Below are positions 1 through 64,000 of a stretch of 64,000 nucleotides of DNA, piece by piece. Position 1 is the stretch's first letter. Every line of letters starts with the position of its first letter. Where the stretch lies: the NCBI GenBank assembly GCA_902775355.1, contig CACYLY010000012.1, forward strand, positions 16,131-80,130, in the 5' to 3' direction. This DNA comes from Oscillospiraceae bacterium (GTDB taxonomy: Bacteria; Bacillota; Clostridia; Oscillospirales; Oscillospiraceae). The notes below the pieces were generated by a model. It was not told the origin of the DNA. It did no database searches and saw nothing but the letters and a program-made list of their open reading frames with translations. The translations under genes were made by a program, and so were the position numbers.

Positions 1-7
1 GGTGCGT

Positions 8-661
8 ATGAAAAGCAATACTATGTCCATACTAGTCTTGATTGTTGCCATTCTGGTTTTGATCGGCGGCTTCAGTCTTTTTCTCTGGATAAGGGATGAA
101 ACCGGCGAAGAAGCGCAGGAGAACACGATCGAGGAAGATGAGGAAGAAGAGGAAGAGGAAGAGGAGGAAGAGGAGACGCCGGAGCCTACGGCCGCTCCTA
201 CGCCGGAACCTGAACCTACTCCAAATCCTTATCCTTTGGCAACGGACTTTCTCTTTACTGACCGGAGCGGAAACGAGTATCGCCTCTCCGATTTCTACGG
301 GAAACCCATTGTGATCAACTTCTTTGCTACCTGGTGCGGCCCCTGCATGAATGAAATGCCCGGTATCAATGAGTTATCTCTCCAACACCAGGATCAAGTC
401 AATTTCCTTATCATTAACCTGACGTCATCTGAGAGCATCAGCCCGGAGGAAGTGTTTACTTTTCTCTCGAACAACGGGTATAGCTTCCCCCTGTATTTTG
501 ACACTTTGGACCAGGGGACGACAGCCTATAACATAGATGCTATTCCTTTGTCGGTCTTCATTAGCGAAGACGGCCATGTTGTCGGCACGAATGTCGGCAG
601 TCTGGAGAAGGATCAGATGCAGGAATTGATCGAAAAACTAATCAATGGACAAAGCTTTTGA
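8..661 (+). CDS. TlpA-like membrane-anchored thiol-disulfide oxidoreductase
   Basis: This is a membrane-tethered, extracytoplasmic thioredoxin-fold protein of the TlpA/ResA type. Residues 8-28 form an uncleaved-looking signal anchor. A very acidic stretch follows (about residues 34-56, almost all Glu), then a Pro/Glu/Thr-rich linker to about residue 76. The redoxin domain carries WCGPC at residues 109-113. Such proteins reduce or exchange disulfides outside the membrane, often for cytochrome or spore-envelope proteins; no partner is visible here. I prefer the ATG at 8 to the GTG at 2, but the upstream region is cut by the window edge, so the start is uncertain. It lies 13 bp before a cytoplasmic thioredoxin, so the two are probably co-transcribed. 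Confidence 0.85.
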   Translation: MKSNTMSILVLIVAILVLIGGFSLFLWIRDETGEEAQENTIEEDEEEEEEEEEEEETPEPTAAPTPEPEPTPNPYPLATDFLFTDRSGNEYRLSDFYGKPIVINFFATWCGPCMNEMPGINELSLQHQDQVNFLIINLTSSESISPEEVFTFLSNNGYSFPLYFDTLDQGTTAYNIDAIPLSVFISEDGHVVGTNVGSLEKDQMQELIEKLINGQSF

Positions 662-674
662 GAGGAGATTTTAA

Positions 675-986
675 ATGTCTGAAATCATTCTGACCAACGA
701 GAACTTTGACGAAGAGGTCCTGCGCTCGGACAAGCCTGTTCTGGTGGATTTCTGGGCCACCTGGTGCGGCCCCTGCCGCATGCTTGCTCCCGTGATCGCG
801 CAGATCGCCGAAGAGCAGGAGGGCAAGATCAAGGTCGGCAAGGTGGACGTGGACGAGCAGCCGGAGTTGGCTTACCGCTTTGGTATCTCCAGCATCCCCA
901 CGCTGAAGGTCTTTCGGGACGGACAAGTAGTAAAGTCGTCCGTCGGTGTGATCCCCAAGCCGATGATCGAAGATCTGCTTCGTTGA
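675..986 (+). CDS. trxA: Thioredoxin
   Basis: A canonical 103-residue cytoplasmic thioredoxin. The active site WCGPC is at residues 30-34 and the cis-proline loop SIPTLKVF follows later in the fold. It reduces protein disulfides, normally recharged by thioredoxin reductase, which is not in this window. An AGGAG site at 663-667 lies just before the ATG. The gene probably forms a two-gene unit with the membrane-anchored TlpA-like gene upstream, pairing a cytoplasmic with an exported thioredoxin fold. A strong hairpin terminator follows the stop codon. Confidence 0.95.
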
Positions 987-1001
987 TTATCTCGAAAAAA
1001 A

Positions 1002-1030
1002 CTGCCGCGGTTTCACCGCGGCAGTTTTTT
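1002..1030 (+). terminator. Rho-independent terminator after trxA
   Basis: Perfect 9-bp GC-rich stem (1002-1010 with 1016-1024), five-base loop, then six T. The stem is flanked by A on its left, so it can also serve the opposing PIG-L gene that ends at 1030. Confidence 0.9.
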
Positions 1031-1803
1031 CAGTTTTCCGCTTCGGGGAGACAATGCATCTGGGTCTGGCCCAGGACACGAAAGCCCTCAGCCGCAGTGC
1101 TGCAGCAGCGGAGGCCAAAGTCCGCCGACCGCAGCCGAAGATAAAGCCGGATGGCCTTCCCCTCTGCGCTGCCCGTCGGGAATTGAGAAAGATGGCACCG
1201 AAATACTGCGTCCAGTTGCTTTTCCAAAAAGCCCCTGGTATTTACAAAGCGGTTGGCCTTTGCCGTGAAATAGAGGGCCAGAGCCCGGATCGGGGCGGAC
1301 CTGGCGCCGTAAGCCGCCATCAATTCCGGGTAGGGAGCAAAGCAGGCCAGCGTCTTGGCAATTTTGCCCACGTTAAGATGATCCCGATGACACTCGCTGG
1401 TCACATCCGGGTCCGGCGCAAAAACGACGTCCGGCTGAAAATCCCCGATCACTCCGGCGACGGCGCGCAGCAGCTCATCCGTCTTGTACAGCGCCCCGTC
1501 CGAAAAGTCCAGGAAACGCAGATCTCGTACGCCGAGCATTTCCGCGGAGCGCCGCGCCTCTTCCCGGCGGATAGAGACGAGCTCCTCCGGCGTGGTGCCC
1601 TTGGGGGCACTTCCCAGACCGTAGCGGCCGTCTGTGCAGATCAGAAAACAGACCTCTTTCCCCTGGGAACAGAGCTTTGCCGCTGTGGCGCCGGCGCCGA
1701 TCTCGATATCGTCCGGATGGGGACCGAGAAAGAGGAAGCGCTGATAGTCTTCCACGCGGGGCAGGGGAGCGGCAAAGCGCAGAACGAGTCCCGTAATGCT
1801 CAT
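1030..1803 (-). CDS. PIG-L/LmbE family N-deacetylase
   Basis: A 257-residue PIG-L family zinc-dependent deacetylase. The family signature is seen as GPHPDDIEIG at about residues 27-36 (zinc-binding His-Pro-Asp-Asp), with a second metal/active-site cluster HRDH near residue 138. Family members remove N-acetyl groups from GlcNAc-containing sugars or conjugates; the exact substrate cannot be told. Its ATG overlaps the TGA of the upstream symporter by 4 bp (ATGA), so the two are translationally coupled. That suggests the transporter brings in the sugar conjugate that this enzyme handles, which is inference. Confidence 0.88.
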   Translation of the reverse strand: MSITGLVLRFAAPLPRVEDYQRFLFLGPHPDDIEIGAGATAAKLCSQGKEVCFLICTDGRYGLGSAPKGTTPEELVSIRREEARRSAEMLGVRDLRFLDFSDGALYKTDELLRAVAGVIGDFQPDVVFAPDPDVTSECHRDHLNVGKIAKTLACFAPYPELMAAYGARSAPIRALALYFTAKANRFVNTRGFLEKQLDAVFRCHLSQFPTGSAEGKAIRLYLRLRSADFGLRCCSTAAEGFRVLGQTQMHCLPEAEN

Positions 1804-3302
1804 AGGGTCTCCTGTTTTCTGTTCTCCAATTCCTTGCAGATCCGCTCATATTCAGGCTCATCCAGCGTATAGTGCTTCTTGTAGAGCAGGTAAGAGATCA
1901 GCATCAGCAGGAAGGGGAGGACGGTCATGACCATCAGCAAGCCGCCGCTCTGGCCGGGCTGTACATCCTTCAGCAGCACGGCGATCTGCTGGTTCTTGGC
2001 CGCCTCGGTAATCAGCTGTTCGTTGGCCTGGGTCTCCAGCTCGGCAATGCCGTTGGTGAAGCGCAGGGTGTCGAAAATCATATAGGCGAGATAGGCGATG
2101 GCCACATTCAGAGCCGAGGCGAGCTTCGTGATGAAGGGGCGCAGGGAAGTAATGATGCCCTCGTCACGGGTGCCGCGCTTGAGCTCGTTGTATTCCACGG
2201 TATTCATGACGGAGATCATCATGATCAGGTAGAAGCCGTACTGGCCGAAGTTTGCGAACATATAGCCTAGAGTGACCAGAAGGAATTTCAGGTCATAGGC
2301 GCCGAGGGGGACCGCGCCTTTTTCGACGAACAGGAAGGCGACCAGCATCATGGCATAACCAAAGACGCCCACCAGCATCATGATATCCATAAAGCGCTTG
2401 CGGTGCAGGCGTCGGGAGATCATGGGATAAAAGATCATCAAGAAGCCAGTGACCGCCATGCCAACGATCTGGAACAGGGAGAAGAAGCCGCCCTCGTAGC
2501 CGAACTCCATGTAGATGTAGTTCTGCCCCACGCCGGAGAGAACCACGCCGTTGCCCACCTGCTGGATCAGCAGGATCAGGGAGATCCACAGCAGCTGATC
2601 GTTGCCGGAAATGGTGCTCCAGATTTTCTTGAAGCTCACGGGAGGAACCGGCTCCTGATTGCAGTCCCGCTGCTCCTTGACGCCGAAGACCGTAAAGGCC
2701 AGGAAAGCCGGAGCCAGGATGGCGATCACCAGAGCAATGACGCCGTAAGCCGTGATGGCATTGCCGCCAATGGCGTGCTCGCCGTTGGTGAGCATGGGGA
2801 TCAGGACCGAGGCCGTCAGGCCGCCGATGCCGGCGAAGAGAGTGGCCCGGGCGGTAAATTTGTTGCGGGTGTCTGCGTCCGAACTCAAGGCGGGCACCAT
2901 GCCCCAATAGGAGATATCATGCATGGTGTAGGTAATGCTGTACAGGAAGTACATGATGCCGAAGAAGACCACGAAGGCCCAGCCGGTCAGCTTCACATTG
3001 AAGGTCAGGTAAATGACCACGGAAGTGGTGAGGATGCCGATGACCAGCCAGGGCTTGAATTTGCCCCATTTGCTGCGGGTGCGCTCGATGATATTGCCCA
3101 TGATGGGGTCGTTCAGCGCGTCAAAAACACGGGCGGCGATCATGATCGCCGTGATCGCGCCCAGCTGCGCCGCGTCCAGCTTCTTTGTATAGAGAACAAA
3201 AGCCAGCAGATAGCTCGTGACCAGATTGTAGACCATATCGCGGCCTACGGTGCCCAGGGGGAAGAACCAGAGATTCTTTTTTGTTATAGCTTTTTCGTTC
3301 AT
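1800..3302 (-). CDS. MFS sugar:cation symporter of the GPH (MelB/XynB) family
   Basis: A 500-residue integral membrane transporter of the glycoside-pentoside-hexuronide:cation symporter family. The N-terminus reads KNLWFFPLGTVGRDMVYNL, typical of Clostridia GPH members, followed by about twelve hydrophobic segments. The first cytoplasmic loop carries the family pattern around ALNDPIMGNIIERTRSKWG, where the Asp and the Arg/Lys are conserved. The reading frame stays open much further upstream, but the ATG at 3302 is preceded by GGGAGA and gives the expected family N-terminus. It overlaps the PIG-L gene by 4 bp. Substrate unknown; a sugar or amino-sugar derivative is likely. Confidence 0.88.
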   Translation of the reverse strand: MNEKAITKKNLWFFPLGTVGRDMVYNLVTSYLLAFVLYTKKLDAAQLGAITAIMIAARVFDALNDPIMGNIIERTRSKWGKFKPWLVIGILTTSVVIYLTFNVKLTGWAFVVFFGIMYFLYSITYTMHDISYWGMVPALSSDADTRNKFTARATLFAGIGGLTASVLIPMLTNGEHAIGGNAITAYGVIALVIAILAPAFLAFTVFGVKEQRDCNQEPVPPVSFKKIWSTISGNDQLLWISLILLIQQVGNGVVLSGVGQNYIYMEFGYEGGFFSLFQIVGMAVTGFLMIFYPMISRRLHRKRFMDIMMLVGVFGYAMMLVAFLFVEKGAVPLGAYDLKFLLVTLGYMFANFGQYGFYLIMMISVMNTVEYNELKRGTRDEGIITSLRPFITKLASALNVAIAYLAYMIFDTLRFTNGIAELETQANEQLITEAAKNQQIAVLLKDVQPGQSGGLLMVMTVLPFLLMLISYLLYKKHYTLDEPEYERICKELENRKQETL

Positions 3303-3468
3303 GTTATCATCTCCCGCGAATATATTAGCACCTGTTTGTCGCTCAGGCAAGCGGAAAGAAGAAAAGATTCTGCGCATTTTTGTAGGATTCAGCAGGACGA
3401 AAGGGGAGAGGCCCGGCTGTTTTTGGGTATTCTGCGCTCTTGACGCAGAAAATGCTCGGGTATAAACT

Positions 3469-3497
3469 TTGACTTGGCAAAGCGGGAGCTTTGTACT
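3469..3497 (+). promoter_or_regulatory. Candidate sigma-A promoter of glnN
   Basis: TTGACT at 3469-3474 and TGTACT at 3492-3497 with a 17-bp spacer, 25 bp before the glnN ATG. A second possible pair (TTGACG at 3440, TATAAA at 3461, 15-bp spacer) overlaps it. No experimental support; nitrogen-control sites were not recognised. Confidence 0.4.
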
Positions 3498-3522
3498 TTT
3501 ATTTTGAAAAGAGGTTGGACCG

Positions 3523-5613
<2,091 letters not shown>

Positions 5614-5630
5614 ACGAAATTGCATAAAAA

Positions 5631-5665
5631 GATCACGGTACAGCGCTTGTACCGTGATCTTTTTT
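5631..5665. terminator. Bidirectional rho-independent terminator
   Basis: Perfect 12-bp stem (5631-5642 with 5648-5659), loop GCGCT, flanked by five A on the left and six T on the right. It serves glnN from the left and the phosphoesterase gene from the right. Confidence 0.93.
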
Positions 5666-6269
5666 ACTGCTGCGGGTCTGGGATCTCCAGGATCCGATAG
5701 CCGCAGGCGTTGATGATGGTGGTCTCTCCATATTGGAGATCGCCTTTGGGCCGCATTTTATAGCTTGGGTGGACGTGGCCGTGGATCAGATAGCGGGGCT
5801 TCAGCTTGTCCATCAGCTCCAGGAAAAAGTCGAAGCCGCGGTGGACCCGATCGTCCAAGTCGCCCAAGCCTCTGGCGGGTGCGTGCGTCAGGAGGATGTC
5901 CACGCCCTTCGCTTTTCGGATCTTCCACCAGAGCTTTCGATACCGGCGGCGGAGCTGCCTCTCCGTGTACTGATGGGGTCCGCCGTTGTAGAGCGGGCAA
6001 CCGCCCAGGCCCAGGATCCGCAGCCCTTTGACGCATACCAGATCCCCGTCCACGCAGTCGCAGCCCTCCGGCGGAAAGCGTTCATAAAAACCGTCATGAT
6101 TGCCGTGGACGTAGAGGACCGGCGCATGGCCCATCGTGACCAGAAAGCTCAGATAGTCCGACTTCAGATCGCCGGCGGACAGAATCAGGTCGATCCCGTC
6201 CAGACGCCCGGGCCGGTAATACTCCCAAAACAAGGGACTTTCTTCATCGGAGACCAACAGCAGTTTCAT
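5664..6269 (-). CDS. Calcineurin-like metallophosphoesterase
   Basis: A 201-residue single-domain metallophosphoesterase with the family's metal-ligand blocks in order: SAGDLKSDYL, VHGNHDG, LTHAPA and IHGHVH. The first Asp-His block is degenerate at the N-terminus (VSDEES in place of DxH), so one metal ligand may differ. The family includes phosphodiesterases and protein or nucleotide phosphatases, and the substrate is not predictable. The ATG at 6269 sits 9 nt after AAGGA and 2 nt past the upstream stop codon; a GTG at 6275 overlapping that stop is an alternative start. Its tight link with the BMP/ParB-like gene suggests a shared pathway. Confidence 0.85.
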   Translation of the reverse strand: MKLLLVSDEESPLFWEYYRPGRLDGIDLILSAGDLKSDYLSFLVTMGHAPVLYVHGNHDGFYERFPPEGCDCVDGDLVCVKGLRILGLGGCPLYNGGPHQYTERQLRRRYRKLWWKIRKAKGVDILLTHAPARGLGDLDDRVHRGFDFFLELMDKLKPRYLIHGHVHPSYKMRPKGDLQYGETTIINACGYRILEIPDPQQ

Positions 6270-6271
6270 GG

Positions 6272-8218
6272 TCACGGTTCCTTTTCCACCACATTTTCCG
6301 GACGGATGGCGAGAACCTGGGAGGTCTCCACCGCCTCGGGCTTCAATTCCTGGATCTCGGGGATATGGCCCTCCACGTTCTCACAGAGCCAGTCCATGCG
6401 CATGATCTCGGCAGGACTCAGCCCGCTGCTGCCGTCGCAGCGCAGCACGCCCTCCTGATCCCGGATCCGGCAGCGGAAGGGCTCAAACCAGCCTTCCCGC
6501 AGGTCTCGGCAAAGATGCTCGGCAAGCCTTCGCAGCCCCTCGGGCAGGCTGGGGGAGAACTGCACGTCGATAAGGCCGCCGTTCATACCCCACCAATAGT
6601 TGATGGCCTGCTCGCTCTGGGACTTCGCCAGAGCGTCGTAGCTGCCGTTAAACACGCTTTTGACCACCTGAACGTAGAAGCGGCCCCAATCCCAGCGCGG
6701 CGTTGCCAGAGGCATCAGCGCGCCGTCCTCCTGCAGAAGATTGGTTCCGAAATCCAGGGCCCAGCTGGACTGTTTGGGGTCTGTGGCATCCCGGTTGGAA
6801 ATCACCGAAATGCCCCGCTCCCGAAAGATGGATATGGGATCGTCCGTCTCCGAGGACCAGAGAAGCTCGATCCGCGCCCTGGGGTTGGTCATTTGGGCGC
6901 CCAGGGCAAAAGCGTTGATATCCGCGGGAACGCCCACGATCGGGTAGTTTGCGATATAGCCGATGCGATCCTTTTTTGCCATGGCGCCGGCAATGGCGCC
7001 GGTGATGAACTTGGCCTCATAGCTGCGGCTGTAATAGGTCCGCAGCCCCATATAGGGTTTGGATAAGGCGCAGTTGAGGACTCGAATCTTCGGATTCATG
7101 GCGGCGATTTTCCGGCAGGCGCCGATCATCTGGGGCGTTGTGGCAAAGATCAGGTCCGATCCGTCTGCCACGGCATTTTCCATGGCCTGAAGATAATCGT
7201 GCTTCAGTGCCCAGTATTTTTTGATGCCGATCTTGCTGCCAAGTTCCTGGCGCAGGGCCGTTTCGCCCTGGATATGAGAGCGTGTCCAGGCGCTGACTTC
7301 CGGATCGTTGCCGTAGACAAAGGCGATCTGCAGATGGTCCGGCCGGGTGATGCCTTTGACCAGGCTGAAAATGCCCTGGTCCGCCTCTTCCGGGGCGGTG
7401 CTCAGCGCAATGGAGCGGGGGAGAGCGGGGCTTTTTACATCCTTCCAGAGGCCTTCCAGAGCCTTTGTCATCTCCTCGGAACTCATGGCGCGCAGTTCGG
7501 CAAAGGAAAAGACCTGCAGGCAGGCCAGCAGCGCGTCACTGACGGTACCGGAGAGCTGATTGCCGCCCAATTTGGAATAGAACGTCTGAAAACGGGTCAA
7601 GACCGCAAGGAAGGCGCGTTTTTCCTCCGTCGTCCACACATGGTCTTCCGCAAAGCCCATGGATTTCTGCAGCTTTTCATAACTGCCGAACTGGGAGAAG
7701 CGGATTTGATACAGGCTGCAGCGGGGATAGAAATGCAGGAATTCATAATAGAGACGGATATCCGGATCATCGCTGTACAGGGGCAGGATCCTTGTCACGA
7801 AGCCGGGAATGGTAGGCGCGTCGTAGCTTTTTAAGACGCTGACGCGCTTATTGCCCTCGGTGACATAAAAGCGGCCCAGATACTCGCAGCAGCGGATCGG
7901 GTCCCGGATCCCCTCGTCTCCCAGATGGGCCTCGCAGAGAGCGATCCATTTGAATCCGAATTCCGATTCCGGCCCCAGCAAAGGCATGAAGTTGCCTGCG
8001 AAAGCGGCGCGACGACCGGCGGATACAGTACCGACGATCAAGTCGGAGGGGATATCCACAAGACCAAGCTCCATCCGGCCGGCGGATTGGTTTTCGTTCA
8101 GCAGCTCGTCCAGTACCTGAGGATAGGGGTAGCTTCCGCGATTCAAAGCGGCTTTATAATACTTTTGTCCGAGCTTGTAGGCAGCGTTATACTGAGCAAC
8201 AGCTTCCTGACGACTCAT
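6272..8218 (-). CDS. ParB/Srx-like domain fused to BMP (PnrA-like) ligand-binding domain
   Basis: A 648-residue two-part protein. Residues about 45-145 look like a ParB/sulfiredoxin-like fold: a conserved RRAAFAGNF segment, then DPIRCCEYLGRFYVTEGNKRVSVLK. Residues about 290-590 match the BMP/PnrA periplasmic-binding-like fold used by nucleoside ABC transporters (LQIAFVYGND, DLIFATTPQM, AKFITGAIAGAMAKKDRIGYIANYP). There is no signal peptide or lipobox, so unlike true BMP lipoproteins it should stay in the cytoplasm. It may sense a nucleoside-like ligand, which is inference. The ATG at 8218 follows GGAGG by 8 nt, which rules out the in-frame TTG at 8233. It abuts the phosphoesterase gene. Confidence 0.75.
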   Translation of the reverse strand: MSRQEAVAQYNAAYKLGQKYYKAALNRGSYPYPQVLDELLNENQSAGRMELGLVDIPSDLIVGTVSAGRRAAFAGNFMPLLGPESEFGFKWIALCEAHLGDEGIRDPIRCCEYLGRFYVTEGNKRVSVLKSYDAPTIPGFVTRILPLYSDDPDIRLYYEFLHFYPRCSLYQIRFSQFGSYEKLQKSMGFAEDHVWTTEEKRAFLAVLTRFQTFYSKLGGNQLSGTVSDALLACLQVFSFAELRAMSSEEMTKALEGLWKDVKSPALPRSIALSTAPEEADQGIFSLVKGITRPDHLQIAFVYGNDPEVSAWTRSHIQGETALRQELGSKIGIKKYWALKHDYLQAMENAVADGSDLIFATTPQMIGACRKIAAMNPKIRVLNCALSKPYMGLRTYYSRSYEAKFITGAIAGAMAKKDRIGYIANYPIVGVPADINAFALGAQMTNPRARIELLWSSETDDPISIFRERGISVISNRDATDPKQSSWALDFGTNLLQEDGALMPLATPRWDWGRFYVQVVKSVFNGSYDALAKSQSEQAINYWWGMNGGLIDVQFSPSLPEGLRRLAEHLCRDLREGWFEPFRCRIRDQEGVLRCDGSSGLSPAEIMRMDWLCENVEGHIPEIQELKPEAVETSQVLAIRPENVVEKEP

Positions 8219-8299
8219 AGTGTTTTCCTCCAAGGAATTTCAGGTTTGCCACATTTTATCCGTTCATGAAAAAAATGCAATGGCAAAACTGCACAAAAA

Positions 8300-8941
8300 T
8301 CAGCGTATACGCTTCAGCATCAGCACATTGCTCACCAGATAAGCGCTGTGTTTGCGTATATACTCATCATATTCCTGCCGTTTGATATAGTATTCTCTGC
8401 CCCAGGAGGAGATCCGCAGCCACTGCTCATCACAGCCGGTGGCCGTGATGTAGTGCGCTTTTGCGGAGCTGGCGGGGAAAAAGCTGCCGTCGGCCTTTTT
8501 GGCATAAAAGGTCAAACGATGCTTGCGCCAGACGGCTGGGAAATTGGGACCGACGGAAAAGACCACCGGCAGATCCTGATCCAGCAGTTCCTCCACCCGG
8601 TTCCAGAATTTTTTGCCGGAGACGGCCCAGAAAGCCCGATAGGGGAGCTCGTATTTCCGCAGCAGGCGATTCATCCCCACCGCCAGCAGCAGCCCGTTGA
8701 TGCCGAAGGGCTTCACCAGCGGCAGATAGACACGGCTCATTTTCTCCAGCTCCCGGTTATACTCTTCCAGCGAGATCGGCCGGTCCTGACGGCCTGTCAG
8801 ATACAGGATCGTATCCAGCACCGCAACGGGACCGCATCCGCAGGTCTGCAGCGTTTTACTGTCCGACCACATCTGATTGCCGCCGTAGGAGAGCTTTCCG
8901 TTCCGCTCGATCTTCACATAGTCCTTCCGCAGACTCTTCAT
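8300..8941 (-). CDS. Putative C39-like (papain-fold) cysteine peptidase
   Basis: A 213-residue protein with a papain/C39-like outline: a Gln-Thr-Cys-Gly-Cys-Gly-Pro motif near residues 31-37 (likely nucleophile Cys with the oxyanion Gln just before) and a late AHYITATGCDEQWLRISSWG segment (candidate catalytic His followed by the usual strand). No signal peptide or membrane segment is seen, so it seems cytoplasmic. It could be a processing peptidase or an inactive relative. It is divergent from the MoxR-VWA operon next door and may be unrelated to it. The assignment rests on motif spacing only. Confidence 0.6.
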   Translation of the reverse strand: MKSLRKDYVKIERNGKLSYGGNQMWSDSKTLQTCGCGPVAVLDTILYLTGRQDRPISLEEYNRELEKMSRVYLPLVKPFGINGLLLAVGMNRLLRKYELPYRAFWAVSGKKFWNRVEELLDQDLPVVFSVGPNFPAVWRKHRLTFYAKKADGSFFPASSAKAHYITATGCDEQWLRISSWGREYYIKRQEYDEYIRKHSAYLVSNVLMLKRIR

Positions 8942-9057
8942 AGGCTCATCTCCCTCAACGGCAGTATACTTTATTTTTTTTCATCTTGCAATCCCGGTGT
9001 GGAAAAGAAGGGAAGACTGTGCTATACTGGATCCCAGAAAAAGAGAGGTGTTGCTCA

Positions 9058-9975
9058 ATGCTCGATTTTTTGCTAAATGAAGGGATCAACGCGTCGATCC
9101 TGAAACGGATCCGGGATTTCCGGGAGCAGTATCCGGTCTCGGAGGAGATGCGGCACAGAGTGCCTCAGCCCCGTTTTCATTACTACGGAAAGGAGATCTG
9201 GGAACAGGCGCTGACCGCGCTGCTGGCAGGGGAGAACCTGCTGCTGGTCGGCCCCAAGGCTACGGGGAAAAACGTGCTGGCTGAGAATCTGACCGCCGTA
9301 TTCGCCCGACCGGCCTGGGACATTTCCTTCTACCTGAATACGGACGCCGCTTCCCTGATCGGAACGGATACCTTTAAAAACGGGGAAGTGCAGTTTCGCC
9401 GCGGCCCCATTACCCAGTGCGCCCAGGAAGGCGGATTCGGCGTTCTGGACGAGATCAACATGGCGAAGAACGAGTCTTTGGCCGTGCTGCACGCTACGCT
9501 GGACTTTCGCCGGATCATCGACGTGCCGGGCTATGACCGTATCACGCTGGCGCCCAGCACCCGTTTCCTGGCCACCATGAACTACGGCTATGCCGGCACC
9601 CGGGAGCTGAATGAGGCGCTGGCCTCCCGTTTCATGGTGCTGAACATGCCCATCATCGGGGAAGAAGACCTGCAGAAGCTGCTGCTCAGCCAGTTTCCTC
9701 ATCTGCGCAGCGAGTACGCGCAGCAGCTGTCCCGGCTGTTCCAGGATATCCGCAAAAAGTGCGACAGCTCGGAGATCTCCACCAAGGCTCTGGATCTGCG
9801 CGGTCTGCTCAGCGCCGTGAGTCTTGTGGAAAACGGGCTGAATCTGGGCCAGGCGTTGGAGATGGGCATGATCAACAAGTCCTTCGATCCCTTCGAGCGG
9901 CAGTTGGTCCAGGATCTGATCTCCGCCCGGATCCGGGGAGACTTAGCAGCGCAAGATCTCTTCGAAGAGAAATGA
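9058..9975 (+). CDS. MoxR-type AAA+ ATPase
   Basis: A 305-residue AAA+ ATPase of the MoxR/AAA_5 group. The Walker A motif is GPKATGKN at about residues 65-72 (a Lys-Ala-Thr variant), Walker B is VLDEINMA, and later come sensor regions including STRFLATMNYGYAGTRELNEALASRF. MoxR proteins work as chaperone-like remodelers with VWA-domain partners, and such a partner follows with a 4-bp ATGA overlap. The ATG at 9058 has AGAGAGGTG upstream; the in-frame upstream ATG at 8986 lacks a good ribosome binding site. The target of the pair is unknown. Confidence 0.88.
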   Translation: MLDFLLNEGINASILKRIRDFREQYPVSEEMRHRVPQPRFHYYGKEIWEQALTALLAGENLLLVGPKATGKNVLAENLTAVFARPAWDISFYLNTDAASLIGTDTFKNGEVQFRRGPITQCAQEGGFGVLDEINMAKNESLAVLHATLDFRRIIDVPGYDRITLAPSTRFLATMNYGYAGTRELNEALASRFMVLNMPIIGEEDLQKLLLSQFPHLRSEYAQQLSRLFQDIRKKCDSSEISTKALDLRGLLSAVSLVENGLNLGQALEMGMINKSFDPFERQLVQDLISARIRGDLAAQDLFEEK

Positions 9976-11681
9976 ACACTGTTTCCGAACAGCAGCGGAG
10001 AAGAGCCGTCAATCAGATCTGGAACGCCGCGGAAAACTATTCCTTCGTCCCGGATTTCAAAGCCTTTGACGAAAAGGGCGACGCGGAGCTCTACTGGAAC
10101 TGCGTCATCGGCGCGGTTCGCCGGCATTACGAATACGGGAAGCTGGCGCAGGTCTTTGCCTCTTTTCAGCAATATGAGGAATCGGACATTTACGAGGGAC
10201 TCCTCTGGCTGGGACTGGAAAACGCCGTTTTTCAAAAAGAGCTCCCTCACAGGCCTGTGCTTGAAAAGCTGCGGCAGGACTATGCGCGGCGCTATCTGAA
10301 GACTTACGGCGCCCCTTTGGACGATTATCATCTATACGACTGTCTTGCCGCCGCCCATTATCAGCGCGCGCTGGGGATAGAGCCGCAGATGAGCCGTTAT
10401 GACAGGAAGCTCCTGGACGAGCTGGAGTTTTCTCCGGAATTGGATACCGACGCTATCGTCGTCAAAGCCAGGGAACTCTTTTCCCGCTGGTTTCAGATCA
10501 CCGCGGAGGAGAAGAAGCGGGAAAGGCGTTTTCCTCTGATTGCGCTGGGGCGGCGGAATGGGAAAAAAGCAAAGGGACGCTATCGAAAGTTCGGGATCGG
10601 TCTTGCGGATCACCCAAGTCACGCCTATGAAGAGAACGACGAGCTGCTGCGCAGGGAAGACGAGCCTGTCACCCATCTGAGCGCGGCGCAGCTACGGGAT
10701 TTCATGGCCTTCAAATTCGGCGCGCCCATGTTTTCCGAGCAGGAAAACACAGAGCTGGAGAGAAAGCTCTGCAGCGGGAGCCACAGTCTCTGCCATCTGC
10801 ATTTTACCCGAGGCGTGCCCGACAAGGGGAAGATCCAGAACGCCTTCGAGGCTCTGCGGAAAGAGAAGGAAGCGAAGCAGGTCGAGAGGAATCGGTCGTA
10901 TTACCGGGAGCATCTGTCAGAAAACCGCACCTCCATCGACCGCCTGGCCTCCCGGATCCGAAACTCCGTCCTGCTGTATCTGCAGCCCTCGGAGATCCGG
11001 TCCGACTCCGGGAAGCTGGACCCCGCCAGGATCTGGCGTGCCGGCGTCTTACAGGACGAGAAGGTTTTTCTGCGGACCGAGCAGGGGAACATGGGAGACC
11101 TGAGCGTGGACATTCTTCTGGATGCCTCGACCTCTCAGTGCGAACGCCAGGAGAAAGTCTCCACCCAGGGTTATCTGATCGCCGAGGCTTTGACCCAGTG
11201 CGCCATTCCCTGCCGGGTCATGTCCTTCTGCTCCATGACGGGCTATACCATCCTGCGCGTTTTCCGGGACTACGACAAGCCACGGGACAACGGGAAGATT
11301 TTCGAATATGTCTCCAACGGCTGCAACCGGGACGGTCTTGCCATCCGCGCCGTCCATGAACTGATGACCGGCAGCCCCTATGAAAACAAGATCCTGATCC
11401 TGCTGTCCGATGTAAAGCCCCATGACGCCCTGCGTCTGTTTTCGGACGACAGCTCCGATTACACGCCCTACGAAAAGGAAGCGGGCGTGAGGGACACCGC
11501 CGCGGAAGTGCGAAAAGCCCGGGCGGACGGGATCGCTGTGATCTGCGTTTTCACCGGGGAAGAGGAAGATCTGCCCAACGCAAAGCTGGTATACAACAAG
11601 GACTTCTCCCGGATCCCCTCCATCGATAAGCTGGCCGACGCGGTGGGTACGCTTCTGCAGAATCAGATCCGCAATTTGTAA
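9972..11681 (+). CDS. VWA domain protein, partner of MoxR ATPase
   Basis: A 569-residue protein with a C-terminal von Willebrand A domain. The MIDAS motif is slightly altered: DILLDASTSQ at about residues 379-388 gives D-A-S-T-S rather than DxSxS with a free middle residue. The later pieces VMSFCSMTGYT and ILILLSDVKPHD supply the other expected blocks. The layout resembles CobT/NorD-like VWA proteins that pair with MoxR ATPases for metal insertion or complex activation. The N-terminal 370 residues are helical and charged with no recognised domain. It overlaps the MoxR gene by 4 bp and ends in a strong terminator, so the operon has exactly two genes. Confidence 0.85.
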   Translation: MNTVSEQQRRRAVNQIWNAAENYSFVPDFKAFDEKGDAELYWNCVIGAVRRHYEYGKLAQVFASFQQYEESDIYEGLLWLGLENAVFQKELPHRPVLEKLRQDYARRYLKTYGAPLDDYHLYDCLAAAHYQRALGIEPQMSRYDRKLLDELEFSPELDTDAIVVKARELFSRWFQITAEEKKRERRFPLIALGRRNGKKAKGRYRKFGIGLADHPSHAYEENDELLRREDEPVTHLSAAQLRDFMAFKFGAPMFSEQENTELERKLCSGSHSLCHLHFTRGVPDKGKIQNAFEALRKEKEAKQVERNRSYYREHLSENRTSIDRLASRIRNSVLLYLQPSEIRSDSGKLDPARIWRAGVLQDEKVFLRTEQGNMGDLSVDILLDASTSQCERQEKVSTQGYLIAEALTQCAIPCRVMSFCSMTGYTILRVFRDYDKPRDNGKIFEYVSNGCNRDGLAIRAVHELMTGSPYENKILILLSDVKPHDALRLFSDDSSDYTPYEKEAGVRDTAAEVRKARADGIAVICVFTGEEEDLPNAKLVYNKDFSRIPSIDKLADAVGTLLQNQIRNL

Positions 11682-11715
11682 AAACACCTCTGTGCAAAAT
11701 ACACAGAGGTGTTTT
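11681..11715. terminator. Bidirectional terminator between VWA gene and pfp
   Basis: Perfect 14-bp stem (11681-11694 with 11702-11715), seven-base loop, A-tract on the left and T-tract on the right. It begins at the VWA stop codon and lies just past the pfp stop on the other strand. Confidence 0.9.
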
Positions 11716-11729
11716 CTTCTTTGTTATCT

Positions 11730-12971
11730 TTACTTGGCCAGAACTTTTTTCAGCCTGGCGTAGCGGGGGAGGGAATGCTCCAGCGGGAGCTTCGGCTCGC
11801 CCTGGATCAGGGGCAGCACATAGTCGATAAACTCGTGCTTCAGGCCGTTGCGCTCCTCGTTGAGCCAGGAAAGAGGGATCTTCTTCTCGAAGTTGGCAAC
11901 CTTGTCAAGGGGCAGGAGCTTAATCCTGCAATGATAGTTTCCGTCCACTTCGTCCCGCTCGAAGGCGATCATTTTGCCGGTCACGCCGCTGACGGCCTGC
12001 TTCACAGCCTCTTCACCGGCCATGCGGGCTTCTTCGATATCAACGGCAGAGGCCAGGTGCGCACCGCAGCGCTGCAGAAGGCTCAGCTCGATGCCGCGGA
12101 CCTTGGCGCCGGTACGGCCTTTTACGATGGCGGCCAGCATGGCGGCAAGCCCGCCCAGCTGGGCATGACCGAAGCCGTCGGTCGCGGAGATCTTCGCCTC
12201 GGAAACAAAGCTGCCGTCGGCATAGTGGATGCCCTCGGACACGGCCACCAGGACCTTGCCGTTGGCGTCGTACAGCCGCTGGACGTCGTCCAGGAACTTG
12301 TCCATATCGAAGTCGACCTCAGGCAGATAGATCAGATCCGGACCGGAGCCGAATTCCGTCGCAAGCGCGGAGCTGGCGGCCAGCCAGCCGGCGTGACGGC
12401 CCATGATCTCCACGATGGTGACCATGCCGTTGTCATAGACCCGAGCGTCCTTGTTGATCTCCATGCAGGAGGTGGCGATATATTTGGCGGCGCTTCCGAA
12501 GCCGGGGCAGTGGTCCGTACCGTACAGGTCGTTGTCGATGGTCTTGGGTACGCCCATGATCCGGCATTCATAGCCCACAGACTCCATATAGCGGCTGATC
12601 TTGTTGCAGGTGTCCATGGAATCGTTGCCGCCGTTGTAGAAGAAATAGCGTACATTGTACTTCTTGAAGATTTCCAGAATGCGCTTGTAGTCTTTGTCGT
12701 CCTTTTCGGGATCGGCGATCTTGTAGCGGCAGGAGCCCAGGGCGGAAGAGGGGGTGTGCAGCAGAAGCTTCAGCTCTTCGGGATCCTCCTCGTCCATCAC
12801 GTACAGTTTGTCTTCCAGAACGCCCTTGATGCCGTTGGCGGCGCCGTAGACCTTCGTGATTTCCTCCGCGTCCAGCGCGGCGCGGATCACGCCGTAAGCG
12901 CTGGCATTGATGACGGCCGTGGGACCGCCTGACTGCCCGAATATGCATGCGCCGACCAGTTTGTTGCTCAT
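11730..12971 (-). CDS. pfp: Pyrophosphate-type 6-phosphofructokinase
   Basis: A 413-residue phosphofructokinase. It phosphorylates fructose 6-phosphate to the 1,6-bisphosphate in glycolysis. Two diagnostic positions point to pyrophosphate rather than ATP as donor. The nucleotide-site motif is GGNDS (residues 114-118), with Asp where ATP enzymes have the second Gly. The catalytic loop is PKTIDND (142-148), with Lys where ATP enzymes have Gly. PPi enzymes run both ways and save ATP, which fits an anaerobe. Divergent from fba, so two successive glycolytic genes share one 140-bp control region. Confidence 0.9.
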   Translation of the reverse strand: MSNKLVGACIFGQSGGPTAVINASAYGVIRAALDAEEITKVYGAANGIKGVLEDKLYVMDEEDPEELKLLLHTPSSALGSCRYKIADPEKDDKDYKRILEIFKKYNVRYFFYNGGNDSMDTCNKISRYMESVGYECRIMGVPKTIDNDLYGTDHCPGFGSAAKYIATSCMEINKDARVYDNGMVTIVEIMGRHAGWLAASSALATEFGSGPDLIYLPEVDFDMDKFLDDVQRLYDANGKVLVAVSEGIHYADGSFVSEAKISATDGFGHAQLGGLAAMLAAIVKGRTGAKVRGIELSLLQRCGAHLASAVDIEEARMAGEEAVKQAVSGVTGKMIAFERDEVDGNYHCRIKLLPLDKVANFEKKIPLSWLNEERNGLKHEFIDYVLPLIQGEPKLPLEHSLPRYARLKKVLAK

Positions 12972-13026
12972 CTGAGATTTCCTCCGTTTATCTTAAAAAT
13001 TTTTTTACATTTGTGAAAGCTGCTTC

Positions 13027-13055
13027 TTGATTCTGGCATGGAATGAGAATATAAT
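13027..13055 (+). promoter_or_regulatory. Sigma-A promoter of fba
   Basis: TTGATT at 13027-13032, 17-bp spacer, perfect TATAAT at 13050-13055. It lies 57 bp before the fba ATG and inside the divergent pfp-fba intergenic region. Confidence 0.8.
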
Positions 13056-13112
13056 AGAAAAGCAAATTTGTAAATATGCTATTTGTACAAAAAATGGATA
13101 AGGAGAATGATT

Positions 13113-14081
13113 ATGGCTCTTGTAACTACAAAAGAAATGTTTGCCAAGGCTTACGACGGCGGATATGCCATCGGCGCCTTCAATGTAAACAATATGGAAA
13201 TCGTTCAGGGTATCACCGAGGCGGCAGGGGAGCTGAAGAGCCCCGTGATCCTGCAGGTCTCCAAGGGTGCCCGCGCCTATGCCAACCACACCTATCTGGT
13301 CAAGCTGGTTGAGGCCGCCATTATCGAGAATCCCGAGATCCCCATCGCCCTGCACCTGGACCACGGCGACAGCTTTGAGCTCTGCAAGAGCTGCATCGAC
13401 GGCGGCTTCACTTCCGTCATGATCGACGCTTCTTCCAAGAGCTTTGAAGAAAACATCGCCCTGACCCGTCAGGTCGTGGAGTACGCCCACGATCACGGCG
13501 TCGTTGTCGAGGCCGAGCTGGGCACGCTGGCCGGCGTGGAGGACGAGGTCGCTGTGGAACACGGCAAGGAGAGCTACACTCGTCCCGAAGAGGTGGAGGA
13601 GTTCGTCTCCCGCACCGGCTGCGACTCTCTGGCCATCGCCATCGGCACCTCTCACGGCGCCTATAAGTTCAAGGCTTCCCAGTGCACCCGCAACGCTGAC
13701 GGCATTCTGGTCCCGCCCCCCCTGCGTTTCGACGTGCTGCATGAGTGCATCAAGCGCCTGCCCGGTTTCCCCATCGTGCTGCACGGCTCTTCCTCCGTTC
13801 CTCAGGAGTTTGTGAAGATGGTCAACCAGTACGGCGGCAATATGCCCGACGCCATCGGCATCCCCGAGGATCAGCTCCGCGAGGCTGCGAAGCTGGCCGT
13901 CTGCAAGATCAATATTGACTCCGATATCCGTCTTGCCATGACCGGCAATATCCGCAAGTATTTCGCCGAGCATCCCGAAGCCTTTGATCCCCGTCAGTAT
14001 CTGAAGCCCGCCCGCCAGGCCGTGAAGGACATGGTCGCTCATAAGATCGTCCACGTTCTCGGCTCCGACGGCAAGGCCTGA
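13113..14081 (+). CDS. fba: Class II fructose-bisphosphate aldolase
   Basis: A 322-residue class II (zinc) aldolase splitting fructose 1,6-bisphosphate into the two triose phosphates. Seen are GAFNVNNMEI near the N-terminus, the metal/catalytic block HLDHGD at residues 81-86 (Asp83 as proton shuttle, His84 as zinc ligand), the AELGTLAGVED segment and the later HGSSSVP loop. The ATG at 13113 follows AAGGAG at 13100-13105; the longer frame from 13083 has no comparable site. It is divergent from PPi-phosphofructokinase and lies 52 bp before the P-type ATPase-like gene. Confidence 0.96.
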   Translation: MALVTTKEMFAKAYDGGYAIGAFNVNNMEIVQGITEAAGELKSPVILQVSKGARAYANHTYLVKLVEAAIIENPEIPIALHLDHGDSFELCKSCIDGGFTSVMIDASSKSFEENIALTRQVVEYAHDHGVVVEAELGTLAGVEDEVAVEHGKESYTRPEEVEEFVSRTGCDSLAIAIGTSHGAYKFKASQCTRNADGILVPPPLRFDVLHECIKRLPGFPIVLHGSSSVPQEFVKMVNQYGGNMPDAIGIPEDQLREAAKLAVCKINIDSDIRLAMTGNIRKYFAEHPEAFDPRQYLKPARQAVKDMVAHKIVHVLGSDGKA

Positions 14082-14133
14082 TCCCGCAATTTCGCAACCC
14101 ACTCAGAGAGAGATAACATTGGAGGTGGCAAAT

Positions 14134-15789
14134 ATGAGCCAAAGAAATACGCGCCCGAGATTTGCGGAAAAGGCGCCGAAACTTCCTGCCTTTTCTCCGA
14201 ACACGATATTATATGGACGCCTGGCCCTGGCTGCTGTTCTTCTGATCCTCGGCGCTTTCGTGTTCAAGAACCAGATCGTGCGCTATATCCTTCTGGTCCT
14301 GTCCGCGATCGCGTCCGGGTTTGACCTGGGCCTGAAAGCCTTTGACAGTGTTCTGGATAAAAAATACTTTGCAACGCCCATTGTGATGCTTTTTGTGGCT
14401 TTTGTCGCCTTCCTGATCGGCTATCCCTCCGAGGCTGCCGCGCTGCTTCTGCTCTACCAGCTCTGCCTGATGGCGCTGGATTTCTTCCAGAAACGCGCCC
14501 GCGGCGCCGCCATGCAGATGCTCCGGATCGAGGATCAGGAGCTGGCGGAGCAGGCAGAGGAGCGCTTCTCCGATGAAAAAGCCTGCAAGCTCAAGATGGA
14601 AGGGGAAGCCTACCGGAGCGCGGATCTCATCCTGAAGATCGCCATGATCTTCTCCCTGGTCTATATCTTCCTGCTGCCGAGATTGGGCGATTACAGCTAC
14701 CGTGTTTCCATCCACCGGGCGCTGATGATCCTGGTGGCTTCCATTCCCGCGTCTGTCGTGACCGCCATGCCCTTTACCGCGCTTACCGGTCTTTGCTTTG
14801 GCGCGCGCAACGGCATCCTCTTTAAGGACGGCCAGACGATGGAGGCTGCAGCCGACGCCAATGTGGTTGTGCTGGACAAGGCTGGCATCTTCTCCACCAG
14901 CGCTCCCGAACTGGAGGCCCTGCATTCCGACGTGCTGGATCAGACCACCTTCCTGAACTTTGTTGCCCATGCGGTGTACTACTCCGAGCAGCCCTTCGCC
15001 AAGGCGATCCCCACCCTGCCCGAGCAGGATTACAAGCTGGATGTCGTCAGCGATTTTGAAGATATTCCCGGCTGTGGCGTCGTCCTGAAAATCGGCGGAG
15101 CTCCTGTTGTGCTGGCTACCGGCGCTTATCTGGAGTCCAACGGCATTGCCGTTCCTCCCGTTGAGGAATCCGGCGAGATCTATTATCTCACCGTCAACGG
15201 CCGCTGCGTCGGCTATCTCTGCATCGTCTCCCAGGTAAACGAGAACGGCGCCGAGTTGGTGACCGGTCTTCGTGACGCCAATGTCCGCGAGCTTGTTCTG
15301 CTGACCGAAGACGGAGCAGGGGAGAGCCAGCGTATGGCCGAGGATCTGGGCTTCGACGAGGCCTTCGGCGAATGCGACACGGAACGCAAGCTCAAGCACA
15401 TCGAGGATCTGAACCAAGGCACCCGGAATCATGTGATGTTCGTGTATGCCAACGGGCTGGAGACCCACACGGCGGCGGACGTGGATGTTCGCCTGAGCCG
15501 GAAAGCCAAATTCGCTGATGTAACCGTACAGCCCGAGGATGCACAGGCGCTGCCGATGATCCTTCTCATCTCCCGTCGTATGTGCCAGGTAGCCAAATCG
15601 AACGCGATCTTTGTGTTCGCCGTCAAGGCCCTGCTGATCTTCTTGAGCATGCTGGGCTTCTGCAAGCTGTGGTTCGTCCTGTTCCTGGACGTCGCCGCGG
15701 TACTGGCGACTCTGCTGAACGCGATCCGCGTCACCAAGGATCCTCTGATCAATCTGGAGCGCTTCAGCGTCCCGAAGGAAGAGGAATAA
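14134..15789 (+). CDS. Degenerate P1B-type ATPase-like membrane protein (predicted pseudo-ATPase)
   Basis: A 551-residue membrane protein that follows the layout of heavy-metal P-type ATPases but has lost their catalytic residues. The line GILFKDGQTMEAAADANVVVLDKAGI (residues 227-252) matches the segment around DKTGT, here DKAGI. The membrane CPC metal site is replaced by SIP (203-205). The HP motif SEHP is SEQP (284-287), TGD is TED (391-393), and the GDGxNDAPAL hinge is ANGLETHTAADV (439-450). The actuator domain with TGES is missing between residues about 125 and 160. Hydrophobic segments are near 27-45, 50-66, 82-117, 165-182, 194-222, 492-510 and 512-530. It cannot be a normal ion pump. 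The start at 14134 has GGAGG at 14121-14125. Confidence 0.82.
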   Translation: MSQRNTRPRFAEKAPKLPAFSPNTILYGRLALAAVLLILGAFVFKNQIVRYILLVLSAIASGFDLGLKAFDSVLDKKYFATPIVMLFVAFVAFLIGYPSEAAALLLLYQLCLMALDFFQKRARGAAMQMLRIEDQELAEQAEERFSDEKACKLKMEGEAYRSADLILKIAMIFSLVYIFLLPRLGDYSYRVSIHRALMILVASIPASVVTAMPFTALTGLCFGARNGILFKDGQTMEAAADANVVVLDKAGIFSTSAPELEALHSDVLDQTTFLNFVAHAVYYSEQPFAKAIPTLPEQDYKLDVVSDFEDIPGCGVVLKIGGAPVVLATGAYLESNGIAVPPVEESGEIYYLTVNGRCVGYLCIVSQVNENGAELVTGLRDANVRELVLLTEDGAGESQRMAEDLGFDEAFGECDTERKLKHIEDLNQGTRNHVMFVYANGLETHTAADVDVRLSRKAKFADVTVQPEDAQALPMILLISRRMCQVAKSNAIFVFAVKALLIFLSMLGFCKLWFVLFLDVAAVLATLLNAIRVTKDPLINLERFSVPKEEE

Positions 15790-15800
15790 AAAGCAACCTT

Positions 15801-15840
15801 AAAGCCTCTAAAGCTTCTACTTTAGAGGCTTTTGTTCTTT
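15801..15840 (+). terminator. Terminator after the P-type ATPase-like gene
   Basis: Perfect 13-bp stem (15801-15813 with 15820-15832), six-base loop, then a T-rich tract. It closes the fba-pseudo-ATPase unit. Confidence 0.9.
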
Positions 15841-16300
15841 TTTGACAACTTTTTCATTCTTTTTTGCTTGGTTAATGTTTTGACAATCTGAGGAGGAAAA
15901 ATCGAACCGACCCGGTAAAGGCCGATCGTTTTCGCGTAGAAACAGAGCCGGCCTACGCATAGAGGCATTCCGAAGTAATACGCACGGGCCAATGTATGAA
16001 AGGCCTTTTTGACCGGAAGTCATGCAAGGAATCTCCGGGACGGATTTCTCTATGAGCCCGCAGGCAATCACATAAATAATAGTAATGGAAAGCATGATCA
16101 GGGGAGCAGTGAAAGATTCACCGATGAGAATCGAAGACATGATCATGATGACATCAAGCCAGACGCGTCAAAAGAATATAATGCGCAGCTAAAAAAACAA
16201 ATCAACATCAAACCGCGGCGATGAATCAGAACAAGGAACGCAGCAGCAGGATTCCGCTTCGTCGGACTTGACAGGAAGAGCGCTTTGATTTATACTGAAT
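15841..16300 (-). pseudogene. Intergenic stretch with possible remnant of a membrane-protein gene
   Basis: About 460 bp without a convincing gene. On the minus strand a short frame (16146 down to 15817) encodes a hydrophobic segment around ILIGESFTAPLIMLSITII, then a non-hydrophobic tail without family resemblance. The same frame continues upstream as more hydrophobic-looking residues broken by stop codons, and there is no good ribosome binding site. I read this as a decaying membrane-protein gene, but it could be non-coding sequence. Confidence 0.25.
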
Positions 16301-16304
16301 GCAA

Positions 16305-16325
16305 CGGGGAAGCGAAGGCTCCCCG
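16305..16325. repeat. GC-rich hairpin upstream of the recombinase gene
   Basis: Eight-bp stem with one bulged A and a GAAG loop (16305-16313 with 16318-16325). No T-tract follows on either strand, so it is not a standard terminator. Confidence 0.5.
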
Positions 16326-16341
16326 GATCATAAAAAACAGT

Positions 16342-16373
16342 AAATCTCGCATAATATAAATTTAGCGAGATTT
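16342..16373. repeat. 9-bp inverted repeat with AT-rich centre upstream of the recombinase gene
   Basis: Arms AAATCTCGC (16342-16350) and GCGAGATTT (16365-16373) are perfect inverted copies around a 14-bp AT-only core that also holds a possible -10 element. It sits 35 bp before the recombinase ATG. It could be an operator, a Xer-type recombination site or a weak terminator; spacing does not fit the standard 11-6-11 dif layout. Confidence 0.55.
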
Positions 16374-16407
16374 TATAGGGCTATTTTGCCCCGAGAAAGG
16401 ACATTCT

Positions 16408-17406
16408 ATGAAACTGGACGAAATCAACGATGTTCCGGATATCGTGATGGAATTTCTGGAATATCACTCCACGGTACGCGGTCACTCCGACCGGACGGTC
16501 ATGGCCTACTATTTGGATCTGAAAATCCTGCTTCGTTTTTTGAAACGCCGCCGCAGACTGGTTGACCGCAGCGTTCCTTTTGATGAGATCGATATCACCG
16601 ATGTGGATCTGGATTTCATCAAAGCGATCAAAATCGAAGAGCTCTATCGTTACCAGTCTTTTTCGCCCGAATCGGACGCCTCGCTCTCTGCGGCCAGCCG
16701 CTGCCGCAGGACCTCTACTGTAAAATCCTTCTTTCAGTACTTGACCGCCAAACGACACCTTCTGGAGCGCAACATCACCCAGGAGCTCGATATGCCCAAG
16801 CGTCAGGCCAGTCTGCCGCGCTATCTGGAGGAATCAGAATGCGAAAAGCTGCTCAGCGCCTGCGATGGGCCCTACGGTCTGCGGGACTACGCTATTTTGA
16901 TGCTTTTCCTGTCCTGCGGGCTTCGGGTATCGGAATTGGTGGGTCTGAACGTAACCGACGTATATGAAGATCACGTTCGGGTCCTCGGTAAAGGCAACAA
17001 AGAACGTGTGGTCTATTTCGGCGACGGCTGCCGCGAAGCGATCGATGACTATTTAATGGTCAGAAATGACGAAAAACTGCCGGAAAAGGACAAAAAAGCC
17101 CTGTTTATCAGTCAAAAAAATTGCAGAATTGGAGTACGCGGCGTTCAGCAGATGGTCGAGCGAAAACTCCTCGCTGCGGGCCTGGATCCGGAACGATATT
17201 CTCCTCATAAATTAAGGCATACGGCTGCCACGCTCATGCTGAAAAACGGCGTGGACACCCGAGCGCTTCAGGAGGTTCTGGGACACAGCAATTTGAACAC
17301 CACCCAGATCTATACCCACCTGGATAACGCCGCCCTCCATGAAGCCGCCATGGCGAACCCCATCGGCCGTAAAACCCGGGAGCAGCGGGACGAAGAAGAG
17401 AATTAA
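16408..17406 (+). CDS. XerC/XerD-like tyrosine recombinase
   Basis: A 332-residue tyrosine site-specific recombinase with an N-terminal SAM-like DNA-binding domain (residues about 8-125) and a C-terminal catalytic domain. All catalytic residues are seen: Arg173 in GLRVSEL, Lys195 in LGKGNKER, His267 and Arg270 in HKLRH, His293 in LGHSN and Tyr302 in IYTH. The length and fold fit a chromosomal XerC/XerD, which resolves chromosome dimers at dif. Xer members also serve mobile elements, but I see no att sites, excisionase or cargo genes. AAAGGA precedes the ATG. Confidence 0.88.
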   Translation: MKLDEINDVPDIVMEFLEYHSTVRGHSDRTVMAYYLDLKILLRFLKRRRRLVDRSVPFDEIDITDVDLDFIKAIKIEELYRYQSFSPESDASLSAASRCRRTSTVKSFFQYLTAKRHLLERNITQELDMPKRQASLPRYLEESECEKLLSACDGPYGLRDYAILMLFLSCGLRVSELVGLNVTDVYEDHVRVLGKGNKERVVYFGDGCREAIDDYLMVRNDEKLPEKDKKALFISQKNCRIGVRGVQQMVERKLLAAGLDPERYSPHKLRHTAATLMLKNGVDTRALQEVLGHSNLNTTQIYTHLDNAALHEAAMANPIGRKTREQRDEEEN

Positions 17407-17432
17407 CAATTCTTGAAACCAAAAAAAGTTTA

Positions 17433-17479
17433 AAAACAGCGTGATAAACGGTTTTTACTGCCGCTTATCACGTTGTTTT
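17433..17479. terminator. Bidirectional terminator between recombinase gene and radA
   Basis: Fifteen-bp stem with one G-T pair (17433-17447 with 17465-17479), 17-base loop, A-tract on the left and TTTT on the right. It serves the recombinase gene on plus and radA on minus. Confidence 0.8.
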
Positions 17480-17497
17480 GTTATCATCTATTGAGAA

Positions 17498-18889
17498 TCA
17501 AGTGCGTTCCGGGCGGTTCTTTTGTTCCCGACCCAGGACAGCGGCAACGGCCTCACCCACGTTTTTGACAGAAATGAGCTGCAGCCCCCCCGGTCGGCGG
17601 ATCTCATGGCGGACATGGGCGGGGATCACGCAGCGGGCAAAGCCGAGACGGGCGATCTCAGACAGGCGCTGATTCAGGTTCCCCACGCTGCGGATCTCCC
17701 CCGCCAGGCCAACCTCGCCGATGGCGGCCAGATCGGAGCCGAGAGGCCGGTCCAGATAGCTGGAGGCTATGGCTAACACCGTTGCCAGATCGGCGGCGGG
17801 CTCTTCCAGGCTCAGCCCACCCACCACATTGATATAGGCGTCGCAGCTGCCCACGGGCAGCCCTCCCCTTTTTTCCAGCACGGCCAGCAGCATGGCGGCC
17901 CGGTTATAGTCGATGCCGTTGCTGCGGCGGGCTGCATTATAGTTGGAGGGCGTTACCAGAGCCTGAACCTCCGCCAGAATGGGGCGGGTCCCCTCGATGA
18001 CGCAGGCCACGCAGGTGCCGGGGCTGTTTGCCGGGCGGCCGGAAAGCAGCAGCTCCGAAGGGTTATCCACGCAGCGCAGTCCTTCCTCGTTCATCTCGAA
18101 CACACCGATCTCATTGGTGGAGCCAAAGCGGTTTTTGGCAGCCCGCAGGATCCGGAAGCTTGTGCTGCGTTCTCCTTCAAAATACAGCACGCAGTCCACC
18201 ATGTGCTCCAGCACCTTGGGGCCGGCGATGCTGCCCTCTTTGGTGATATGTCCAACCACGAAGACGGTGATCCCCTCCTCCTTGGCCAGACGCATGAGCC
18301 GCATGGTGCACTCCCGCACCTGCGTCACGCTGCCGGGGGCGGAATCCGCCTCCGTGCTGGCTACGGTCTGGATGGAGTCCAGGATCAGGATCTCCGGCTT
18401 CGTGTCCTCTGTTACCGCCAGGATCGTCTCCAGCGAGGTTTCGGCCAGCACATAGAGTTCTTCGTTTTCCACGCCCAGGCGCTGCGCACGAAGCTTCAGC
18501 TGCCGTTCGCTCTCTTCGGCGGTGACATAGAGGATGCGGCGTCCCGGTTCCAGGGTGGCGCACATCTGCAGCAGCAGCGTGGATTTGCCGATCCCCGGCG
18601 CGCCGCCAACCAGGTTCAGAGAACCAAGCACGGCGCCGCCGCCCAGGACCCGGTCAAACTCCGAGATGCCCGTGTCAAAGCGGATCTCCGCCTCCGTGTC
18701 CAGCTGATTCATTTTCTTCGCCTTGGGACGGCCGCCGGAATAGCCGGAGCTTTTTGCGCCGGTTTTCGACTCCAGGCTCATTTCCTTCATGGTATTCCAC
18801 ATCCCGCAGGCCGGGCACTTTCCGGACCAGTTGGAGGATTCGTGCCCGCACTCGGCACAGACATAGACCGTTTTCTTTTTGTTGGCCAT
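17498..18889 (-). CDS. radA: DNA repair protein RadA (Sms)
   Basis: A 463-residue RadA, a RecA-like ATPase that helps branch migration and processing of recombination intermediates. Seen in order: the N-terminal zinc finger (Cys11, Cys14, Cys25, Cys28), Walker A GAPGIGKS at residues 96-103, the RadA-specific KNRFG motif near 255 and the C-terminal Lon-like domain (GLSLEEPAADLATVLAIASS). It is the last gene of a minus-strand group after spoIVA and cwlD, 19 bp from cwlD. Confidence 0.97.
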   Translation of the reverse strand: MANKKKTVYVCAECGHESSNWSGKCPACGMWNTMKEMSLESKTGAKSSGYSGGRPKAKKMNQLDTEAEIRFDTGISEFDRVLGGGAVLGSLNLVGGAPGIGKSTLLLQMCATLEPGRRILYVTAEESERQLKLRAQRLGVENEELYVLAETSLETILAVTEDTKPEILILDSIQTVASTEADSAPGSVTQVRECTMRLMRLAKEEGITVFVVGHITKEGSIAGPKVLEHMVDCVLYFEGERSTSFRILRAAKNRFGSTNEIGVFEMNEEGLRCVDNPSELLLSGRPANSPGTCVACVIEGTRPILAEVQALVTPSNYNAARRSNGIDYNRAAMLLAVLEKRGGLPVGSCDAYINVVGGLSLEEPAADLATVLAIASSYLDRPLGSDLAAIGEVGLAGEIRSVGNLNQRLSEIARLGFARCVIPAHVRHEIRRPGGLQLISVKNVGEAVAAVLGREQKNRPERT

Positions 18890-18908
18890 CGGATGATCTC
18901 CCTGTTTC

Positions 18909-19643
18909 TTATAGATTCGGAGCGTTTGTATACTGCAGAAAAGAACTGATGAGCACCGCGGCGAGAGCGCTCTGATACCGCGGGTCGGACAGCAGCTGCA
19001 GATCTGAAAGATTGGACAGAAAACCGCACTCGACCAATATCACGGGGCAGCTCACATGAGAAGTGAGATAGAGCTCCGCCGGCGCCGGTGCGGCAACCCG
19101 GCGGTTGGTCGGCTGCAGCGCTTCCACCAGATTCCGGTGGGTCAGTTCGCCCAAGCGGCGGCTCTCCGTTCCCGAACCGTAAAGCACCTGCGCGCCGCTG
19201 GGCTGTGAGGTGAGAAAAAAATTCTGGTGAATGCTGATCAGGACGCTGTTTTCCGTTTCCTCGGCAAGATCGGCCCGGTAGGCCAGCTCTTCCCGTTCAC
19301 TGTAGCTGTCAAGCTCTGTCCTGGGGCTTTCGTCCTGCCGCGTCATGCGGGTCTCTATGCCGTAGAACGCGGCCAGCTGCTGCATTTTCAGGGCGATGGA
19401 GAGGTTCAGCTCGCTTTCCTTGACGCCGTTATACGCAATTGCGCCGCCGTCTATGCCGCCGTGGCCCGGATCAATGACCAGAATGCCCCGATCCGCTGCG
19501 GAAAAAGCCGGCGTCCGCTTCGGGCCGAAGGCCTCGGCAAACCAGAGGGAGCCCAGCAGCAGCGCAACAGCAGCGAGCGTCGCCAGGATCCGTTTTCGCC
19601 GGAATGTCAGTCCGGCTGTTTTGCCCTGTTCTTTAGGATTCAT
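18909..19643 (-). CDS. cwlD: N-acetylmuramoyl-L-alanine amidase, CwlD-type
   Basis: A 244-residue Amidase_3 enzyme. A signal-anchor segment lies at about residues 18-36, followed by the zinc amidase domain: IDPGHGGIDGGA (His and later Glu/His metal ligands), SIHQNFF and the catalytic VECGFLSN. The length and the position right after spoIVA point to CwlD, which removes peptide side chains so that muramic delta-lactam of the spore cortex can form. PdaA, its partner, is not in the window. I chose the ATG at 19643, 15 nt from a GGGGGA site; the longer frame has no good site. Confidence 0.87.
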   Translation of the reverse strand: MNPKEQGKTAGLTFRRKRILATLAAVALLLGSLWFAEAFGPKRTPAFSAADRGILVIDPGHGGIDGGAIAYNGVKESELNLSIALKMQQLAAFYGIETRMTRQDESPRTELDSYSEREELAYRADLAEETENSVLISIHQNFFLTSQPSGAQVLYGSGTESRRLGELTHRNLVEALQPTNRRVAAPAPAELYLTSHVSCPVILVECGFLSNLSDLQLLSDPRYQSALAAVLISSFLQYTNAPNL

Positions 19644-19678
19644 TATAGACGTTCCCCCTTCCGAAGTCAAAGGGAAGA

Positions 19679-21157
19679 TCAGAGCAAAATGCAGATCAGG
19701 CCGCCGCTGCCCTCGTTGATCAGGCGCTGCAGCGTCTCCCGCAGCCGTTCCCGGGCGTTGTCCGGCAAGGACAGGATCCTGGCGTTCAGGCTCTCCTCAG
19801 CCAGCTCGTTCAAGGACCGGCCGAAGATCTTCGATTCCCAGATACGGTTCACATCCCCGTCAAAGCCCTGCAGCAGAAAGCCCAGGATGTCTTCGGAAGC
19901 TCCGTCGCCGCCGATGTCCGGATTGACCTCGCACTCGATCTGCGTGCGCAGCAGATGGATCGCCGGCGCGCTGGCCCGCAGCTTTACCGCGTATTTCCCG
20001 CCCTGACGGACGATCTGGGGCTCTTCCATCTGCATCTCTTCCGCCGCCGGCAGAACGACCCCGTAGCCGACAGTCCGCACGTCCTCCAGCGCGCCCCGCA
20101 GCCTCTCGTACTCCTTACGGATGCCGCACATCTCGCTCATGAGCGTCATCAGCTCCCCGTCGTTCTGTACCGGAAGGCCGCTGCGTTCGGAGAGCAGCTG
20201 GTAATACAGCTTCCGGGGCATCTGCAGCTCGATTTCCGCCGTACCGCGTCCCAGATCCTCCCCCACCGTTCTGACGCCGGAAAGGATCTCCTCGGTTTTC
20301 AGACGTTCCAGCAGCGTACGCTGATCCCGCAGGCGTGTCAATCCTTCGCCTGCTTTTCGGATCGCTTCATAGAGCTGCTTCTTCAGCGGCTCCTCCGCGG
20401 AGAGCGCCCGCATCCATTCCGGCAGATCAAACTGCAGCGCCCGCAGGGGGAAATCTTCCAGGATCAAGCGGAGGATCTGCACGAACTCCTGCTCCCCCAT
20501 CGTCAAACAGTTGACGCAGCGGCAGCTGACCCCGTATGCCTCTTCCAGCTGTCCGGCTATTTCCCTGGCTCGCTCCCCGGCCGGCTCCGCGCTGTTCAGC
20601 AGCACCACAAAGGGCTTGCCGATCTCCTGCAGCTCTCGGATCACCCGCCGCTCCGGTTCCACATAGGCGTCCCTGGACAGATCGCAGACGCTTCCGTCGC
20701 AGGTGACCACGATCCCCACGCTGGCGTGCTCGCGGATCACCAGGGCCGTCCCTTTTTCCGCAGCTTCCGTCATGGTGACCTCATGGTCAAACCAGGGCGT
20801 CGTCACCATGCGTTCCGCTCCGTCCTCCATCTGCCCCGCGGCGCCTTCCACCATGTAGCCCACGCAGTCCACCAGGCGGACGGACAGACTGCTGTTTTCT
20901 CCCAGTGCGATGGAGACCGGCTCTTCCGGCACGAATTTGGGCTCCGCCGTCATGATGCTGCGGCCGGAACCGCTTTGGGGCAGTTCATCCCGCGCCCGCT
21001 GCCGACTGAAATCGTTCTCCATGGCCGGGATGACCATGGTCTCCATAAAACGCTTGATAAATGTGGATTTTCCCGTTCTGACCGGGCCGACTACGCCAAG
21101 CATGCAGGCGCCCTGGGTGCGTAGTGCCAGCTCCCGATAAATGTTGTGGTCTGTCAT
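19679..21157 (-). CDS. spoIVA: Stage IV sporulation protein A
   Basis: A 492-residue SpoIVA, the ATP-driven protein that polymerises on the forespore surface to form the coat basement. The TRAFAC-like Walker A GPVRTGKST is at residues 24-32, followed by FIKRFMETMVIPAM. The long coiled middle and the short hydrophobic C-terminus (GLICILL) are typical, and the C-terminus is the part that meets SpoVM. SpoVM and a SipL-like partner are both encoded about 10 kb away. Its leader is unusual: the ribosome binding site GGAGG (21167-21171) is buried in a terminator-like hairpin. Confidence 0.97.
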   Translation of the reverse strand: MTDHNIYRELALRTQGACMLGVVGPVRTGKSTFIKRFMETMVIPAMENDFSRQRARDELPQSGSGRSIMTAEPKFVPEEPVSIALGENSSLSVRLVDCVGYMVEGAAGQMEDGAERMVTTPWFDHEVTMTEAAEKGTALVIREHASVGIVVTCDGSVCDLSRDAYVEPERRVIRELQEIGKPFVVLLNSAEPAGERAREIAGQLEEAYGVSCRCVNCLTMGEQEFVQILRLILEDFPLRALQFDLPEWMRALSAEEPLKKQLYEAIRKAGEGLTRLRDQRTLLERLKTEEILSGVRTVGEDLGRGTAEIELQMPRKLYYQLLSERSGLPVQNDGELMTLMSEMCGIRKEYERLRGALEDVRTVGYGVVLPAAEEMQMEEPQIVRQGGKYAVKLRASAPAIHLLRTQIECEVNPDIGGDGASEDILGFLLQGFDGDVNRIWESKIFGRSLNELAEESLNARILSLPDNARERLRETLQRLINEGSGGLICILL

Positions 21158-21215
21158 AAAAAAACGCCTCCGCTCTCATGTTCTCGCTGAAACGAGTCTA
21201 TGAGGAGCGGAAGCG
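21158..21215 (-). promoter_or_regulatory. Terminator-like hairpin with spoIVA ribosome binding site; candidate sigma-E -10 in its left arm
   Basis: Read on the minus strand: a 22-23-base imperfect stem (21193-21215 with 21165-21186), six-base loop, then seven T that run straight into the spoIVA ATG at 21157. The descending arm contains GGAGG, 9 nt before the ATG. The ascending arm contains CATAGACT (plus positions 21195-21202), which fits the sigma-E -10 form CATAnnnT. RNA started there would lack the left arm and leave the binding site free. This last step is inference. Confidence 0.6.
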
Positions 21216-21240
21216 GGATAGAACAGGCTGCGCCTGTCTG

Positions 21241-22005
21241 TCAGAAGAAGGAGATCAGCTGATGATGCCGGCGGGAAACAAGAAAGTCCACATCGGGAAA
21301 GGCTTTCCGCAGGCGCTGGGCCAATACGGGGATCACCGGATTTTCCGTGCAGAAATGGTCCGCGTCGATAAGATTGACGCCTTCCTCCACGGCCTCCAGG
21401 AAAACATGATACTTGACGTCCGCGGTCACATAGGTGTCGCAGCCCTTTGCCAGAGCGTCCCGGAATTCGTCGCCTCCCGCGCCGCCGAGCACGCCGAGTC
21501 GGGAAACGGGCCGTCCGCCGTCCACATAGCGGAGGCCTTTTGCGTTCAATCTCTCTTTGCAGCGCTGCAGGAATTCCTTGAGCCGCATCGGCTCTGGCAG
21601 GGTCCCGACGCGGCCGCAGCCCTCGGCGTCCACCGGTCCCTCCGGTTCTGCGCCCAGCAGGCGGATCAGCACGTCGTTGACGCCGCCCTCCGCAATGTCC
21701 AGATTGGTGTGCATGCAGATCGCGGCAAGGCCGTTTTCGGCAAGCAGCAGCGTTTTCCAGCCCGGACCTTCGCCGGTCAAGGACTTGAGCGGGTGAAAAA
21801 TCAGCGGGTGGTGGGAGATGATCAGCTCCGCTCCCATCTCCATGGCCTCCCGAATCACCTCTTCGGTGATGTCCAGGGCAAGCAGAGCCCGGTGAACAGG
21901 CTTGTCTTTCCGCCCCACCAGAAAGCCCGAGTTATCAAAATCCATCTGCAGCTCCAGAGGAGCCCAGGACGCCAGGGTTTCAAAGATCTCCTGTACGCTT
22001 GGCAT
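21241..22005 (-). CDS. Nif3-like dinuclear metal center protein
   Basis: A 254-residue Nif3/YqfO (DUF34) protein. Metal-binding blocks are seen: FDNSGFLVG, ELIISHHPLIFHP (paired His), CMHTNLDIAEGGVND and the late DADHFCTENPV. It forms a toroidal hexamer with a dimetal site; family members have been tied to GTP cyclohydrolase-like and nucleotide chemistry, and the cellular role is unclear. It lacks the middle PII-like insert of B. subtilis YqfO. It overlaps trmK by 26 bp, the usual Firmicutes pairing, and ends at a terminator-like hairpin before spoIVA. Confidence 0.92.
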   Translation of the reverse strand: MPSVQEIFETLASWAPLELQMDFDNSGFLVGRKDKPVHRALLALDITEEVIREAMEMGAELIISHHPLIFHPLKSLTGEGPGWKTLLLAENGLAAICMHTNLDIAEGGVNDVLIRLLGAEPEGPVDAEGCGRVGTLPEPMRLKEFLQRCKERLNAKGLRYVDGGRPVSRLGVLGGAGGDEFRDALAKGCDTYVTADVKYHVFLEAVEEGVNLIDADHFCTENPVIPVLAQRLRKAFPDVDFLVSRRHHQLISFF

Positions 22006-22675
22006 ATGCTTCCCTCTCTTTCAGTTGATCGTATACTTCCTCCATCAGGCGCAGTCTCCCCGGCTCCCTGCCGCTGTTCCGCAGGCCCCGCAGCAGCTTT
22101 GCAAACCTTTCCTGCAAAAGCCTGAGGTACTCCGGCCAGAGCGGATCCTGCTCGATCATGGAAAAGGCTCCGGTATAGAGCTCCGCGTCGCAGAGCTGCT
22201 GCAGGCCGCCGAAACGGGCGCAGAGCAGGCTGTAGATCTCCCCTCCGTCGGAAACAAGCTGTTCCCGTTCTATGGAATAGCCGTTATTCGTAAGCCAATA
22301 GCGCAGCACCTCTCCTCGGGTCATGGGCTGTAGAAGCAAAGAATAGCGCGGGTCCATGGTCCACTCCGCCCGATCCAGGATGCCGCAGATCGTATCTCCG
22401 CCCATGCCGGCGATGACGAGGGTGTCCACCCGTTCCGGTTCGCAGAGATCCAGCCCGTCACAGAGCAGAAAGGCGATCCGCTCTTCCAGGCCCGCCTCCC
22501 GGGCGCTGCGGCGGGCGGCCGCCAGGGGACCCTCTCTGATATCCGAGGCAAAGAGAGCGCCGGGATAGCCGTGCCTGGCCAGGGAAACCGGCAGATAACC
22601 GTGATCCGTTCCCACATCGACAAGACCGATCCCGGGCTTTACCAGCGCTTCAATGGCCTGCAGACGCTTGTTCAT
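21980..22675 (-). CDS. trmK: tRNA (adenine22-N1)-methyltransferase
   Basis: A 231-residue class I SAM methyltransferase of the TrmK/YqfN family, which methylates N1 of A22 in tRNA. The SAM-binding motif is VDVGTDHGYLPVSLA near residues 18-32, then ASDIREGPL and VIAGMGGDTI. The C-terminal coiled-coil of about 70 residues is typical. The 26-bp overlap with nif3 and the family N-terminus (MNKRLQAIEALV) support the start. Confidence 0.93.
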   Translation of the reverse strand: MNKRLQAIEALVKPGIGLVDVGTDHGYLPVSLARHGYPGALFASDIREGPLAAARRSAREAGLEERIAFLLCDGLDLCEPERVDTLVIAGMGGDTICGILDRAEWTMDPRYSLLLQPMTRGEVLRYWLTNNGYSIEREQLVSDGGEIYSLLCARFGGLQQLCDAELYTGAFSMIEQDPLWPEYLRLLQERFAKLLRGLRNSGREPGRLRLMEEVYDQLKEREAYAKRTGDL

Positions 22676-22696
22676 AGCAGCTCCTAATCGACGCGC

Positions 22697-22897
22697 TCAG
22701 AGCGTCTTCAGATACTTGGCCAGATACTCCAGAAACTCATCCGGATCCACGCCGTGGGCGGCGCAGGCCTCTTCCACCGTCTCTCCGCTGGCCATGGCGC
22801 AGCCGATGCAGTGCATGCCGATCTCCATAAAGGCCGGCATGGCTTCCGGGCAGTTGGCAACGATATCGCCGATCACAGTCTCTCTGGTAATCTCCAT
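22697..22897 (-). CDS. DUF1858 domain protein
   Basis: A 66-residue DUF1858 protein, called the hybrid-cluster-protein-associated redox disulfide domain. It shows the family pattern: VIGDIVANCPEAMPAFMEIG, then a CxxC-like pair HCIGCAMAS and the closing helix. It probably acts as a small cytoplasmic redox or metal carrier; no hybrid cluster protein lies nearby. GGAGGAAAAC precedes the ATG. Confidence 0.9.
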   Translation of the reverse strand: MEITRETVIGDIVANCPEAMPAFMEIGMHCIGCAMASGETVEEACAAHGVDPDEFLEYLAKYLKTL

Positions 22898-22922
22898 TTT
22901 GTTTTCCTCCTTTTGGATAAAG

Positions 22923-22953
22923 AAAAAGTGGGACGCTCAAAGCATCCCACTTT
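22923..22953 (-). terminator. Terminator after the zinc-ribbon gene
   Basis: Stem of nine bp plus a mismatch (22928-22936 with 22942-22950), five-base loop, followed on the minus strand by TTTTTCTTT. It separates the zinc-ribbon gene from the DUF1858 gene. Confidence 0.8.
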
Positions 22954-22966
22954 CCTGTCAGGCGGT

Positions 22967-23224
22967 TCAGGCCTGCTCTCTCATCTTAGCAAAGCACTCG
23001 CTGCAGTAGACGGGACGATCGGACTTGGGCTCAAAGGGAACCTTGGCCTCGCCGCCGCAGGCATCCCGGGGACCGCGGGCCGCGTTCTTGCGAGCGTCAC
23101 GGCAGGGCTTGCAGCGCTGAGGCTCGTTCTGGAAGCCGCGCTCCGCGTAGAACTCCTGCTCACCGGCGGTGAAAACGAACTCTTTACCGCACTCTTTGCA
23201 TACTAAGGTCTTGTCTTCGTACAT
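22967..23224 (-). CDS. Small zinc-ribbon protein (CxxC-x17-CxxC type)
   Basis: An 85-residue protein with three Cys pairs: CKEC at residues 9-12, CKPC near 38 and CSEC near 77. The first two form the family's zinc ribbon with a YAERGF-like segment between them; the last pair and the basic stretch suggest nucleic acid binding. Function unknown. It follows the SigH-type gene by 48 bp and ends in a terminator. Confidence 0.88.
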   Translation of the reverse strand: MYEDKTLVCKECGKEFVFTAGEQEFYAERGFQNEPQRCKPCRDARKNAARGPRDACGGEAKVPFEPKSDRPVYCSECFAKMREQA

Positions 23225-23272
23225 TTTGGAATCCTCTCTTTTGATAGTTGCCTTTATCGGCTGTATTTGCGA

Positions 23273-23890
23273 TCAGCTCACGCTGATATCGCCGGGGTGA
23301 AGGGAATGCGCCAGCTTGCGCCGGATCCGCTGCACAGCGTTGTCCACCGCCTTTTCGTCCTTTTTCAGGATCTGGGCGATGTTCCGATAGGAAAGCCCGT
23401 CCAGGTACAGATCCAGGACACGCTTTTCCATGGGAGACAAGCACTGGGCAAACAGTGTTTTCAGCTCTTCCTTGCTCTCTCTGGCCAGAACCAAATCCTC
23501 CGGGCTGCGGCGAAACAATTCCGGTGCTGCCGATAACTGCGAACTGGGATCGTCGGAGAGTTGCTCAAGGGGCATGCTGTCGTTCAAAGGTTGATGCTTT
23601 TGGCGGGAAGCGGTTTTTACGGCGGAATACAGTTTCATGCGGATGCAGTGCTCCGCAAAGCTTCGAAAACTGACGCCCAGGGAAGGGTCAAACTCACGGA
23701 TCGCGGAAAGCAAACCAAACATGCCTTCCTGACTGAGATCCTCACTGTCCCCTCCCGCGAGGAACAATGGGCGCGCACAGGCCCGTACCAACTGCATATA
23801 GCGAGTTGCCAGGCTCTCTTCCGCAGCCCTGTCGCCCTGGACGGCGAGGCGCTGCAGATCATTGTCACTCAGGTCAAACAATTCACGCAT
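23273..23890 (-). CDS. sigH: SigH-type RNA polymerase sigma factor
   Basis: A 205-residue sigma-70 family factor with region 2 (LATRYMQLVRACARPLFLAGGDSEDLSQEG, then GLLSAIREFDPSLGVSF) and region 4 (LSPMEKRVLDLYLDGLSYRNIAQILKK). Length and motifs fit SigH (Spo0H), the stationary-phase factor that switches on early sporulation genes. SigH usually lies near rlmB or rpmG; here it follows ruvB by about 100 bp. The assignment among small sigma-70 factors is not certain. A near-consensus sigma-A promoter lies just upstream. Confidence 0.8.
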   Translation of the reverse strand: MRELFDLSDNDLQRLAVQGDRAAEESLATRYMQLVRACARPLFLAGGDSEDLSQEGMFGLLSAIREFDPSLGVSFRSFAEHCIRMKLYSAVKTASRQKHQPLNDSMPLEQLSDDPSSQLSAAPELFRRSPEDLVLARESKEELKTLFAQCLSPMEKRVLDLYLDGLSYRNIAQILKKDEKAVDNAVQRIRRKLAHSLHPGDISVS

Positions 23891-23922
23891 CGTATCTGCA
23901 TCTCTCTAAACATACAAGGTAT

Positions 23923-23950
23923 ATTATAGCGAATGATCGATTAAAGTCAA
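23923..23950 (-). promoter_or_regulatory. Sigma-A promoter of the sigH-like gene
   Basis: On the minus strand: TTGACT (23945-23950), 16-bp spacer, perfect TATAAT (23923-23928), about 33 bp before the ATG. Confidence 0.75.
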
Positions 23951-23989
23951 TATTTTTTTCACATTTTTCCCATGAAAACTTCTATTTTT

Positions 23990-25027
23990 TTACAGGTCGA
24001 ACTGCTGCTGCCCCATAGGAGTGATGCCGAGATGTTCATAGGCGCGGCGGGTCACGCAGCGCCCTCTCGGCGTGCGGGTAAGAAAGCCCTGCTGCAGAAG
24101 ATAGGGTTCATACATGTCCTCCAGGGTGACCGCTTCCTCGTTGATGGTGGCGGCCAGCGTGTCCAGTCCCACAGGGCCGCCGTTATAGTACTCGATGATG
24201 CTGCGCAGCATCCGGCGGTCCAGCGCGTCCAGCCCCAGCTTGTCAACCTCCAGGCGGCTCAGAGCCCGATCGGCCACTTCCCGGGTGATGACGCCGTCCG
24301 CCTGGACCTGGGCAAAGTCCCGGACCCGGCGGAGCAGCCGGTTGGCGATTCGAGGCGTGCCTCTGGAGCGGGAGGCGATCTCCAGGGCGCCGTCCTGCTC
24401 GATCTCCACGTTCAGGATGCCAGCGGAGCGGCAGACGATCCGCTGCAGCTCCTGGGGCGTGTAGAGCTCCAGACGCAGCGCAACGCCGAAACGGTCCCGC
24501 AGAGGGGCGGTGAGCTGGCCGGAGCGGGTAGTGGCGCCGATCAGCGTAAAGCGCGGCAGATCCAGGTGGATGGAGTTGGCAGAGGGCCCCTTCCCCAGGA
24601 TGATGTCGATGGCGAAATCCTCCATGGCGGGATAGAGGATCTCCTCATAGGCCCGGTTCAGCCGGTGGATCTCGTCCACAAAGAGGATATCCCCCTCGTT
24701 GAGATTGGTCAGCATGGCAACCAGGTCGCCGGGCTTTTCGATGGCCGGGCCGGAGGTAATTCGCATATTGACGCCCATTTCATTGGCGATCACCGCCGCC
24801 AGCGTGGTTTTGCCAAGGCCCGGGGGGCCGTGGAGCAGCACATGATCCAGGGGCTCCCGCCGCATCTTGGCGGCGTTGATGAAGACCTCCAGATTGCCCT
24901 TTGCCTTCTCCTGACCGATATACTCCGTCAGGGTCCTGGGGCGCAGAGAGCCCTCCGCCTGGTCCTCCGGCAGACTGACCGTGGTGGTCAGCACCTCGCC
25001 GGTATCTTCGGAAAAGTTGATACTCAT
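23990..25027 (-). CDS. ruvB: Holliday junction branch migration ATPase RuvB
   Basis: A 345-residue RuvB, the hexameric AAA+ motor that drives branch migration with RuvA. Walker [12 protein letters not shown], Walker [11 protein letters not shown], sensor GATTRSGQL and the C-terminal winged helix with [10 protein letters not shown] are all seen. The order ruvC-ruvA-ruvB on one strand is the conserved one; here a palindromic repeat separates ruvA from ruvB. Confidence 0.98.
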
Positions 25028-25046
25028 TTGATTCTGTTCCTCTTGC

Positions 25047-25114
25047 AGGGGAGGGGCTTGCCCCTCCCTTAATCATAAAGCGTCTTCGCCTCAGGAGGGG
25101 CAAGCCCCTCCCCT
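25047..25114. repeat. Inverted pair of short palindromic repeats between ruvA and ruvB
   Basis: Two 22-bp units (25047-25068 and 25093-25114) are near-perfect reverse complements, differing at one position. Each is itself largely self-complementary around GGGGCTTGCCCC or GGGGCAAGCCCC, and 24 bp separate them. It resembles small interspersed palindromic repeats (REP/MITE-like). It may form a large hairpin in the ruv transcript. Confidence 0.75.
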
Positions 25115-25119
25115 GTTCT

Positions 25120-25728
25120 CTATTTCACCATTTGCTTTAAAACGGCTTTGATGATCTGCTGGGCGTCCATGCCGCTGCAGTCCATCTTCTTGAGCACAGG
25201 CCCCAGCTCCGCGCTGGAATAGCCCAGGACCGCCAGGCCCGCCATGGCGTCGCTCAAGGCCTTGTTCTCCCCCGCCGGCTGAGCGGGAGACGCGGCAGCG
25301 GGCATGCTCCAGTCCGTCACGCCCAGATCCTTGCCGATCTTGTCCTTCAGCTCCAGGATCACCCGCTGGGCGATCTTCTTGCCGATGCCGGGCGCCACGG
25401 TCAGGGCTTTCACATCGTCGTTGAGGATCGCCATCGCCAGGCTCTCCGGACTGTTGCAGCTGAGGATCGAGAGAGCCGCCTTGGGGCCGATGCCGGAGAC
25501 GGCGATCAGCATCTCAAAGCAGCGGCGCTCGCTCTTCTCATAGAAGCCGAAAAGATCGAAATTCGTCTCCCCGATGCTCTCAGTGACGTACAGCTTGACC
25601 TTTTCGCCGATCTTCAGGCGGCTCTGGGTGTTGAGCGTGACGTTCAGGCCGAAGCCCAGCCCTCCGCAGTCCAGCACGGCCAGGTTCTGCCCCAGCTCCG
25701 CCACGGTTCCTTCTATGTGGTAGAACAT
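25120..25728 (-). CDS. ruvA: Holliday junction DNA helicase subunit RuvA
   Basis: A 202-residue RuvA, the tetrameric junction-binding subunit. Seen are the N-terminal OB fold (MFYHIEGTVAEL), two helix-hairpin-helix motifs (ISGIGPKAALSIL, TVAPGIGKKIAQRVILELK) and the C-terminal RuvB-binding domain after an Ala/Pro linker. The ATG at 25728 follows GGAGGAAAC and lies inside the end of ruvC (16-bp overlap). Confidence 0.97.
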   Translation of the reverse strand: MFYHIEGTVAELGQNLAVLDCGGLGFGLNVTLNTQSRLKIGEKVKLYVTESIGETNFDLFGFYEKSERRCFEMLIAVSGIGPKAALSILSCNSPESLAMAILNDDVKALTVAPGIGKKIAQRVILELKDKIGKDLGVTDWSMPAAASPAQPAGENKALSDAMAGLAVLGYSSAELGPVLKKMDCSGMDAQQIIKAVLKQMVK

Positions 25729-26225
25729 TCGTTGTTTCCTCCTCGATTGAGCAAGCTGGTGGAGCTTCTGGCATGGCAGAGAGCCAGGGCCACCGCGTCC
25801 GCCGCGTCGTCCGGCTTGGGGGGCGCGGGCAGGTTGCACAAGCGCTTGACCATGTCCATCACCTGCTTCTTCTCCGCCCGACCGTAGCCCACCACGGACT
25901 GCTTGACCTGCAGCGGCGTGTACTCAAAGATCTGCACCCCGGCCAGGCGGCAGGCCAGCAGGATCACGCCCCTGGCATGGGCCACGGCGATGCCGGTGGT
26001 GATATTGGTATTGAAGAACAGCTCCTCCACGCTCACCGCGTCCGGCTTGAAGAGAGCCAGAAGATCCTCCATATCGCGGAAGATCTGCTCCAGACGGCTG
26101 GACAGGCTGGTGTGCGCCGGCGTGGTGATAACGCCGCATTTGAGCAGGCTCATTCGGTTTTTCTCCGAATCGACCACCCCGAAGCCGATGGTGGCCACAC
26201 CCGGATCAATGCCCAGAATACGCAT
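25713..26225 (-). CDS. ruvC: Crossover junction endodeoxyribonuclease RuvC
   Basis: A 170-residue RuvC resolvase with the RNase H-like catalytic acids: Asp7 in MRILGIDPG, Glu in SVEELFF near residue 66 and the Asp pair in KPDDAADA near the C-terminus. It cuts Holliday junctions after RuvAB migration. The ATG at 26225 gives the canonical N-terminus; the frame extends upstream without a sensible start. Confidence 0.97.
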   Translation of the reverse strand: MRILGIDPGVATIGFGVVDSEKNRMSLLKCGVITTPAHTSLSSRLEQIFRDMEDLLALFKPDAVSVEELFFNTNITTGIAVAHARGVILLACRLAGVQIFEYTPLQVKQSVVGYGRAEKKQVMDMVKRLCNLPAPPKPDDAADAVALALCHARSSTSLLNRGGNNECSTT

Positions 26226-26284
26226 AGAATCAACTCCAAAGCGTATTTTACCATAATCCGCTTTTTCACGCAACAGCGGAAATA

Positions 26285-26316
26285 GAAAAAAGCGGAGCCG
26301 GTCGTTTCCGGCTCCG
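26285..26316 (-). terminator. Terminator after the CPBP protease gene
   Basis: Perfect 9-bp GC-rich stem (26293-26301 with 26308-26316), followed on the minus strand by six T. It separates the CPBP gene from ruvC. Confidence 0.88.
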
Positions 26317-26327
26317 AGGCAAGCTGT

Positions 26328-27236
26328 TCACAGCGCCGCTTTCTTCTTTTCTCCGTAAAAGATCAGGCCAGCGCACAGGAGGACATAAAGGATGACTCCC
26401 GTCAAGCTCCCCTCCACGCCGAAAACCGCGTCATAAAACGGACTGCTTGTCGCAGCCTCCAGGTGCAGGAACGAGCCCTGGGACACAATGCCGGAATTGG
26501 GCAGGCCGAACAGAAAATTCTGGGTAAAGTTCCAGGAAGTATGGATCGCGATGCACAGCCATAGACTGTCCAGATAATAGACGATCAGGCTGCAGAAAAG
26601 CCCGTACAGAATGATCATCAGCATGGACAGCACGGTGATCCCGGGATTCATCAGATGCAGCGCTCCGAAAAACACCGAGTTGACCGCTATGGCCACCCAA
26701 ATGGGATAGCGCTCCCGCAAAGCCCCCATCATATACCCGCGAGTAACAAGCTCTTCCGCGCCGGACTGAATGCACACGCACAGCAGCGCACACAGGAGAT
26801 AGAGGAATTCAAACCGTCCCACGGACAAGTCCAGATCTCCGTGGAGCCAGGCCAGCAGGATAAGGAAAGCGTTCATTCCAAAGCCGAGCAGCAGGCCCAG
26901 GAAGAACATTTTCCAGGTATTCCCCTTTTGTCCGCCGTTCTTGGAACAGCCGAAAGAGCGAAAGGTCGGCTTTTCAAAGAGTCCGCAGTAGAGAAGAACA
27001 AGAACTACGATCCCGAAAAAAGCCAGATACATGAACAAAAACGAAAGCGCGCCGCTGATCGGGATCTTATTCAGGAGCAATACACCCTGTACCAGTCCCA
27101 AAACATAGCCGCCAAAACCTTGTCCAAACAGGACCATGGCAAAGGCAATCGCCGCAACTACCAGGAAAAAATGGCGTTTCAGCCTCGTTTTTGACTCATT
27201 TCCCGTCGGCGGAACGGTACGATCCATCTCATTCAT
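26328..27236 (-). CDS. CPBP family intramembrane glutamic endopeptidase
   Basis: A 302-residue membrane protein with about eight hydrophobic segments and the CPBP (CAAX-like, Abi) motifs. These are GAEELVTRGYMMGALRER (paired Glu plus Arg), FGALHLMNPG (His) and IHTSWNF (His). Bacterial members are intramembrane proteases linked to bacteriocin self-immunity or protein processing; no bacteriocin genes are near. GGAGGAGAC precedes the ATG. The region upstream carries a long palindrome that may control it. Confidence 0.9.
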   Translation of the reverse strand: MNEMDRTVPPTGNESKTRLKRHFFLVVAAIAFAMVLFGQGFGGYVLGLVQGVLLLNKIPISGALSFLFMYLAFFGIVVLVLLYCGLFEKPTFRSFGCSKNGGQKGNTWKMFFLGLLLGFGMNAFLILLAWLHGDLDLSVGRFEFLYLLCALLCVCIQSGAEELVTRGYMMGALRERYPIWVAIAVNSVFFGALHLMNPGITVLSMLMIILYGLFCSLIVYYLDSLWLCIAIHTSWNFTQNFLFGLPNSGIVSQGSFLHLEAATSSPFYDAVFGVEGSLTGVILYVLLCAGLIFYGEKKKAAL

Positions 27237-27347
27237 GTTTGTCTCCTCCTCAATGGAACTCTTAAAGTATTATCTGGCAAATGCAAAGAAAAGTCAAGCG
27301 CCTCGAAGCTTCTCTGCTGACTTGCTTTCGGACAGACAAACTTCCGC

Positions 27348-27378
27348 CGCGCATATACCCTCATGGGGTATATGCGCG
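27348..27378. promoter_or_regulatory. 13-bp perfect palindrome, CsoR-like operator candidate
   Basis: Arms CGCGCATATACCC (27348-27360) and GGGTATATGCGCG (27366-27378) around a TCATG centre. The core TATACCC-n5-GGGTATA resembles operators of the CsoR/CstR family. A further GGGGGTATAT half lies at about 27385-27394. It sits 112 bp upstream of the CPBP ATG. Confidence 0.45.
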
Positions 27379-27428
27379 GGCGCAGGGGGTATATTGTCCG
27401 CCGTTCCCTTCCCTTCTCTTGAAATGCA

Positions 27429-27459
27429 AAAAGCCTCTCCCGCACTTAACGGGAGAGGC
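27429..27459 (-). terminator. Terminator after the vanZ-like gene
   Basis: Perfect 10-bp stem (27433-27442 with 27450-27459), seven-base loop, followed on the minus strand by TTTTT. It lies 26 bp past the vanZ-like stop codon. Confidence 0.88.
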
Positions 27460-27484
27460 ATACCAAAAAGTGATGATTCCCTTT

Positions 27485-28003
27485 TTATGATTGTTTTTCC
27501 ATTTCTCTTTTGCGCTCCGCCGCTTTCAAAAGGAGGAAGAGCAGCAGCGCCATCATCAGGATGCCGAACAGGACGCCGGCAGAATCCAGAAGCACATCGC
27601 TCAAGGCCGCCTCTCTGCCGCTGACCAGCTTTTGATGCAGCTCGTCGGAGGCGGCATAGGCCGTACCGATCAGCTGAGACACGAGCTTGGGGAAACGGAG
27701 GCCCGCCCGCCTTTTGACCGTCCAGACATGGAGCATCAGCGTGAAGCCCAGAACGCCGTATTCGATGAAGTGTGCGGTTTTTCGTACGATATGAGAGATC
27801 GTGTCTTTGAGCCTGATCTGCTCTGCTGCATCCATTGTATCAAAATCGGGGTAGATATGCTCTATGATCCACTGGACATAAGTCCCGCTGGTCTGTGATG
27901 AGGTCTCGCCCTTCTGGGCTGAGAAAGAAAAGATCACCGCCATGATCGCCAGCACAGGCAGCAGCGTGAGCCAAACGGCATGTCTCGAAATAAATTGCTT
28001 CAT
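27485..28003 (-). CDS. VanZ family membrane protein
   Basis: A 172-residue VanZ-like protein with four to five hydrophobic segments. Conserved blocks are the N-terminal FSFSAQKGETSS, the central RKTAHFIEYGVLG and the late SDELHQKLVSGREAALSDVLLDSAG. VanZ was named for teicoplanin resistance, but chromosomal members are widespread and mostly of unknown envelope function, so no resistance role is implied. It follows a small membrane protein gene and ends in a clear terminator. Confidence 0.92.
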   Translation of the reverse strand: MKQFISRHAVWLTLLPVLAIMAVIFSFSAQKGETSSQTSGTYVQWIIEHIYPDFDTMDAAEQIRLKDTISHIVRKTAHFIEYGVLGFTLMLHVWTVKRRAGLRFPKLVSQLIGTAYAASDELHQKLVSGREAALSDVLLDSAGVLFGILMMALLLFLLLKAAERKREMEKQS

Positions 28004-28023
28004 TGTCTCATCCTCTTATGCAG

Positions 28024-28056
28024 ACGTCCCTCCTGCCGGTAAGGCGGGAGGGACGT
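28024..28056. repeat. Stable hairpin in the leader of the vanZ-like gene
   Basis: Fourteen-bp stem with one G-T pair (28024-28037 with 28043-28056) and a five-base loop. TTTT follows only on the plus strand, where no gene ends, so for the minus-strand operon it acts as an internal hairpin 20 bp before the vanZ-like ATG. Confidence 0.6.
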
Positions 28057-28116
28057 TTTGCGGTCTCTGTTCCTCCCGCCCGGGTCAGAGACGGGACAGG
28101 AGCCAGACTTTTGGGC

Positions 28117-28329
28117 TCAGCGTTTCCGCGCAGCCTTCCGTTTTGCCTTGGACAGGGCGTTCAGGCTCTTTCCGGCGCAGATCGCAACAAAAGCCACAGC
28201 AGCTGCGATGAGCAGCTTCTTGGCAAGCTCTTCGTTCTCTTCCCCGAGAACAAGGCGCACAAGGCCTTTCAGGCCTGCGAACAGCAGCGCAAAGATACGT
28301 TTGACCAGATTCAGGATCGTTTCTTTCAT
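28117..28329 (-). CDS. Small single-pass membrane protein, unknown function
   Basis: A 70-residue protein I do not recognise. Residues 1-29 form an amphipathic to hydrophobic helix (ILNLVKRIFALLFAGL), a short acidic turn follows, residues 38-52 are a strong hydrophobic helix and the C-terminus is very basic (KAKRKAARKR). GGAGGAAGCT precedes the ATG at 28329. It has its own near-consensus promoter and lies 113 bp upstream of vanZ. Confidence 0.65.
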   Translation of the reverse strand: MKETILNLVKRIFALLFAGLKGLVRLVLGEENEELAKKLLIAAAVAFVAICAGKSLNALSKAKRKAARKR

Positions 28330-28395
28330 AGCTTCCTCCTGTTTTTCATCGTTAAGGGACATCAGCAATGCCTTTCACATCATTTTGCCAAATTT

Positions 28396-28424
28396 ATGAT
28401 AATCCAAGACCGGGAAGAAGTCAA
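28396..28424 (-). promoter_or_regulatory. Sigma-A promoter of the 70-residue protein and vanZ-like gene
   Basis: On the minus strand: TTGACT (28419-28424), 17-bp spacer, TATCAT (28396-28401), 66 bp before the ATG at 28329. Confidence 0.65.
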
Positions 28425-28480
28425 GCCCTCCCCTGCTCCATCTTCTGAACTTGTTTTTACACTCTTGCCAACAGAATCGT

Positions 28481-28515
28481 AAAAACCCTCCTGTTGTATG
28501 TCACAACAGGAGGGT
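28481..28515 (-). terminator. Terminator after yebC
   Basis: Perfect 13-bp stem (28485-28497 with 28503-28515), five-base loop, then a T-run on the minus strand. It lies about 107 bp past the yebC stop codon; nothing else is seen in between. Confidence 0.85.
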
Positions 28516-28622
28516 CAAGGTATGTCATCGTTAAAACGAGGGTCTGCGCAACTGCTTTCCTATTCCTCCTGGAATCGTTCCGAAAACACGTCAAACCGAT
28601 TGATTTTCGAAACGAAAAGCCA

Positions 28623-29363
28623 TTACTCCGCGTCTTCCCAGTTGTGCCAGACGTTCTGCACGTCGTCGAAATCCTCGAACATGTCCAGCATCTTCTGCAT
28701 GTTCTTGGCATCGTCCTCGTTGGTGATCTTGATATAACCGTTCTGGGGCAGCATCTCTACCTGGGCCTCCAGCAGCTTGTAACCCTTCTCGGTGAGCGCT
28801 TCGGCCACGGCGGCCACCGCGTCCTCGGCGGTATAGACGGTCATGGTCTCCCCTTCCGCCTCGAAATCGTCCGCTCCGGCGTCCAGCGCGTCCATCATCA
28901 CGGTATCCTCGTCCAGCTCCTCGTCCTCATTGTCGATGACGATAACGCCCTTTCTGTCAAAGGACCAGCTGACGCAGCCGGAAGCGCCCATATTTCCGCC
29001 GTACTTGTCGAAGTAGTGGCGGATCTCGCCGGCGGTGCGGTTGCGGTTGTCGGTCATGGTCTCGACAATGACGGCGACGCCCTGGGGACCATAGCCTTCG
29101 TAGGTGATCTTCTCGTAATTCTCGGTATTGCCCGCGCCCAGCGCCTTGTCGATGGTGCGCTTGATATTGTCATTGGGCATGTTGGCAGCCTTGGCCTTGG
29201 CGATCACGGCGGCCAGCTTGGAGTTGGAGCGGGGATCTCCGCCGCCGCCCTCCTTCACCGCCACGATCATCTCGCGGGCGATCTTGGTAAAGGCCTGGGC
29301 ACGCTTGGCATCAGCCGCGCCCTTGGTTTTCTGTATATTGTGCCATTTGGAATGTCCGGACAT
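28623..29363 (-). CDS. yebC: YebC/PmpR family DNA-binding or translational regulator
   Basis: A 246-residue YebC family protein. The N-terminus MSGHSKWHNIQKTKGAADAK and the segment GGGGDPRSNSKLAAVIAKAKAANMPNDNI are hallmark sequences. Members act as transcription regulators, and newer work on the family links them to translation of proline-rich stretches; which applies here is open. YebC is often next to ruvCAB, as it is here with three small genes in between. The ATG at 29363 has AGGAG upstream and gives the universal N-terminus. Confidence 0.96.
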   Translation of the reverse strand: MSGHSKWHNIQKTKGAADAKRAQAFTKIAREMIVAVKEGGGGDPRSNSKLAAVIAKAKAANMPNDNIKRTIDKALGAGNTENYEKITYEGYGPQGVAVIVETMTDNRNRTAGEIRHYFDKYGGNMGASGCVSWSFDRKGVIVIDNEDEELDEDTVMMDALDAGADDFEAEGETMTVYTAEDAVAAVAEALTEKGYKLLEAQVEMLPQNGYIKITNEDDAKNMQKMLDMFEDFDDVQNVWHNWEDAE

Positions 29364-29401
29364 AGGATTCAGCTCCTCTTGTGTAAAATTCAACATCGGT
29401 C

Positions 29402-29430
29402 ATTTTATCACAAGAGAAGCTGTATGGCAA
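29402..29430 (-). promoter_or_regulatory. Sigma-A promoter of yebC
   Basis: On the minus strand: TTGCCA (29425-29430), 17-bp spacer, TAAAAT (29402-29407), 39 bp before the yebC ATG. Confidence 0.6.
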
Positions 29431-29454
29431 GTATTTATTCTGCGTAAATAACGA

Positions 29455-30936
29455 CTATTCCGCCGGAATCAGCAAGATTTCTCCAGGCTCGGGATTGCAG
29501 GCTTCGATCAGCTCCAGGCTGGAATGATACGCCTTTGCCAGGTCCCAGAGCGTTTCGCCCCTGTTTATCACCAGGCTCAGAGCCGGCATTGCGGAAGGAT
29601 CCCAGGCGTCCTCCTCGTCCAGCTCCAGCGCGCTCAGGGTTTCCAGCTTCTCCGTCTCTTCCAGCTCCCAGAGCAATTCCGCCCGGCAGGACAGGTTCAG
29701 CTTCCCGTTTTCCGTCCGGAAATCATAGGAAACGATCTCCTGCCTGATCGGTCGGGCAGCCGCAGGCAGCGCGTCTCCCTCCAGACGGAGGCTCCGATGC
29801 AGCGTGTCCAGCGAACCGTCCACGCGCCGGACCAGCAAATCCAGCGAAAGCGTCAGTTCCGTCTTTTCCCGGTCCCAAGTCAGAGGCCCCAGGAAGGGCT
29901 CTGCCGCAAGAAGCGTCTGCAGGTCCTCCGGCATGGACAAGCTCTCTTCTCCGCGCAGAAGCAGTCTCTCGCGCTTAAGAGAGCGCAGGATCGTCCTGTC
30001 TTCCATCAGCGGTTCCGAATGCATCCTGCTGCAGTATCCGTCGCTGGCATAGCACATGTCTTGTTTTTGGTAGATCCGCAGCTGCAGTACGCCGTGGATC
30101 TCCGCGTCCAGGCTGCGCTCCCCGGCCATCCCCTCCATCCATTCCAAATAGACAGAACTGGGCTCGGCCTGAACAAGGATGTCCCCTTCTCCTTCGTCAT
30201 CCAGATCAAGAAGCTGTGAAAACGGGATGCGAAAGCTGCAGGTGACCGGGAGCTCCGTTGCGTTCAGGCCCCAGATCTGCAATTCCAGCTCCCCTTTCAC
30301 GATACACCGGGGGCCGAGTCTTTCTCCGCTGAGCTCGACAAAGCGCAGCCGTTCCCCCGCGATGCTCCGCGGCGTCTGATCCTCCTCTCCCATGGACAGC
30401 CGCTCCCTGACCGTGAAGGTCTTTTCCCTTACCTGCCGCAGGATCAGCGTCTCCCTGCTCTCCCTCCGCAGGTGTATCTGTGCCGGCGCATCCGCGGCAA
30501 GCGCGCTGTCCAGCAGGGCCTTGCCCTTGCAGAAGCTCTCGATCACCGTCTGCACTTCAAAGCTGACGCCGATTTTCCTCGGGTTCAGGAGGCGGCCCTC
30601 CAGGGCGGACAGCTGCCAGGAGATCTGCGGGAGCGCCTCCGTCTCCACGTTTTCCAGCTCAAGACGCATTTCAAATGCTCTGCCGATCCGCAGCGTTTCC
30701 GTTTTACCGCTCTCCGTCAGATAGAGAACGCTGGCCCAAAGCTCTCCGGCAAAGCTGCAGCTATGTTCCGTGGGCTCTTTTCCTTTCAGAAGGACGCCGC
30801 CCTGGGCCCAGACCAGACATTTGGCGTCTTCCCGGCTGTCCGGGATCACCGCCTCCGCGCTGTACTGCTCTCGTTTGACGATGGGCTCCGCCTCGACCCA
30901 GACCGGAGCTTCCGTTTGCGTGAGTTTCATTTTCAT
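29455..30936 (-). CDS. SipL-like SPOCS (DUF3794) and LysM protein, spore coat basement
   Basis: A 493-residue protein with SPOCS/DUF3794-type repeats (for example around KCLVWAQGGVLLK and RLLNPRKIGVSFEVQTVIE, and again in the second half) and a C-terminal LysM domain (LSLVINRGETLWDLAKAYHSS to the end). This layout is that of SipL of Clostridia, which binds SpoIVA through its LysM domain and is needed for coat attachment. SpoIVA and SpoVM are in the same window, and spoVM is immediately upstream. The ATG at 30936 follows AAGGGGA; an ATG at 30954 is less well placed. Confidence 0.82.
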   Translation of the reverse strand: MKMKLTQTEAPVWVEAEPIVKREQYSAEAVIPDSREDAKCLVWAQGGVLLKGKEPTEHSCSFAGELWASVLYLTESGKTETLRIGRAFEMRLELENVETEALPQISWQLSALEGRLLNPRKIGVSFEVQTVIESFCKGKALLDSALAADAPAQIHLRRESRETLILRQVREKTFTVRERLSMGEEDQTPRSIAGERLRFVELSGERLGPRCIVKGELELQIWGLNATELPVTCSFRIPFSQLLDLDDEGEGDILVQAEPSSVYLEWMEGMAGERSLDAEIHGVLQLRIYQKQDMCYASDGYCSRMHSEPLMEDRTILRSLKRERLLLRGEESLSMPEDLQTLLAAEPFLGPLTWDREKTELTLSLDLLVRRVDGSLDTLHRSLRLEGDALPAAARPIRQEIVSYDFRTENGKLNLSCRAELLWELEETEKLETLSALELDEEDAWDPSAMPALSLVINRGETLWDLAKAYHSSLELIEACNPEPGEILLIPAE

Positions 30937-30970
30937 GGACTTCCCCTTTTTCATTCAAATCGCAGGATGC

Positions 30971-31045
30971 TTACTCTTCTCCGCAGCGCAGCAGGCGCAG
31001 CAGAGCGGAGAGCCAGCGCGGCAGCCGAATTACATAAATTTTCAT
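30971..31045 (-). CDS. spoVM: Stage V sporulation protein M (24 residues)
   Basis: A tiny gene of 25 codons including stop. The product begins MKIYVIRLPRWLSALLRL and is a basic amphipathic helix. B. subtilis SpoVM begins MKFYTIKLPKFLGGIVRA: Met1, Lys2, Tyr4, Ile6, Leu8, Pro9 and Leu12 are identical, and Pro9 is the residue known to matter for sensing membrane curvature. It marks the forespore surface and recruits SpoIVA. AAAGGA lies 9 nt before the ATG. It sits after rsgA, as spoVM follows the prkC-cpgA cluster in B. subtilis, and just before the SipL-like gene. Confidence 0.88.
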   Translation of the reverse strand: MKIYVIRLPRWLSALLRLLRCGEE

Positions 31046-31065
31046 TTTGCAGCGTCCTTTCCGCG

Positions 31066-31221
31066 CTATACGCAGCAGCGCAGATACCAGATTCCGAGAC
31101 CGATCAGGCCGGCAGCCAGGAAAAACCACCAGAATTCAGCCGGCAGAACCAGTGCCAGCAGGATAAAGATTCCCGCCCCGATGGCGGCAAAGCCCCACAG
31201 TCCGCAACGTCCTCTTCGCAC
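31066..31221 (-). CDS. Small membrane protein between rsgA and spoVM
   Basis: A 51-residue protein starting at GTG 31221, with a strong G-rich ribosome binding site (GGGGGG) 9 nt before. The N-terminus is basic (VRRGRCG). Residues 9-27 and 31-47 are two hydrophobic segments, and it ends in two Cys (RCCV). A longer frame to 31320 exists but its first 33 residues look non-coding. The stop is 20 bp before the spoVM start, so both are probably one transcript. I do not recognise a named family. Context suggests a sporulation membrane protein; a housekeeping role is possible. Confidence 0.6.
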   Translation of the reverse strand: MRRGRCGLWGFAAIGAGIFILLALVLPAEFWWFFLAAGLIGLGIWYLRCCV

Positions 31222-31368
31222 AGCAAACCGCCCCCCGCACTCGGTATTTCCATACACGATATGCGCGGAGCGGTTTGAATATGAATGTAGGAAAACAGGC
31301 TGCGCGGGCAAAGGCGGCAAAAGCTGCCGCCGTTCTGCGCAGCTGTCGCCCGACGGGAGCTTTCTGTT

Positions 31369-32253
31369 TTATTCCTTCAGTTCCCAGGATTTTTGTTGGG
31401 CGCTGAGCTCATAGAGGCGCAGGTAGGAGCGGTATCTGTTTTCGTCGATGGCGCCGGCGGAGACCGCCTCCCGGACGGCGCAGTCCGGTTCCCGGCGATG
31501 GCTGCAGTCCTGAAAACGGCAGTTTCCCAGATAGGGGGAAAACTCAGGAAAATCGTACTGCAGCTGTTCCTTGGGAATGGGCTTCATCATCTCCAGTTCG
31601 AAGGAGGCGAAGCCGGGCGTGTCCGCTATGTATGTGTTTTCCTCCAGGCGAAAGAGCTCCACATGCCGGGTCGTGTGCTTGCCGCGGCCCAGCTTTTCGC
31701 TGACCTGGGCGGTAGGCACGGAGACGCCGGGCAGCAGCCTGTTCAAAAGGCTGGATTTTCCCACGCCGGAGTTGCCCGTAAAGGCGCTAATCTTGCCGCG
31801 CAGAAGGCTCCGCAGCGCTTCGATCCCATCGCCGGTCTGAGCGCTGGTTGCGACTACGGGAAAACCGGCGCGCCCGTAGATCCGGCGCAGCTGTTCTCCT
31901 CTGTCCAGATCTGTCTTGTTCACGCAGACGATCAACTCGCAGTCCGCCTCCGCGGCGATGACGGAAACCCGATCGATCAGGAAGGGATCCGTAATCGGGT
32001 TCACGTTAGCCGCCACGAAAACCAGCGCGTCCACATTGGCCACCGCCGGGCGGACAAACCAGTTTCGCCGCTCCGCCACCCGGTCGACCCGAGCGCCGCC
32101 GGCGCCGTCCGGGGAGCAGAACACCCGGTCCCCTACCAGCGGGGAGGTCCCGTCCAGCCGGAACTTGCCCCTGGCCTTGCAGGAGAGCAGCTCGTCGCCT
32201 GCCTGCACGTAGTAAAAGCCGCTGAGGGCCTTGATAATAACGCCTTCCGTCAT
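31369..32253 (-). CDS. rsgA: Ribosome small subunit GTPase RsgA
   Basis: A 294-residue circularly permuted GTPase that aids late 30S maturation. Seen are the N-terminal OB fold, G4 NKTD, G1 GNSGVGKSS, G3 DTPGF and the C-terminal zinc motif (CRFQDCSHRREPDC). It overlaps prkC by 4 bp. In B. subtilis the same gene (cpgA) follows prpC and prkC and is itself a PrkC target, so the order here preserves that regulatory unit. Confidence 0.96.
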   Translation of the reverse strand: MTEGVIIKALSGFYYVQAGDELLSCKARGKFRLDGTSPLVGDRVFCSPDGAGGARVDRVAERRNWFVRPAVANVDALVFVAANVNPITDPFLIDRVSVIAAEADCELIVCVNKTDLDRGEQLRRIYGRAGFPVVATSAQTGDGIEALRSLLRGKISAFTGNSGVGKSSLLNRLLPGVSVPTAQVSEKLGRGKHTTRHVELFRLEENTYIADTPGFASFELEMMKPIPKEQLQYDFPEFSPYLGNCRFQDCSHRREPDCAVREAVSAGAIDENRYRSYLRLYELSAQQKSWELKE

Positions 32254-33962
32254 CCTTCCTCCGGTCCTGTGGAGACCCGCAAAATGATCTTGCTGTGTGC
32301 GGGAAGCAGATTATAGCTGTCTTCGCTCTGGCCGATCACGGTCCCCACAGGGAGATCGCTGGTCACGTATTCCGAGCCGCCGTAGCTGAGCTCGTTTTGT
32401 TCGATCTTCTCGATGGCGGCCACCTCGGACAGGCCTACCAGGTTCGGGATCGAGACGTATTCGATCTCCGGGCCCGCGCTGACCGTCAGATAGACCCAGT
32501 CGCCCTTCTCCAGCGGCGTTCCGGCCGCCGGGGTCATGTCGATGACATAGTTGCGCGGGACAGAATCCGATATCTCATCGATGATCTCCACATAATAGCC
32601 GGAGACACGCAGAATGGCCGTGGCCTCGCGATAATCCATGTTGTAGACGTTCGGGACCTGGACCACGCCCGTGCTCACGTAGAGCCGCACCGGCGTGCCG
32701 CCCTTCTTCAGACTGACCCGGGTGCCGGAATTGGGATCCTGCCGCTCCACGGTATAATCCGAGGGATCGAATTCCTCTGTGCCGCTGGAATTCAGATAAA
32801 TGATCTCAAAAGAGAACACCGAGTTTTGCGGATCCTTCAGGATCGCATCCACGGACATGCCCTGAAAATTCGGCATCATCATGTGGCCGGAGCTTCGATC
32901 CTCCGTCCCCTTGTCCGGAAAATAGTCCTTGAAGAAAAACTGCAGCAGGAACACGAACAGGCCCAGGATCACCAGCAGGACGCCGAAGGTGCCGGAGAGA
33001 AAGGTGACTCTTGCCGATCTTTTTCTGCGTCGCCGATACTTCTCCTTGGACATTTCGCTGATGGAGCGCACGGGAACGACCGAAGGCGTTTCCAGGGAAT
33101 CGGCTTCGGCCTCGTCCTCTTGCTGGGTTTGGGTCACGGCAAAATGGTCCAGATCCCGGATCAGCTCTTCTGCGGTCTGATAACGGGCCTGGATCTCCGG
33201 GTTCATGGCCTTGAGAATGATGTGCTCCAGCTCAGGCGGCAGATCCGCCACCAGCTGGGAGGGAGGAACGGGCGCCGTGTTCAGGTGCTTCACCGCGATC
33301 TCTCCCACCGTATCACCGGTATAGGGCTTCTGTCCGGTGAGCATCTCGTACATTACGACGCCAAGAGAATACAGGTCGCTGCGGCCGTCGGGACTCTCCC
33401 CGCGGATCTGCTCCGGAGCGATATAGTGAATGGAGCCGACGGCGGTCCCTTGCTCCTCGCTGATCTCGTTTTCGAGAGCGGCAATGCCGAAATCGCCGAC
33501 CTTCAGGGTCCCGTCCCGCAGCAGCATCATATTCTGGGGCTTGATGTCCCGGTGGACCACGCCTTTGGAATGGGCGTGGGCCAGAGCCCGGGCGATCTGC
33601 TTGGCAAAGTACACCGCCTCCCGCCAGGGGATGGGCCCTTTGCGCTTCATATACTGCTTCAGCGTGATCCCGTCCACCAGCTCCATGACGATATACTCGA
33701 TCTCGGTGCTGTGACTCACATCATAAACCGCGACGATGTTGGGGCTGGACAGCATGGCGACTGCGTGGGATTCCGCAAAGAAGCGCTGGCGGAATTCCTC
33801 CTGCTGTGCCATTTCCGGCCGCATGATCTTCACGGCGACATAGCGGTTCAGGCGCCGGTCCAGAGCCTTGTAAACGACCGCCATGCCGCCCTCTCCGATG
33901 ATCTCGGTGAGCTCGTAGCGATCCTCCAGCACAAGGTTATTGGGATTTTGCTTGCTTTCCAT
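32250..33962 (-). CDS. prkC: PASTA-domain Ser/Thr protein kinase PrkC/StkP
   Basis: A 570-residue Hanks-type kinase. The cytoplasmic kinase domain (residues about 12-275) has GEGGMAVVYKA, catalytic HRDIKPQN, DFGIA and the activation-loop GSIHYIAPEQ. A juxtamembrane linker and one membrane helix (about 342-366) follow, then three PASTA repeats outside that sense muropeptides. It governs growth, cell wall control and spore germination in Firmicutes. The cognate phosphatase prpC is 19 bp upstream and rsgA overlaps by 4 bp downstream. Confidence 0.96.
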   Translation of the reverse strand: MESKQNPNNLVLEDRYELTEIIGEGGMAVVYKALDRRLNRYVAVKIMRPEMAQQEEFRQRFFAESHAVAMLSSPNIVAVYDVSHSTEIEYIVMELVDGITLKQYMKRKGPIPWREAVYFAKQIARALAHAHSKGVVHRDIKPQNMMLLRDGTLKVGDFGIAALENEISEEQGTAVGSIHYIAPEQIRGESPDGRSDLYSLGVVMYEMLTGQKPYTGDTVGEIAVKHLNTAPVPPSQLVADLPPELEHIILKAMNPEIQARYQTAEELIRDLDHFAVTQTQQEDEAEADSLETPSVVPVRSISEMSKEKYRRRRKRSARVTFLSGTFGVLLVILGLFVFLLQFFFKDYFPDKGTEDRSSGHMMMPNFQGMSVDAILKDPQNSVFSFEIIYLNSSGTEEFDPSDYTVERQDPNSGTRVSLKKGGTPVRLYVSTGVVQVPNVYNMDYREATAILRVSGYYVEIIDEISDSVPRNYVIDMTPAAGTPLEKGDWVYLTVSAGPEIEYVSIPNLVGLSEVAAIEKIEQNELSYGGSEYVTSDLPVGTVIGQSEDSYNLLPAHSKIILRVSTGPEEG

Positions 33963-33981
33963 ATGTTCCTACCTCATAGGG

Positions 33982-34728
33982 TCATCTTGCTGCGACTACG
34001 ACCGTCACATTGTCCTTGGCTCCGCGTTCCAGCGCCAGCTCCATCAGGCGGCGGCAGAGCGCTTCCGGATCGCCGTGTTCTTTGGCCTCCGCAAGCATCT
34101 CTTCGTCACGGATCTCATTGCTCAATCCGTCCGAGCAAAGCAGGAGCAGGTCGCCAAAACCAAGCCGGAAGGAAAAGTAGTCGGGGTCTGTCTCGGCCTC
34201 CGTGCCCAGGGCGCGGGTGATCACGTTTTTCCTGGGATGATCTCTGGCTTCTTCCGGCGTGATGGCGCCGAAACGCACCAGCTCCGCAACCAGAGAATGA
34301 TCCTGAGAGATCTGACGGATCACGTCCTTCTTCGGCTGCAGCAGATAGGCGCGGCTGTCCCCCACGTTGATAATATACCCATTTCCGTTGTCTTTGATCA
34401 CTCCGCCCACCAGGGTGGTTCCCATTCCATGGAACTCCTCGCTGAAGCGGGAGTATTCATAGACGACGCCGTTGGTCTCGACGCAGGAGGACTGCAGGAT
34501 CTGGCGATAATTCGGCCTTTTCCCCTTGCAGGCGCAGAGCTTTTCAAAAACCTTGCCCACAAAGGCCTTGTTGCACAACGCGCTGGCTACTTCCCCCGCG
34601 CTGGCACCGCCCATCCCGTCGCACAGGGAGGCGATCAGACAATTCTGATCCGGGCAGAGCTCCAGCAGGAAGCAATCCTGATTCTCGGCTCTGACTTTTC
34701 CCTTGTCCGTAAGACCAAAACTTTTCAT
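33982..34728 (-). CDS. prpC: PP2C-type Ser/Thr phosphatase PrpC/Stp
   Basis: A 248-residue metal-dependent phosphatase that reverses PrkC phosphorylation. PP2C motifs are seen: VRAENQDCF, CDGMGGASAGE (metal-binding Asp), VGDSRAYLL, GTEAETDPDYF, and LCSDGLSN. I use the ATG at 34728 (GAGG 5 nt before); the frame stays open further into rlmN, but that part does not match the family. Confidence 0.95.
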   Translation of the reverse strand: MKSFGLTDKGKVRAENQDCFLLELCPDQNCLIASLCDGMGGASAGEVASALCNKAFVGKVFEKLCACKGKRPNYRQILQSSCVETNGVVYEYSRFSEEFHGMGTTLVGGVIKDNGNGYIINVGDSRAYLLQPKKDVIRQISQDHSLVAELVRFGAITPEEARDHPRKNVITRALGTEAETDPDYFSFRLGFGDLLLLCSDGLSNEIRDEEMLAEAKEHGDPEALCRRLMELALERGAKDNVTVVVAAR

Positions 34729-34735
34729 ACTTGCC

Positions 34736-35791
34736 TCACTCCACCGTTTCCGGTCTGGGATTCTTCTCGTTCTGCATCTTTCGCCGAAGCTGGCCGCAGG
34801 AAGCGTCCACATCGCTGCCCAGTCTTCTGCGCACCGTTACGTTCACGCCCTCATCCTCCAGGATCTTGATGAAGGCCTTCATATGTCCCGAGGTCGAAGG
34901 ACGGAACTGCCGTTCTTCCACATGGTTCAGCGGGATCAGGTTTACATGAGCCGAAAGGCTCCTGGCTTCTCTGGCAAGAAGCCTTGCGTGTTTTTCCGTA
35001 TCGTTCACGCCGTCGATCATGGCGTATTCAAAGGAGATGCGTCTGCCCGTGCGTTCGTAGTAACGGCGGCAGGCTTCCATCAGCTTCTGTACTCCCCTGC
35101 CCCGGTTTGCAGGCATGAGCTTGGAACGCGTCTCATCGTCCGGCGCGTGAAGAGATACGGACAGTGTCAGCTGCAGATCCCGTTGGGCCAGATCGTCAAA
35201 ACGCTCGATCAGCCCGCAGGTGGACAGGGAGATGTGACGCATTCCGATATTCATCCCCTCCGGATGATTCACCAGCTCCAGGAAACGCATCACGTTGTTA
35301 AAATTGTCCAGCGGTTCGCCGATGCCCATGAGTACGATATTCGATATCACAAGCCCTGAATCCAGCTGGGAAAAGAGCACCTCGTCCAGGATCTCCGAAG
35401 GCTCCAGGCAGCGGACCAGGCCGCCGATGGTGGAAGCGCAGAAGGCGCAGCCCTGGCGGCAGCCGACCTGAGAAGAGACGCAGGCCGTGTTGCCGTGCTT
35501 GTACTGCATGACCACCGTTTCCACCGCGTTCCCGTCAGCCAGTTCCCATAGATACTTGATGGTCCCGTCCAGTTGAGATACCTGCTTTCGGAGGACCTGG
35601 GGATGATAGAGCTCGTAGTTCTCTTTCAGCTTCTCCCGCAGCGACTTCGGCAGGTTGCTCATCTGATCGAAATCCCGCACGCCCCGATGGAGCCAGGAAA
35701 AGATCTGTTTCGCCCGGAACTTTGGCTCGCCCAGGCTCTCCAGCTCCTGCTCCAATTCCGCGGGCAGCAGGGAAAGAATGTCCTTTTTCAT
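34736..35791 (-). CDS. rlmN: 23S rRNA/tRNA adenine C2-methyltransferase RlmN
   Basis: A 351-residue radical SAM methyltransferase that modifies A2503 of 23S rRNA and A37 of some tRNAs. The cluster motif CRQGCAFCAS (CxxxCxxC) is at about residues 114-121, with MGIGEPLDN as the SAM-binding GEP motif and the catalytic C-terminal region ahead of VNLIPLNHV. It overlaps rsmB by 4 bp. Confidence 0.96.
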   Translation of the reverse strand: MKKDILSLLPAELEQELESLGEPKFRAKQIFSWLHRGVRDFDQMSNLPKSLREKLKENYELYHPQVLRKQVSQLDGTIKYLWELADGNAVETVVMQYKHGNTACVSSQVGCRQGCAFCASTIGGLVRCLEPSEILDEVLFSQLDSGLVISNIVLMGIGEPLDNFNNVMRFLELVNHPEGMNIGMRHISLSTCGLIERFDDLAQRDLQLTLSVSLHAPDDETRSKLMPANRGRGVQKLMEACRRYYERTGRRISFEYAMIDGVNDTEKHARLLAREARSLSAHVNLIPLNHVEERQFRPSTSGHMKAFIKILEDEGVNVTVRRRLGSDVDASCGQLRRKMQNEKNPRPETVE

Positions 35792-37107
35792 TGCGCTTTC
35801 CTTCTCAGTTTCGCGGCAAAAAAGCCGTCCGTCCCGTCTATCTGGGGCCAGAATTCATAGCATCCGCCTGTGGAACGAAGCGAGCCGCAGCTGAAATCCT
35901 CCGCGGTGTACTCCGTATGCGCGGACAAAAAGCGTTCGATCTGTCCGCGATTCTCTTCCCGCAGGATCGTGCAGGTGGAGTAGAGCAGAACGCCGCCGGG
36001 TTTCACATAGCGTGACAGATTATCCAGGATAGCCGCCTGGATGGCGGGCAGGCCTTCCAGCTCGGCAGCGCTCTTTTTGCGGATCTCCGGACGTTTCCGG
36101 ATCACGCCCAGTCCCGAACAGGGCACGTCTGCCAGCACCAGGTCAAAAGCCTTTTCCCATTCCGGGCGAAAAACCCGGGCGTCCGCCGCCAACGTTTCCA
36201 GGCAATCCTCCAGTCCCAGCCGCTGGGCTCCGCTGCGGATCAGGCGAAGCTTCTTCTCGTGGAGGTCGCAGCTCATGAGCCGGCATCGGCCTTCCGCGTC
36301 CAGCGCGGCGGCAAAGCTTTTTCCTCCGGGGGCGGCGCAGGCGTCCAGAATGCGCATCCACGGCGCGGCGCCGGCCGCCTGAACGGCCACGCGTGCCGCC
36401 CGATCCTGCACATAGAACAGTCCTTCCTCGAAGCCGGGCAGCTCCGTCACTTTCCCGCCGTCCAGTTCGAAGCAGCCGGGCAGTTCCGGAAAGCTTCTGA
36501 CATTCAGTCCGGCCCGCTCCAGCGCGCGCAGATAATCCGTTTCGCTCACGCGCAGGCGATTGACCTGGATGCAGAGCGGCGGCGGTTCGTTGTCAGCGCG
36601 GAAAAAGGCCTCGGTGAAGGCATATCCCCGCTCGGCGATCAGGCTCTCCGCCAGCCACAGAGGATGGCTCCAGCGGGTGGAGAGATAAGCGGCGCTCCCC
36701 TCTCCGGGTATAGCCGGAAGCTCGTCTTTACACTCTGCGATCCGCCGAAGCACGGCGTTTGCCAGGGAGGCGGCCCGGTCCAGCTTCCCGTCCCGGCAGA
36801 GCTCCACCGTCTCGCTGACAGCGGCGTGGGCAGGCACTTTGTCCAGAAACAGCAGCTGATAGGCGCCGAGACGCAGGATCAGCCGCAGTCTGGGCTCCAG
36901 CTTTCCCTTGGAAAAAAGATCGATATAATGATCCAGATAGGTGCCGTTTTGCAGAACGCCCAGGCAAAGCCTGGAAGCCAGGGCGGCGTCTCTTGCCGGG
37001 AGTTCATTTGCGCGGATGGCGGAATCCAGGGCGGCGGCGGACCAGGCGCCCTCCCTCTCGCAGCGCTCCAGGGCCGCGAGGGCCGCAGTTCTGGCGCTCT
37101 TCTTCAT
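35788..37107 (-). CDS. rsmB: 16S rRNA cytosine967-C5 methyltransferase RsmB
   Basis: A 439-residue enzyme with an N-terminal NusB-like RNA-binding domain (residues about 1-140) and a C-terminal SAM methyltransferase. Catalytic cysteines lie in VLADVPCSGLGV and in STCTI; the SAM motif is DACAAPGGKS. It methylates C967 of 16S rRNA. It overlaps fmt and rlmN by 4 bp each, showing tight translational coupling. Confidence 0.95.
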   Translation of the reverse strand: MKKSARTAALAALERCEREGAWSAAALDSAIRANELPARDAALASRLCLGVLQNGTYLDHYIDLFSKGKLEPRLRLILRLGAYQLLFLDKVPAHAAVSETVELCRDGKLDRAASLANAVLRRIAECKDELPAIPGEGSAAYLSTRWSHPLWLAESLIAERGYAFTEAFFRADNEPPPLCIQVNRLRVSETDYLRALERAGLNVRSFPELPGCFELDGGKVTELPGFEEGLFYVQDRAARVAVQAAGAAPWMRILDACAAPGGKSFAAALDAEGRCRLMSCDLHEKKLRLIRSGAQRLGLEDCLETLAADARVFRPEWEKAFDLVLADVPCSGLGVIRKRPEIRKKSAAELEGLPAIQAAILDNLSRYVKPGGVLLYSTCTILREENRGQIERFLSAHTEYTAEDFSCGSLRSTGGCYEFWPQIDGTDGFFAAKLRRKAQ

Positions 37108-38027
37108 GGCTCGGCTTTCAGAGGATGTCCTCTGAGGAAATCCGCCGCCGGCATGCGCTTCTTGCCCGGCGCCTGCAGCTCGGTGATGCGAAGCGTCTCG
37201 CCGCCGGCGCAGGCGATCTCGATGCCCGCGGGGCCCGCGGAGACCAGGCTGCCGGGAGTTTTCCCGGTTTTTGTATCGGTATACGCGGCGGAGAAGACTT
37301 TATATACGGCCCCCTGCAGTTCCATGGTCGCCACAGGCCAGGGCTGAAGACCGCAGATCTGTTTGACGACGGCCCGGGGGCTTTGGTTCCAGTCGATGGG
37401 GCAAAGGGACTTGTCCAGCATCTTCACGTAGCTCGCCTTTGCGTGATCCTGGGGCGTTCTGGGGGCGCTGCCGTCCTCGATGGCCCGCAGCGTCTTCACC
37501 AGCAGCTCCGCTCCCATTTCCATCAAACGGTCAAAGAGCTCTCCGGAAGTCTCAAACTCCCCGATCGGCGTCTCGGCGGTATAGATGATATCCCCGGCGT
37601 CCATATCATGGGCCAGGTACATGGTGCTCACGCCGGTGAACTCGTCCCCATTCAGCACCGCCCACTGGATCGGCGCCGCGCCCCGGTATTTGGGCAGCAG
37701 TGAGCCGTGGACATTGATTGCGCCATAGGCAGGCAGCGCCAGGATCTCGTCCGGCAGGATGCGCCCGTAGGCCACAACCACCAGAATATCCGGCTTCAAT
37801 TCCCGCAGAATGGCAAGAGCCGTCCCGTCCCGCATTTTCTCGGGCTGAAAAACCGGCAGTCCCGCCTGCAGAGCCAGGTCCTTGACGGGAGAAAAGGCCA
37901 TTTCCATGCCCCGGCCTTTCGGTTTGTCCGGCTGGGTAAAAACGCCGACCACGTCAAAGCCTTCCGTCAGCAGCTTTTTCAGGGAAGCTGCAGCAAAATC
38001 CGGCGTGCCCATAAAGACGATGCGCAT
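37104..38027 (-). CDS. fmt: Methionyl-tRNA formyltransferase
   Basis: A 307-residue formyltransferase that makes fMet-tRNA for translation start. It shows MGTPDFAAASLK at the N-terminus, the catalytic block NVHGSLLPKYRGAAPIQWA and the HDMDAGDI motif; the C-terminal tRNA-binding domain is present. It sits directly after def, its functional partner. Confidence 0.97.
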   Translation of the reverse strand: MRIVFMGTPDFAAASLKKLLTEGFDVVGVFTQPDKPKGRGMEMAFSPVKDLALQAGLPVFQPEKMRDGTALAILRELKPDILVVVAYGRILPDEILALPAYGAINVHGSLLPKYRGAAPIQWAVLNGDEFTGVSTMYLAHDMDAGDIIYTAETPIGEFETSGELFDRLMEMGAELLVKTLRAIEDGSAPRTPQDHAKASYVKMLDKSLCPIDWNQSPRAVVKQICGLQPWPVATMELQGAVYKVFSAAYTDTKTGKTPGSLVSAGPAGIEIACAGGETLRITELQAPGKKRMPAADFLRGHPLKAEP

Positions 38028-38028
38028 C

Positions 38029-38547
38029 TTATTCCTCGCCCTCTTCTTCCTCGCGCTCAGAGCCCGTCAGCTCTTCTTCCGTCAGCATCCGCTCACATTT
38101 GGAGGTAAACACCACGCCGTCCAGATGATCGATCTCGTGGCAGAAGCAGCGAGCGGTCAGGCCTGTGCCCTCCGCCTCGAACCAGTTGCCGTAGCGATCC
38201 TGCGCCCGTACCTTCACATTCATGGGTCGTCTCACCAGGCCGTACTCCCCCGGAACACTCAGACAGCCCTCGGGACCGAACTGTTCGCCGGAGCTCTCAA
38301 TGATCTCGGGATTGATGAGCTCCAGCAGCTGGTCCGGTTCGCCCTCCGGAACATTGGTCTCCAGCACCAGGACCGCCCGGCGCAGAACGCCAACCTGGGG
38401 AGCGGCAAGGCCCACGCCGTTGGCCTGCTCCAGCGTCTCCGCCATATCGTCCAGCAGCTGGTGGAGTCTGGAGTTAAAGTCCTTCACGGGACGGCAAACC
38501 TTATAGAGTCCGGGCTGTTCTTTCGTCAAAATATTCCGAAGTGCCAT
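38029..38547 (-). CDS. def: Peptide deformylase
   Basis: A 172-residue iron/zinc deformylase that removes the formyl group from new proteins. All three motifs are seen: GVGLAAPQVG, EGCLSVPG and HEIDHLDG (the metal-binding CHEIDH form). The C-terminal tail is strongly acidic (Glu-rich). The ATG at 38547 follows GGAG by 7 nt; a start at 38559 would put the ribosome site inside the gene. Confidence 0.97.
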   Translation of the reverse strand: MALRNILTKEQPGLYKVCRPVKDFNSRLHQLLDDMAETLEQANGVGLAAPQVGVLRRAVLVLETNVPEGEPDQLLELINPEIIESSGEQFGPEGCLSVPGEYGLVRRPMNVKVRAQDRYGNWFEAEGTGLTARCFCHEIDHLDGVVFTSKCERMLTEEELTGSEREEEEGEE

Positions 38548-38586
38548 TTTTATCTCCATTCTGCCGAAACCGGCATGTTTTTCAAG

Positions 38587-40836
38587 TCAGGAATTCATGG
38601 GATCGTTCTCCGCAAAAACGGAAACGCCCCGGAAACGCTTGTCTGTGCTGCACTCGATCACAGTCTGAGCAAGGCTGGAACGCACCGAAGCGCCCAAGCT
38701 GCAGCTGATATGGACCCGATAGCGATAGCGATTGTTCACCTTGACGACGGCCAAAGGCGTAGGTCCGAGAATGTGCGCGGCCTGCTTTCCCAGAAGCTGC
38801 TCCAGCCGTTCTCGTACAAAGTGCCCCGCCCGGACCACCAGCTCCTCCTCCGTTCCGGAAAGCGTCACAGCCAAAAGGTCCGTAAAGGGCGGCGTGTTCT
38901 GCAGCTTCCGCAGCTGCAGCTCGGAATGATAAAAGGCCTCGTAATCCTGCTTCGCCGCCTGACATATGGTCTCGTTATCCGGGGTAAAGGTCTGGATCAG
39001 CGCGCGGCCCGGCTTGCTTCCCCGCCCGCTGCGGCCTACAACCTGGGTGATCAGAGAGAAAGTGCGTTCTCCCGCCCGATAGTCCCCGGCGTAGAGGCTT
39101 TGATCCGCGGAGAGCACGCCCACCAGCGTGACGTTTTCGAAATTCAGGCCCTTGGTGACCATCTGCGTGCCCACCAAAAAAGGAATGTTCTCTTTTTGAA
39201 AACGCGCAAAAAGCTGTTCGTGCGAGCCCACCGGCGCTACCGAGTCGGTATCCATCCGCAGGATCTCCCTGTCGGGGAAAAGGCTCTGCAGCTCCTCAAC
39301 CACCAATTGAGTGCCGGCTCCCACGTACTTGAGCCGTCCGCCGCATTCTGGGCAGTTTTCGTCCACCCTGCGGGAATAGCCGCAGTAATGGCACAGAAGC
39401 CTTCTGTTGATGCTGTGATAGGTCAGGGACACGCTGCAGCGGGGACACTTGTAGGTAAAGCCGCAGTCTCCACAGCTGATGAGCTTGTTGGTGCCCCGGC
39501 GATTGAGAAAGAGGATGCTCTGTTCGCCGGCGTCCAGGTTTTTCTGCAGTTCTTCTGCAAGGACGGAGCTGATGCAGCCGCCGTTGCCCTGGTGCAGCTC
39601 CCGTTTCATATCGACAATTCGGACCTGGGGCAGTTCCTGGGCGTTGTAACGGTTTTCCAGCCGGAAATAGGCGTAACGGCCGATCTCCGCCTGGTAACGG
39701 CTCACCAGCTCCGGCGTGGCCGAACCCAGGAGCAGCAGACAATCTGCCTTGCTGCAGCGGTACTTGGCAATGTCCCGGGCGTGATAGCGGGGCGAATTTT
39801 CAGAGCGGTAGGTCTCCTCCTGCTCCTCGTCAATGATGAGGATGCCCAGGTGTTCCACAGGGGCGAACACCGCGCTGCGGGTGCCGATCACCAGATGGGC
39901 CTTCCCGTTTTTGATGCGCTTCCACTCGTCATAACGCTCGCCCACGGACAGGGAGCTGTGCAGCACCGCCACCTCGTCCCCGAAATGGCTGGAGAAGGTG
40001 CGCAGCATCTGGGGCGTAAGCGCGATTTCCGGCACCAGGAGGATGGCGCTTTTCCCTCGATCCAGCTGCTGACGGATCAGGTGGATATACACGCTGGTCT
40101 TGCCGCTGCCGGTGACGCCCTGCAGCAGGGCGCACCCGGCCTTGCCGCTGATGGCCAGCCGGGAGATGCCGGAGAAGGCTGTGCTCTGTTCTTCGTTCAG
40201 AGTCGGCAGCTCCAGAAGCTCCTCCGGCGGCTGTTCCGGCCTGCGGTAGACCTCCCGCTGATACAGCGTCACCAGCTCTTTCGCGCACAAGGCCTTCAGC
40301 GCCTGTCTGGAAGCGCCGCAGTGAAGCATCAATTCCCGTGATGGCAGCGCCTCGAAGCTGCAGAGCATGTCCAGCAGATTCGCCTGCTGGGCCGAGCGGC
40401 GCCGGATCCGATCCGCGGCGTCTGCCGCGTCCTCTGCCGCAATGGCCAGGCGGGCCATTTCCACGGTCTTGTCCCGTACCCGGCGAGAACCGTCCGCCTG
40501 GAACCAGAGCCCTGCCGGCAGGATGGCCTTCACAGCGTCATAGACCGTGCAGAAAAAGCGCTCCCGCATGAACAGCGCGAGCCGGAGCTGCTGCTCGGTC
40601 AAAACCGGCTTGTCGTCCAGCACGGCCAGGATCGGCTTCAGCGTTTCGTACTTGCTGCCGTCGGCCATGGCCAGCACCACGCCCTCCGTCTGCCGATTGC
40701 CTCGTGAAAAGGGTACGCAGACGCGCATACCGGGCTGCACCCTGTCCCCGAATTCCTCCGGGACCAGATAGTCGTAGGGGCGGTCGATCCAGTAGGTTGC
40801 CGCCGACACCGCAATCTTTGCTATGAGAACCGGCAA
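38587..40836 (-). CDS. priA: Primosomal replication restart helicase PriA
   Basis: A 749-residue superfamily 2 helicase that reloads the replisome at stalled forks. Seen are the N-terminal DNA-binding domain (YDYLVPEEFGDRVQPGMRVCVPF), Walker A GVTGSGKT, Walker B IIDEEQEE, an eight-Cys zinc region (CGDCGFTYKCPRC onward) and helicase motifs ending in VVGRSGRG. It lies between rpoZ and def as in many Firmicutes, but coaBC, normally between rpoZ and priA, is missing. Confidence 0.97.
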   Translation of the reverse strand: MPVLIAKIAVSAATYWIDRPYDYLVPEEFGDRVQPGMRVCVPFSRGNRQTEGVVLAMADGSKYETLKPILAVLDDKPVLTEQQLRLALFMRERFFCTVYDAVKAILPAGLWFQADGSRRVRDKTVEMARLAIAAEDAADAADRIRRRSAQQANLLDMLCSFEALPSRELMLHCGASRQALKALCAKELVTLYQREVYRRPEQPPEELLELPTLNEEQSTAFSGISRLAISGKAGCALLQGVTGSGKTSVYIHLIRQQLDRGKSAILLVPEIALTPQMLRTFSSHFGDEVAVLHSSLSVGERYDEWKRIKNGKAHLVIGTRSAVFAPVEHLGILIIDEEQEETYRSENSPRYHARDIAKYRCSKADCLLLLGSATPELVSRYQAEIGRYAYFRLENRYNAQELPQVRIVDMKRELHQGNGGCISSVLAEELQKNLDAGEQSILFLNRRGTNKLISCGDCGFTYKCPRCSVSLTYHSINRRLLCHYCGYSRRVDENCPECGGRLKYVGAGTQLVVEELQSLFPDREILRMDTDSVAPVGSHEQLFARFQKENIPFLVGTQMVTKGLNFENVTLVGVLSADQSLYAGDYRAGERTFSLITQVVGRSGRGSKPGRALIQTFTPDNETICQAAKQDYEAFYHSELQLRKLQNTPPFTDLLAVTLSGTEEELVVRAGHFVRERLEQLLGKQAAHILGPTPLAVVKVNNRYRYRVHISCSLGASVRSSLAQTVIECSTDKRFRGVSVFAENDPMNS

Positions 40837-40898
40837 TTCGGATCACCGCCCTTTCCGAGTCGTCTTCTTATGCTTTCCGCTGGAACAACTGGCCGCAG

Positions 40899-41102
40899 TC
40901 AGTCCTTGTTTTCCTTAACGATGGAGAGTTTCCCGGTGTAAACCTCGTCGATGGCGGAAGACACGGGCTTTCTCTCCAGGGGGATCTGCTCTTCTTCGGC
41001 CTGGGCAGAGATGACACGGGCGCGGCGGGCCACCAGGTTTACCAGCTGATACCGGCTGCCAATCTTGTCGACCAGCTCGGCTACGGGGGGATAAAGCATC
41101 AT
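40899..41102 (-). CDS. rpoZ: RNA polymerase omega subunit
   Basis: A 67-residue omega subunit that helps assemble RNA polymerase. It has the conserved YQLVNLVARRARVIS segment and the KPVSSAIDEV motif. It lies just after gmk, as usual. Two adjacent ATG codons (41102 and 41099) are possible starts; GAGG is 9 nt before the first. Confidence 0.95.
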   Translation of the reverse strand: MMLYPPVAELVDKIGSRYQLVNLVARRARVISAQAEEEQIPLERKPVSSAIDEVYTGKLSIVKENKD

Positions 41103-41144
41103 AATTCCATACCTCTATTCTGCCGCAATGCGGCGTATTGTGTT

Positions 41145-41744
41145 TCAGAATGTTTCCAGCAGGTGCCTGCGATGAGCATACCTGCAGTGTTCAGCCTTGA
41201 GGATGGCGGCAAACTCCGCCGCGGCCTCGTCAAGCTTGTCGTTGACGATGATATAATCGTAGATGGAAGCTTCTTTCAGTTCTTCCCGGGCGCGCCGCAG
41301 TCTGGCGTCGATCACCTCTGCGCTGTCGGTCCCGCGGTTTTCCAGCCGTCGGCGAAGCTCCTCCATGGAAGGCGGCAAAATGAAGATCAACACGGATTCG
41401 GGGCTTCTTTCCTTCACCTGCCTGGCGCCCTGCACTTCGATATCCAGGATCACGTTGAATCCCGCGGCCATCTGCTTTTCCACAAAGGCCTTGGGCGTAC
41501 CGTAGGAATGGGCCACATATCTGGCGTGCTCCAGCAGTTCGCCATTCTCCACCATTTCCTGAAAACGCTCCTCGTCGATGAAGAAATAATCCTTTCCGTC
41601 CACTTCTCCCGGGCGGGGCGCTCTGGTGGTGACCGAAGTGGAGAAGCACATATCGTCTCTCCCCTGGATCGCCCTGTTGACTACCGTGCTTTTTCCGGCG
41701 CCGGACGGGCCGGAGATGACGATCAGCTTGCCTTTCTCAGTCAT
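41145..41744 (-). CDS. gmk: Guanylate kinase
   Basis: A 199-residue guanylate kinase making GDP from GMP. P-loop GPSGAGKST at residues 11-19, then the GMP-binding [17 protein letters not shown] block and [14 protein letters not shown]. It overlaps remA by 8 bp. The order yicC-remA-gmk-rpoZ is the conserved Firmicutes block. Confidence 0.97.
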
Positions 41745-42003
41745 TGCCTGTCTCTTCCTCCTCTTGTGTGCGATCTTCGATCCGCGCCGCCAGGCTTTCC
41801 GGGGTCAGGGCGGACAGGATCACATTTCCGCTGTCCATGATCAGTACCGCCCGGGTGCTGCGTCCGAATGAGGCGTCGATCAAGCCGCCCCGTTCCCGAA
41901 CTTCCTGGATCATTCTTTTGATGGGGGCCGATTCCGGACTCACGATCGAAATGATCCGTTCCGCCGCCACCAGGTTTCCAAATCCGATTCCGATCAGTTT
42001 CAC
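41737..42003 (-). CDS. remA: RemA family (DUF370) regulator
   Basis: An 88-residue DUF370 protein. It begins [25 protein letters not shown] and contains [21 protein letters not shown], both family hallmarks. RemA in B. subtilis is a ring-forming DNA-binding regulator of biofilm matrix and osmoprotection genes. In Clostridia its targets are unknown; the acidic C-terminal tail is unusually long. It sits between yicC and gmk. Confidence 0.93.
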
Positions 42004-42012
42004 GGCAGTCTC

Positions 42013-42891
42013 CTATTCAATGTTCTGGATCTGCTCCCGGATCTTTTCGATCTCGGACTTCAGATCCACCACCACGCGGGCGATGTCCGAATTCTGGCAT
42101 TTTGAGCCGATAGTGTTGGCCTCTCTGTTGAACTCCTGAATCAGAAAATCGATCTTTCTGCCAATAGGCGAATTGCCCCTGATCATCGTATCCAACTGGG
42201 CCATGTGGCTGCGCAGCCGTACGGTCTCCTCGTCCACGGCGATGTGGTCGGCGAAAATGGCGGCCTCTGCCAGGATCCGGTTTTCGTCGATATTGCTCGC
42301 GCCCAGGACCTCCGCCATCTTTTGCTCCAGGCGGCGGCGGTATTCCGCCACGGTCTCCGGCGCGCGTTCCTCCACGATCCCCACCAAGGTGCGGATCGTG
42401 TCCAGCCTGTTGAGGACATCGTCCCTGAGCTTTTCGCCTTCCCGCAGGCGCATGGCGTCAAAATCGTTCAGCGCCTGTTCTACGATCTCGCGCATACCGG
42501 CGCTGATGGCTTCGGCGTCCAGATCCTTTTTTTCAACCGTCAGCACATCCGGAAAACGGCTGACGCTCAAAGCGGTCATCTCCTGCGGGAGTCCGTACTC
42601 CTCCCCGATATGGACGATGGCCTCCACATAGGCCTTCAGCAGGCCTTCGTTTACCTTTACGGTCATGTCCCCGGCCTGGGAAGCGTCCACGTTCACGAAG
42701 ACGTCCACTTTTCCGCGGCTGATATGGGATTGTACCCGGGACTTGACCATTTCTTCCGCAAACAGAAAGCTGCGGGGAAGACGTACCGAGGTATCCAGGT
42801 ACCGATTGTTTACGCTTTTGAGTTCCACGCTGATCTCCAGCCCGTCCACAACGCCCTTGGCGCTGCCGTAGCCGGTCATGCTTCTGATCAT
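42013..42891 (-). CDS. yicC: YicC family endoribonuclease-like protein
   Basis: A 292-residue YicC family protein. The N-terminus MIRSMTGYGSAKG is the family hallmark, and the C-terminus has the DUF1732-type ending (REANTIGSKCQNSDIARVVVDLKSEIEKIREQIQN). Family members are reported to be endoribonucleases or to aid RNA turnover in stationary phase. GGAGGAAAC precedes the ATG at 42891. Confidence 0.93.
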   Translation of the reverse strand: MIRSMTGYGSAKGVVDGLEISVELKSVNNRYLDTSVRLPRSFLFAEEMVKSRVQSHISRGKVDVFVNVDASQAGDMTVKVNEGLLKAYVEAIVHIGEEYGLPQEMTALSVSRFPDVLTVEKKDLDAEAISAGMREIVEQALNDFDAMRLREGEKLRDDVLNRLDTIRTLVGIVEERAPETVAEYRRRLEQKMAEVLGASNIDENRILAEAAIFADHIAVDEETVRLRSHMAQLDTMIRGNSPIGRKIDFLIQEFNREANTIGSKCQNSDIARVVVDLKSEIEKIREQIQNIE

Positions 42892-42907
42892 GTTTCCTCC
42901 CGTCCGA

Positions 42908-43309
42908 TCACGCAATGATATCAAAGGTGATGGGGTTTTTATTTCGATTGAGCCTCTGACTGAGCACCAGCACGCAGGCGCTCACAAGAAGTGCTGCAAA
43001 GCTCACCAGGATCTTTACGCCCTCCGAAGCGCCGAGAGCTGCCGCCAGTCCGTAGCCCGCCAGGAAAAACAGCAGCGGCATCACATAGACGAGCAGCGCC
43101 GCGCCGAAGATGCGGGAGCTTTTGCTTTCGATGGTCACTTTTTGTCCCGGCTGTGCCTGGATCAGATTACGCGCCTCGGTATGCAGTTCCTTTTGAAACC
43201 GGCAGCTTTCACAACTGCCGCAGTTGCCGCCGCAGGCGGTGCCGCGGGTTACCGCGACTTCCGCCATGCCGTTGGGCAGCAGCTTCGTCACAACAGCGTC
43301 CTGCGTCAT
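42908..43309 (-). CDS. RseC/SoxR-reducing system family protein
   Basis: A 133-residue RseC/MucC family membrane protein. A Cys cluster (CGGNCGSCESC at about residues 26-36) likely binds an Fe-S cluster or metal, and two membrane helices follow (about 70-90 and 97-115). RseC in Gram-negatives supports SoxR reduction with the Rnf/Rsx complex. In Clostridia the family probably supports Rnf-type redox chemistry, but no rnf genes are seen. It overlaps cdaR by 4 bp. Confidence 0.9.
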   Translation of the reverse strand: MTQDAVVTKLLPNGMAEVAVTRGTACGGNCGSCESCRFQKELHTEARNLIQAQPGQKVTIESKSSRIFGAALLVYVMPLLFFLAGYGLAAALGASEGVKILVSFAALLVSACVLVLSQRLNRNKNPITFDIIA

Positions 43310-44580
43310 GGTGTCTCATCCTTTTTGACCAGGCGAATCGCAACGGTATAATCCGGCTTTCCGTCTTCCTGAATCGGGCCGACACCGGGAATAGCGGGCA
43401 CACTGACCTGGACGGTTACAAAATGATCGCCCATCGTGTCCATCAAATTGCTCAAATCCCCCTCTGCATGGATGAGATACGGCGTGATGCGATTGAGGAG
43501 GCTGGAGGGACCTCGCATGAGAACAGGGATTTTGGCGGACTGTACGATCACTTCCACGTCATCGGAGACCCCTGTCCAGGTAAACTGGTCAACATCAAAG
43601 GACTTGGTTCCCAACCCGAGGATCTCCACCGTAACCGTGACCTCTGTCACGCCGGAAAGATTTCGCATCCCATTGGGGATCGGAATCTGATAAGTAACGG
43701 TGTGAGAATTTTTAAAAGTGGACAGATCCAGGTTGTCCAGCAGCTCTATGGAGTTGATTTCCGAGAGCACGGCGCTGTCTCCCGCAAGCTTGATGGTTTC
43801 CGGTTCCACTTTAATACGGGTATTCTCAGCCGTCGCGCCGGCCTTGTATTCCACATTGGGAATGATGGGGACCTCTTTGACTTGCAGCACCGGAAGCGTT
43901 GCCCGGATCACCTCGGGAGAGCAGGTGATGCCGTCCGTAGAGCAGGGTACGTCGTTTTCGTCCATCAAAACATAACCGGTCTCAATGGAATAGGTGCTCT
44001 GCAGGGTCTGCTCTTTGCCGAAGGTAACATAGGCGTGGTCTACTTTATTCAGGTATTCTTCCGGGCCTGAGAGCGTGATGGTTGAAGGCTCAAAATACGG
44101 TGTTTCCTGGATATAGCCGCTGACGGCCTTCCCGGTAAACCCGCCTTTGACAGGAACTGTTCTTGTTGTCAGCGTCGAAACCATAAAACTGATGGAATCC
44201 GGGGTTTTGGTTACGATACGCAGGTTCCGGCGATCGACTCCGCTGGGAAAAATGATGGAGAAACTGGCCGTAGTAAAGTTCGTCGTGAGCTTGCTCACAT
44301 CTACCTGCGCGATCAGATCCTCCGCCTCCAGGGAGTTTACGATGCGTCTGGGTCCGCTGATTTCCACGGTCACTGTCGGCGAGTTTGAATCGATCACGAC
44401 CAGATTCCGCAGATTCAGCAGGGTCTCTTCCCCTACCAGCTCGACCTGTACGTTTCGAAAGGTCTTGGTGGATTCCACGGTCTCCTCCGAGGTCACATAG
44501 ACCCATACAGCCAGGGAGACAAGGAAAGAAATGATCATCCAGAAAATCTTGCTGTCGGAAAGCTTTTTAATCATTTTCAT
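43306..44580 (-). CDS. cdaR: CdaR (YbbR-domain) regulator of diadenylate cyclase
   Basis: A 424-residue protein with an N-terminal membrane anchor (residues about 8-27, IFWMIISFLVSLAVWVYVTS) and four YbbR repeats outside the cell. CdaR binds CdaA and modulates c-di-AMP synthesis. It overlaps cdaA by 14 bp. The usual third gene, glmM, is missing; rseC follows instead. Confidence 0.93.
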   Translation of the reverse strand: MKMIKKLSDSKIFWMIISFLVSLAVWVYVTSEETVESTKTFRNVQVELVGEETLLNLRNLVVIDSNSPTVTVEISGPRRIVNSLEAEDLIAQVDVSKLTTNFTTASFSIIFPSGVDRRNLRIVTKTPDSISFMVSTLTTRTVPVKGGFTGKAVSGYIQETPYFEPSTITLSGPEEYLNKVDHAYVTFGKEQTLQSTYSIETGYVLMDENDVPCSTDGITCSPEVIRATLPVLQVKEVPIIPNVEYKAGATAENTRIKVEPETIKLAGDSAVLSEINSIELLDNLDLSTFKNSHTVTYQIPIPNGMRNLSGVTEVTVTVEILGLGTKSFDVDQFTWTGVSDDVEVIVQSAKIPVLMRGPSSLLNRITPYLIHAEGDLSNLMDTMGDHFVTVQVSVPAIPGVGPIQEDGKPDYTVAIRLVKKDETP

Positions 44581-45433
44581 TCTTCTCTCCTTTGAAGCGC
44601 TTCCGGATGCCGCGCAGGAGCTTGGACGTCCGGGAGGTGTTCTCCTCCGTCTGTACCAGCTCGCTGTGCAATAGTTTTTCCAGCGTACTGCCGTTCAGAT
44701 GGCGTTTAAGCATCCCTTCCAGCGCAACGGAAATGGAGCCCGTCTCCTCCGAGACGATGATGACCACCGCGTCTGACTGCTCGCTGAGTCCGATACCGGC
44801 CCGGTGGCGCATGCCCAGTTCTTTGCTCAGGTTGGTGCTCTGGGTCAGAGGGAGGACGCAGCCGGCCGCCGCGATCCTGCCCTCCCTGATGACGACCGCC
44901 CCGTCATGCAAGGGCGCCTTGTTATAAAACAGGTTTTTGATCAACTCTGCCGAGACGTCCGAATTGATGACGGTTCCGGTGGTCATGATACTGTTCAGCC
45001 GCTCTTTTCGTTCAAAAATCAGCAGCGCGCCGGTGTGAGAAGCGGACATCTCCGTGCAGGCCAGCACCGTCTGGGCAATTGCGTCTTCCATCACAGGATT
45101 GGAAACGCTTCGATTGGAGCCAAAGCCGCGGCCCATCCGCTCCAAAAGACGCCGCAGCTCCGGCTGAAACAGGATCAGCAGTGCGATCAGGCCCAACTCC
45201 ACCGTGCGGCGAAGCAGGAAGTTGATCATGGTCAATTGGAAGATATAGGACAGCCACAGGGCGATCAGAATAAATACCACGCCCTTGGCAAGGTTATAGG
45301 AATTGGTCTTCCGGACAAAACCAATCACCTTGTAGATCAGGTAAGCCACGATGATCACGTCCAAAAAGTCCGTGAAGCTCATGGTCTTGATCCCGTTCAG
45401 GGCCGTAACAAATACATCTTTTACAGCTTCCAT
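44567..45433 (-). CDS. cdaA: Diadenylate cyclase CdaA
   Basis: A 288-residue membrane c-di-AMP synthase. Three N-terminal membrane helices (about residues 22-40, 50-68 and 76-92) precede the DAC domain with the active-site DGA (177-179) and RHR (209-211). c-di-AMP controls potassium and osmolyte uptake and wall balance. It is the first gene of an unbroken minus-strand run to sipL and has its own strong promoter. The ATG at 45433 follows AGAGGA. Confidence 0.95.
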   Translation of the reverse strand: MEAVKDVFVTALNGIKTMSFTDFLDVIIVAYLIYKVIGFVRKTNSYNLAKGVVFILIALWLSYIFQLTMINFLLRRTVELGLIALLILFQPELRRLLERMGRGFGSNRSVSNPVMEDAIAQTVLACTEMSASHTGALLIFERKERLNSIMTTGTVINSDVSAELIKNLFYNKAPLHDGAVVIREGRIAAAGCVLPLTQSTNLSKELGMRHRAGIGLSEQSDAVVIIVSEETGSISVALEGMLKRHLNGSTLEKLLHSELVQTEENTSRTSKLLRGIRKRFKGEKNEND

Positions 45434-45506
45434 AGGCAAATCCTCTTCCTGTATTATCCGCCAACGGTGTTTTCACCGCATACAACTCCAGCTTATTCAT
45501 TCGAAT

Positions 45507-45535
45507 ATTATAACGCATTTCCATAAAAAAGGCAA
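45507..45535 (-). promoter_or_regulatory. Sigma-A promoter of the cdaA operon
   Basis: On the minus strand: TTGCCT (45530-45535), 17-bp spacer, perfect TATAAT (45507-45512), 74 bp before the cdaA ATG. This is the only strong promoter I see ahead of the long run of genes down to rsgA. Confidence 0.72.
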
Positions 45536-45566
45536 CAGATGGAAACAAGATAAAAATGAATTTGTC

Positions 45567-46685
45567 TTAAGAATCCGCACCGAGAAGCTGCCGCAGGGCA
45601 ACGCAGGCTTTGCTGACGGAGCCTGCGTCCAGCAGCGGAGAAAAACTGAGACGCAGCGTTCCGCTCTCCAGTGTGCCCGCGCTCTCATGCGCCAAGGGCG
45701 CACAATGCAGACCGCTTCGTACGCAGATCCCACGGTCCCCCAGTCTGGCGGCCAGCGTCTCGCAGTCAAAGCGAGGGCTTCGCAGAGAGAGGACTCCGGT
45801 CTGTGTTGAAGGAGCCCCGGTAAAGAGCTGGCAGTCCGCCCCCCGCAGCAGCCGGATGCTCTGCCGCAGCAGCGCGCTCTCGTGACGGAGGATCTCCTCC
45901 GTTCCTCTGGCGCGGACGTATTCGATCCCGGCCATCAGCCCCGCGATCCCGCAGACATTGTGGGTGCCGGCCTCCAGCCTGTCAGGCAGGGTTTCCGGCA
46001 TCGTCTGTTCCCGGCTTTCCGAACCGGAGCCGCCAAAGAGCAAAGGTTTTGTCTCTCTTCCGCAGAGCAGGAGGCCGGTCCCCTGCGGTCCGAGAAGTCC
46101 CTTGTGCCCCGGCATGGCCATGAACGCTGCGCCCAGCGCGGGGAAATCCAGGTCCAGCACCCCGGCGGCCTGGGAGGCGTCCACGACAAGAGGGACTCCT
46201 TCCCTTCTGCAGAGCTCCGCGATCTCCTGAATCGGGAGCCGGTATCCGAAGACGTTGGACACCGCCGTGCACACCACCAGATCGCTGCTGGGAATAGCCG
46301 CGGCAAAAGAACGCAGCGTATCTTCCGGATCAAAAAGCTTTCTGCCCGCCACCTGAAGCTTCACGCCCAGCGCGTGGAGAGGTCTGGTCACTGCATTGTG
46401 CTCAAAGCCGGAGATCAGCACCCGACTCCCTTCCGAGGCAAGGCTTATGATCGCAATATTCAGGCCATGGGTGGCGTTCATGGTGAATACGACCCGCTCC
46501 GGTTCCTCCATATGAAAAAGTGCCGCCGCGGCTTCCCTGCAGCGATAAACCGTTTCCGCCGCCAGCATGGCAGGCTCATGAGAGCCGCGTCCGGGGCTTG
46601 CCATGGTACGCAGCGCACGGGAAACGGCCCGCTCCACCGCCACGGGCTTCAGCAGCGAGGTTGCCGCATGGTCCAGGTAGATCAC
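45567..46685 (-). CDS. Cysteine desulfurase-like class V aminotransferase
   Basis: A 372-residue PLP enzyme of the class V aminotransferase fold. It opens MIYLDHAATSLLKP, has the PLP lysine in MPGHKGLLGPQGTG and a Cys-containing active-site loop RSGLHCAPLAHE. This group (the EF2568-like cysteine desulfurase family) strips sulfur or selenium from cysteine or selenocysteine. It overlaps the DUF3343 gene by 4 bp; DUF3343 proteins often go with sulfur or selenium metabolism, supporting a sulfur-carrier pair. No isc or suf scaffold genes are near. Confidence 0.88.
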   Translation of the reverse strand: MIYLDHAATSLLKPVAVERAVSRALRTMASPGRGSHEPAMLAAETVYRCREAAAALFHMEEPERVVFTMNATHGLNIAIISLASEGSRVLISGFEHNAVTRPLHALGVKLQVAGRKLFDPEDTLRSFAAAIPSSDLVVCTAVSNVFGYRLPIQEIAELCRREGVPLVVDASQAAGVLDLDFPALGAAFMAMPGHKGLLGPQGTGLLLCGRETKPLLFGGSGSESREQTMPETLPDRLEAGTHNVCGIAGLMAGIEYVRARGTEEILRHESALLRQSIRLLRGADCQLFTGAPSTQTGVLSLRSPRFDCETLAARLGDRGICVRSGLHCAPLAHESAGTLESGTLRLSFSPLLDAGSVSKACVALRQLLGADS

Positions 46686-46933
46686 GGTTCCACCTCCCGG
46701 AATTCTCCGCTTTCCGAGCGGGCAAAGAGCTGGCTCCAGGGGATGTGCTGCTCCTCCAGGACACGGATCGCCTCACGGACAGCGCTGCGTAGGATCACGG
46801 CGTATCCGCAGCCTTTTTTGCTGATCCCCTGAGGCAGACGGACAATGGTCGCCGTGACGCCTTTTCGCTCCAGAACGCGGGAGGCCCGCTGGGCATAGGT
46901 CAGAGAACGAAAACTGATCCAATACTGTTTCAT
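46682..46933 (-). CDS. DUF3343 putative sulfur/selenium carrier
   Basis: An 83-residue DUF3343 protein. It begins MKQYWISFRSLTYAQRASRVL and has the central LPQGISKKGCGYAVIL with a conserved Cys that is the likely carrier residue. It resembles the small partner of selenium-mobilising proteins. Coupled by a 4-bp overlap to the cysteine desulfurase-like gene. Confidence 0.87.
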   Translation of the reverse strand: MKQYWISFRSLTYAQRASRVLERKGVTATIVRLPQGISKKGCGYAVILRSAVREAIRVLEEQHIPWSQLFARSESGEFREVEP

Positions 46934-46958
46934 AGCAAAACCCCTCTGTCAAAATCAG

Positions 46959-46998
46959 CAAAAAAACAGGACCCCGCCGCCCGGCAGGGTCCTGTTTT
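46959..46998 (-). terminator. Terminator after ispF
   Basis: Fifteen paired bases with one mismatch (46963-46978 with 46983-46998), then seven T on the minus strand. It closes the mreB-ispD-ispF group. Confidence 0.9.
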
Positions 46999-47048
46999 CC
47001 GCACGGGATGCAGTCCATCCTATGCTTCGATTCACTTGTTGTACACTC

Positions 47049-47528
47049 TCAGTCGGCGCTTTCCAGCAGCAGAGCGATCGCCTGGGCGGCGATGCCCGCT
47101 CCTTCGCCGGTGAAGCCGAGCCCTTCCTCCGTGGTAGCTTTCACGCTGACCCGATCCGTCGGAATACCGAGTGCGCTTGCGATATTCTCCCGCATGGCGG
47201 GGATATAGGGCGCCAGCTTCGGACGCTGGGCGATCACGGTGCAGTCGCAGTTCCCGACCCGATAGCCCTTCTGCCGCAGCAGCGCGCAGACGCGGCCGAG
47301 CAGTTCCATACTGTCTGCTCCCTCGTACTGCGGATCCTTGTCGGGAAAATGCTGGCCGATGTCCCCCAAAGCGGCGGCGCCCAGCAGGGCGTCCATTAGC
47401 GCGTGCAGCAGCACGTCCGCGTCGGAATGGCCGAGAAGTCCCTTCTCATAGGGGATCTCCACGCCGCCCAGGATCAGGCGTCTGCCCTCCACCAGGCGAT
47501 GAACGTCATAGCCCTGCCCGATTCTCAT
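47049..47528 (-). CDS. ispF: 2-C-methyl-D-erythritol 2,4-cyclodiphosphate synthase
   Basis: A 159-residue IspF, the zinc enzyme of the MEP isoprenoid pathway that cyclises its substrate with loss of CMP. Seen are [10 protein letters not shown] (zinc Asp8 and His10), [30 protein letters not shown] and the C-terminal [15 protein letters not shown]. It overlaps ispD by 23 bp. Confidence 0.97.
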
Positions 47529-48264
47529 CCCGCTCCCTCCGATCTCGCAGGATCGCAGCAGCCAACAGCAGATCCAGGGGTCTCGTCAGCTTGATGTTTT
47601 CCTCGTCACCGTCGACGACATACGTCCTCACACCCAAAAGATCCATGGCCGAGCTGTCGTCCGTCAGAGAAACGCCCTGTTTCATGGCCTTGGTCAGAGC
47701 GCCCTTGATGAGATCGGCTTTGAAGACCTGGGGCGTTTGGATCCGCCAGGTGCTTTCCCGATCCACGGTGCCTGTGATGGCCCCGTCCGCGCCTGCGATT
47801 TTCAGCGTGTCGGTGCTGCGGATGGCAGGCACCGCAGCCATCTTCTTTGAAGCGGCTTCCACCGTTCGACGGATCAGATCCTCTGTCACCAGCGGACGGG
47901 CGCCGTCATGTACCGCGATCAGCTCCGCTTTTGCGCTGACCTCCGAGACGCCGGTCAAGGCGGACTCAGCCCGGGTCTTGCCGCCGGAAACCACCTTGCT
48001 GACTTTGCCGATGTTGTACTCCCGGCATAGCTCGGTGACCTCCATCAGCTTCTCGGCGCTGGTAACCACCACGATCTCACTGATATATTCGCAGTCCTGA
48101 AAGGGTCGCAGCGCCCTGGCCAGCACCGGGATCTCCCCCAGCTTTGCCAGGATCTTGTCGCTCCCCATGCGAACGGAACCGCCGGCTGCAAGAACCACGG
48201 CGGCACAAGACGGCTTCTGTCCACGCCGTCCCAATTGAAGGATTTTCCCCAAGGTATTGCTCAC
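47506..48264 (-). CDS. ispD: 2-C-methyl-D-erythritol 4-phosphate cytidylyltransferase
   Basis: A 252-residue IspD, which forms CDP-methylerythritol. It has [22 protein letters not shown] near residue 20, the [14 protein letters not shown] block and a late [10 protein letters not shown] segment. The first 20 residues are a basic extension over the usual 230-residue form, so a later start is possible. It is followed by ispF in the common ispDF order. Confidence 0.94.
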
Positions 48265-48286
48265 CGCTCCGGCACCTCCTGTTTTT

Positions 48287-49318
48287 TCAGCCCTTCAGCT
48301 GCCGCATACGGAAGAAGTTGCGCATCCCGTCCGGGAGGTCCTCAAGATTCTTGAGCATCTTGCCGGCGCCGTAAGCGGCGCAGGAAACCGGATCGTCAAC
48401 AACCGAGGTGCGGATGCCCGTGCTGCGCTCGATCAGGCGGTCCATGCCGTAGATCAGGCTGCCGCCGCCGGACATGATGATGCCGTTGGTGTCCAGATCG
48501 CCGACCAGAGAGGGCGGCGTGCGCTCCAGCACCGTATGGATCGCTTCCAGGATATAGTTCATGGGATCCACGAAAGCTTCGATCAGCTCGTTGGCGTTGA
48601 TGTTCACCTGCTTGGGAAGACCGTTTCCCAGGTTTCTTCCCTTGACCTCCTCCACACCCATGTCGGGCCGCTGCATCACGCAGCCGATGCTGCGCTTGAT
48701 CTCCTCCGCAGCGTTCAGGCCGATGAGCATATTGTACTTTCTTCTGACATATTTCACGATGGCCTCGTCAAAGCTTGCGCCGGCCACCTTGATGGACTCG
48801 CACTCCACGACGCCGCCGGCGGAGATGATGGCGATCTCTGTGGTGCCGCCGCCGATGTCGATGATCATGTGCCCCTCAGGCCGGGAAATATCCACGCCGG
48901 CGCCCAGCGCAGTGGCTACGGCGGTCTCCAGCAGATAAACTTTTCTGGCGCCGGCCTCGATGGCGGCGTCGATCATAGCGCGCTCCTCCACACCGGTAAT
49001 GGAGCTTGGCACGCAGGCCAGGACACATGGCTTGAAAAGGCTGAAGGAGGTGATGCGGCTCACCAGCTCCCGCAGCATCTGGGCGGCCATCTCATAGTCG
49101 CAGATGACGCCGGCGTTGACGGGATGGATGGCGACGATATTGGCCGGCGTGCGGCCCATCATCTTCTGGGCGTCCTGCCCGACCTTGGAAATCTTGCCCG
49201 TTACCCGATCGATGGCGACGACGGTCGGCTCTCTGGCAACAACGCCCTTGCCCTGTTCGAAGAGCAGCGTGGTGGAGGTGCCCATATCGACAGCGATATC
49301 TCTCTCAAAAATAACCAT
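48287..49318 (-). CDS. mreB: MreB-like cell shape actin homologue
   Basis: A 343-residue MreB/Mbl family protein. It opens IAVDMGTSTTLLFEQGKGVV (phosphate 1 loop is DMGTSTT instead of DLGTAN), then the MIDIGGGTTEIAII loop and ADENTINE-like GGGSLIYGMDRLIE late. It directs wall growth under the membrane. mreC and mreD are not adjacent, so this may be Mbl or MreBH rather than the mreBCD member; I keep the generic symbol. Upstream of ispD with a 22-bp gap. Confidence 0.9.
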   Translation of the reverse strand: MVIFERDIAVDMGTSTTLLFEQGKGVVAREPTVVAIDRVTGKISKVGQDAQKMMGRTPANIVAIHPVNAGVICDYEMAAQMLRELVSRITSFSLFKPCVLACVPSSITGVEERAMIDAAIEAGARKVYLLETAVATALGAGVDISRPEGHMIIDIGGGTTEIAIISAGGVVECESIKVAGASFDEAIVKYVRRKYNMLIGLNAAEEIKRSIGCVMQRPDMGVEEVKGRNLGNGLPKQVNINANELIEAFVDPMNYILEAIHTVLERTPPSLVGDLDTNGIIMSGGGSLIYGMDRLIERSTGIRTSVVDDPVSCAAYGAGKMLKNLEDLPDGMRNFFRMRQLKG

Positions 49319-49401
49319 ACAGTTTCTCCTCTGTTCCCGCGGCGAGTATGAACCCGGGGAAACAAGTCATGTGATGCACGGAAAGATCCCGTGCGTTTTT
49401 T

Positions 49402-50049
49402 TCAGTTTTTTCTGCGCGCCAGTGACGCGCCGGTCACGGCGGAAGCGCCGGCGGCCTTCAGCACTTTGGCACACTCGCACAAGGTGGCCCCGGTGGTGAC
49501 GATATCGTCTATCAGCAGGATGTGCTTGCCGCTGATCTCCGCCCCTTTCAGCGGAGCATATACGTTCTTTACGTTCTGTCTGCGTTTCTCGGCGCTGCCC
49601 GTGCCGGAATTGGGAGGATTGTTCCGCAGCTTCCGAAGCATGGGAACACAGGGGACGCCCAGATGCCCGGCCGTCTCCTGCGCCAAGAGCTTCGCCTGAT
49701 CATAGCCTCGCTTGCGCAGCCTTCTGCGGCTCAGCGGGACCCATGTAATACTATCGCAGGAAATTTTGTTTTCGTCAATACATTTTGCAAGAATTTCCCC
49801 ATAAGGTTTCGCGTACAGATTGAGTCCGCCGAACTTGTAACGCAGCAGCGAAGCACGGACCGAATCCACGTAGTACAGTGCGGACCAGCAGCCGTCCAGG
49901 CCGGGGAACTCCTGCCTGGCGGCAGCGTTCGTATAGGGAAGCCTGTCCCTGCAGAGCGGGCAGATGGCCGCCCCTTTCTGGGTCAATCTGCGGCAAAAGG
50001 CGCAGCGGGGCGGAAAGAGAAGGTCCAAAAAAGCGTTCCAAATTTTCAT
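49402..50049 (-). CDS. ComF family phosphoribosyltransferase-like protein
   Basis: A 215-residue ComFC-like protein with an N-terminal zinc ribbon (CAFCRRL and CPLCRDRL) and a PRT fold with the PRPP-binding ILLIDDIVTTGATL. ComFC helps DNA uptake in naturally competent bacteria, working with the ComFA helicase; comFA is not in this window. The ATG at 50049 follows GGGGAGAAC. Confidence 0.92.
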   Translation of the reverse strand: MKIWNAFLDLLFPPRCAFCRRLTQKGAAICPLCRDRLPYTNAAARQEFPGLDGCWSALYYVDSVRASLLRYKFGGLNLYAKPYGEILAKCIDENKISCDSITWVPLSRRRLRKRGYDQAKLLAQETAGHLGVPCVPMLRKLRNNPPNSGTGSAEKRRQNVKNVYAPLKGAEISGKHILLIDDIVTTGATLCECAKVLKAAGASAVTGASLARRKN

Positions 50050-50141
50050 CCGCGTTCTCCCCTGTCCTCTGCCTAACTGCAAACATATTACACCATTCCG
50101 AAGAGAGGAGCAAGAGCGGAATCTTTAATTTTCTGGAAATG

Positions 50142-50164
50142 AAAGGGCCGCCTTAGAGGCGGCC
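50142..50164 (-). terminator. Probable terminator after the 130-residue membrane protein gene
   Basis: Perfect 7-bp GC stem (50146-50152 with 50158-50164), five-base loop. Only a weak T-rich tract follows on the minus strand. Confidence 0.5.
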
Positions 50165-50169
50165 GCGCA

Positions 50170-50562
50170 TTACTCTTTCCTTGCCGGATCCAGCAGCACA
50201 AAGGCTGTCGATCGCTCTGTGACGAGCAGCAGATCTATCAGCAGCACACAGGCCGCGAAGCTTGTTCCGCTTCCGCCGGAAAGAATGCCGAAAATGCCCA
50301 GGATCAGGATCGGAAATATCAAAACAAGGTCCCAGAAATGCAGCGCCATGGAGGCGTAGCGGCCAGGCTTTCCGTCCCGCAGCAGAAAAACGGACAGGAT
50401 CAGGTCCGCCAGGCAAAGCACGACCGCAGGCAGCATGTAAGCCAAAACCGCGGCGAGGGAAGCTCCATTCTCTCTTAAGATCAAGCGCAGCAGACTAAAC
50501 TGCACGAGGGCGGAGGTTCCGAGGTGCAGCAGGAAAACGGCGGTTCGTTTCAGATGGGTCAT
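50170..50562 (-). CDS. Four-helix membrane protein, unknown function
   Basis: A 130-residue membrane protein I do not recognise. It has about four hydrophobic segments (residues 8-28, 35-63, 75-96 and 100-125) and no charged motif. GGGAGGATCCCC precedes the ATG. It lies between the sodium:alanine symporter and comF and probably forms a separate short unit. Confidence 0.65.
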   Translation of the reverse strand: MTHLKRTAVFLLHLGTSALVQFSLLRLILRENGASLAAVLAYMLPAVVLCLADLILSVFLLRDGKPGRYASMALHFWDLVLIFPILILGIFGILSGGSGTSFAACVLLIDLLLVTERSTAFVLLDPARKE

Positions 50563-50614
50563 GGGGATCCTCCCGAAAAAAGCTGCCCTCAGTATACCAG
50601 CTTCCCAAGGGAAG

Positions 50615-51883
50615 TCAAGCCTCCCGTTTTCCGGAAAGGCCGCCCCAGAAGACCAGGATCAGCGCCAGAAGATTGGGCGTCGCCATCCATACATTGGCGG
50701 CGTCCGCTGTATTCCAGATCAGTTCAAGCGGTACGATGCCGCCCATGAAGCAGCAGAAAAGATAAAGCAGACGAAACTTCTTCTCTTCCAGTCCCAGCCA
50801 GGAAGCGCAGCGCTGCCCGGTCACGTAGCATCCCAGTACCGTGCTGAACCCGAAAAAAGCCAGCGCAAGTCCAACGAACAAAGACGCTCCCCGGTCCCCC
50901 CAGGCCTGTGCGAAGGCGGCTTTCGTAAGCTCCGGACCGGGCAAAACGCCTCGGGGTACCTCAAGCCCGCTGCAGAGGATCACCAGCGCGCTGAGCGTAC
51001 ACAGCAGGATCGTATCCACGAGCACTTCAAAAACACCCCAAAGGGCGTTTTTCGCCGGATCGGATCCTCCCGCACAGCCGTGGATATTGGCTGCGCTTCC
51101 CAGGCCCGCCTCGTTGGAAAACGCTCCCCTGCGCAATCCCCAGAGCAGCGCCTGCTTCATGCTCAGGCCCGACGCCGCGCCCAAAGCCGCCGGCGCGCCG
51201 AAGGCTCCCCGCACGATGCTCCGCAGCGCCGGAAGGATCTCCCGATGCCTTTCGTTCAAAAACAGAAGCGCCCCCAGCACGTAAATCAGAGTCATAAACG
51301 GTACAAACACGGCGCAGATCCTTCCCACAGCCCTGACGCCTCCGCACAGGCACAGCGCAGCCAGAGCCCCAAGCACGATGCAGAGAAAGACACGCCCCCA
51401 GCCCGGAGGAAAGATCCTTAGTTCATCCAGGGCCAGGACGGAGGCATTGACCTGGGCCATATTGCCCACCAGCAGGGTCGAGAACAGCGCGAGCGCAGCA
51501 TAAAACGCCGCCGGGATCCTGCCCAGAAGCGCCCGGATGTACTGCATTGCTCCGCCGAAACGATGACCGCAGGCGATTTCCCCCGCCTTTACCGCGCATC
51601 CGAGGATCGCGGCGATCCACATCCAGAACACCGCGCCCGGGCCGCCCATGGCGATGGCCTGAGCCGTGCCCACTATGTTCCCCGTGCCTACCGTCGCAGC
51701 CAGCACGGTCCCGGCCGCTTGAAAGGGGCGAAGGCTCCCCTCCCGTTCCTCCTGCCTCTCTCCCCTTCTTCCCAGAGGCTTCAGCAGCTGCGGCAGCTGC
51801 GGAAAGATGACAAGCGCGCAAAGGAGAAAAAGAGGCAGAAAAAGCAGCGTCCACAGCGTTTCGTCCATCAGTTTCAAAAACAT
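50615..51883 (-). CDS. Sodium:alanine symporter family (AGCS) protein
   Basis: A 422-residue AGCS amino acid symporter that brings in alanine or glycine with sodium. Family blocks are GTVLAATVGTGNIVGTAQAIAMGGPGAVFWMW near the N-terminus and the late SNEAGLGSAANIHGCA. About ten hydrophobic segments are seen. It begins divergently from the DUF1002 gene. The C-terminus ends sooner than in many members (usually 450-480 residues). Confidence 0.92.
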   Translation of the reverse strand: MFLKLMDETLWTLLFLPLFLLCALVIFPQLPQLLKPLGRRGERQEEREGSLRPFQAAGTVLAATVGTGNIVGTAQAIAMGGPGAVFWMWIAAILGCAVKAGEIACGHRFGGAMQYIRALLGRIPAAFYAALALFSTLLVGNMAQVNASVLALDELRIFPPGWGRVFLCIVLGALAALCLCGGVRAVGRICAVFVPFMTLIYVLGALLFLNERHREILPALRSIVRGAFGAPAALGAASGLSMKQALLWGLRRGAFSNEAGLGSAANIHGCAGGSDPAKNALWGVFEVLVDTILLCTLSALVILCSGLEVPRGVLPGPELTKAAFAQAWGDRGASLFVGLALAFFGFSTVLGCYVTGQRCASWLGLEEKKFRLLYLFCCFMGGIVPLELIWNTADAANVWMATPNLLALILVFWGGLSGKREA

Positions 51884-52013
51884 AAGCTTTCTTAATATTC
51901 ACAAAAAGGACTTTCTTTTTGCGCCCCTCCATGCTATTCTTTCCCCAACCGCGAAAGCGGTGTTTTATAAGATTCTGCGTATGGAATATGCATATGTTGA
52001 AAGGACGTGGATC

Positions 52014-52886
52014 ATGAAAAGAATATGCTCCCTGCTGCTGGTCCTGTTTCTTCTCCTCTCCATGAGCGTTCCCGCTTATGCGGATCTGAATCAGAGCCGG
52101 GCCGTCATCGCGGCGGACCTGACAGACGAACAGATCTCTCAGGTTTACGAAGCTTTCGGCGTTTCCCGCGGCAGCGTGATCGAGCTGCGCGTCACCAACC
52201 AGGAAGAGCGGCAGTATCTGGACGGCTATGTGGACCCCGCTTTGATCGGGACCCGGTCGATCTCCAGCGTGTACGTGGAGCTGCTGCCAAGCGGTTCCGG
52301 CATGAACGTGACCACCAGCAACATCACCTGGTGCACCCCGGAAATGTATATGAGCGCCCTGGCCACCGTTGGCATTACCGACGCCCGGATCGTGGTGGCC
52401 GCGCCCTTCGGCGTCAGCGGCACGGCGGCTCTCACCGGCGTCTACAAAGCCTATGAGGATATGACCGGCAAAAAGCTGGACGATCTTGCCAAGCTCATCA
52501 GTACCCAGGAATTGACCATCACCGGGGATCTTGCCGGCGAGATCGGCAGCATGGACTCCACCGCCATCGTCAATGAGCTGAAGCTGATGCTGGACGAGAC
52601 CCGGAACATGAGCGACGAGCAGCTGCGCACCACCATCCGAAACATCGCAGGAGAGTACAATGTGAAGCTCAGCGACAAGCAAATCAATCAGCTGATCTCT
52701 CTCTGCCGTTCTTTCGAAAAGCTTGACACGGAAGCTCTCCGCTACAATGTGGAGTACGTACAGGGCACTCTCACCAAGCTTTCCGGCGCCAAAACGGAAC
52801 AGACCGGGTGGATCAGCAAGGCCGGCGTCATCATCGACTCCATCGGAGGATTCTTCAACCGGATCGGCCGCTGGCTGGGACTTTAA
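52014..52886 (+). CDS. DUF1002 (YpuA-like) secreted protein
   Basis: A 290-residue exported protein of the DUF1002 family, seen in B. subtilis as YpuA. A signal peptide (residues 1-24, MKRICSLLLVLFLLLSMSVPAYA) is followed by the conserved AVIAADLTDEQISQVYEAFGV and RVTNQEERQYLDGYVDPALIG. The function is unknown; it is probably an envelope protein. AAGGAC lies before the ATG at 52014. A perfect hairpin terminator follows. Confidence 0.9.
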   Translation: MKRICSLLLVLFLLLSMSVPAYADLNQSRAVIAADLTDEQISQVYEAFGVSRGSVIELRVTNQEERQYLDGYVDPALIGTRSISSVYVELLPSGSGMNVTTSNITWCTPEMYMSALATVGITDARIVVAAPFGVSGTAALTGVYKAYEDMTGKKLDDLAKLISTQELTITGDLAGEIGSMDSTAIVNELKLMLDETRNMSDEQLRTTIRNIAGEYNVKLSDKQINQLISLCRSFEKLDTEALRYNVEYVQGTLTKLSGAKTEQTGWISKAGVIIDSIGGFFNRIGRWLGL

Positions 52887-52896
52887 TCGTATTTCG

Positions 52897-52937
52897 AAAA
52901 TGAGAAGCGGGAGCCTTTCGCTCCCGCTTCTCATTTT
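52897..52937. terminator. Strong bidirectional terminator
   Basis: Perfect 18-bp stem (52897-52914 with 52920-52937), five-base loop, A-tract left and T-tract right. It serves the DUF1002 gene on plus and overlaps the end of the radical SAM gene on minus. Confidence 0.94.
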
Positions 52938-53764
52938 TGAAACCTTTTGGCGTATCCGCAGCGCCGACATAGGGGCTCCACCACTATGCGCCGGGAAAAG
53001 CCCTCGTACATTGCCCTGGCCCGGGGACTGTTCAGGATCTCGTCCAGCTCCTGCTTAAAAAGATTCCCAAGGGGGATATCCCCCTCATGATCCAGGCAGC
53101 AGGGCACCACGGTCCCGTCGCACAGGACGCCGATCTGATCCCGCAGGCCGTAGCAGAAGCCCGTCTCCCGCAGCTCATCCAGTTCCAGGTCCGGCCAGTC
53201 AAAGCGTTCCCCCGGTTCCAGCCAGACCCGCTCCGCAAGCTTTTTGCCGTTTCTGCTCTCGCTCCAAGGTTTCGGAAAGCGCTCCTCCAGGAGGCTCAGG
53301 ATCTCCCGGTTCCGTGTTTCCAGCCCGCCCTGATTCCATAGGCGGAATTCGCAAAGGATCCCCCGTTCGGCGGCGATCATTGCAAAGTCGGCGCAGCAGA
53401 GCACATAGTCCCGCAGGTCTCCGGCTTCGTTTGCCTCAAAGGACTGCAGGGACAGGTTCACCTTGTGCACCGCATCCGACGCCAGCAGCAGCTCTCCCCG
53501 TTCTCGCAGCAGCGTTCCGTTTGTGGTGATCATCACGCGGAAGCCAAGGTCCTCGGCGATTTCCAGCAGCTCCCGCAGTCTTGGGTGAAGCAGCGGCTCA
53601 CCCATCAGATGAAAGTACAGGTATTCCGTTTGCCCCCGCAGCTTCCCTGCCAGAAGCCGGAATTCCTCCTCGCTCAGCATCCGGCTTTCCCGGCGGGTGC
53701 CGGGGCAGAAGCTGCAATGGAGATTGCAGAGATTTGAAATTTCAAGATAGGCCTTTTTCAGCAT
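52931..53764 (-). CDS. Radical SAM/SPASM domain protein
   Basis: A 277-residue radical SAM enzyme. The CxxxCxxC motif is CNLHCSFC at residues 12-19, with MGEPLLHPRL following. A C-terminal SPASM-like Cys set is seen (CCLDHEGDIPLGNL, then CRRCGY). Such enzymes often modify peptides or mature other enzymes, but no small precursor peptide gene is nearby, so the target is unknown. The stop codon lies inside the terminator stem it shares with the opposing DUF1002 gene. Confidence 0.88.
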   Translation of the reverse strand: MLKKAYLEISNLCNLHCSFCPGTRRESRMLSEEEFRLLAGKLRGQTEYLYFHLMGEPLLHPRLRELLEIAEDLGFRVMITTNGTLLRERGELLLASDAVHKVNLSLQSFEANEAGDLRDYVLCCADFAMIAAERGILCEFRLWNQGGLETRNREILSLLEERFPKPWSESRNGKKLAERVWLEPGERFDWPDLELDELRETGFCYGLRDQIGVLCDGTVVPCCLDHEGDIPLGNLFKQELDEILNSPRARAMYEGFSRRIVVEPLCRRCGYAKRFQK

Positions 53765-53851
53765 GATATGGACCTCCGAGAAAGGAAAAACGGACTTGTA
53801 GGACCGTCTCTTTCATGATACAATGGACAAAAAAAGAAAGGCGGGTTTCCT

Positions 53852-54661
53852 ATGAAAAAAACGCTTTGCCTCGTCTTGCTGCTTTCCGTTCTGCTCTCCG
53901 CCTGCGGCCTTTTCTCCCCGTCGCAGCCGATTTCCGCACCCAGCGTGGTAACGCCGTCCCCAGCCGCGTCCAGCCCCTCCCCCGTGCCGGAACCGACGGT
54001 GACGCCGGCGCCGGAGCCGACGGTGACCGCGGAGCCGGAACCGCCGGCCACACCGGAGCCGGTGGTGATCTATGACGCTCTCTATGAGGCCGGGACCTAC
54101 AGCGACGGTTTCAACAACACCTGGAACTATGTTCTTCGGATCCCCGCCATTCAGGCTTCCGGAACGGACGCCACGCGCCTGAATCAGGAGCTTTTCTCGG
54201 CCCTCTACCCTGACGTCAAGTCCGCGAAGGACGCGATGGAAGAAGGCACCAGCCTGGGCATCTGTCAGGTGGACTACAAGATCAGCATCAACGGTCAGTT
54301 GATTTCGATCGTCTGCGAAACGGACACCGATTGGGGTTTTGAAAGCTACTACACCGTGAATTTCGACGCCTCGAGCAAGACGGAAGTCACCGACGAGCAG
54401 CTGCTTCAGCGTTTCGGGATGACGAAGGAGCAGTTTCTAGAGCAGGCGGTGCAGGTGATGCGGCAGCACTTTGAGCAGAACTACGCACAAATCGATCATG
54501 ACCAGATGTACTGGGATCGGTATAACAAGAGCGTCGCAAAGGAAAACTTCACTTCCGACTGTCAGCTCTTCGTGAACGATGGCGGTCAGCTGTGCATGAT
54601 CGTGAAGCTCTACTCCCTCGCAGGCGCCGATTACTACTACCACATTTTTGTGGTCAAATAA
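53852..54661 (+). CDS. Lipoprotein with proline-rich linker
   Basis: A 269-residue lipoprotein: signal peptide with lipobox LLSAC (Cys18), then a Ser/Pro/Glu-Thr-rich low-complexity spacer to about residue 72, then a globular domain of about 195 residues (YDALYEAGTYSDGFNNTWNY to the end). It resembles DUF3298-like or peptidoglycan-binding surface proteins only loosely; I do not name a family. AAGGCGGG lies upstream of the ATG. No clear terminator follows; the structured repeat region begins about 100 bp downstream. Confidence 0.78.
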   Translation: MKKTLCLVLLLSVLLSACGLFSPSQPISAPSVVTPSPAASSPSPVPEPTVTPAPEPTVTAEPEPPATPEPVVIYDALYEAGTYSDGFNNTWNYVLRIPAIQASGTDATRLNQELFSALYPDVKSAKDAMEEGTSLGICQVDYKISINGQLISIVCETDTDWGFESYYTVNFDASSKTEVTDEQLLQRFGMTKEQFLEQAVQVMRQHFEQNYAQIDHDQMYWDRYNKSVAKENFTSDCQLFVNDGGQLCMIVKLYSLAGADYYYHIFVVK

Positions 54662-54759
54662 TCTCTATCTTGAAAAAAGCTGTACCTTTCGATGCGTCTG
54701 TCTTCTGTGTGCAGAAAAAGTAATAACAAAAAGGTCTCACCGAGTTTTTCGCCTCGTTG

Positions 54760-55035
54760 GGCTGACGAGATCCGAACACATGCCGCCTGTGAACGTCCCT
54801 TTTCGGATCTTTTTGTCCCGCCTCCCTTGCTGGGCGCCAGCCCAGCTGCGCTCGTTGGGCGCAAAAATCTCTCGAAAACTGCCAGTTCACAGGTGCTGCG
54901 CAGTTCGCACGGAGCAGATTTGGGCTGAGGCAAGGCGCAGACCGCAGGGAATACTTCTGTATTTTCAAGGGCTGGAACGAAGCCTCAGCCCTAATCTGCC
55001 CGCGCAAACCGGTATGGGTTCGAATCCCGTCAGCC
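54760..55035. repeat. Structured MITE-like element with tRNA T-arm-like inverted ends
   Basis: Non-coding element of about 276 bp. Its ends are imperfect inverted copies, matching at 16 of 18 bases (54760-54777 with 55018-55035). The right end reads GGGTTCGAATCCC, like a tRNA T-arm, but no full tRNA can be folded around it. Inside are two more helices: CCTGTGAAC (54786-54794) with GTTCACAGG (54885-54893), and an 18-base arm at 54914-54931 pairing at 17 of 18 positions with 54982-54999. The frames across it encode no recognisable protein. It may be a non-autonomous mobile repeat or a structured RNA. Confidence 0.62.
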
Positions 55036-55049
55036 AGAGCGAAAAATAA

Positions 55050-55194
55050 AGTATAATACGTGATTCCCGGGGGCGTGTACCTCGGGAATCACACTTTGCA
55101 GCCTGCAAGTGTGCGAGCGTCCCCCGCAAGCGAGTGCGCGCAGCAGGCTGAAGCCCCTTCTGTCGGCAAAGCCATCAGGCTTTGTCGACAGCCT
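55050..55194 (+). ncRNA. Candidate small structured RNA or second repeat unit
   Basis: About 145 bp of nested hairpins between the repeat element and ybaB. TATAAT lies at 55052-55057 but no -35 is seen. Helices are GTGATTCCCG (55060-55069) with 55083-55092, CAGCCTGC (55099-55106) with 55143-55150, and a 13-bp stem with one G-T pair (55161-55173 with 55178-55190). It runs straight into a strong terminator on the plus strand. No known RNA family recognised, and it may instead be a further interspersed repeat. Confidence 0.35.
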
Positions 55195-55230
55195 AAAACG
55201 GCCGCACCTTTCGGTGCGGCCGTTTTTCTT
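55195..55230 (+). terminator. Strong terminator downstream of ybaB and the structured region
   Basis: Perfect 14-bp stem (55195-55208 with 55213-55226), four-base loop, T-run on the plus strand. On the minus strand it lies just past the ybaB stop and could also serve there with a weaker TTTT. Confidence 0.88.
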
Positions 55231-55234
55231 TCCC

Positions 55235-55579
55235 TCAGAAGAGGCCGGGGAAACCGCCGAAGCCTCCCTGAAGCTTGTTCATGGCCTTGCTGGTCTGCTC
55301 GTCGGCCTTCTTCAACGCGCCGTTCACAGCGGTGAGGATCAGATCCTGGAGCATTTCCACGTCCTCGGGATCCACCACTTCAGGGTCGATGGTGATGGAG
55401 GAAAACTCCCTGGTGCCGCTGACAACGGCCTTCACCGCGCCGCCGCCGGCCGTGAATTCAAACTCCGAAGACTCCAGCTCCTGCTGCATTTTCATAAACT
55501 CCTGCTGCATCTTCTGGGCCTGTTTCATCATGTTTGCCTGATTGCCGGGCATACCCCCGCGAAATCCGCCTTTTGCCAT
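55235..55579 (-). CDS. ybaB: YbaB/EbfC nucleoid-associated protein
   Basis: A 114-residue YbaB/EbfC family DNA-binding protein. The helical [21 protein letters not shown] segment and [33 protein letters not shown] are typical. It lies 39 bp after dnaX as in B. subtilis. recR, which normally follows ybaB, is absent here. The Gly-rich ends are common in Clostridia. Confidence 0.96.
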
Positions 55580-55618
55580 AGTATTCTCTCCGTTCTGCCG
55601 TATTGCGGCCTTATTTTT

Positions 55619-57322
55619 TTATTCCGGTATGAAATGAACTTCCTTGAACTGTTTTAAATCTTCCAGACTGCGTGTAGGCCGATCTCCCGCCGGCTTCAGT
55701 CCCACCTGCACACGCAGCTCTCTTCCGCAAACCTTCCGCGCTGCTTTCATCAGGCTCTCCGCCACATCCGGCTTTTGAAAGCGCTTGACCACAAACTCCG
55801 TCTGTGCTTCCACGATCAGCACATTCCCCTCGATCCTTCCGCTGACGCGGTCCGGATCGTCCAGCAGGATGCGCGTGTCAACCGGGAGCAGGGGCAGCGT
55901 AGCGTCGCGGATCTGTTCCCAGTCCGTGGAACCGTTTTCCGTTTCCGGCTGCTTCTCTTCCGAACAGGAGGGACTCGTCTCAGGCAGAGACGGCATGCTT
56001 TCAAGCACGGGAAGCTCGATCGGTTCTTCCCAATTCTCTTCCTCCGGCGCTTCTTCCGTCACCGACGCTGGGAAGAATACCGCATTCTCATCCTCCTCCG
56101 CGTGCAGATCCATGTCTTCCCACAAAATCTCCTCTTCCGGCGGCTGAGGACGGATCGTCGGGGTCGGCTGCGGAATAGCGCCGCTTTCCACCTGTTCTTC
56201 CAGTCTGGAGATACGAGCGCGAAGTCCGGCAATACTGTCCCCGTCCGCGTGACAGCTGAGGGAGACCAGGCAAAGCTCCGCCGCGGTACGGGGATTGTTG
56301 ACATCACGCAGACCGCTCAAGGTGTTTTGGATCGTGTCCATGGCGGCGACTACCGTCTCTGTCGTCATCCGTTTCCCGAAATACTGCAGCGTCCGTTCCT
56401 CGAAGCCGCCGGAGATCAGGTTGAGCCCGGCCTTGGGGGCCACGCGGATCATCATCACATCCCGCAGGAGGCCGCTCAGTTCCTTCAGGACGGAGGCGGG
56501 GTCCTTCCCGTCCATCCACATGCCAGAGAAAAGCTGCAGGGCCTTTGCGGTGTCATGCTTCAGCACCGCGTCCAGCAGTTCGGAGATCCGCCTTTTGCCG
56601 GCCAGACCCACGCTGCTGTACACTGCGTCCGTGTCGATGCGCGCATGCATGGAGCACTGATCGAGAAGGCTCAGCGCGTCCCGCACGCCGCCGTCCGACA
56701 GGCGGGCGATCAGGTCCGCCGCATCCTTCTCCAGCATGAGCTTTTCTCTTCCGGCGATATCCAGCAGATAGCTCGCGATCGTCTCCGCGTCCAGGCGGCG
56801 GAAGCTGTGCCGCTGGCAGCGGGAAAGGATCGTGGCGGGGACCTTCTGCAGCTCCGTGGTGGCGAGGATGAACATCAGGTGCTCGGGCGGCTCCTCCAGG
56901 ATCTTCAGCAGGGCGTTGAAGGCCGGCATGGAGAGCATGTGGACCTCGTCGATGATATAAACGCGCTTCTTCACCGTGCTGGGAGAAAACACCGCTTCCT
57001 CCCGCAGGGCGCGGACATTGTCGACGCCGTTGTTGGAGGCCGCGTCCAGCTCCACCACGTCCATGACGCTGCCCTCCAGGATGCCGTGGCAGGCCGGGCA
57101 TTTCCCGCAGGGATTTCCGTTTTCCGGGTGCTCGCAGTTCACCGCCCGGGCCAGGATCCGGGCGCAGGTGGTCTTGCCGGTGCCGCGGGTGCCGATGAAG
57201 AGGTAGGCGTGAGAGAGGCGGCCGTTTTTCACCTGATTCTTCAGCGTCTCGGTGATATGCTGCTGCCCGATGACCTGGTCAAAGGTCTGGGGCCGCCATT
57301 TGCGGTACAGCGCCTGATACAA
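55619..57322 (-). CDS. dnaX: DNA polymerase III subunit gamma/tau
   Basis: A 567-residue DnaX, the clamp-loader ATPase. Walker A is GTRGTGKTTC, and a zinc knot of four Cys follows (CEHPENGNPCGKCPAC). Then come VYIIDEVHMLS and the FILATTELQKVP sensor region. The C-terminal part is acidic and variable. The product should begin at TTG 57322 (reading (M)YQALYRKWRP), because AAGGGGGG lies 7 nt upstream and this is the family N-terminus; the frame is open to 57361 but would run into the SRP RNA. Confidence 0.95.
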   Translation of the reverse strand: MYQALYRKWRPQTFDQVIGQQHITETLKNQVKNGRLSHAYLFIGTRGTGKTTCARILARAVNCEHPENGNPCGKCPACHGILEGSVMDVVELDAASNNGVDNVRALREEAVFSPSTVKKRVYIIDEVHMLSMPAFNALLKILEEPPEHLMFILATTELQKVPATILSRCQRHSFRRLDAETIASYLLDIAGREKLMLEKDAADLIARLSDGGVRDALSLLDQCSMHARIDTDAVYSSVGLAGKRRISELLDAVLKHDTAKALQLFSGMWMDGKDPASVLKELSGLLRDVMMIRVAPKAGLNLISGGFEERTLQYFGKRMTTETVVAAMDTIQNTLSGLRDVNNPRTAAELCLVSLSCHADGDSIAGLRARISRLEEQVESGAIPQPTPTIRPQPPEEEILWEDMDLHAEEDENAVFFPASVTEEAPEEENWEEPIELPVLESMPSLPETSPSCSEEKQPETENGSTDWEQIRDATLPLLPVDTRILLDDPDRVSGRIEGNVLIVEAQTEFVVKRFQKPDVAESLMKAARKVCGRELRVQVGLKPAGDRPTRSLEDLKQFKEVHFIPE

Positions 57323-57348
57323 AACGGCTCCCCCCTTTCTGCAGAATA

Positions 57349-57581
57349 TGGCTCTTGACAAGACTGCACACCTGGCTCCGAATCATGCGCTACGCCCGTT
57401 ACCGCCGGCAGCCGGCTCGGACCCGGCGACCTCACGGCACAAGCCGAACACCGCTTAATGCTGCTCGGTTCCCCGCCTGACATGGTTCACGGGTCGACCT
57501 TGCGCGAGACCGGATCTTCAACGCTGCTTACCGGGGTCAGACGACACAGAACATGATTAGTGCAGCCTTGTCAAAAGCCAC
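57349..57581 (-). ncRNA. ffs: Signal recognition particle RNA (large, Alu-containing type)
   Basis: About 233 nt. The domain IV signature is read on the minus strand as GTGAACCATGTCAGG, then CGGGGAACCGAGCAGCATTAAG, matching SRP RNA's apical loops (GTCAGG, GGAA, AGCAGCA). The 5' and 3' ends pair: TGGCTTTTGACAAGGCTGCA with its complement at 57349-57368. The 3' half also resembles B. subtilis scRNA (GCCGGGTCCGAGC). The Alu domain is present. It lies directly upstream of dnaX, the Firmicutes position. End points are approximate (a few nt). Confidence 0.93.
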
Positions 57582-57587
57582 GATGGC

Positions 57588-57616
57588 ATTGTACTACATC
57601 TTGTCAAGAGAATCAA
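57588..57616 (-). promoter_or_regulatory. Sigma-A promoter of the SRP RNA
   Basis: On the minus strand: TTGATT (57611-57616), 17-bp spacer, TACAAT (57588-57593). The start would lie about 7 nt downstream, at the 5' pairing end of the SRP RNA. Confidence 0.78.
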
Positions 57617-57703
57617 TCTTTTTTTCTTACTCTTTCGCAAAGCCCACACATTTATACAGGCTGGAGCTGATTGTATCTTGCAAATGGATTTTGGACATGT
57701 TAG

Positions 57704-57709
57704 TATAAT
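57704..57709 (+). promoter_or_regulatory. -10 element ahead of the Fe-S flavoprotein gene
   Basis: Perfect TATAAT at 57704-57709, 57 bp before the ATG. A possible -35 TTGCAA at 57678 has a 20-bp spacer, longer than ideal. The rest of 57617-57766 is AT-rich and shows no other signal. Confidence 0.4.
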
Positions 57710-57766
57710 TTAGAGCATTTTATACATGGACCAAACTACACATAAGCTTTTGAAGGGAGATCGATT

Positions 57767-60475
57767 ATGGCGAGAGAGATTTTATTTGACCTTGGCAAAA
57801 TGATCACAGACCGCATCCCCTATAAGCTCGGCTTGAAGCGGCTGACCGAAACTGATCCGGAGTACATCATCCTGGACCGGGCCTGCTCCAACGACGAGAT
57901 CGCGGAAATCATGCTGAAAATGGGTCTGCGCAAGCCCAAGACCATCAAGGAGATCGCAAAACTCACCGGCAAGAGCGAGCAGCGCTGCGAGGAGCTGCTC
58001 ACAGACGCGGCCAAGCACGGCATCGTGGAGTATCACTGGGAGAATCCCCAGCACGAGAAACAGTGGTACGTCCAGCTCTTTGTCCCCGGCATTGCCGAGA
58101 TGACCAACATGGTCCTCTGGCAGGTCGAGAAGTATCCCGAGCTGGCGGACGCTTTTGACAAGATGACCTTCCTGCCCCTGGAAGGCAAGACCCATCTGAT
58201 CCCCCCCGGCGGCGACGGCATCGGCATGCACGTGCTGCCTGTGGAGAAAGCCATTCAGTCCGAGAGCAAGTCTCTTTCCATCGAGCACATCTCCCACTGG
58301 CTGGACAAGTATGACGGCAAGCTCTCCGTGGGCTACTGTTCCTGCCGCAACGCCCGCCGTCTCTACGGCGAGGGCTCCGGCGAGATCCAGGACGACTGCT
58401 GCATCGGTCTGGGCGACTTTGCCGAGTATCTGATCGAGACCGGCAAAGGCCGTCCCATCACCAAGGAGGAGGCCCTACACATCTGCCAGCGGGCCGAGGA
58501 GAACGGCTACGTCCACCAGACCACCAACATCGACGGACAGGACAAGATCTTCGGTCTCTGCAACTGCGACCTGGGCGTCTGCTTCGCCCTGCGCACCAGC
58601 CAGTATTTCAACACCCCCAACCTGTCCGCCTCCGCCTACCGGGCCCATGTGGACAAGGAGAAGTGCGTGGCCTGCGGCAAGTGCGTGGAAGTCTGCCCCG
58701 CCGGCGCCGTGAAGCTGGGCCAGAAGCTCTGCACGCAGACCGGTGAAGTCCAGTATCCTCAGCAGGAGCTTCCCTCCGGCCTCAAATGGGGCGAGGACAA
58801 GTGGTCGCCCGACTATGTGACCAAGAACAGGGAGAACTGCCACGAGAGCGGCACCGCCCCCTGCAAGACCGCCTGCCCCGCCCACATCGCCATCCAGGGT
58901 TACATCAAGCTGGCCAAAGAAGGCCGTTATCTGGACGCTCTGAAGCTCATCAAGCAGGACAACCCCTTCCCCTCCGTCTGCGGTTACGTCTGCAACCGCC
59001 GCTGCGAGGCGGCCTGCACCCGCGGCGCCATGGACAAGGCCCTGGCCATTGACGAAATCAAGAAGTTCATCGCCGAGCAGGATCTGAAGAGCGAGGAGCG
59101 CTACATCCCCGAGCGTCTGTACCGCCGTCCCATCGACAAGCCCTATCCCGAGAAGGTCGCCATCATCGGCGCCGGCCCCGCCGGCCTGAGCTGCGCCTAC
59201 TACCTGGCGCGGATGGGCTACGAGAACGTCACCGTTTTCGACCGCAACCCCGCCCCCGGCGGCATGCTCATCATGGGCATCCCCAGCTACCGTCTGGACC
59301 GCAGCGCCCTGAAGGGCGAGATCGAAGTCCTGGAGAAAATGGGCGTCCACTTCCAGATGAACACCGAGATCGGCAAGGATATCACCATCCAGCAGCTGCG
59401 CGAGCAGGGCTACAAGGGCTTCTATGTGGCCATCGGCGCCCAGAAGAGCTCCAAGCTCCACATCCCCGGCGAGGATCTTTCCGGCGTGTACGGCGGCGTG
59501 GACTTCCTGCGGGAGGTCAATCTTGGCAACAAGCCCGAGATCGGCAAGAAGTGCGCCGTCATCGGCGGCGGCAATGTGGCCATGGACGTGTGCCGCACCG
59601 CCGTGCGTCTTGGCGCCGACACCTATGTGATCTACCGCCGCAGCGAGGAAGAGATGCCCGCCGACAAGGAGGAGATCGCCGAGGCCAAGGCCGAGGGTGT
59701 AAAGTTCTGCTTCCTCAACGGTCCCGCGGAGATCCTGGGCGAAAACGGCAAGGTCACCGGTTTGAAGGTGGAAATCATGGAGCTGGGCGAGCCCGACGAG
59801 AAGGGCCGCCGCGCCCCCGTGGGCACCGGCAAGTTCGAGACCATCGAGGTCGACTCCGTGCTGGCCGCCGTTGGTCAGGCCATCGACTGGGGTAAGCTGG
59901 ACATCGGCGAGCTGAAGACCGGCAAGAAGGGCAACGCCATCGCCGATCCCGTCACCTACCAGACCGAGCAGAAGGACATCTTCGTCGGCGGCGACGTGTA
60001 CACCGGTCCCAAGTTCGCCATTGACGCCATTGCCGCCGGCCGGGAAGGCGCTGAGTCCCTGCATCGCTTCGTGCAGGACGGCCAGAGCCTCACCCGCGGC
60101 CGCAACCTCCGCCAGTTCTACGAGCTCAACAAGGACCAGCTGGCCTTCTCCCTGGATTCCTACGACAAGCCCGCCCGTCAGGAGATCCAGCATGATCCTC
60201 TCAAGCTCAAGACCTTCGAGCACGACCGGCTCACCTTCACCGAGGAGCAGGTCAAGACCGAGGCCAGCCGCTGCCTGGGCTGCGGCGTCAGCGTGGTGGA
60301 TCCCAACCGCTGCATCGGCTGCGGCCTTTGCACCACCCGCTGCATGTTCGACGCCATCCACCTGCAGCGCGACGTGCCCGAGGCCTCCAAGATGGTCCGC
60401 TGCGAGGACAAGGTCGGTCCCATGCTGAAGTACGCCGCCAAGCAGGCGATCAGAATCAAGCGGAAGGCCAAGTAA
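57767..60475 (+). CDS. Fe-S cluster and FAD-dependent NAD(P)H oxidoreductase (GltD-like)
   Basis: A 902-residue multi-domain redox protein. Residues about 40-95 look like a winged helix. Clusters of Cys follow (191-193, 211-212, 265-272), then a ferredoxin motif (Cys300, 303, 306, 310). The GltD/DPYD-like module comes next: Cys-rich CKTACPAHIAIQGYI and CGYVCNRRCEAAC (358-417), FAD site IIGAGPAGL near 467-474, NAD(P) site VIGGGNVAM, and GGDVYTGP. A second ferredoxin motif ends it (CIGCGLCTTRC). Such proteins move electrons between NAD(P)H and ferredoxin-like partners. Its stop overlaps hypA by one base. The exact partner is unknown. Confidence 0.88.
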   Translation: MAREILFDLGKMITDRIPYKLGLKRLTETDPEYIILDRACSNDEIAEIMLKMGLRKPKTIKEIAKLTGKSEQRCEELLTDAAKHGIVEYHWENPQHEKQWYVQLFVPGIAEMTNMVLWQVEKYPELADAFDKMTFLPLEGKTHLIPPGGDGIGMHVLPVEKAIQSESKSLSIEHISHWLDKYDGKLSVGYCSCRNARRLYGEGSGEIQDDCCIGLGDFAEYLIETGKGRPITKEEALHICQRAEENGYVHQTTNIDGQDKIFGLCNCDLGVCFALRTSQYFNTPNLSASAYRAHVDKEKCVACGKCVEVCPAGAVKLGQKLCTQTGEVQYPQQELPSGLKWGEDKWSPDYVTKNRENCHESGTAPCKTACPAHIAIQGYIKLAKEGRYLDALKLIKQDNPFPSVCGYVCNRRCEAACTRGAMDKALAIDEIKKFIAEQDLKSEERYIPERLYRRPIDKPYPEKVAIIGAGPAGLSCAYYLARMGYENVTVFDRNPAPGGMLIMGIPSYRLDRSALKGEIEVLEKMGVHFQMNTEIGKDITIQQLREQGYKGFYVAIGAQKSSKLHIPGEDLSGVYGGVDFLREVNLGNKPEIGKKCAVIGGGNVAMDVCRTAVRLGADTYVIYRRSEEEMPADKEEIAEAKAEGVKFCFLNGPAEILGENGKVTGLKVEIMELGEPDEKGRRAPVGTGKFETIEVDSVLAAVGQAIDWGKLDIGELKTGKKGNAIADPVTYQTEQKDIFVGGDVYTGPKFAIDAIAAGREGAESLHRFVQDGQSLTRGRNLRQFYELNKDQLAFSLDSYDKPARQEIQHDPLKLKTFEHDRLTFTEEQVKTEASRCLGCGVSVVDPNRCIGCGLCTTRCMFDAIHLQRDVPEASKMVRCEDKVGPMLKYAAKQAIRIKRKAK

Positions 60476-60819
60476 TGCACGAGCTGGGAACCATCTATTA
60501 CGTCATTGACACGGTGGAGCAGCTGATGGCGGAAAACCAGCTCACCAAGGTCGGCTCCATCACGCTCCAGGTCGGCGAGGTCAGCGGTATCATCCCGGAA
60601 TACTTACAGGAGTTTTGGGAATACGCCCGCAAGAAGACCGAGCACTTCCAGGAGACGGAGCTGATCATCGAGAAGCTGGAGGCCGTCACCTACTGCCAGG
60701 ACTGCGGCAAGACCTATTCCACCATGCAGTACAAAAAGATCTGCCCCTACTGCGGCAGCGGCAACACCTTCCTTGTTACGGGAAACGAATACATCATCAA
60801 AGAAATCGAAGCCATGTAA
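60475..60819 (+). CDS. hypA: HypA-like nickel/zinc metallochaperone
   Basis: A 114-residue HypA family protein. It begins MHELGTI (His2 and Glu3, the nickel ligands) and has a zinc loop with CQDC (74-77) and CPYC (90-93). HypA delivers nickel to [NiFe]-hydrogenases. No hydrogenase or other hyp genes are in the window, and it is fused by a TAATG overlap to the Fe-S flavoprotein, so it may serve a different metalloenzyme. A terminator follows. Confidence 0.9.
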   Translation: MHELGTIYYVIDTVEQLMAENQLTKVGSITLQVGEVSGIIPEYLQEFWEYARKKTEHFQETELIIEKLEAVTYCQDCGKTYSTMQYKKICPYCGSGNTFLVTGNEYIIKEIEAM

Positions 60820-60822
60820 ACG

Positions 60823-60852
60823 AATCTCCCCGGTCATTCGACCGGGGAGATT
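60823..60852. terminator. Terminator between hypA and the ABC exporter gene
   Basis: Perfect 13-bp stem (60823-60835 with 60840-60852), four-base loop. A T-rich but interrupted tract follows on plus (GTTCTGTGTTTTT). It may also end the minus-strand ABC gene, whose stop is at 60867. Confidence 0.75.
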
Positions 60853-60866
60853 GTTCTGTGTTTTTA

Positions 60867-63782
60867 TCATTCGGTCCGCAGGGCTTCCACCGGGTCCTTC
60901 TTGGCGGCCAGTCCCGAAGGGATCAGGCCGGCGATATAGGTCAGGAACACGCTGATTCCCACCAAAGCCGCGCCGCCCAGGGGCGGAAGCGTGGAATTCA
61001 GGGCCAGGATGCCGGTGAGATTGTGTACGATGATGTTGATGGGGATGTTCAGCAGCAGCGTCACGGCGATGCCGATGACGCCCGCGGCCAGGCCGATGAT
61101 GAAGGTCTCCGCGTTGAAGACCCGGGAAACGTCCCGCTTGGAGGCGCCGATGGCCCGGAGGATGCCGATCTCCTTGGTGCGCTCCAGAACGCTGATATAG
61201 GTGATGATGCCGATCATGATGGAAGACACCACCAGGGAGATGGCCACAAAGGCGATAAGCACGTAGCTGATGACATTGATGATGGTGGTGATGGAGCTCA
61301 TCAGCAGCGCCACCACGTCGGTATACTTGATCTGGTCCTCCTCCGCCACCGAATCGTTGTAGTGATCGATGGCCTCGCCGATGCTGTCCTTGTTCTCGAA
61401 GGAGTTGGCGTAGATGTTGATGGCGCTGGGAGTCTCCAGATCCACATAGCCAAGCTTTTTCAGCGTGTCCTTCAGGGTGCTGGTGGAATACACCGGGGGC
61501 ATGGCGTTTTCATAGATCCAGAGGTAGTCCTTCTCCTCCAGGCTCAAAAGCTGGAAGTCCTCCGCCAGCTCCTCGTCGCTGAGCTCCTCGTACAGCGCGC
61601 GCATCTGGGCGGCATACTGGGTCTTTGCCTGCTCGCCGATCATCTGGCGCATATAAACGTCCAGCGTTTCATCGTCCATCTGGCTGAGCATGGCGGCGTA
61701 TTCCGGATAATAGTCCAGGATGTTCTTTTCGATATCCTCCCGGGAAGTGCCTTCCAGCTGTTCGTCGATCATCTGCTGCAGATAGGCCTCGTCCGGCTCG
61801 CACATGTACTGGATGTAGATCTCCGCGATCTGGTGGGTGTCGGCTTTTTCGATATACTCCCGGGCGGCGTCCGCCTTGCGGCTCTTGGTCAAAGCCTCGT
61901 CCTCCCGATCCAGGAAGGGCAGACCGGTGAAGACCTCGTGCTCCGGATCCTCCAGCTGGCGCTTGACGAGTTCTTTTTCGGCGCTCTCCTCCGAGATATA
62001 CTCCACCAGGGCATGGGGATAGCCCACGGAGCCGGAGAGCATCCCGGAGAGCGCGTCTCCGTCCTTGCGGATGATGCCTACGATGCGGATCTCCAGGCCG
62101 TTGTTGAACAGCGTGCGCAGGCCCAGCTCCTCCTCGGTCAGATCTACGTACTCCCCCGTCTCCTCGTTGTACTGGAACTGATCCGCCGGGAAAATGTAAC
62201 GGAAGGTCTTGCCGCAGATTTCCTCATAGCTCCAGCTCTCCACCGTGGCGTCCAGCTCCTCGGCGGAGACCACCGCGTTCATGCTCTCGGCAATGGAGTC
62301 GTTGGACTTCAATCCCAGGGAATAGAGCACCAGGTCGGAGACCTCGTTGTTCTCATTGACGATCAGCACGACTTCGTTATACTTTTCCGGCCAGCGGCCG
62401 TAGATCAGCTCGTACTGCTGGGCCAGCAGCGGATTGATCAGCTCTCCGTTCTCCCCCGGCAGCATTTCCTGCCAAACGTTCAGCGTGCTGTACATCTGCC
62501 CGTAGGTTGCAAAATAGCTGGAGTAATCCCCGCCGAAGGCGGCGGACATGGCCGTCTGCAGGATCTGGGCCGCGTCCGTCCTGCCGATATAGCCGTTCAC
62601 ATCCTCGGCATAGGGCGTCAGGTCCACGTCATAGGAATACTGGACCGAACTGATATAAGGTCGGATCTCACTGTTTTCGTCTTCCAGATAAGCGCGAAAG
62701 GCCGTCAGGTTATTGGATTCGCCCCCGGAGGAGAAGATGGAGTTGACCATGTTGTACAATACCGCGCTGGAATAGACCGCGTCCTTCTCATGGCGGAAAT
62801 TCGTGGTCTCCGCCTGGGCGCCCATCATGGCGGTCATCATGGTCATCATATCCATGCTCTGGGCCTGGATGGTGATGGGGTAACTGGAAAGCGTGTCCTC
62901 CTGGACCTTGTCGATATAATTTTGAATACCGTTGGAGAGAGACATGATCAGCGCGATGCCGATGATGCCGATGCTGCCGGCAAAAGCGGTGAGCAGGGTC
63001 CTGGCCTTTTTTGTCATCAGGTTGTTCATGGACAGGGCCAGAGCGGTGAAAAAGCGCATAGAGGTCTTCTTCCCTAAGGGCGCCGTGGTCTCGGCGTCCT
63101 CCGCCTCATAGGGGTCGCTGTCCCCCACGATCAGGCCGTCCTTCAGGCGGATGATGCGGCTGGCGTAGCCGTTGGCCAGATCCGGGTTGTGGGTGACCAT
63201 GATGATCAGCTTGTCCTTGGCGATCTCCTTCAGGATCTCCATGATCTGCACCGAGGTGTCCGAATCCAGGGCGCCGGTGGGCTCGTCGGCCAGCAGGATA
63301 TCCGGGTTGTTCACCAGGGCGCGGGCAATGGCCACCCGCTGCATCTGACCGCCGGACATCTGATTGGGCTTTTTGTTCAGCTGATCGCCCAGCCCCACTT
63401 TTTCCAGCGCCTCGGTGGCCCTGGCCTTCCGCTCAGCCGGCCCCACGCCGGAGAGGGTCAGCGCCAGCTCCACGTTGGCCAGCACCGTCTGATGCGGGAT
63501 CAGATTGTAAGACTGAAAAACAAAGCCTATGGAATGATTGCGGTAAGTATCCCAGTCGCTGTCTGTAAAGTCCTTGGTGGATTTTCCGTTGATGACCAGA
63601 TCCCCGGAGGTATACTGATCCAGACCGCCCACGATGTTCAGCAGGGTGGTCTTTCCGCAGCCGGAGTGTCCCAGGATCGCCACAAATTCGTGCTCCCGGA
63701 AGCTCAGATCGACGCCTTTCAGGGCGTGGACCGTGAACTCGCCGACGGTATAGTCTTTTTTGACGGAAACCAGCTTCAGCAT
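60867..63782 (-). CDS. Fused ABC transporter ATPase-permease (MacB/FtsX type)
   Basis: A 971-residue protein. The N-terminal ATPase (residues 1-about 225) has Walker A GHSGCGKT, signature MSGGQMQRVAIARAL and Walker B ILLADEPTGALD. A permease of the MacB/FtsX type follows: one membrane helix near 265-290, a large extracellular domain (about 290-810) rich in acidic residues, then three helices (about 825-850, 880-905 and 935-955) with the closing KKDPVEALRTE. Such exporters act on peptides, antibiotics or lipids; no partner gene is visible. The promoter TTGACA lies upstream, and tandem Fur-like boxes sit further up. Confidence 0.9.
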   Translation of the reverse strand: MLKLVSVKKDYTVGEFTVHALKGVDLSFREHEFVAILGHSGCGKTTLLNIVGGLDQYTSGDLVINGKSTKDFTDSDWDTYRNHSIGFVFQSYNLIPHQTVLANVELALTLSGVGPAERKARATEALEKVGLGDQLNKKPNQMSGGQMQRVAIARALVNNPDILLADEPTGALDSDTSVQIMEILKEIAKDKLIIMVTHNPDLANGYASRIIRLKDGLIVGDSDPYEAEDAETTAPLGKKTSMRFFTALALSMNNLMTKKARTLLTAFAGSIGIIGIALIMSLSNGIQNYIDKVQEDTLSSYPITIQAQSMDMMTMMTAMMGAQAETTNFRHEKDAVYSSAVLYNMVNSIFSSGGESNNLTAFRAYLEDENSEIRPYISSVQYSYDVDLTPYAEDVNGYIGRTDAAQILQTAMSAAFGGDYSSYFATYGQMYSTLNVWQEMLPGENGELINPLLAQQYELIYGRWPEKYNEVVLIVNENNEVSDLVLYSLGLKSNDSIAESMNAVVSAEELDATVESWSYEEICGKTFRYIFPADQFQYNEETGEYVDLTEEELGLRTLFNNGLEIRIVGIIRKDGDALSGMLSGSVGYPHALVEYISEESAEKELVKRQLEDPEHEVFTGLPFLDREDEALTKSRKADAAREYIEKADTHQIAEIYIQYMCEPDEAYLQQMIDEQLEGTSREDIEKNILDYYPEYAAMLSQMDDETLDVYMRQMIGEQAKTQYAAQMRALYEELSDEELAEDFQLLSLEEKDYLWIYENAMPPVYSTSTLKDTLKKLGYVDLETPSAINIYANSFENKDSIGEAIDHYNDSVAEEDQIKYTDVVALLMSSITTIINVISYVLIAFVAISLVVSSIMIGIITYISVLERTKEIGILRAIGASKRDVSRVFNAETFIIGLAAGVIGIAVTLLLNIPINIIVHNLTGILALNSTLPPLGGAALVGISVFLTYIAGLIPSGLAAKKDPVEALRTE

Positions 63783-63811
63783 AGGGATCCCTCGATCGAT
63801 TCATTCTCAAT

Positions 63812-63840
63812 TTATTATTTTATCACGGCCTTTCTGTCAA
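63812..63840 (-). promoter_or_regulatory. Candidate promoter of the ABC exporter gene
   Basis: On the minus strand: perfect TTGACA (63835-63840), 17-bp spacer, weak TAATAA (63812-63817), 30 bp before the ATG at 63782. Confidence 0.5.
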
Positions 63841-63860
63841 AGTAAATACAAATTGTGAAT

Positions 63861-63904
63861 TTCGGAATGATTCTCTTTCTCATTCGGAATGATTCTCTTT
63901 CTCA
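63861..63904. promoter_or_regulatory. Perfect 22-bp tandem repeat, Fur-like boxes
   Basis: Two exact copies of a 22-bp unit (63861-63882 and 63883-63904). On the minus strand each holds GAGAATCATTC, matching the core of the classical Fur box TGAGAATCATTCTCA. They lie between the ABC exporter promoter and a -10-like TAAAAT at 63913-63918 that points out of the window on the plus strand, so they may control a gene beyond the edge. The last 80 bp hold a short inverted repeat (TGGTTT near 63956 with AAACCA) and end in AAAGAGGT, a possible ribosome binding site. Confidence 0.55.
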
Positions 63905-64000
63905 CCTTAGTGTAAAATAGATGTAGGAAAAATAAAGACAGAGGGCACCTCAAAGTGGTTTAATGAATTCACCACAAACCATTAGCCACAAGAAAGAGGT

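Follow-up and report, generated by a model that had tools for sequence, protein, structure and literature searches.

Downstream of the glycolytic gene fba, an Oscillospiraceae bacterium carries a gene whose product resembles a metal-transporting P-type ATPase from which the working parts have been removed. Is this a pump in decay, or a protein that has been kept for a purpose other than pumping? The gene lies in a stretch of 64,000 nucleotides (GenBank assembly GCA_902775355.1, contig CACYLY010000012.1, positions 16,131 to 80,130 of the forward strand), which was analysed as a whole and is called the window below. A preliminary description, made from the letters of the window alone, had proposed a P1B-type ATPase that had lost every catalytic motif and might serve as a pseudoenzyme.

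The gene itself is sound. Its 551 codons run without a stop or a frameshift, and the GGAGG ahead of its ATG is the good ribosome-binding site that the preliminary description had made of it (Table 1). The terminator named in the same description is less secure: a terminator-like hairpin is indeed present after the gene, but such hairpins are no commoner in the window than in shuffled sequence (3 vs. 3.7 expected). A MAG from a separate deposition (L065), entered there as Lachnospiraceae bacterium RUI141, encodes a protein 99% identical to this one, which makes an assembly error an unlikely source of the gene. A 419-codon open frame also lies antisense to it (14209-15468, minus strand), and is probably a by-product of codon composition.

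The metal P-type ATPase (P1B) pattern noticed in the letters was borne out by profile searches. The protein matched TIGR01525 with an E-value of 4e-48 (164.6 bits, below the curated cutoff of 346) and the structure of a Cd P-type ATPase, 7qbz, with an E-value of 6e-25, while Pfam returned a weak E1-E2_ATPase piece alone (E-value 0.001). All 26 family members tested matched TIGR01525, and a profile built from 26 members matched ZntA (4umv) with an E-value of 4.5e-46. A simple hydropathy scan gave seven to eight hydrophobic segments. Descent from P1B ATPases is supported both by the significant profile match and by a tree position among the sampled P1B proteins, and the marks of the Zn/Cd (P1B-2) subgroup, a Lys and an Asp equivalent to K693 and D714 of ZntA, were found in 51/51 of the related sequences without an actuator (A) domain, hereafter A-less, that reach the site. 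Taken together, these comparisons indicate that the gene descends from Zn/Cd-type (P1B-2) P-type ATPases. Since the scores of the family fall below the curated cut-offs, annotation may miss the pseudo-ATPase or label it a metal pump.

Table 1. Coordinates of the features in the window (position 1 is its first nucleotide) and the basis for each
Feature	Position	Strand	Basis
Phosphofructokinase gene, divergent, conserved neighbour	11730..12971	-	PF00365
Sigma-70-like promoter match 5' of fba	13027..13055	+	Consensus match only
fba, class II fructose-bisphosphate aldolase, 322 aa, upstream partner	13113..14081	+	PF01116, 1.1e-101; conserved adjacency
GGAGG, ribosome-binding site of pseudo-ATPase	14121..14125	+	Precedes ATG; comparable site ahead of most relatives
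Pseudo P1B-type ATPase, A-less, 551 aa	14134..15789	+	Frame, homology, motifs, dN/dS
E100, equivalent of ZntA E202 (outlet Glu), retained	14431..14433	+	Weak ungapped match and alignment
Linker of 42 residues (M2-M3) replacing the 128-residue actuator region	14506..14631	+	Alignment vs. intact pumps
IPA for CPC, residues 204-206; metal-binding cysteines lost, Pro kept	14743..14751	+	Alignment
DKAGI for DKTGT	14875..14889	+	Alignment
SEQP for SEHP (motif His to Gln)	14983..14994	+	Alignment
TED for TGD	15304..15312	+	Alignment
YANGLE for GDGxND, hinge motif lost	15445..15462	+	Alignment
K498, equivalent of ZntA K693, retained	15625..15627	+	Alignment
D519, equivalent of ZntA D714, retained	15688..15690	+	Alignment
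Terminator-like hairpin 3' of pseudo-ATPase	15801..15832	+	Consensus match only
XerC/D-like tyrosine recombinase gene, downstream neighbour	16408..17406	+	In most genus loci reaching that far

No P-type ATPase should be able to complete its pump cycle once the A domain and the Mg hinge are gone, and both are missing here. The alignment agrees with the preliminary description on DKAGI, SEQP, TED, the lost GDGxND hinge and the missing actuator domain with its TGES. The cysteines of CPC are also gone as described, but the aligned residues are IPA, the reported SIP being one residue off. To say that every catalytic motif is lost is slightly too strong: CPC, DKTGT, SEHP, TGD and GDGxND are all broken, but DKTGT keeps its Asp and Lys and TGD its Thr, and the motif-III Lys (K419) is still in place. 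The losses extend to the 32 relatives found in the genus, where the TGES columns of the alignment are empty in 32/32, DKTGT and GDGxND are each present in 0/32, and the SEHP His is replaced by Gln in 30/32; the Pro of CPx is kept in 31/32. The shortening of the M2-M3 region, from 128 to 42 residues, was measured in nine genus members. Among 41 A-less proteins from genera g1, g64 and g125, neither the two CPC cysteines and the inlet Glu (E214 in ZntA, L112 here) nor the ATP-binding Glu of the N domain was kept (0/41 in both cases). The preliminary description had named two findings that would speak against it, intact motifs in close relatives and a frameshift in this copy; no intact DKTGT, GDGxND or A domain occurs among the 32 genus-level relatives, and the frame is unbroken.

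Could the gene nevertheless be a decaying pseudogene in which stops have yet to accumulate? The lost catalytic residues would fit, as would the fast divergence of the protein, which is only 31-49% identical in many genomes where fba is 93-98% identical. Against this stands the condition of the gene across the genus. A first search of 60 genomes with the pseudo-ATPase as query found a relative in 27 of the 37 genomes of the genus, and five more among the family-search matches listed bring the total to 32/42. The other genus relatives are 31-72% identical to the window protein, matched over most of its length, and none of the 32 frames has an internal stop (one, L024, is cut by a contig end). 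Pairwise dN/dS (Nei-Gojobori) was 0.034-0.215 in 18 of 19 pairs, eleven of the 19 being within the genus; the remaining pair was saturated, and several of the 18 have dS > 1. The window gene and its RUI141 counterpart differ by 37 synonymous and 5 non-synonymous changes. Such ratios mean that the gene is not drifting, and the invariant residues, ribosome sites and operon position have all been kept. A decaying gene is thus rejected by the dN/dS test and the intact frames, as the preliminary description had anticipated, and we give the pseudogene explanation next to no credence. Conservation, intact frames and purifying selection all favour the pseudoenzyme idea, and we regard the window gene as almost certainly a pseudoenzyme.

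Family-wide, the A-less members are at least those listed. No wider spread was seen in 295 order-level and 291 class-level genomes, searched at cutoffs of 1e-60 and 1e-66 that weaker members would escape: matches from outside the family all start at profile position 123 or later, past the first helices, as they do in intact pumps.

The position next to fba had been called odd. It turns out instead to be a conserved, operon-like pair. The count that the preliminary description had suggested gave fba directly upstream of the pseudo-ATPase in 31/31 genus loci that reach it and, among the matches listed, in 20/20 A-less loci of five other genera (g64, g125, g118, g51 and g102), whose proteins are only 22-30% identical to the window protein. 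From the end of fba at 14081 to the start of the pseudo-ATPase there are 52 nt, on the same strand, and the gap ranges from -29 to 75 nt across 51 loci. No terminator was found between the two genes on that strand in the window, and a hairpin candidate, a weak one, occurs between them in 1/51 loci. In the genus loci, the phosphofructokinase gene (pfk) is divergent beyond fba wherever the contig allows, and the Xer-like recombinase gene (xer) is sometimes inverted. Outside the family, no P-type ATPase was found within at most 1500 nt of fba in 21 genomes.

Two types of fba occur beside the pseudo-ATPase, 93-98% and 76-79% identical to that of the window (322 and 311 aa), and by parsimony on a quick pseudo-ATPase tree the type was exchanged in place at least four times, three of these exchanges being forced by starred branches. 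That the fba type switches while the pseudo-ATPase stays put argues against a finely co-evolved aldolase interface. Co-loss with fba is also weakened as proof of function. Ten genomes of the genus are without the pseudo-ATPase, and nine of them are also without this fba and pfk, giving distant matches or none; the tenth, G003, has both pfk and fba on a contig that ends 254 nt past fba. The xer gene of this locus is absent from all ten at a strict cutoff (E ≤ 1e-80, zero positive genomes). With pfk and xer missing too, co-loss does not single out the link with fba. Upper glycolysis may differ in the nine genus members that are without this pfk and fba (G004, G007, G009, G014, G023, G025, G026, G028 and G029).

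How did a pump come to this state? The family includes 106 genomes with this fba, and in 86 of them (60 of 70 listed, plus 26) we read on past the gene, in some for only 0-1500 nt; eight further fba-bearing family genomes carry known A-less proteins. Besides the A-less ones, a P-type ATPase was found downstream of fba at nine loci in eight genera, a weak antisense match (L230, E-value 6e-6) being left out. The pumps of g77 (L261), g55 and g57 are intact, that of g57 lying 2.3 kb from fba. In g27, g74, g117, g93 and g43, the phosphorylated Asp is replaced by Asn or Ser, GDGxND is lost and there is no intact TGES; a stretch as long as an A domain (121-129 residues) is still present in g27, g74, g117 and g93.

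A first tree was built from 73 of 122 gathered sequences, and a more careful one from 38 rows, with the A-domain columns removed and with five further rows of the genus, the g43 pair, L144, L145, the spoIIIA-linked set described below and most intact pumps left out. The A-less fba-linked proteins, the fba-neighbours of g27, g74, g93 and g117, the intact g77 pump and KL092, a near-intact protein that is not counted among the fba-linked ones, form one clade (SH-aLRT 98, and 100/100 in the careful tree), which excludes the fba-neighbours of g55, g57 and g43. Since the A-less proteins share their clade with the intact g77 protein, they form the dead end of a series that begins with a working pump. 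The ancestor was likely an intact pump downstream of fba, and we read the g77 pump (L261) as close to that ancestor rather than as a live close relative.

A single loss of the A domain was rejected by AU tests, both for all A-less rows (p 0.00097) and for g1/g64/g125 with g118/g51 (p 0.0013), the latter grouping having been picked after the trees were inspected. These tests indicate at least two losses of the A domain; a third separate loss, in g102, received no support (AU p 0.42). The g118 and g51 proteins retain CPC in 9/9 cases although they have no A domain, so in these two genera catalysis was lost ahead of the membrane metal site. The g118 proteins L133-L137, L140 and L141 carry a His/Cys-rich N-terminus (HGHDCTC...HHH), possibly a metal-binding tail. 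In g43, the fba-adjacent ATPases (L273, L274) have an Asn or Ser where a pump is phosphorylated, no CPC and a long branch, and possibly represent a separate loss. Two further degenerate P1B proteins of 513 and 578 aa, L144 (G131) and L145 (G167) from genera g95 and g26, group together in the tree; neither is counted among the fba-linked proteins.

In ZntA, the zinc site is made up of D714 and CPC, E202 promotes release and K693 pairs with D714, according to PMC6305203. In the A-less fba-linked proteins, the K693 and D714 equivalents are invariant among the sequences reaching them, as noted above, and the E202 equivalent is kept in 50/52 (the other two have Asp), an assignment made from a weak ungapped local alignment (4umv domain 1, i-Evalue 3.5) and from an alignment with intact pumps whose corresponding column holds Glu in 36/38. 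The membrane part as a whole was not preferentially retained over the P and N domains in the A-less set (11/65 positions each). In the absence of a general membrane bias, the outlet triad stands out as a specific feature. In the P domain, the 41 A-less sequences of g1, g64 and g125 keep D248 (93%), K249 (95%) and K419 (90%), and residue 391 is Thr or Ser in 38/41; of DKTGT the second Thr is gone, as are the TGD Gly and GDGxND. This pattern amounts to a partial HAD phosphate cradle (D248, K249, T/S391, K419) in the A-less fba-linked proteins.

The same genome encodes a second degenerate P1B protein of 658 aa, outside the window on contig C5 (L043:5986-7962), which adjoins a HAD gene and the spoIIIA operon. 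Twenty relatives (L275-L294) have the HAD gene nearby in 20/20 cases and spoIIIAA in view in 12/20. Counting the genome's own copy, TGES is intact in 0/21 of these spoIIIA-linked proteins, the Glu of TGE being missing in 19/21 and still Glu in two (QL275 and QL293). CPC is intact in 1/21 and the phosphorylated Asp kept in 8/21, the N-domain Glu is kept in 21/21 and His in 20/21, and the E202, K693 and D714 equivalents are found in only 2, 17 and 6 of the 21, respectively. The set keeps 34/65 conserved P/N positions vs. 4/65 membrane positions (p 5e-9) and groups as a separate clade in the first tree (11 rows). By these residue counts, the fba-linked and spoIIIA-linked pseudo-P1Bs have decayed in opposite directions.

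What, then, might the fba-linked protein do? The motor of the pump and the residues that use ATP are lost, yet the gene is kept under selection, and it therefore probably has a different, non-pumping job. The reading we lean towards, with rather better than even confidence, is that of a co-transcribed, non-catalytic membrane pseudoenzyme that would act as a sensor or docking platform. Co-transcription with fba is suggested by the lack of a detectable terminator between the genes. The platform at the membrane would consist of the helices that remain, with a polar site on their outlet side (E100, K498, D519), together with what is left of the P and N domains. Having lost the hinge acids, the partial phosphate cradle could hold a phosphorylated metabolite or partner without hydrolysing it. 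The most economical target would be the co-encoded aldolase or glycolytic flux. Taken as a class of role in itself, sensor or scaffold has in our estimate an even chance of being right, and that the aldolase is the direct partner is doubtful.

A motorless pump might instead work as a passive conduit for metal or protons, a channel or slow carrier making use of the outlet-side residues, and perhaps provide the aldolase with zinc or draw zinc away from it, aldolases of class II being zinc enzymes. The near invariance of E100, K498 and D519 is consistent with this, as are the CPC cysteines (both kept in 9/9) and inlet Glu (8/9) of the g118/g51 relatives and the His/Cys-rich N-terminus of the g118 proteins. 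The loss of those cysteines and the inlet Glu from all 41 proteins of g1, g64 and g125, however, leaves no clear cytosolic entry, and we consider a conduit unlikely. We are more sceptical still of a regulatory subunit that would modulate, or act as a dominant negative on, a live P1B pump. Paired active and inactive members do occur in other enzyme families, and motif-intact P1B ATPases (L042, L044) are encoded in the same genome, but their genes are on other contigs and the conserved link is with fba. The HAD-like P domain might also have kept some phosphatase or kinase activity through its Asp, Thr/Ser and Lys, in line with the strong conservation of D248, K249 and K419. With the Thr at D+2 and the hinge acids missing from almost every member, and with Glu in place of the Asp in three (L026, L027, L138), a surviving enzyme seems very improbable. 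Returning to the sensor or docking platform, a broader and frankly speculative version, which we think unlikely to hold as a whole, is that in this clostridial family, most of whose members are uncultured, P1B metal pumps were converted time and again into membrane receptors that do not pump, each kind at a fixed place on the chromosome. The fba-linked form would then relay an ion signal from outside the cell to aldolase or glycolysis through an outward metal/proton site and a metal-free phosphate cradle, and the spoIIIA-linked form would bind nucleotide and serve sporulation.

Dead enzymes, pseudokinases among them, are a familiar phenomenon. We found no report of a dead, degenerate or A-less bacterial P-type ATPase kept by selection, in a literature search that left subscription papers mostly uncovered; with coverage so limited, the absence of a precedent is weak evidence of novelty. 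Nothing related to fba-linked or spoIIIA-linked P-type ATPases was found either. The pseudo-ATPase-fba pair ties a membrane protein to central glycolysis. The place behind fba also offers an intact pump for comparison with partly and fully dead forms, so that the sequence of steps by which a pump is converted can be read and tested.

Among known systems, the ZntA/CadA-type P1B-2 ATPases (TIGR01512, TIGR01525; 4umv, 7qbz) are homologous to the window protein from M3 to the C-terminus (E-values 6e-25 to 4.5e-46). The equivalents of K693, D714 and E202 are kept as in ZntA; unlike ZntA and CadA, the window protein has no A domain, and its CPC, DKTGT, SEHP, TGD and GDGxND are broken. It shares with the spoIIIA-linked protein (L043) a P1B origin, degeneracy, genus-wide occurrence and a place beside conserved genes. 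The L043 type, in contrast, belongs to a separate clade, still has an A-domain region as well as the Glu and His that bind ATP, and loses TGES, CPC and most membrane ligands. Further afield, the guanylate cyclases of apicomplexans contain degenerate P4-ATPase domains that, as here, have a P-type fold without the signature residues (PMC6592433). They are eukaryotic, fused to a cyclase and of another P-type class, and A-domain loss, as in the window protein, is not mentioned for them in the portion of that source available. A regulatory role for the degenerate P4-ATPase domain is discussed in the same portion (PMC6592433), and this domain is, by analogy, the nearest published counterpart that we found.
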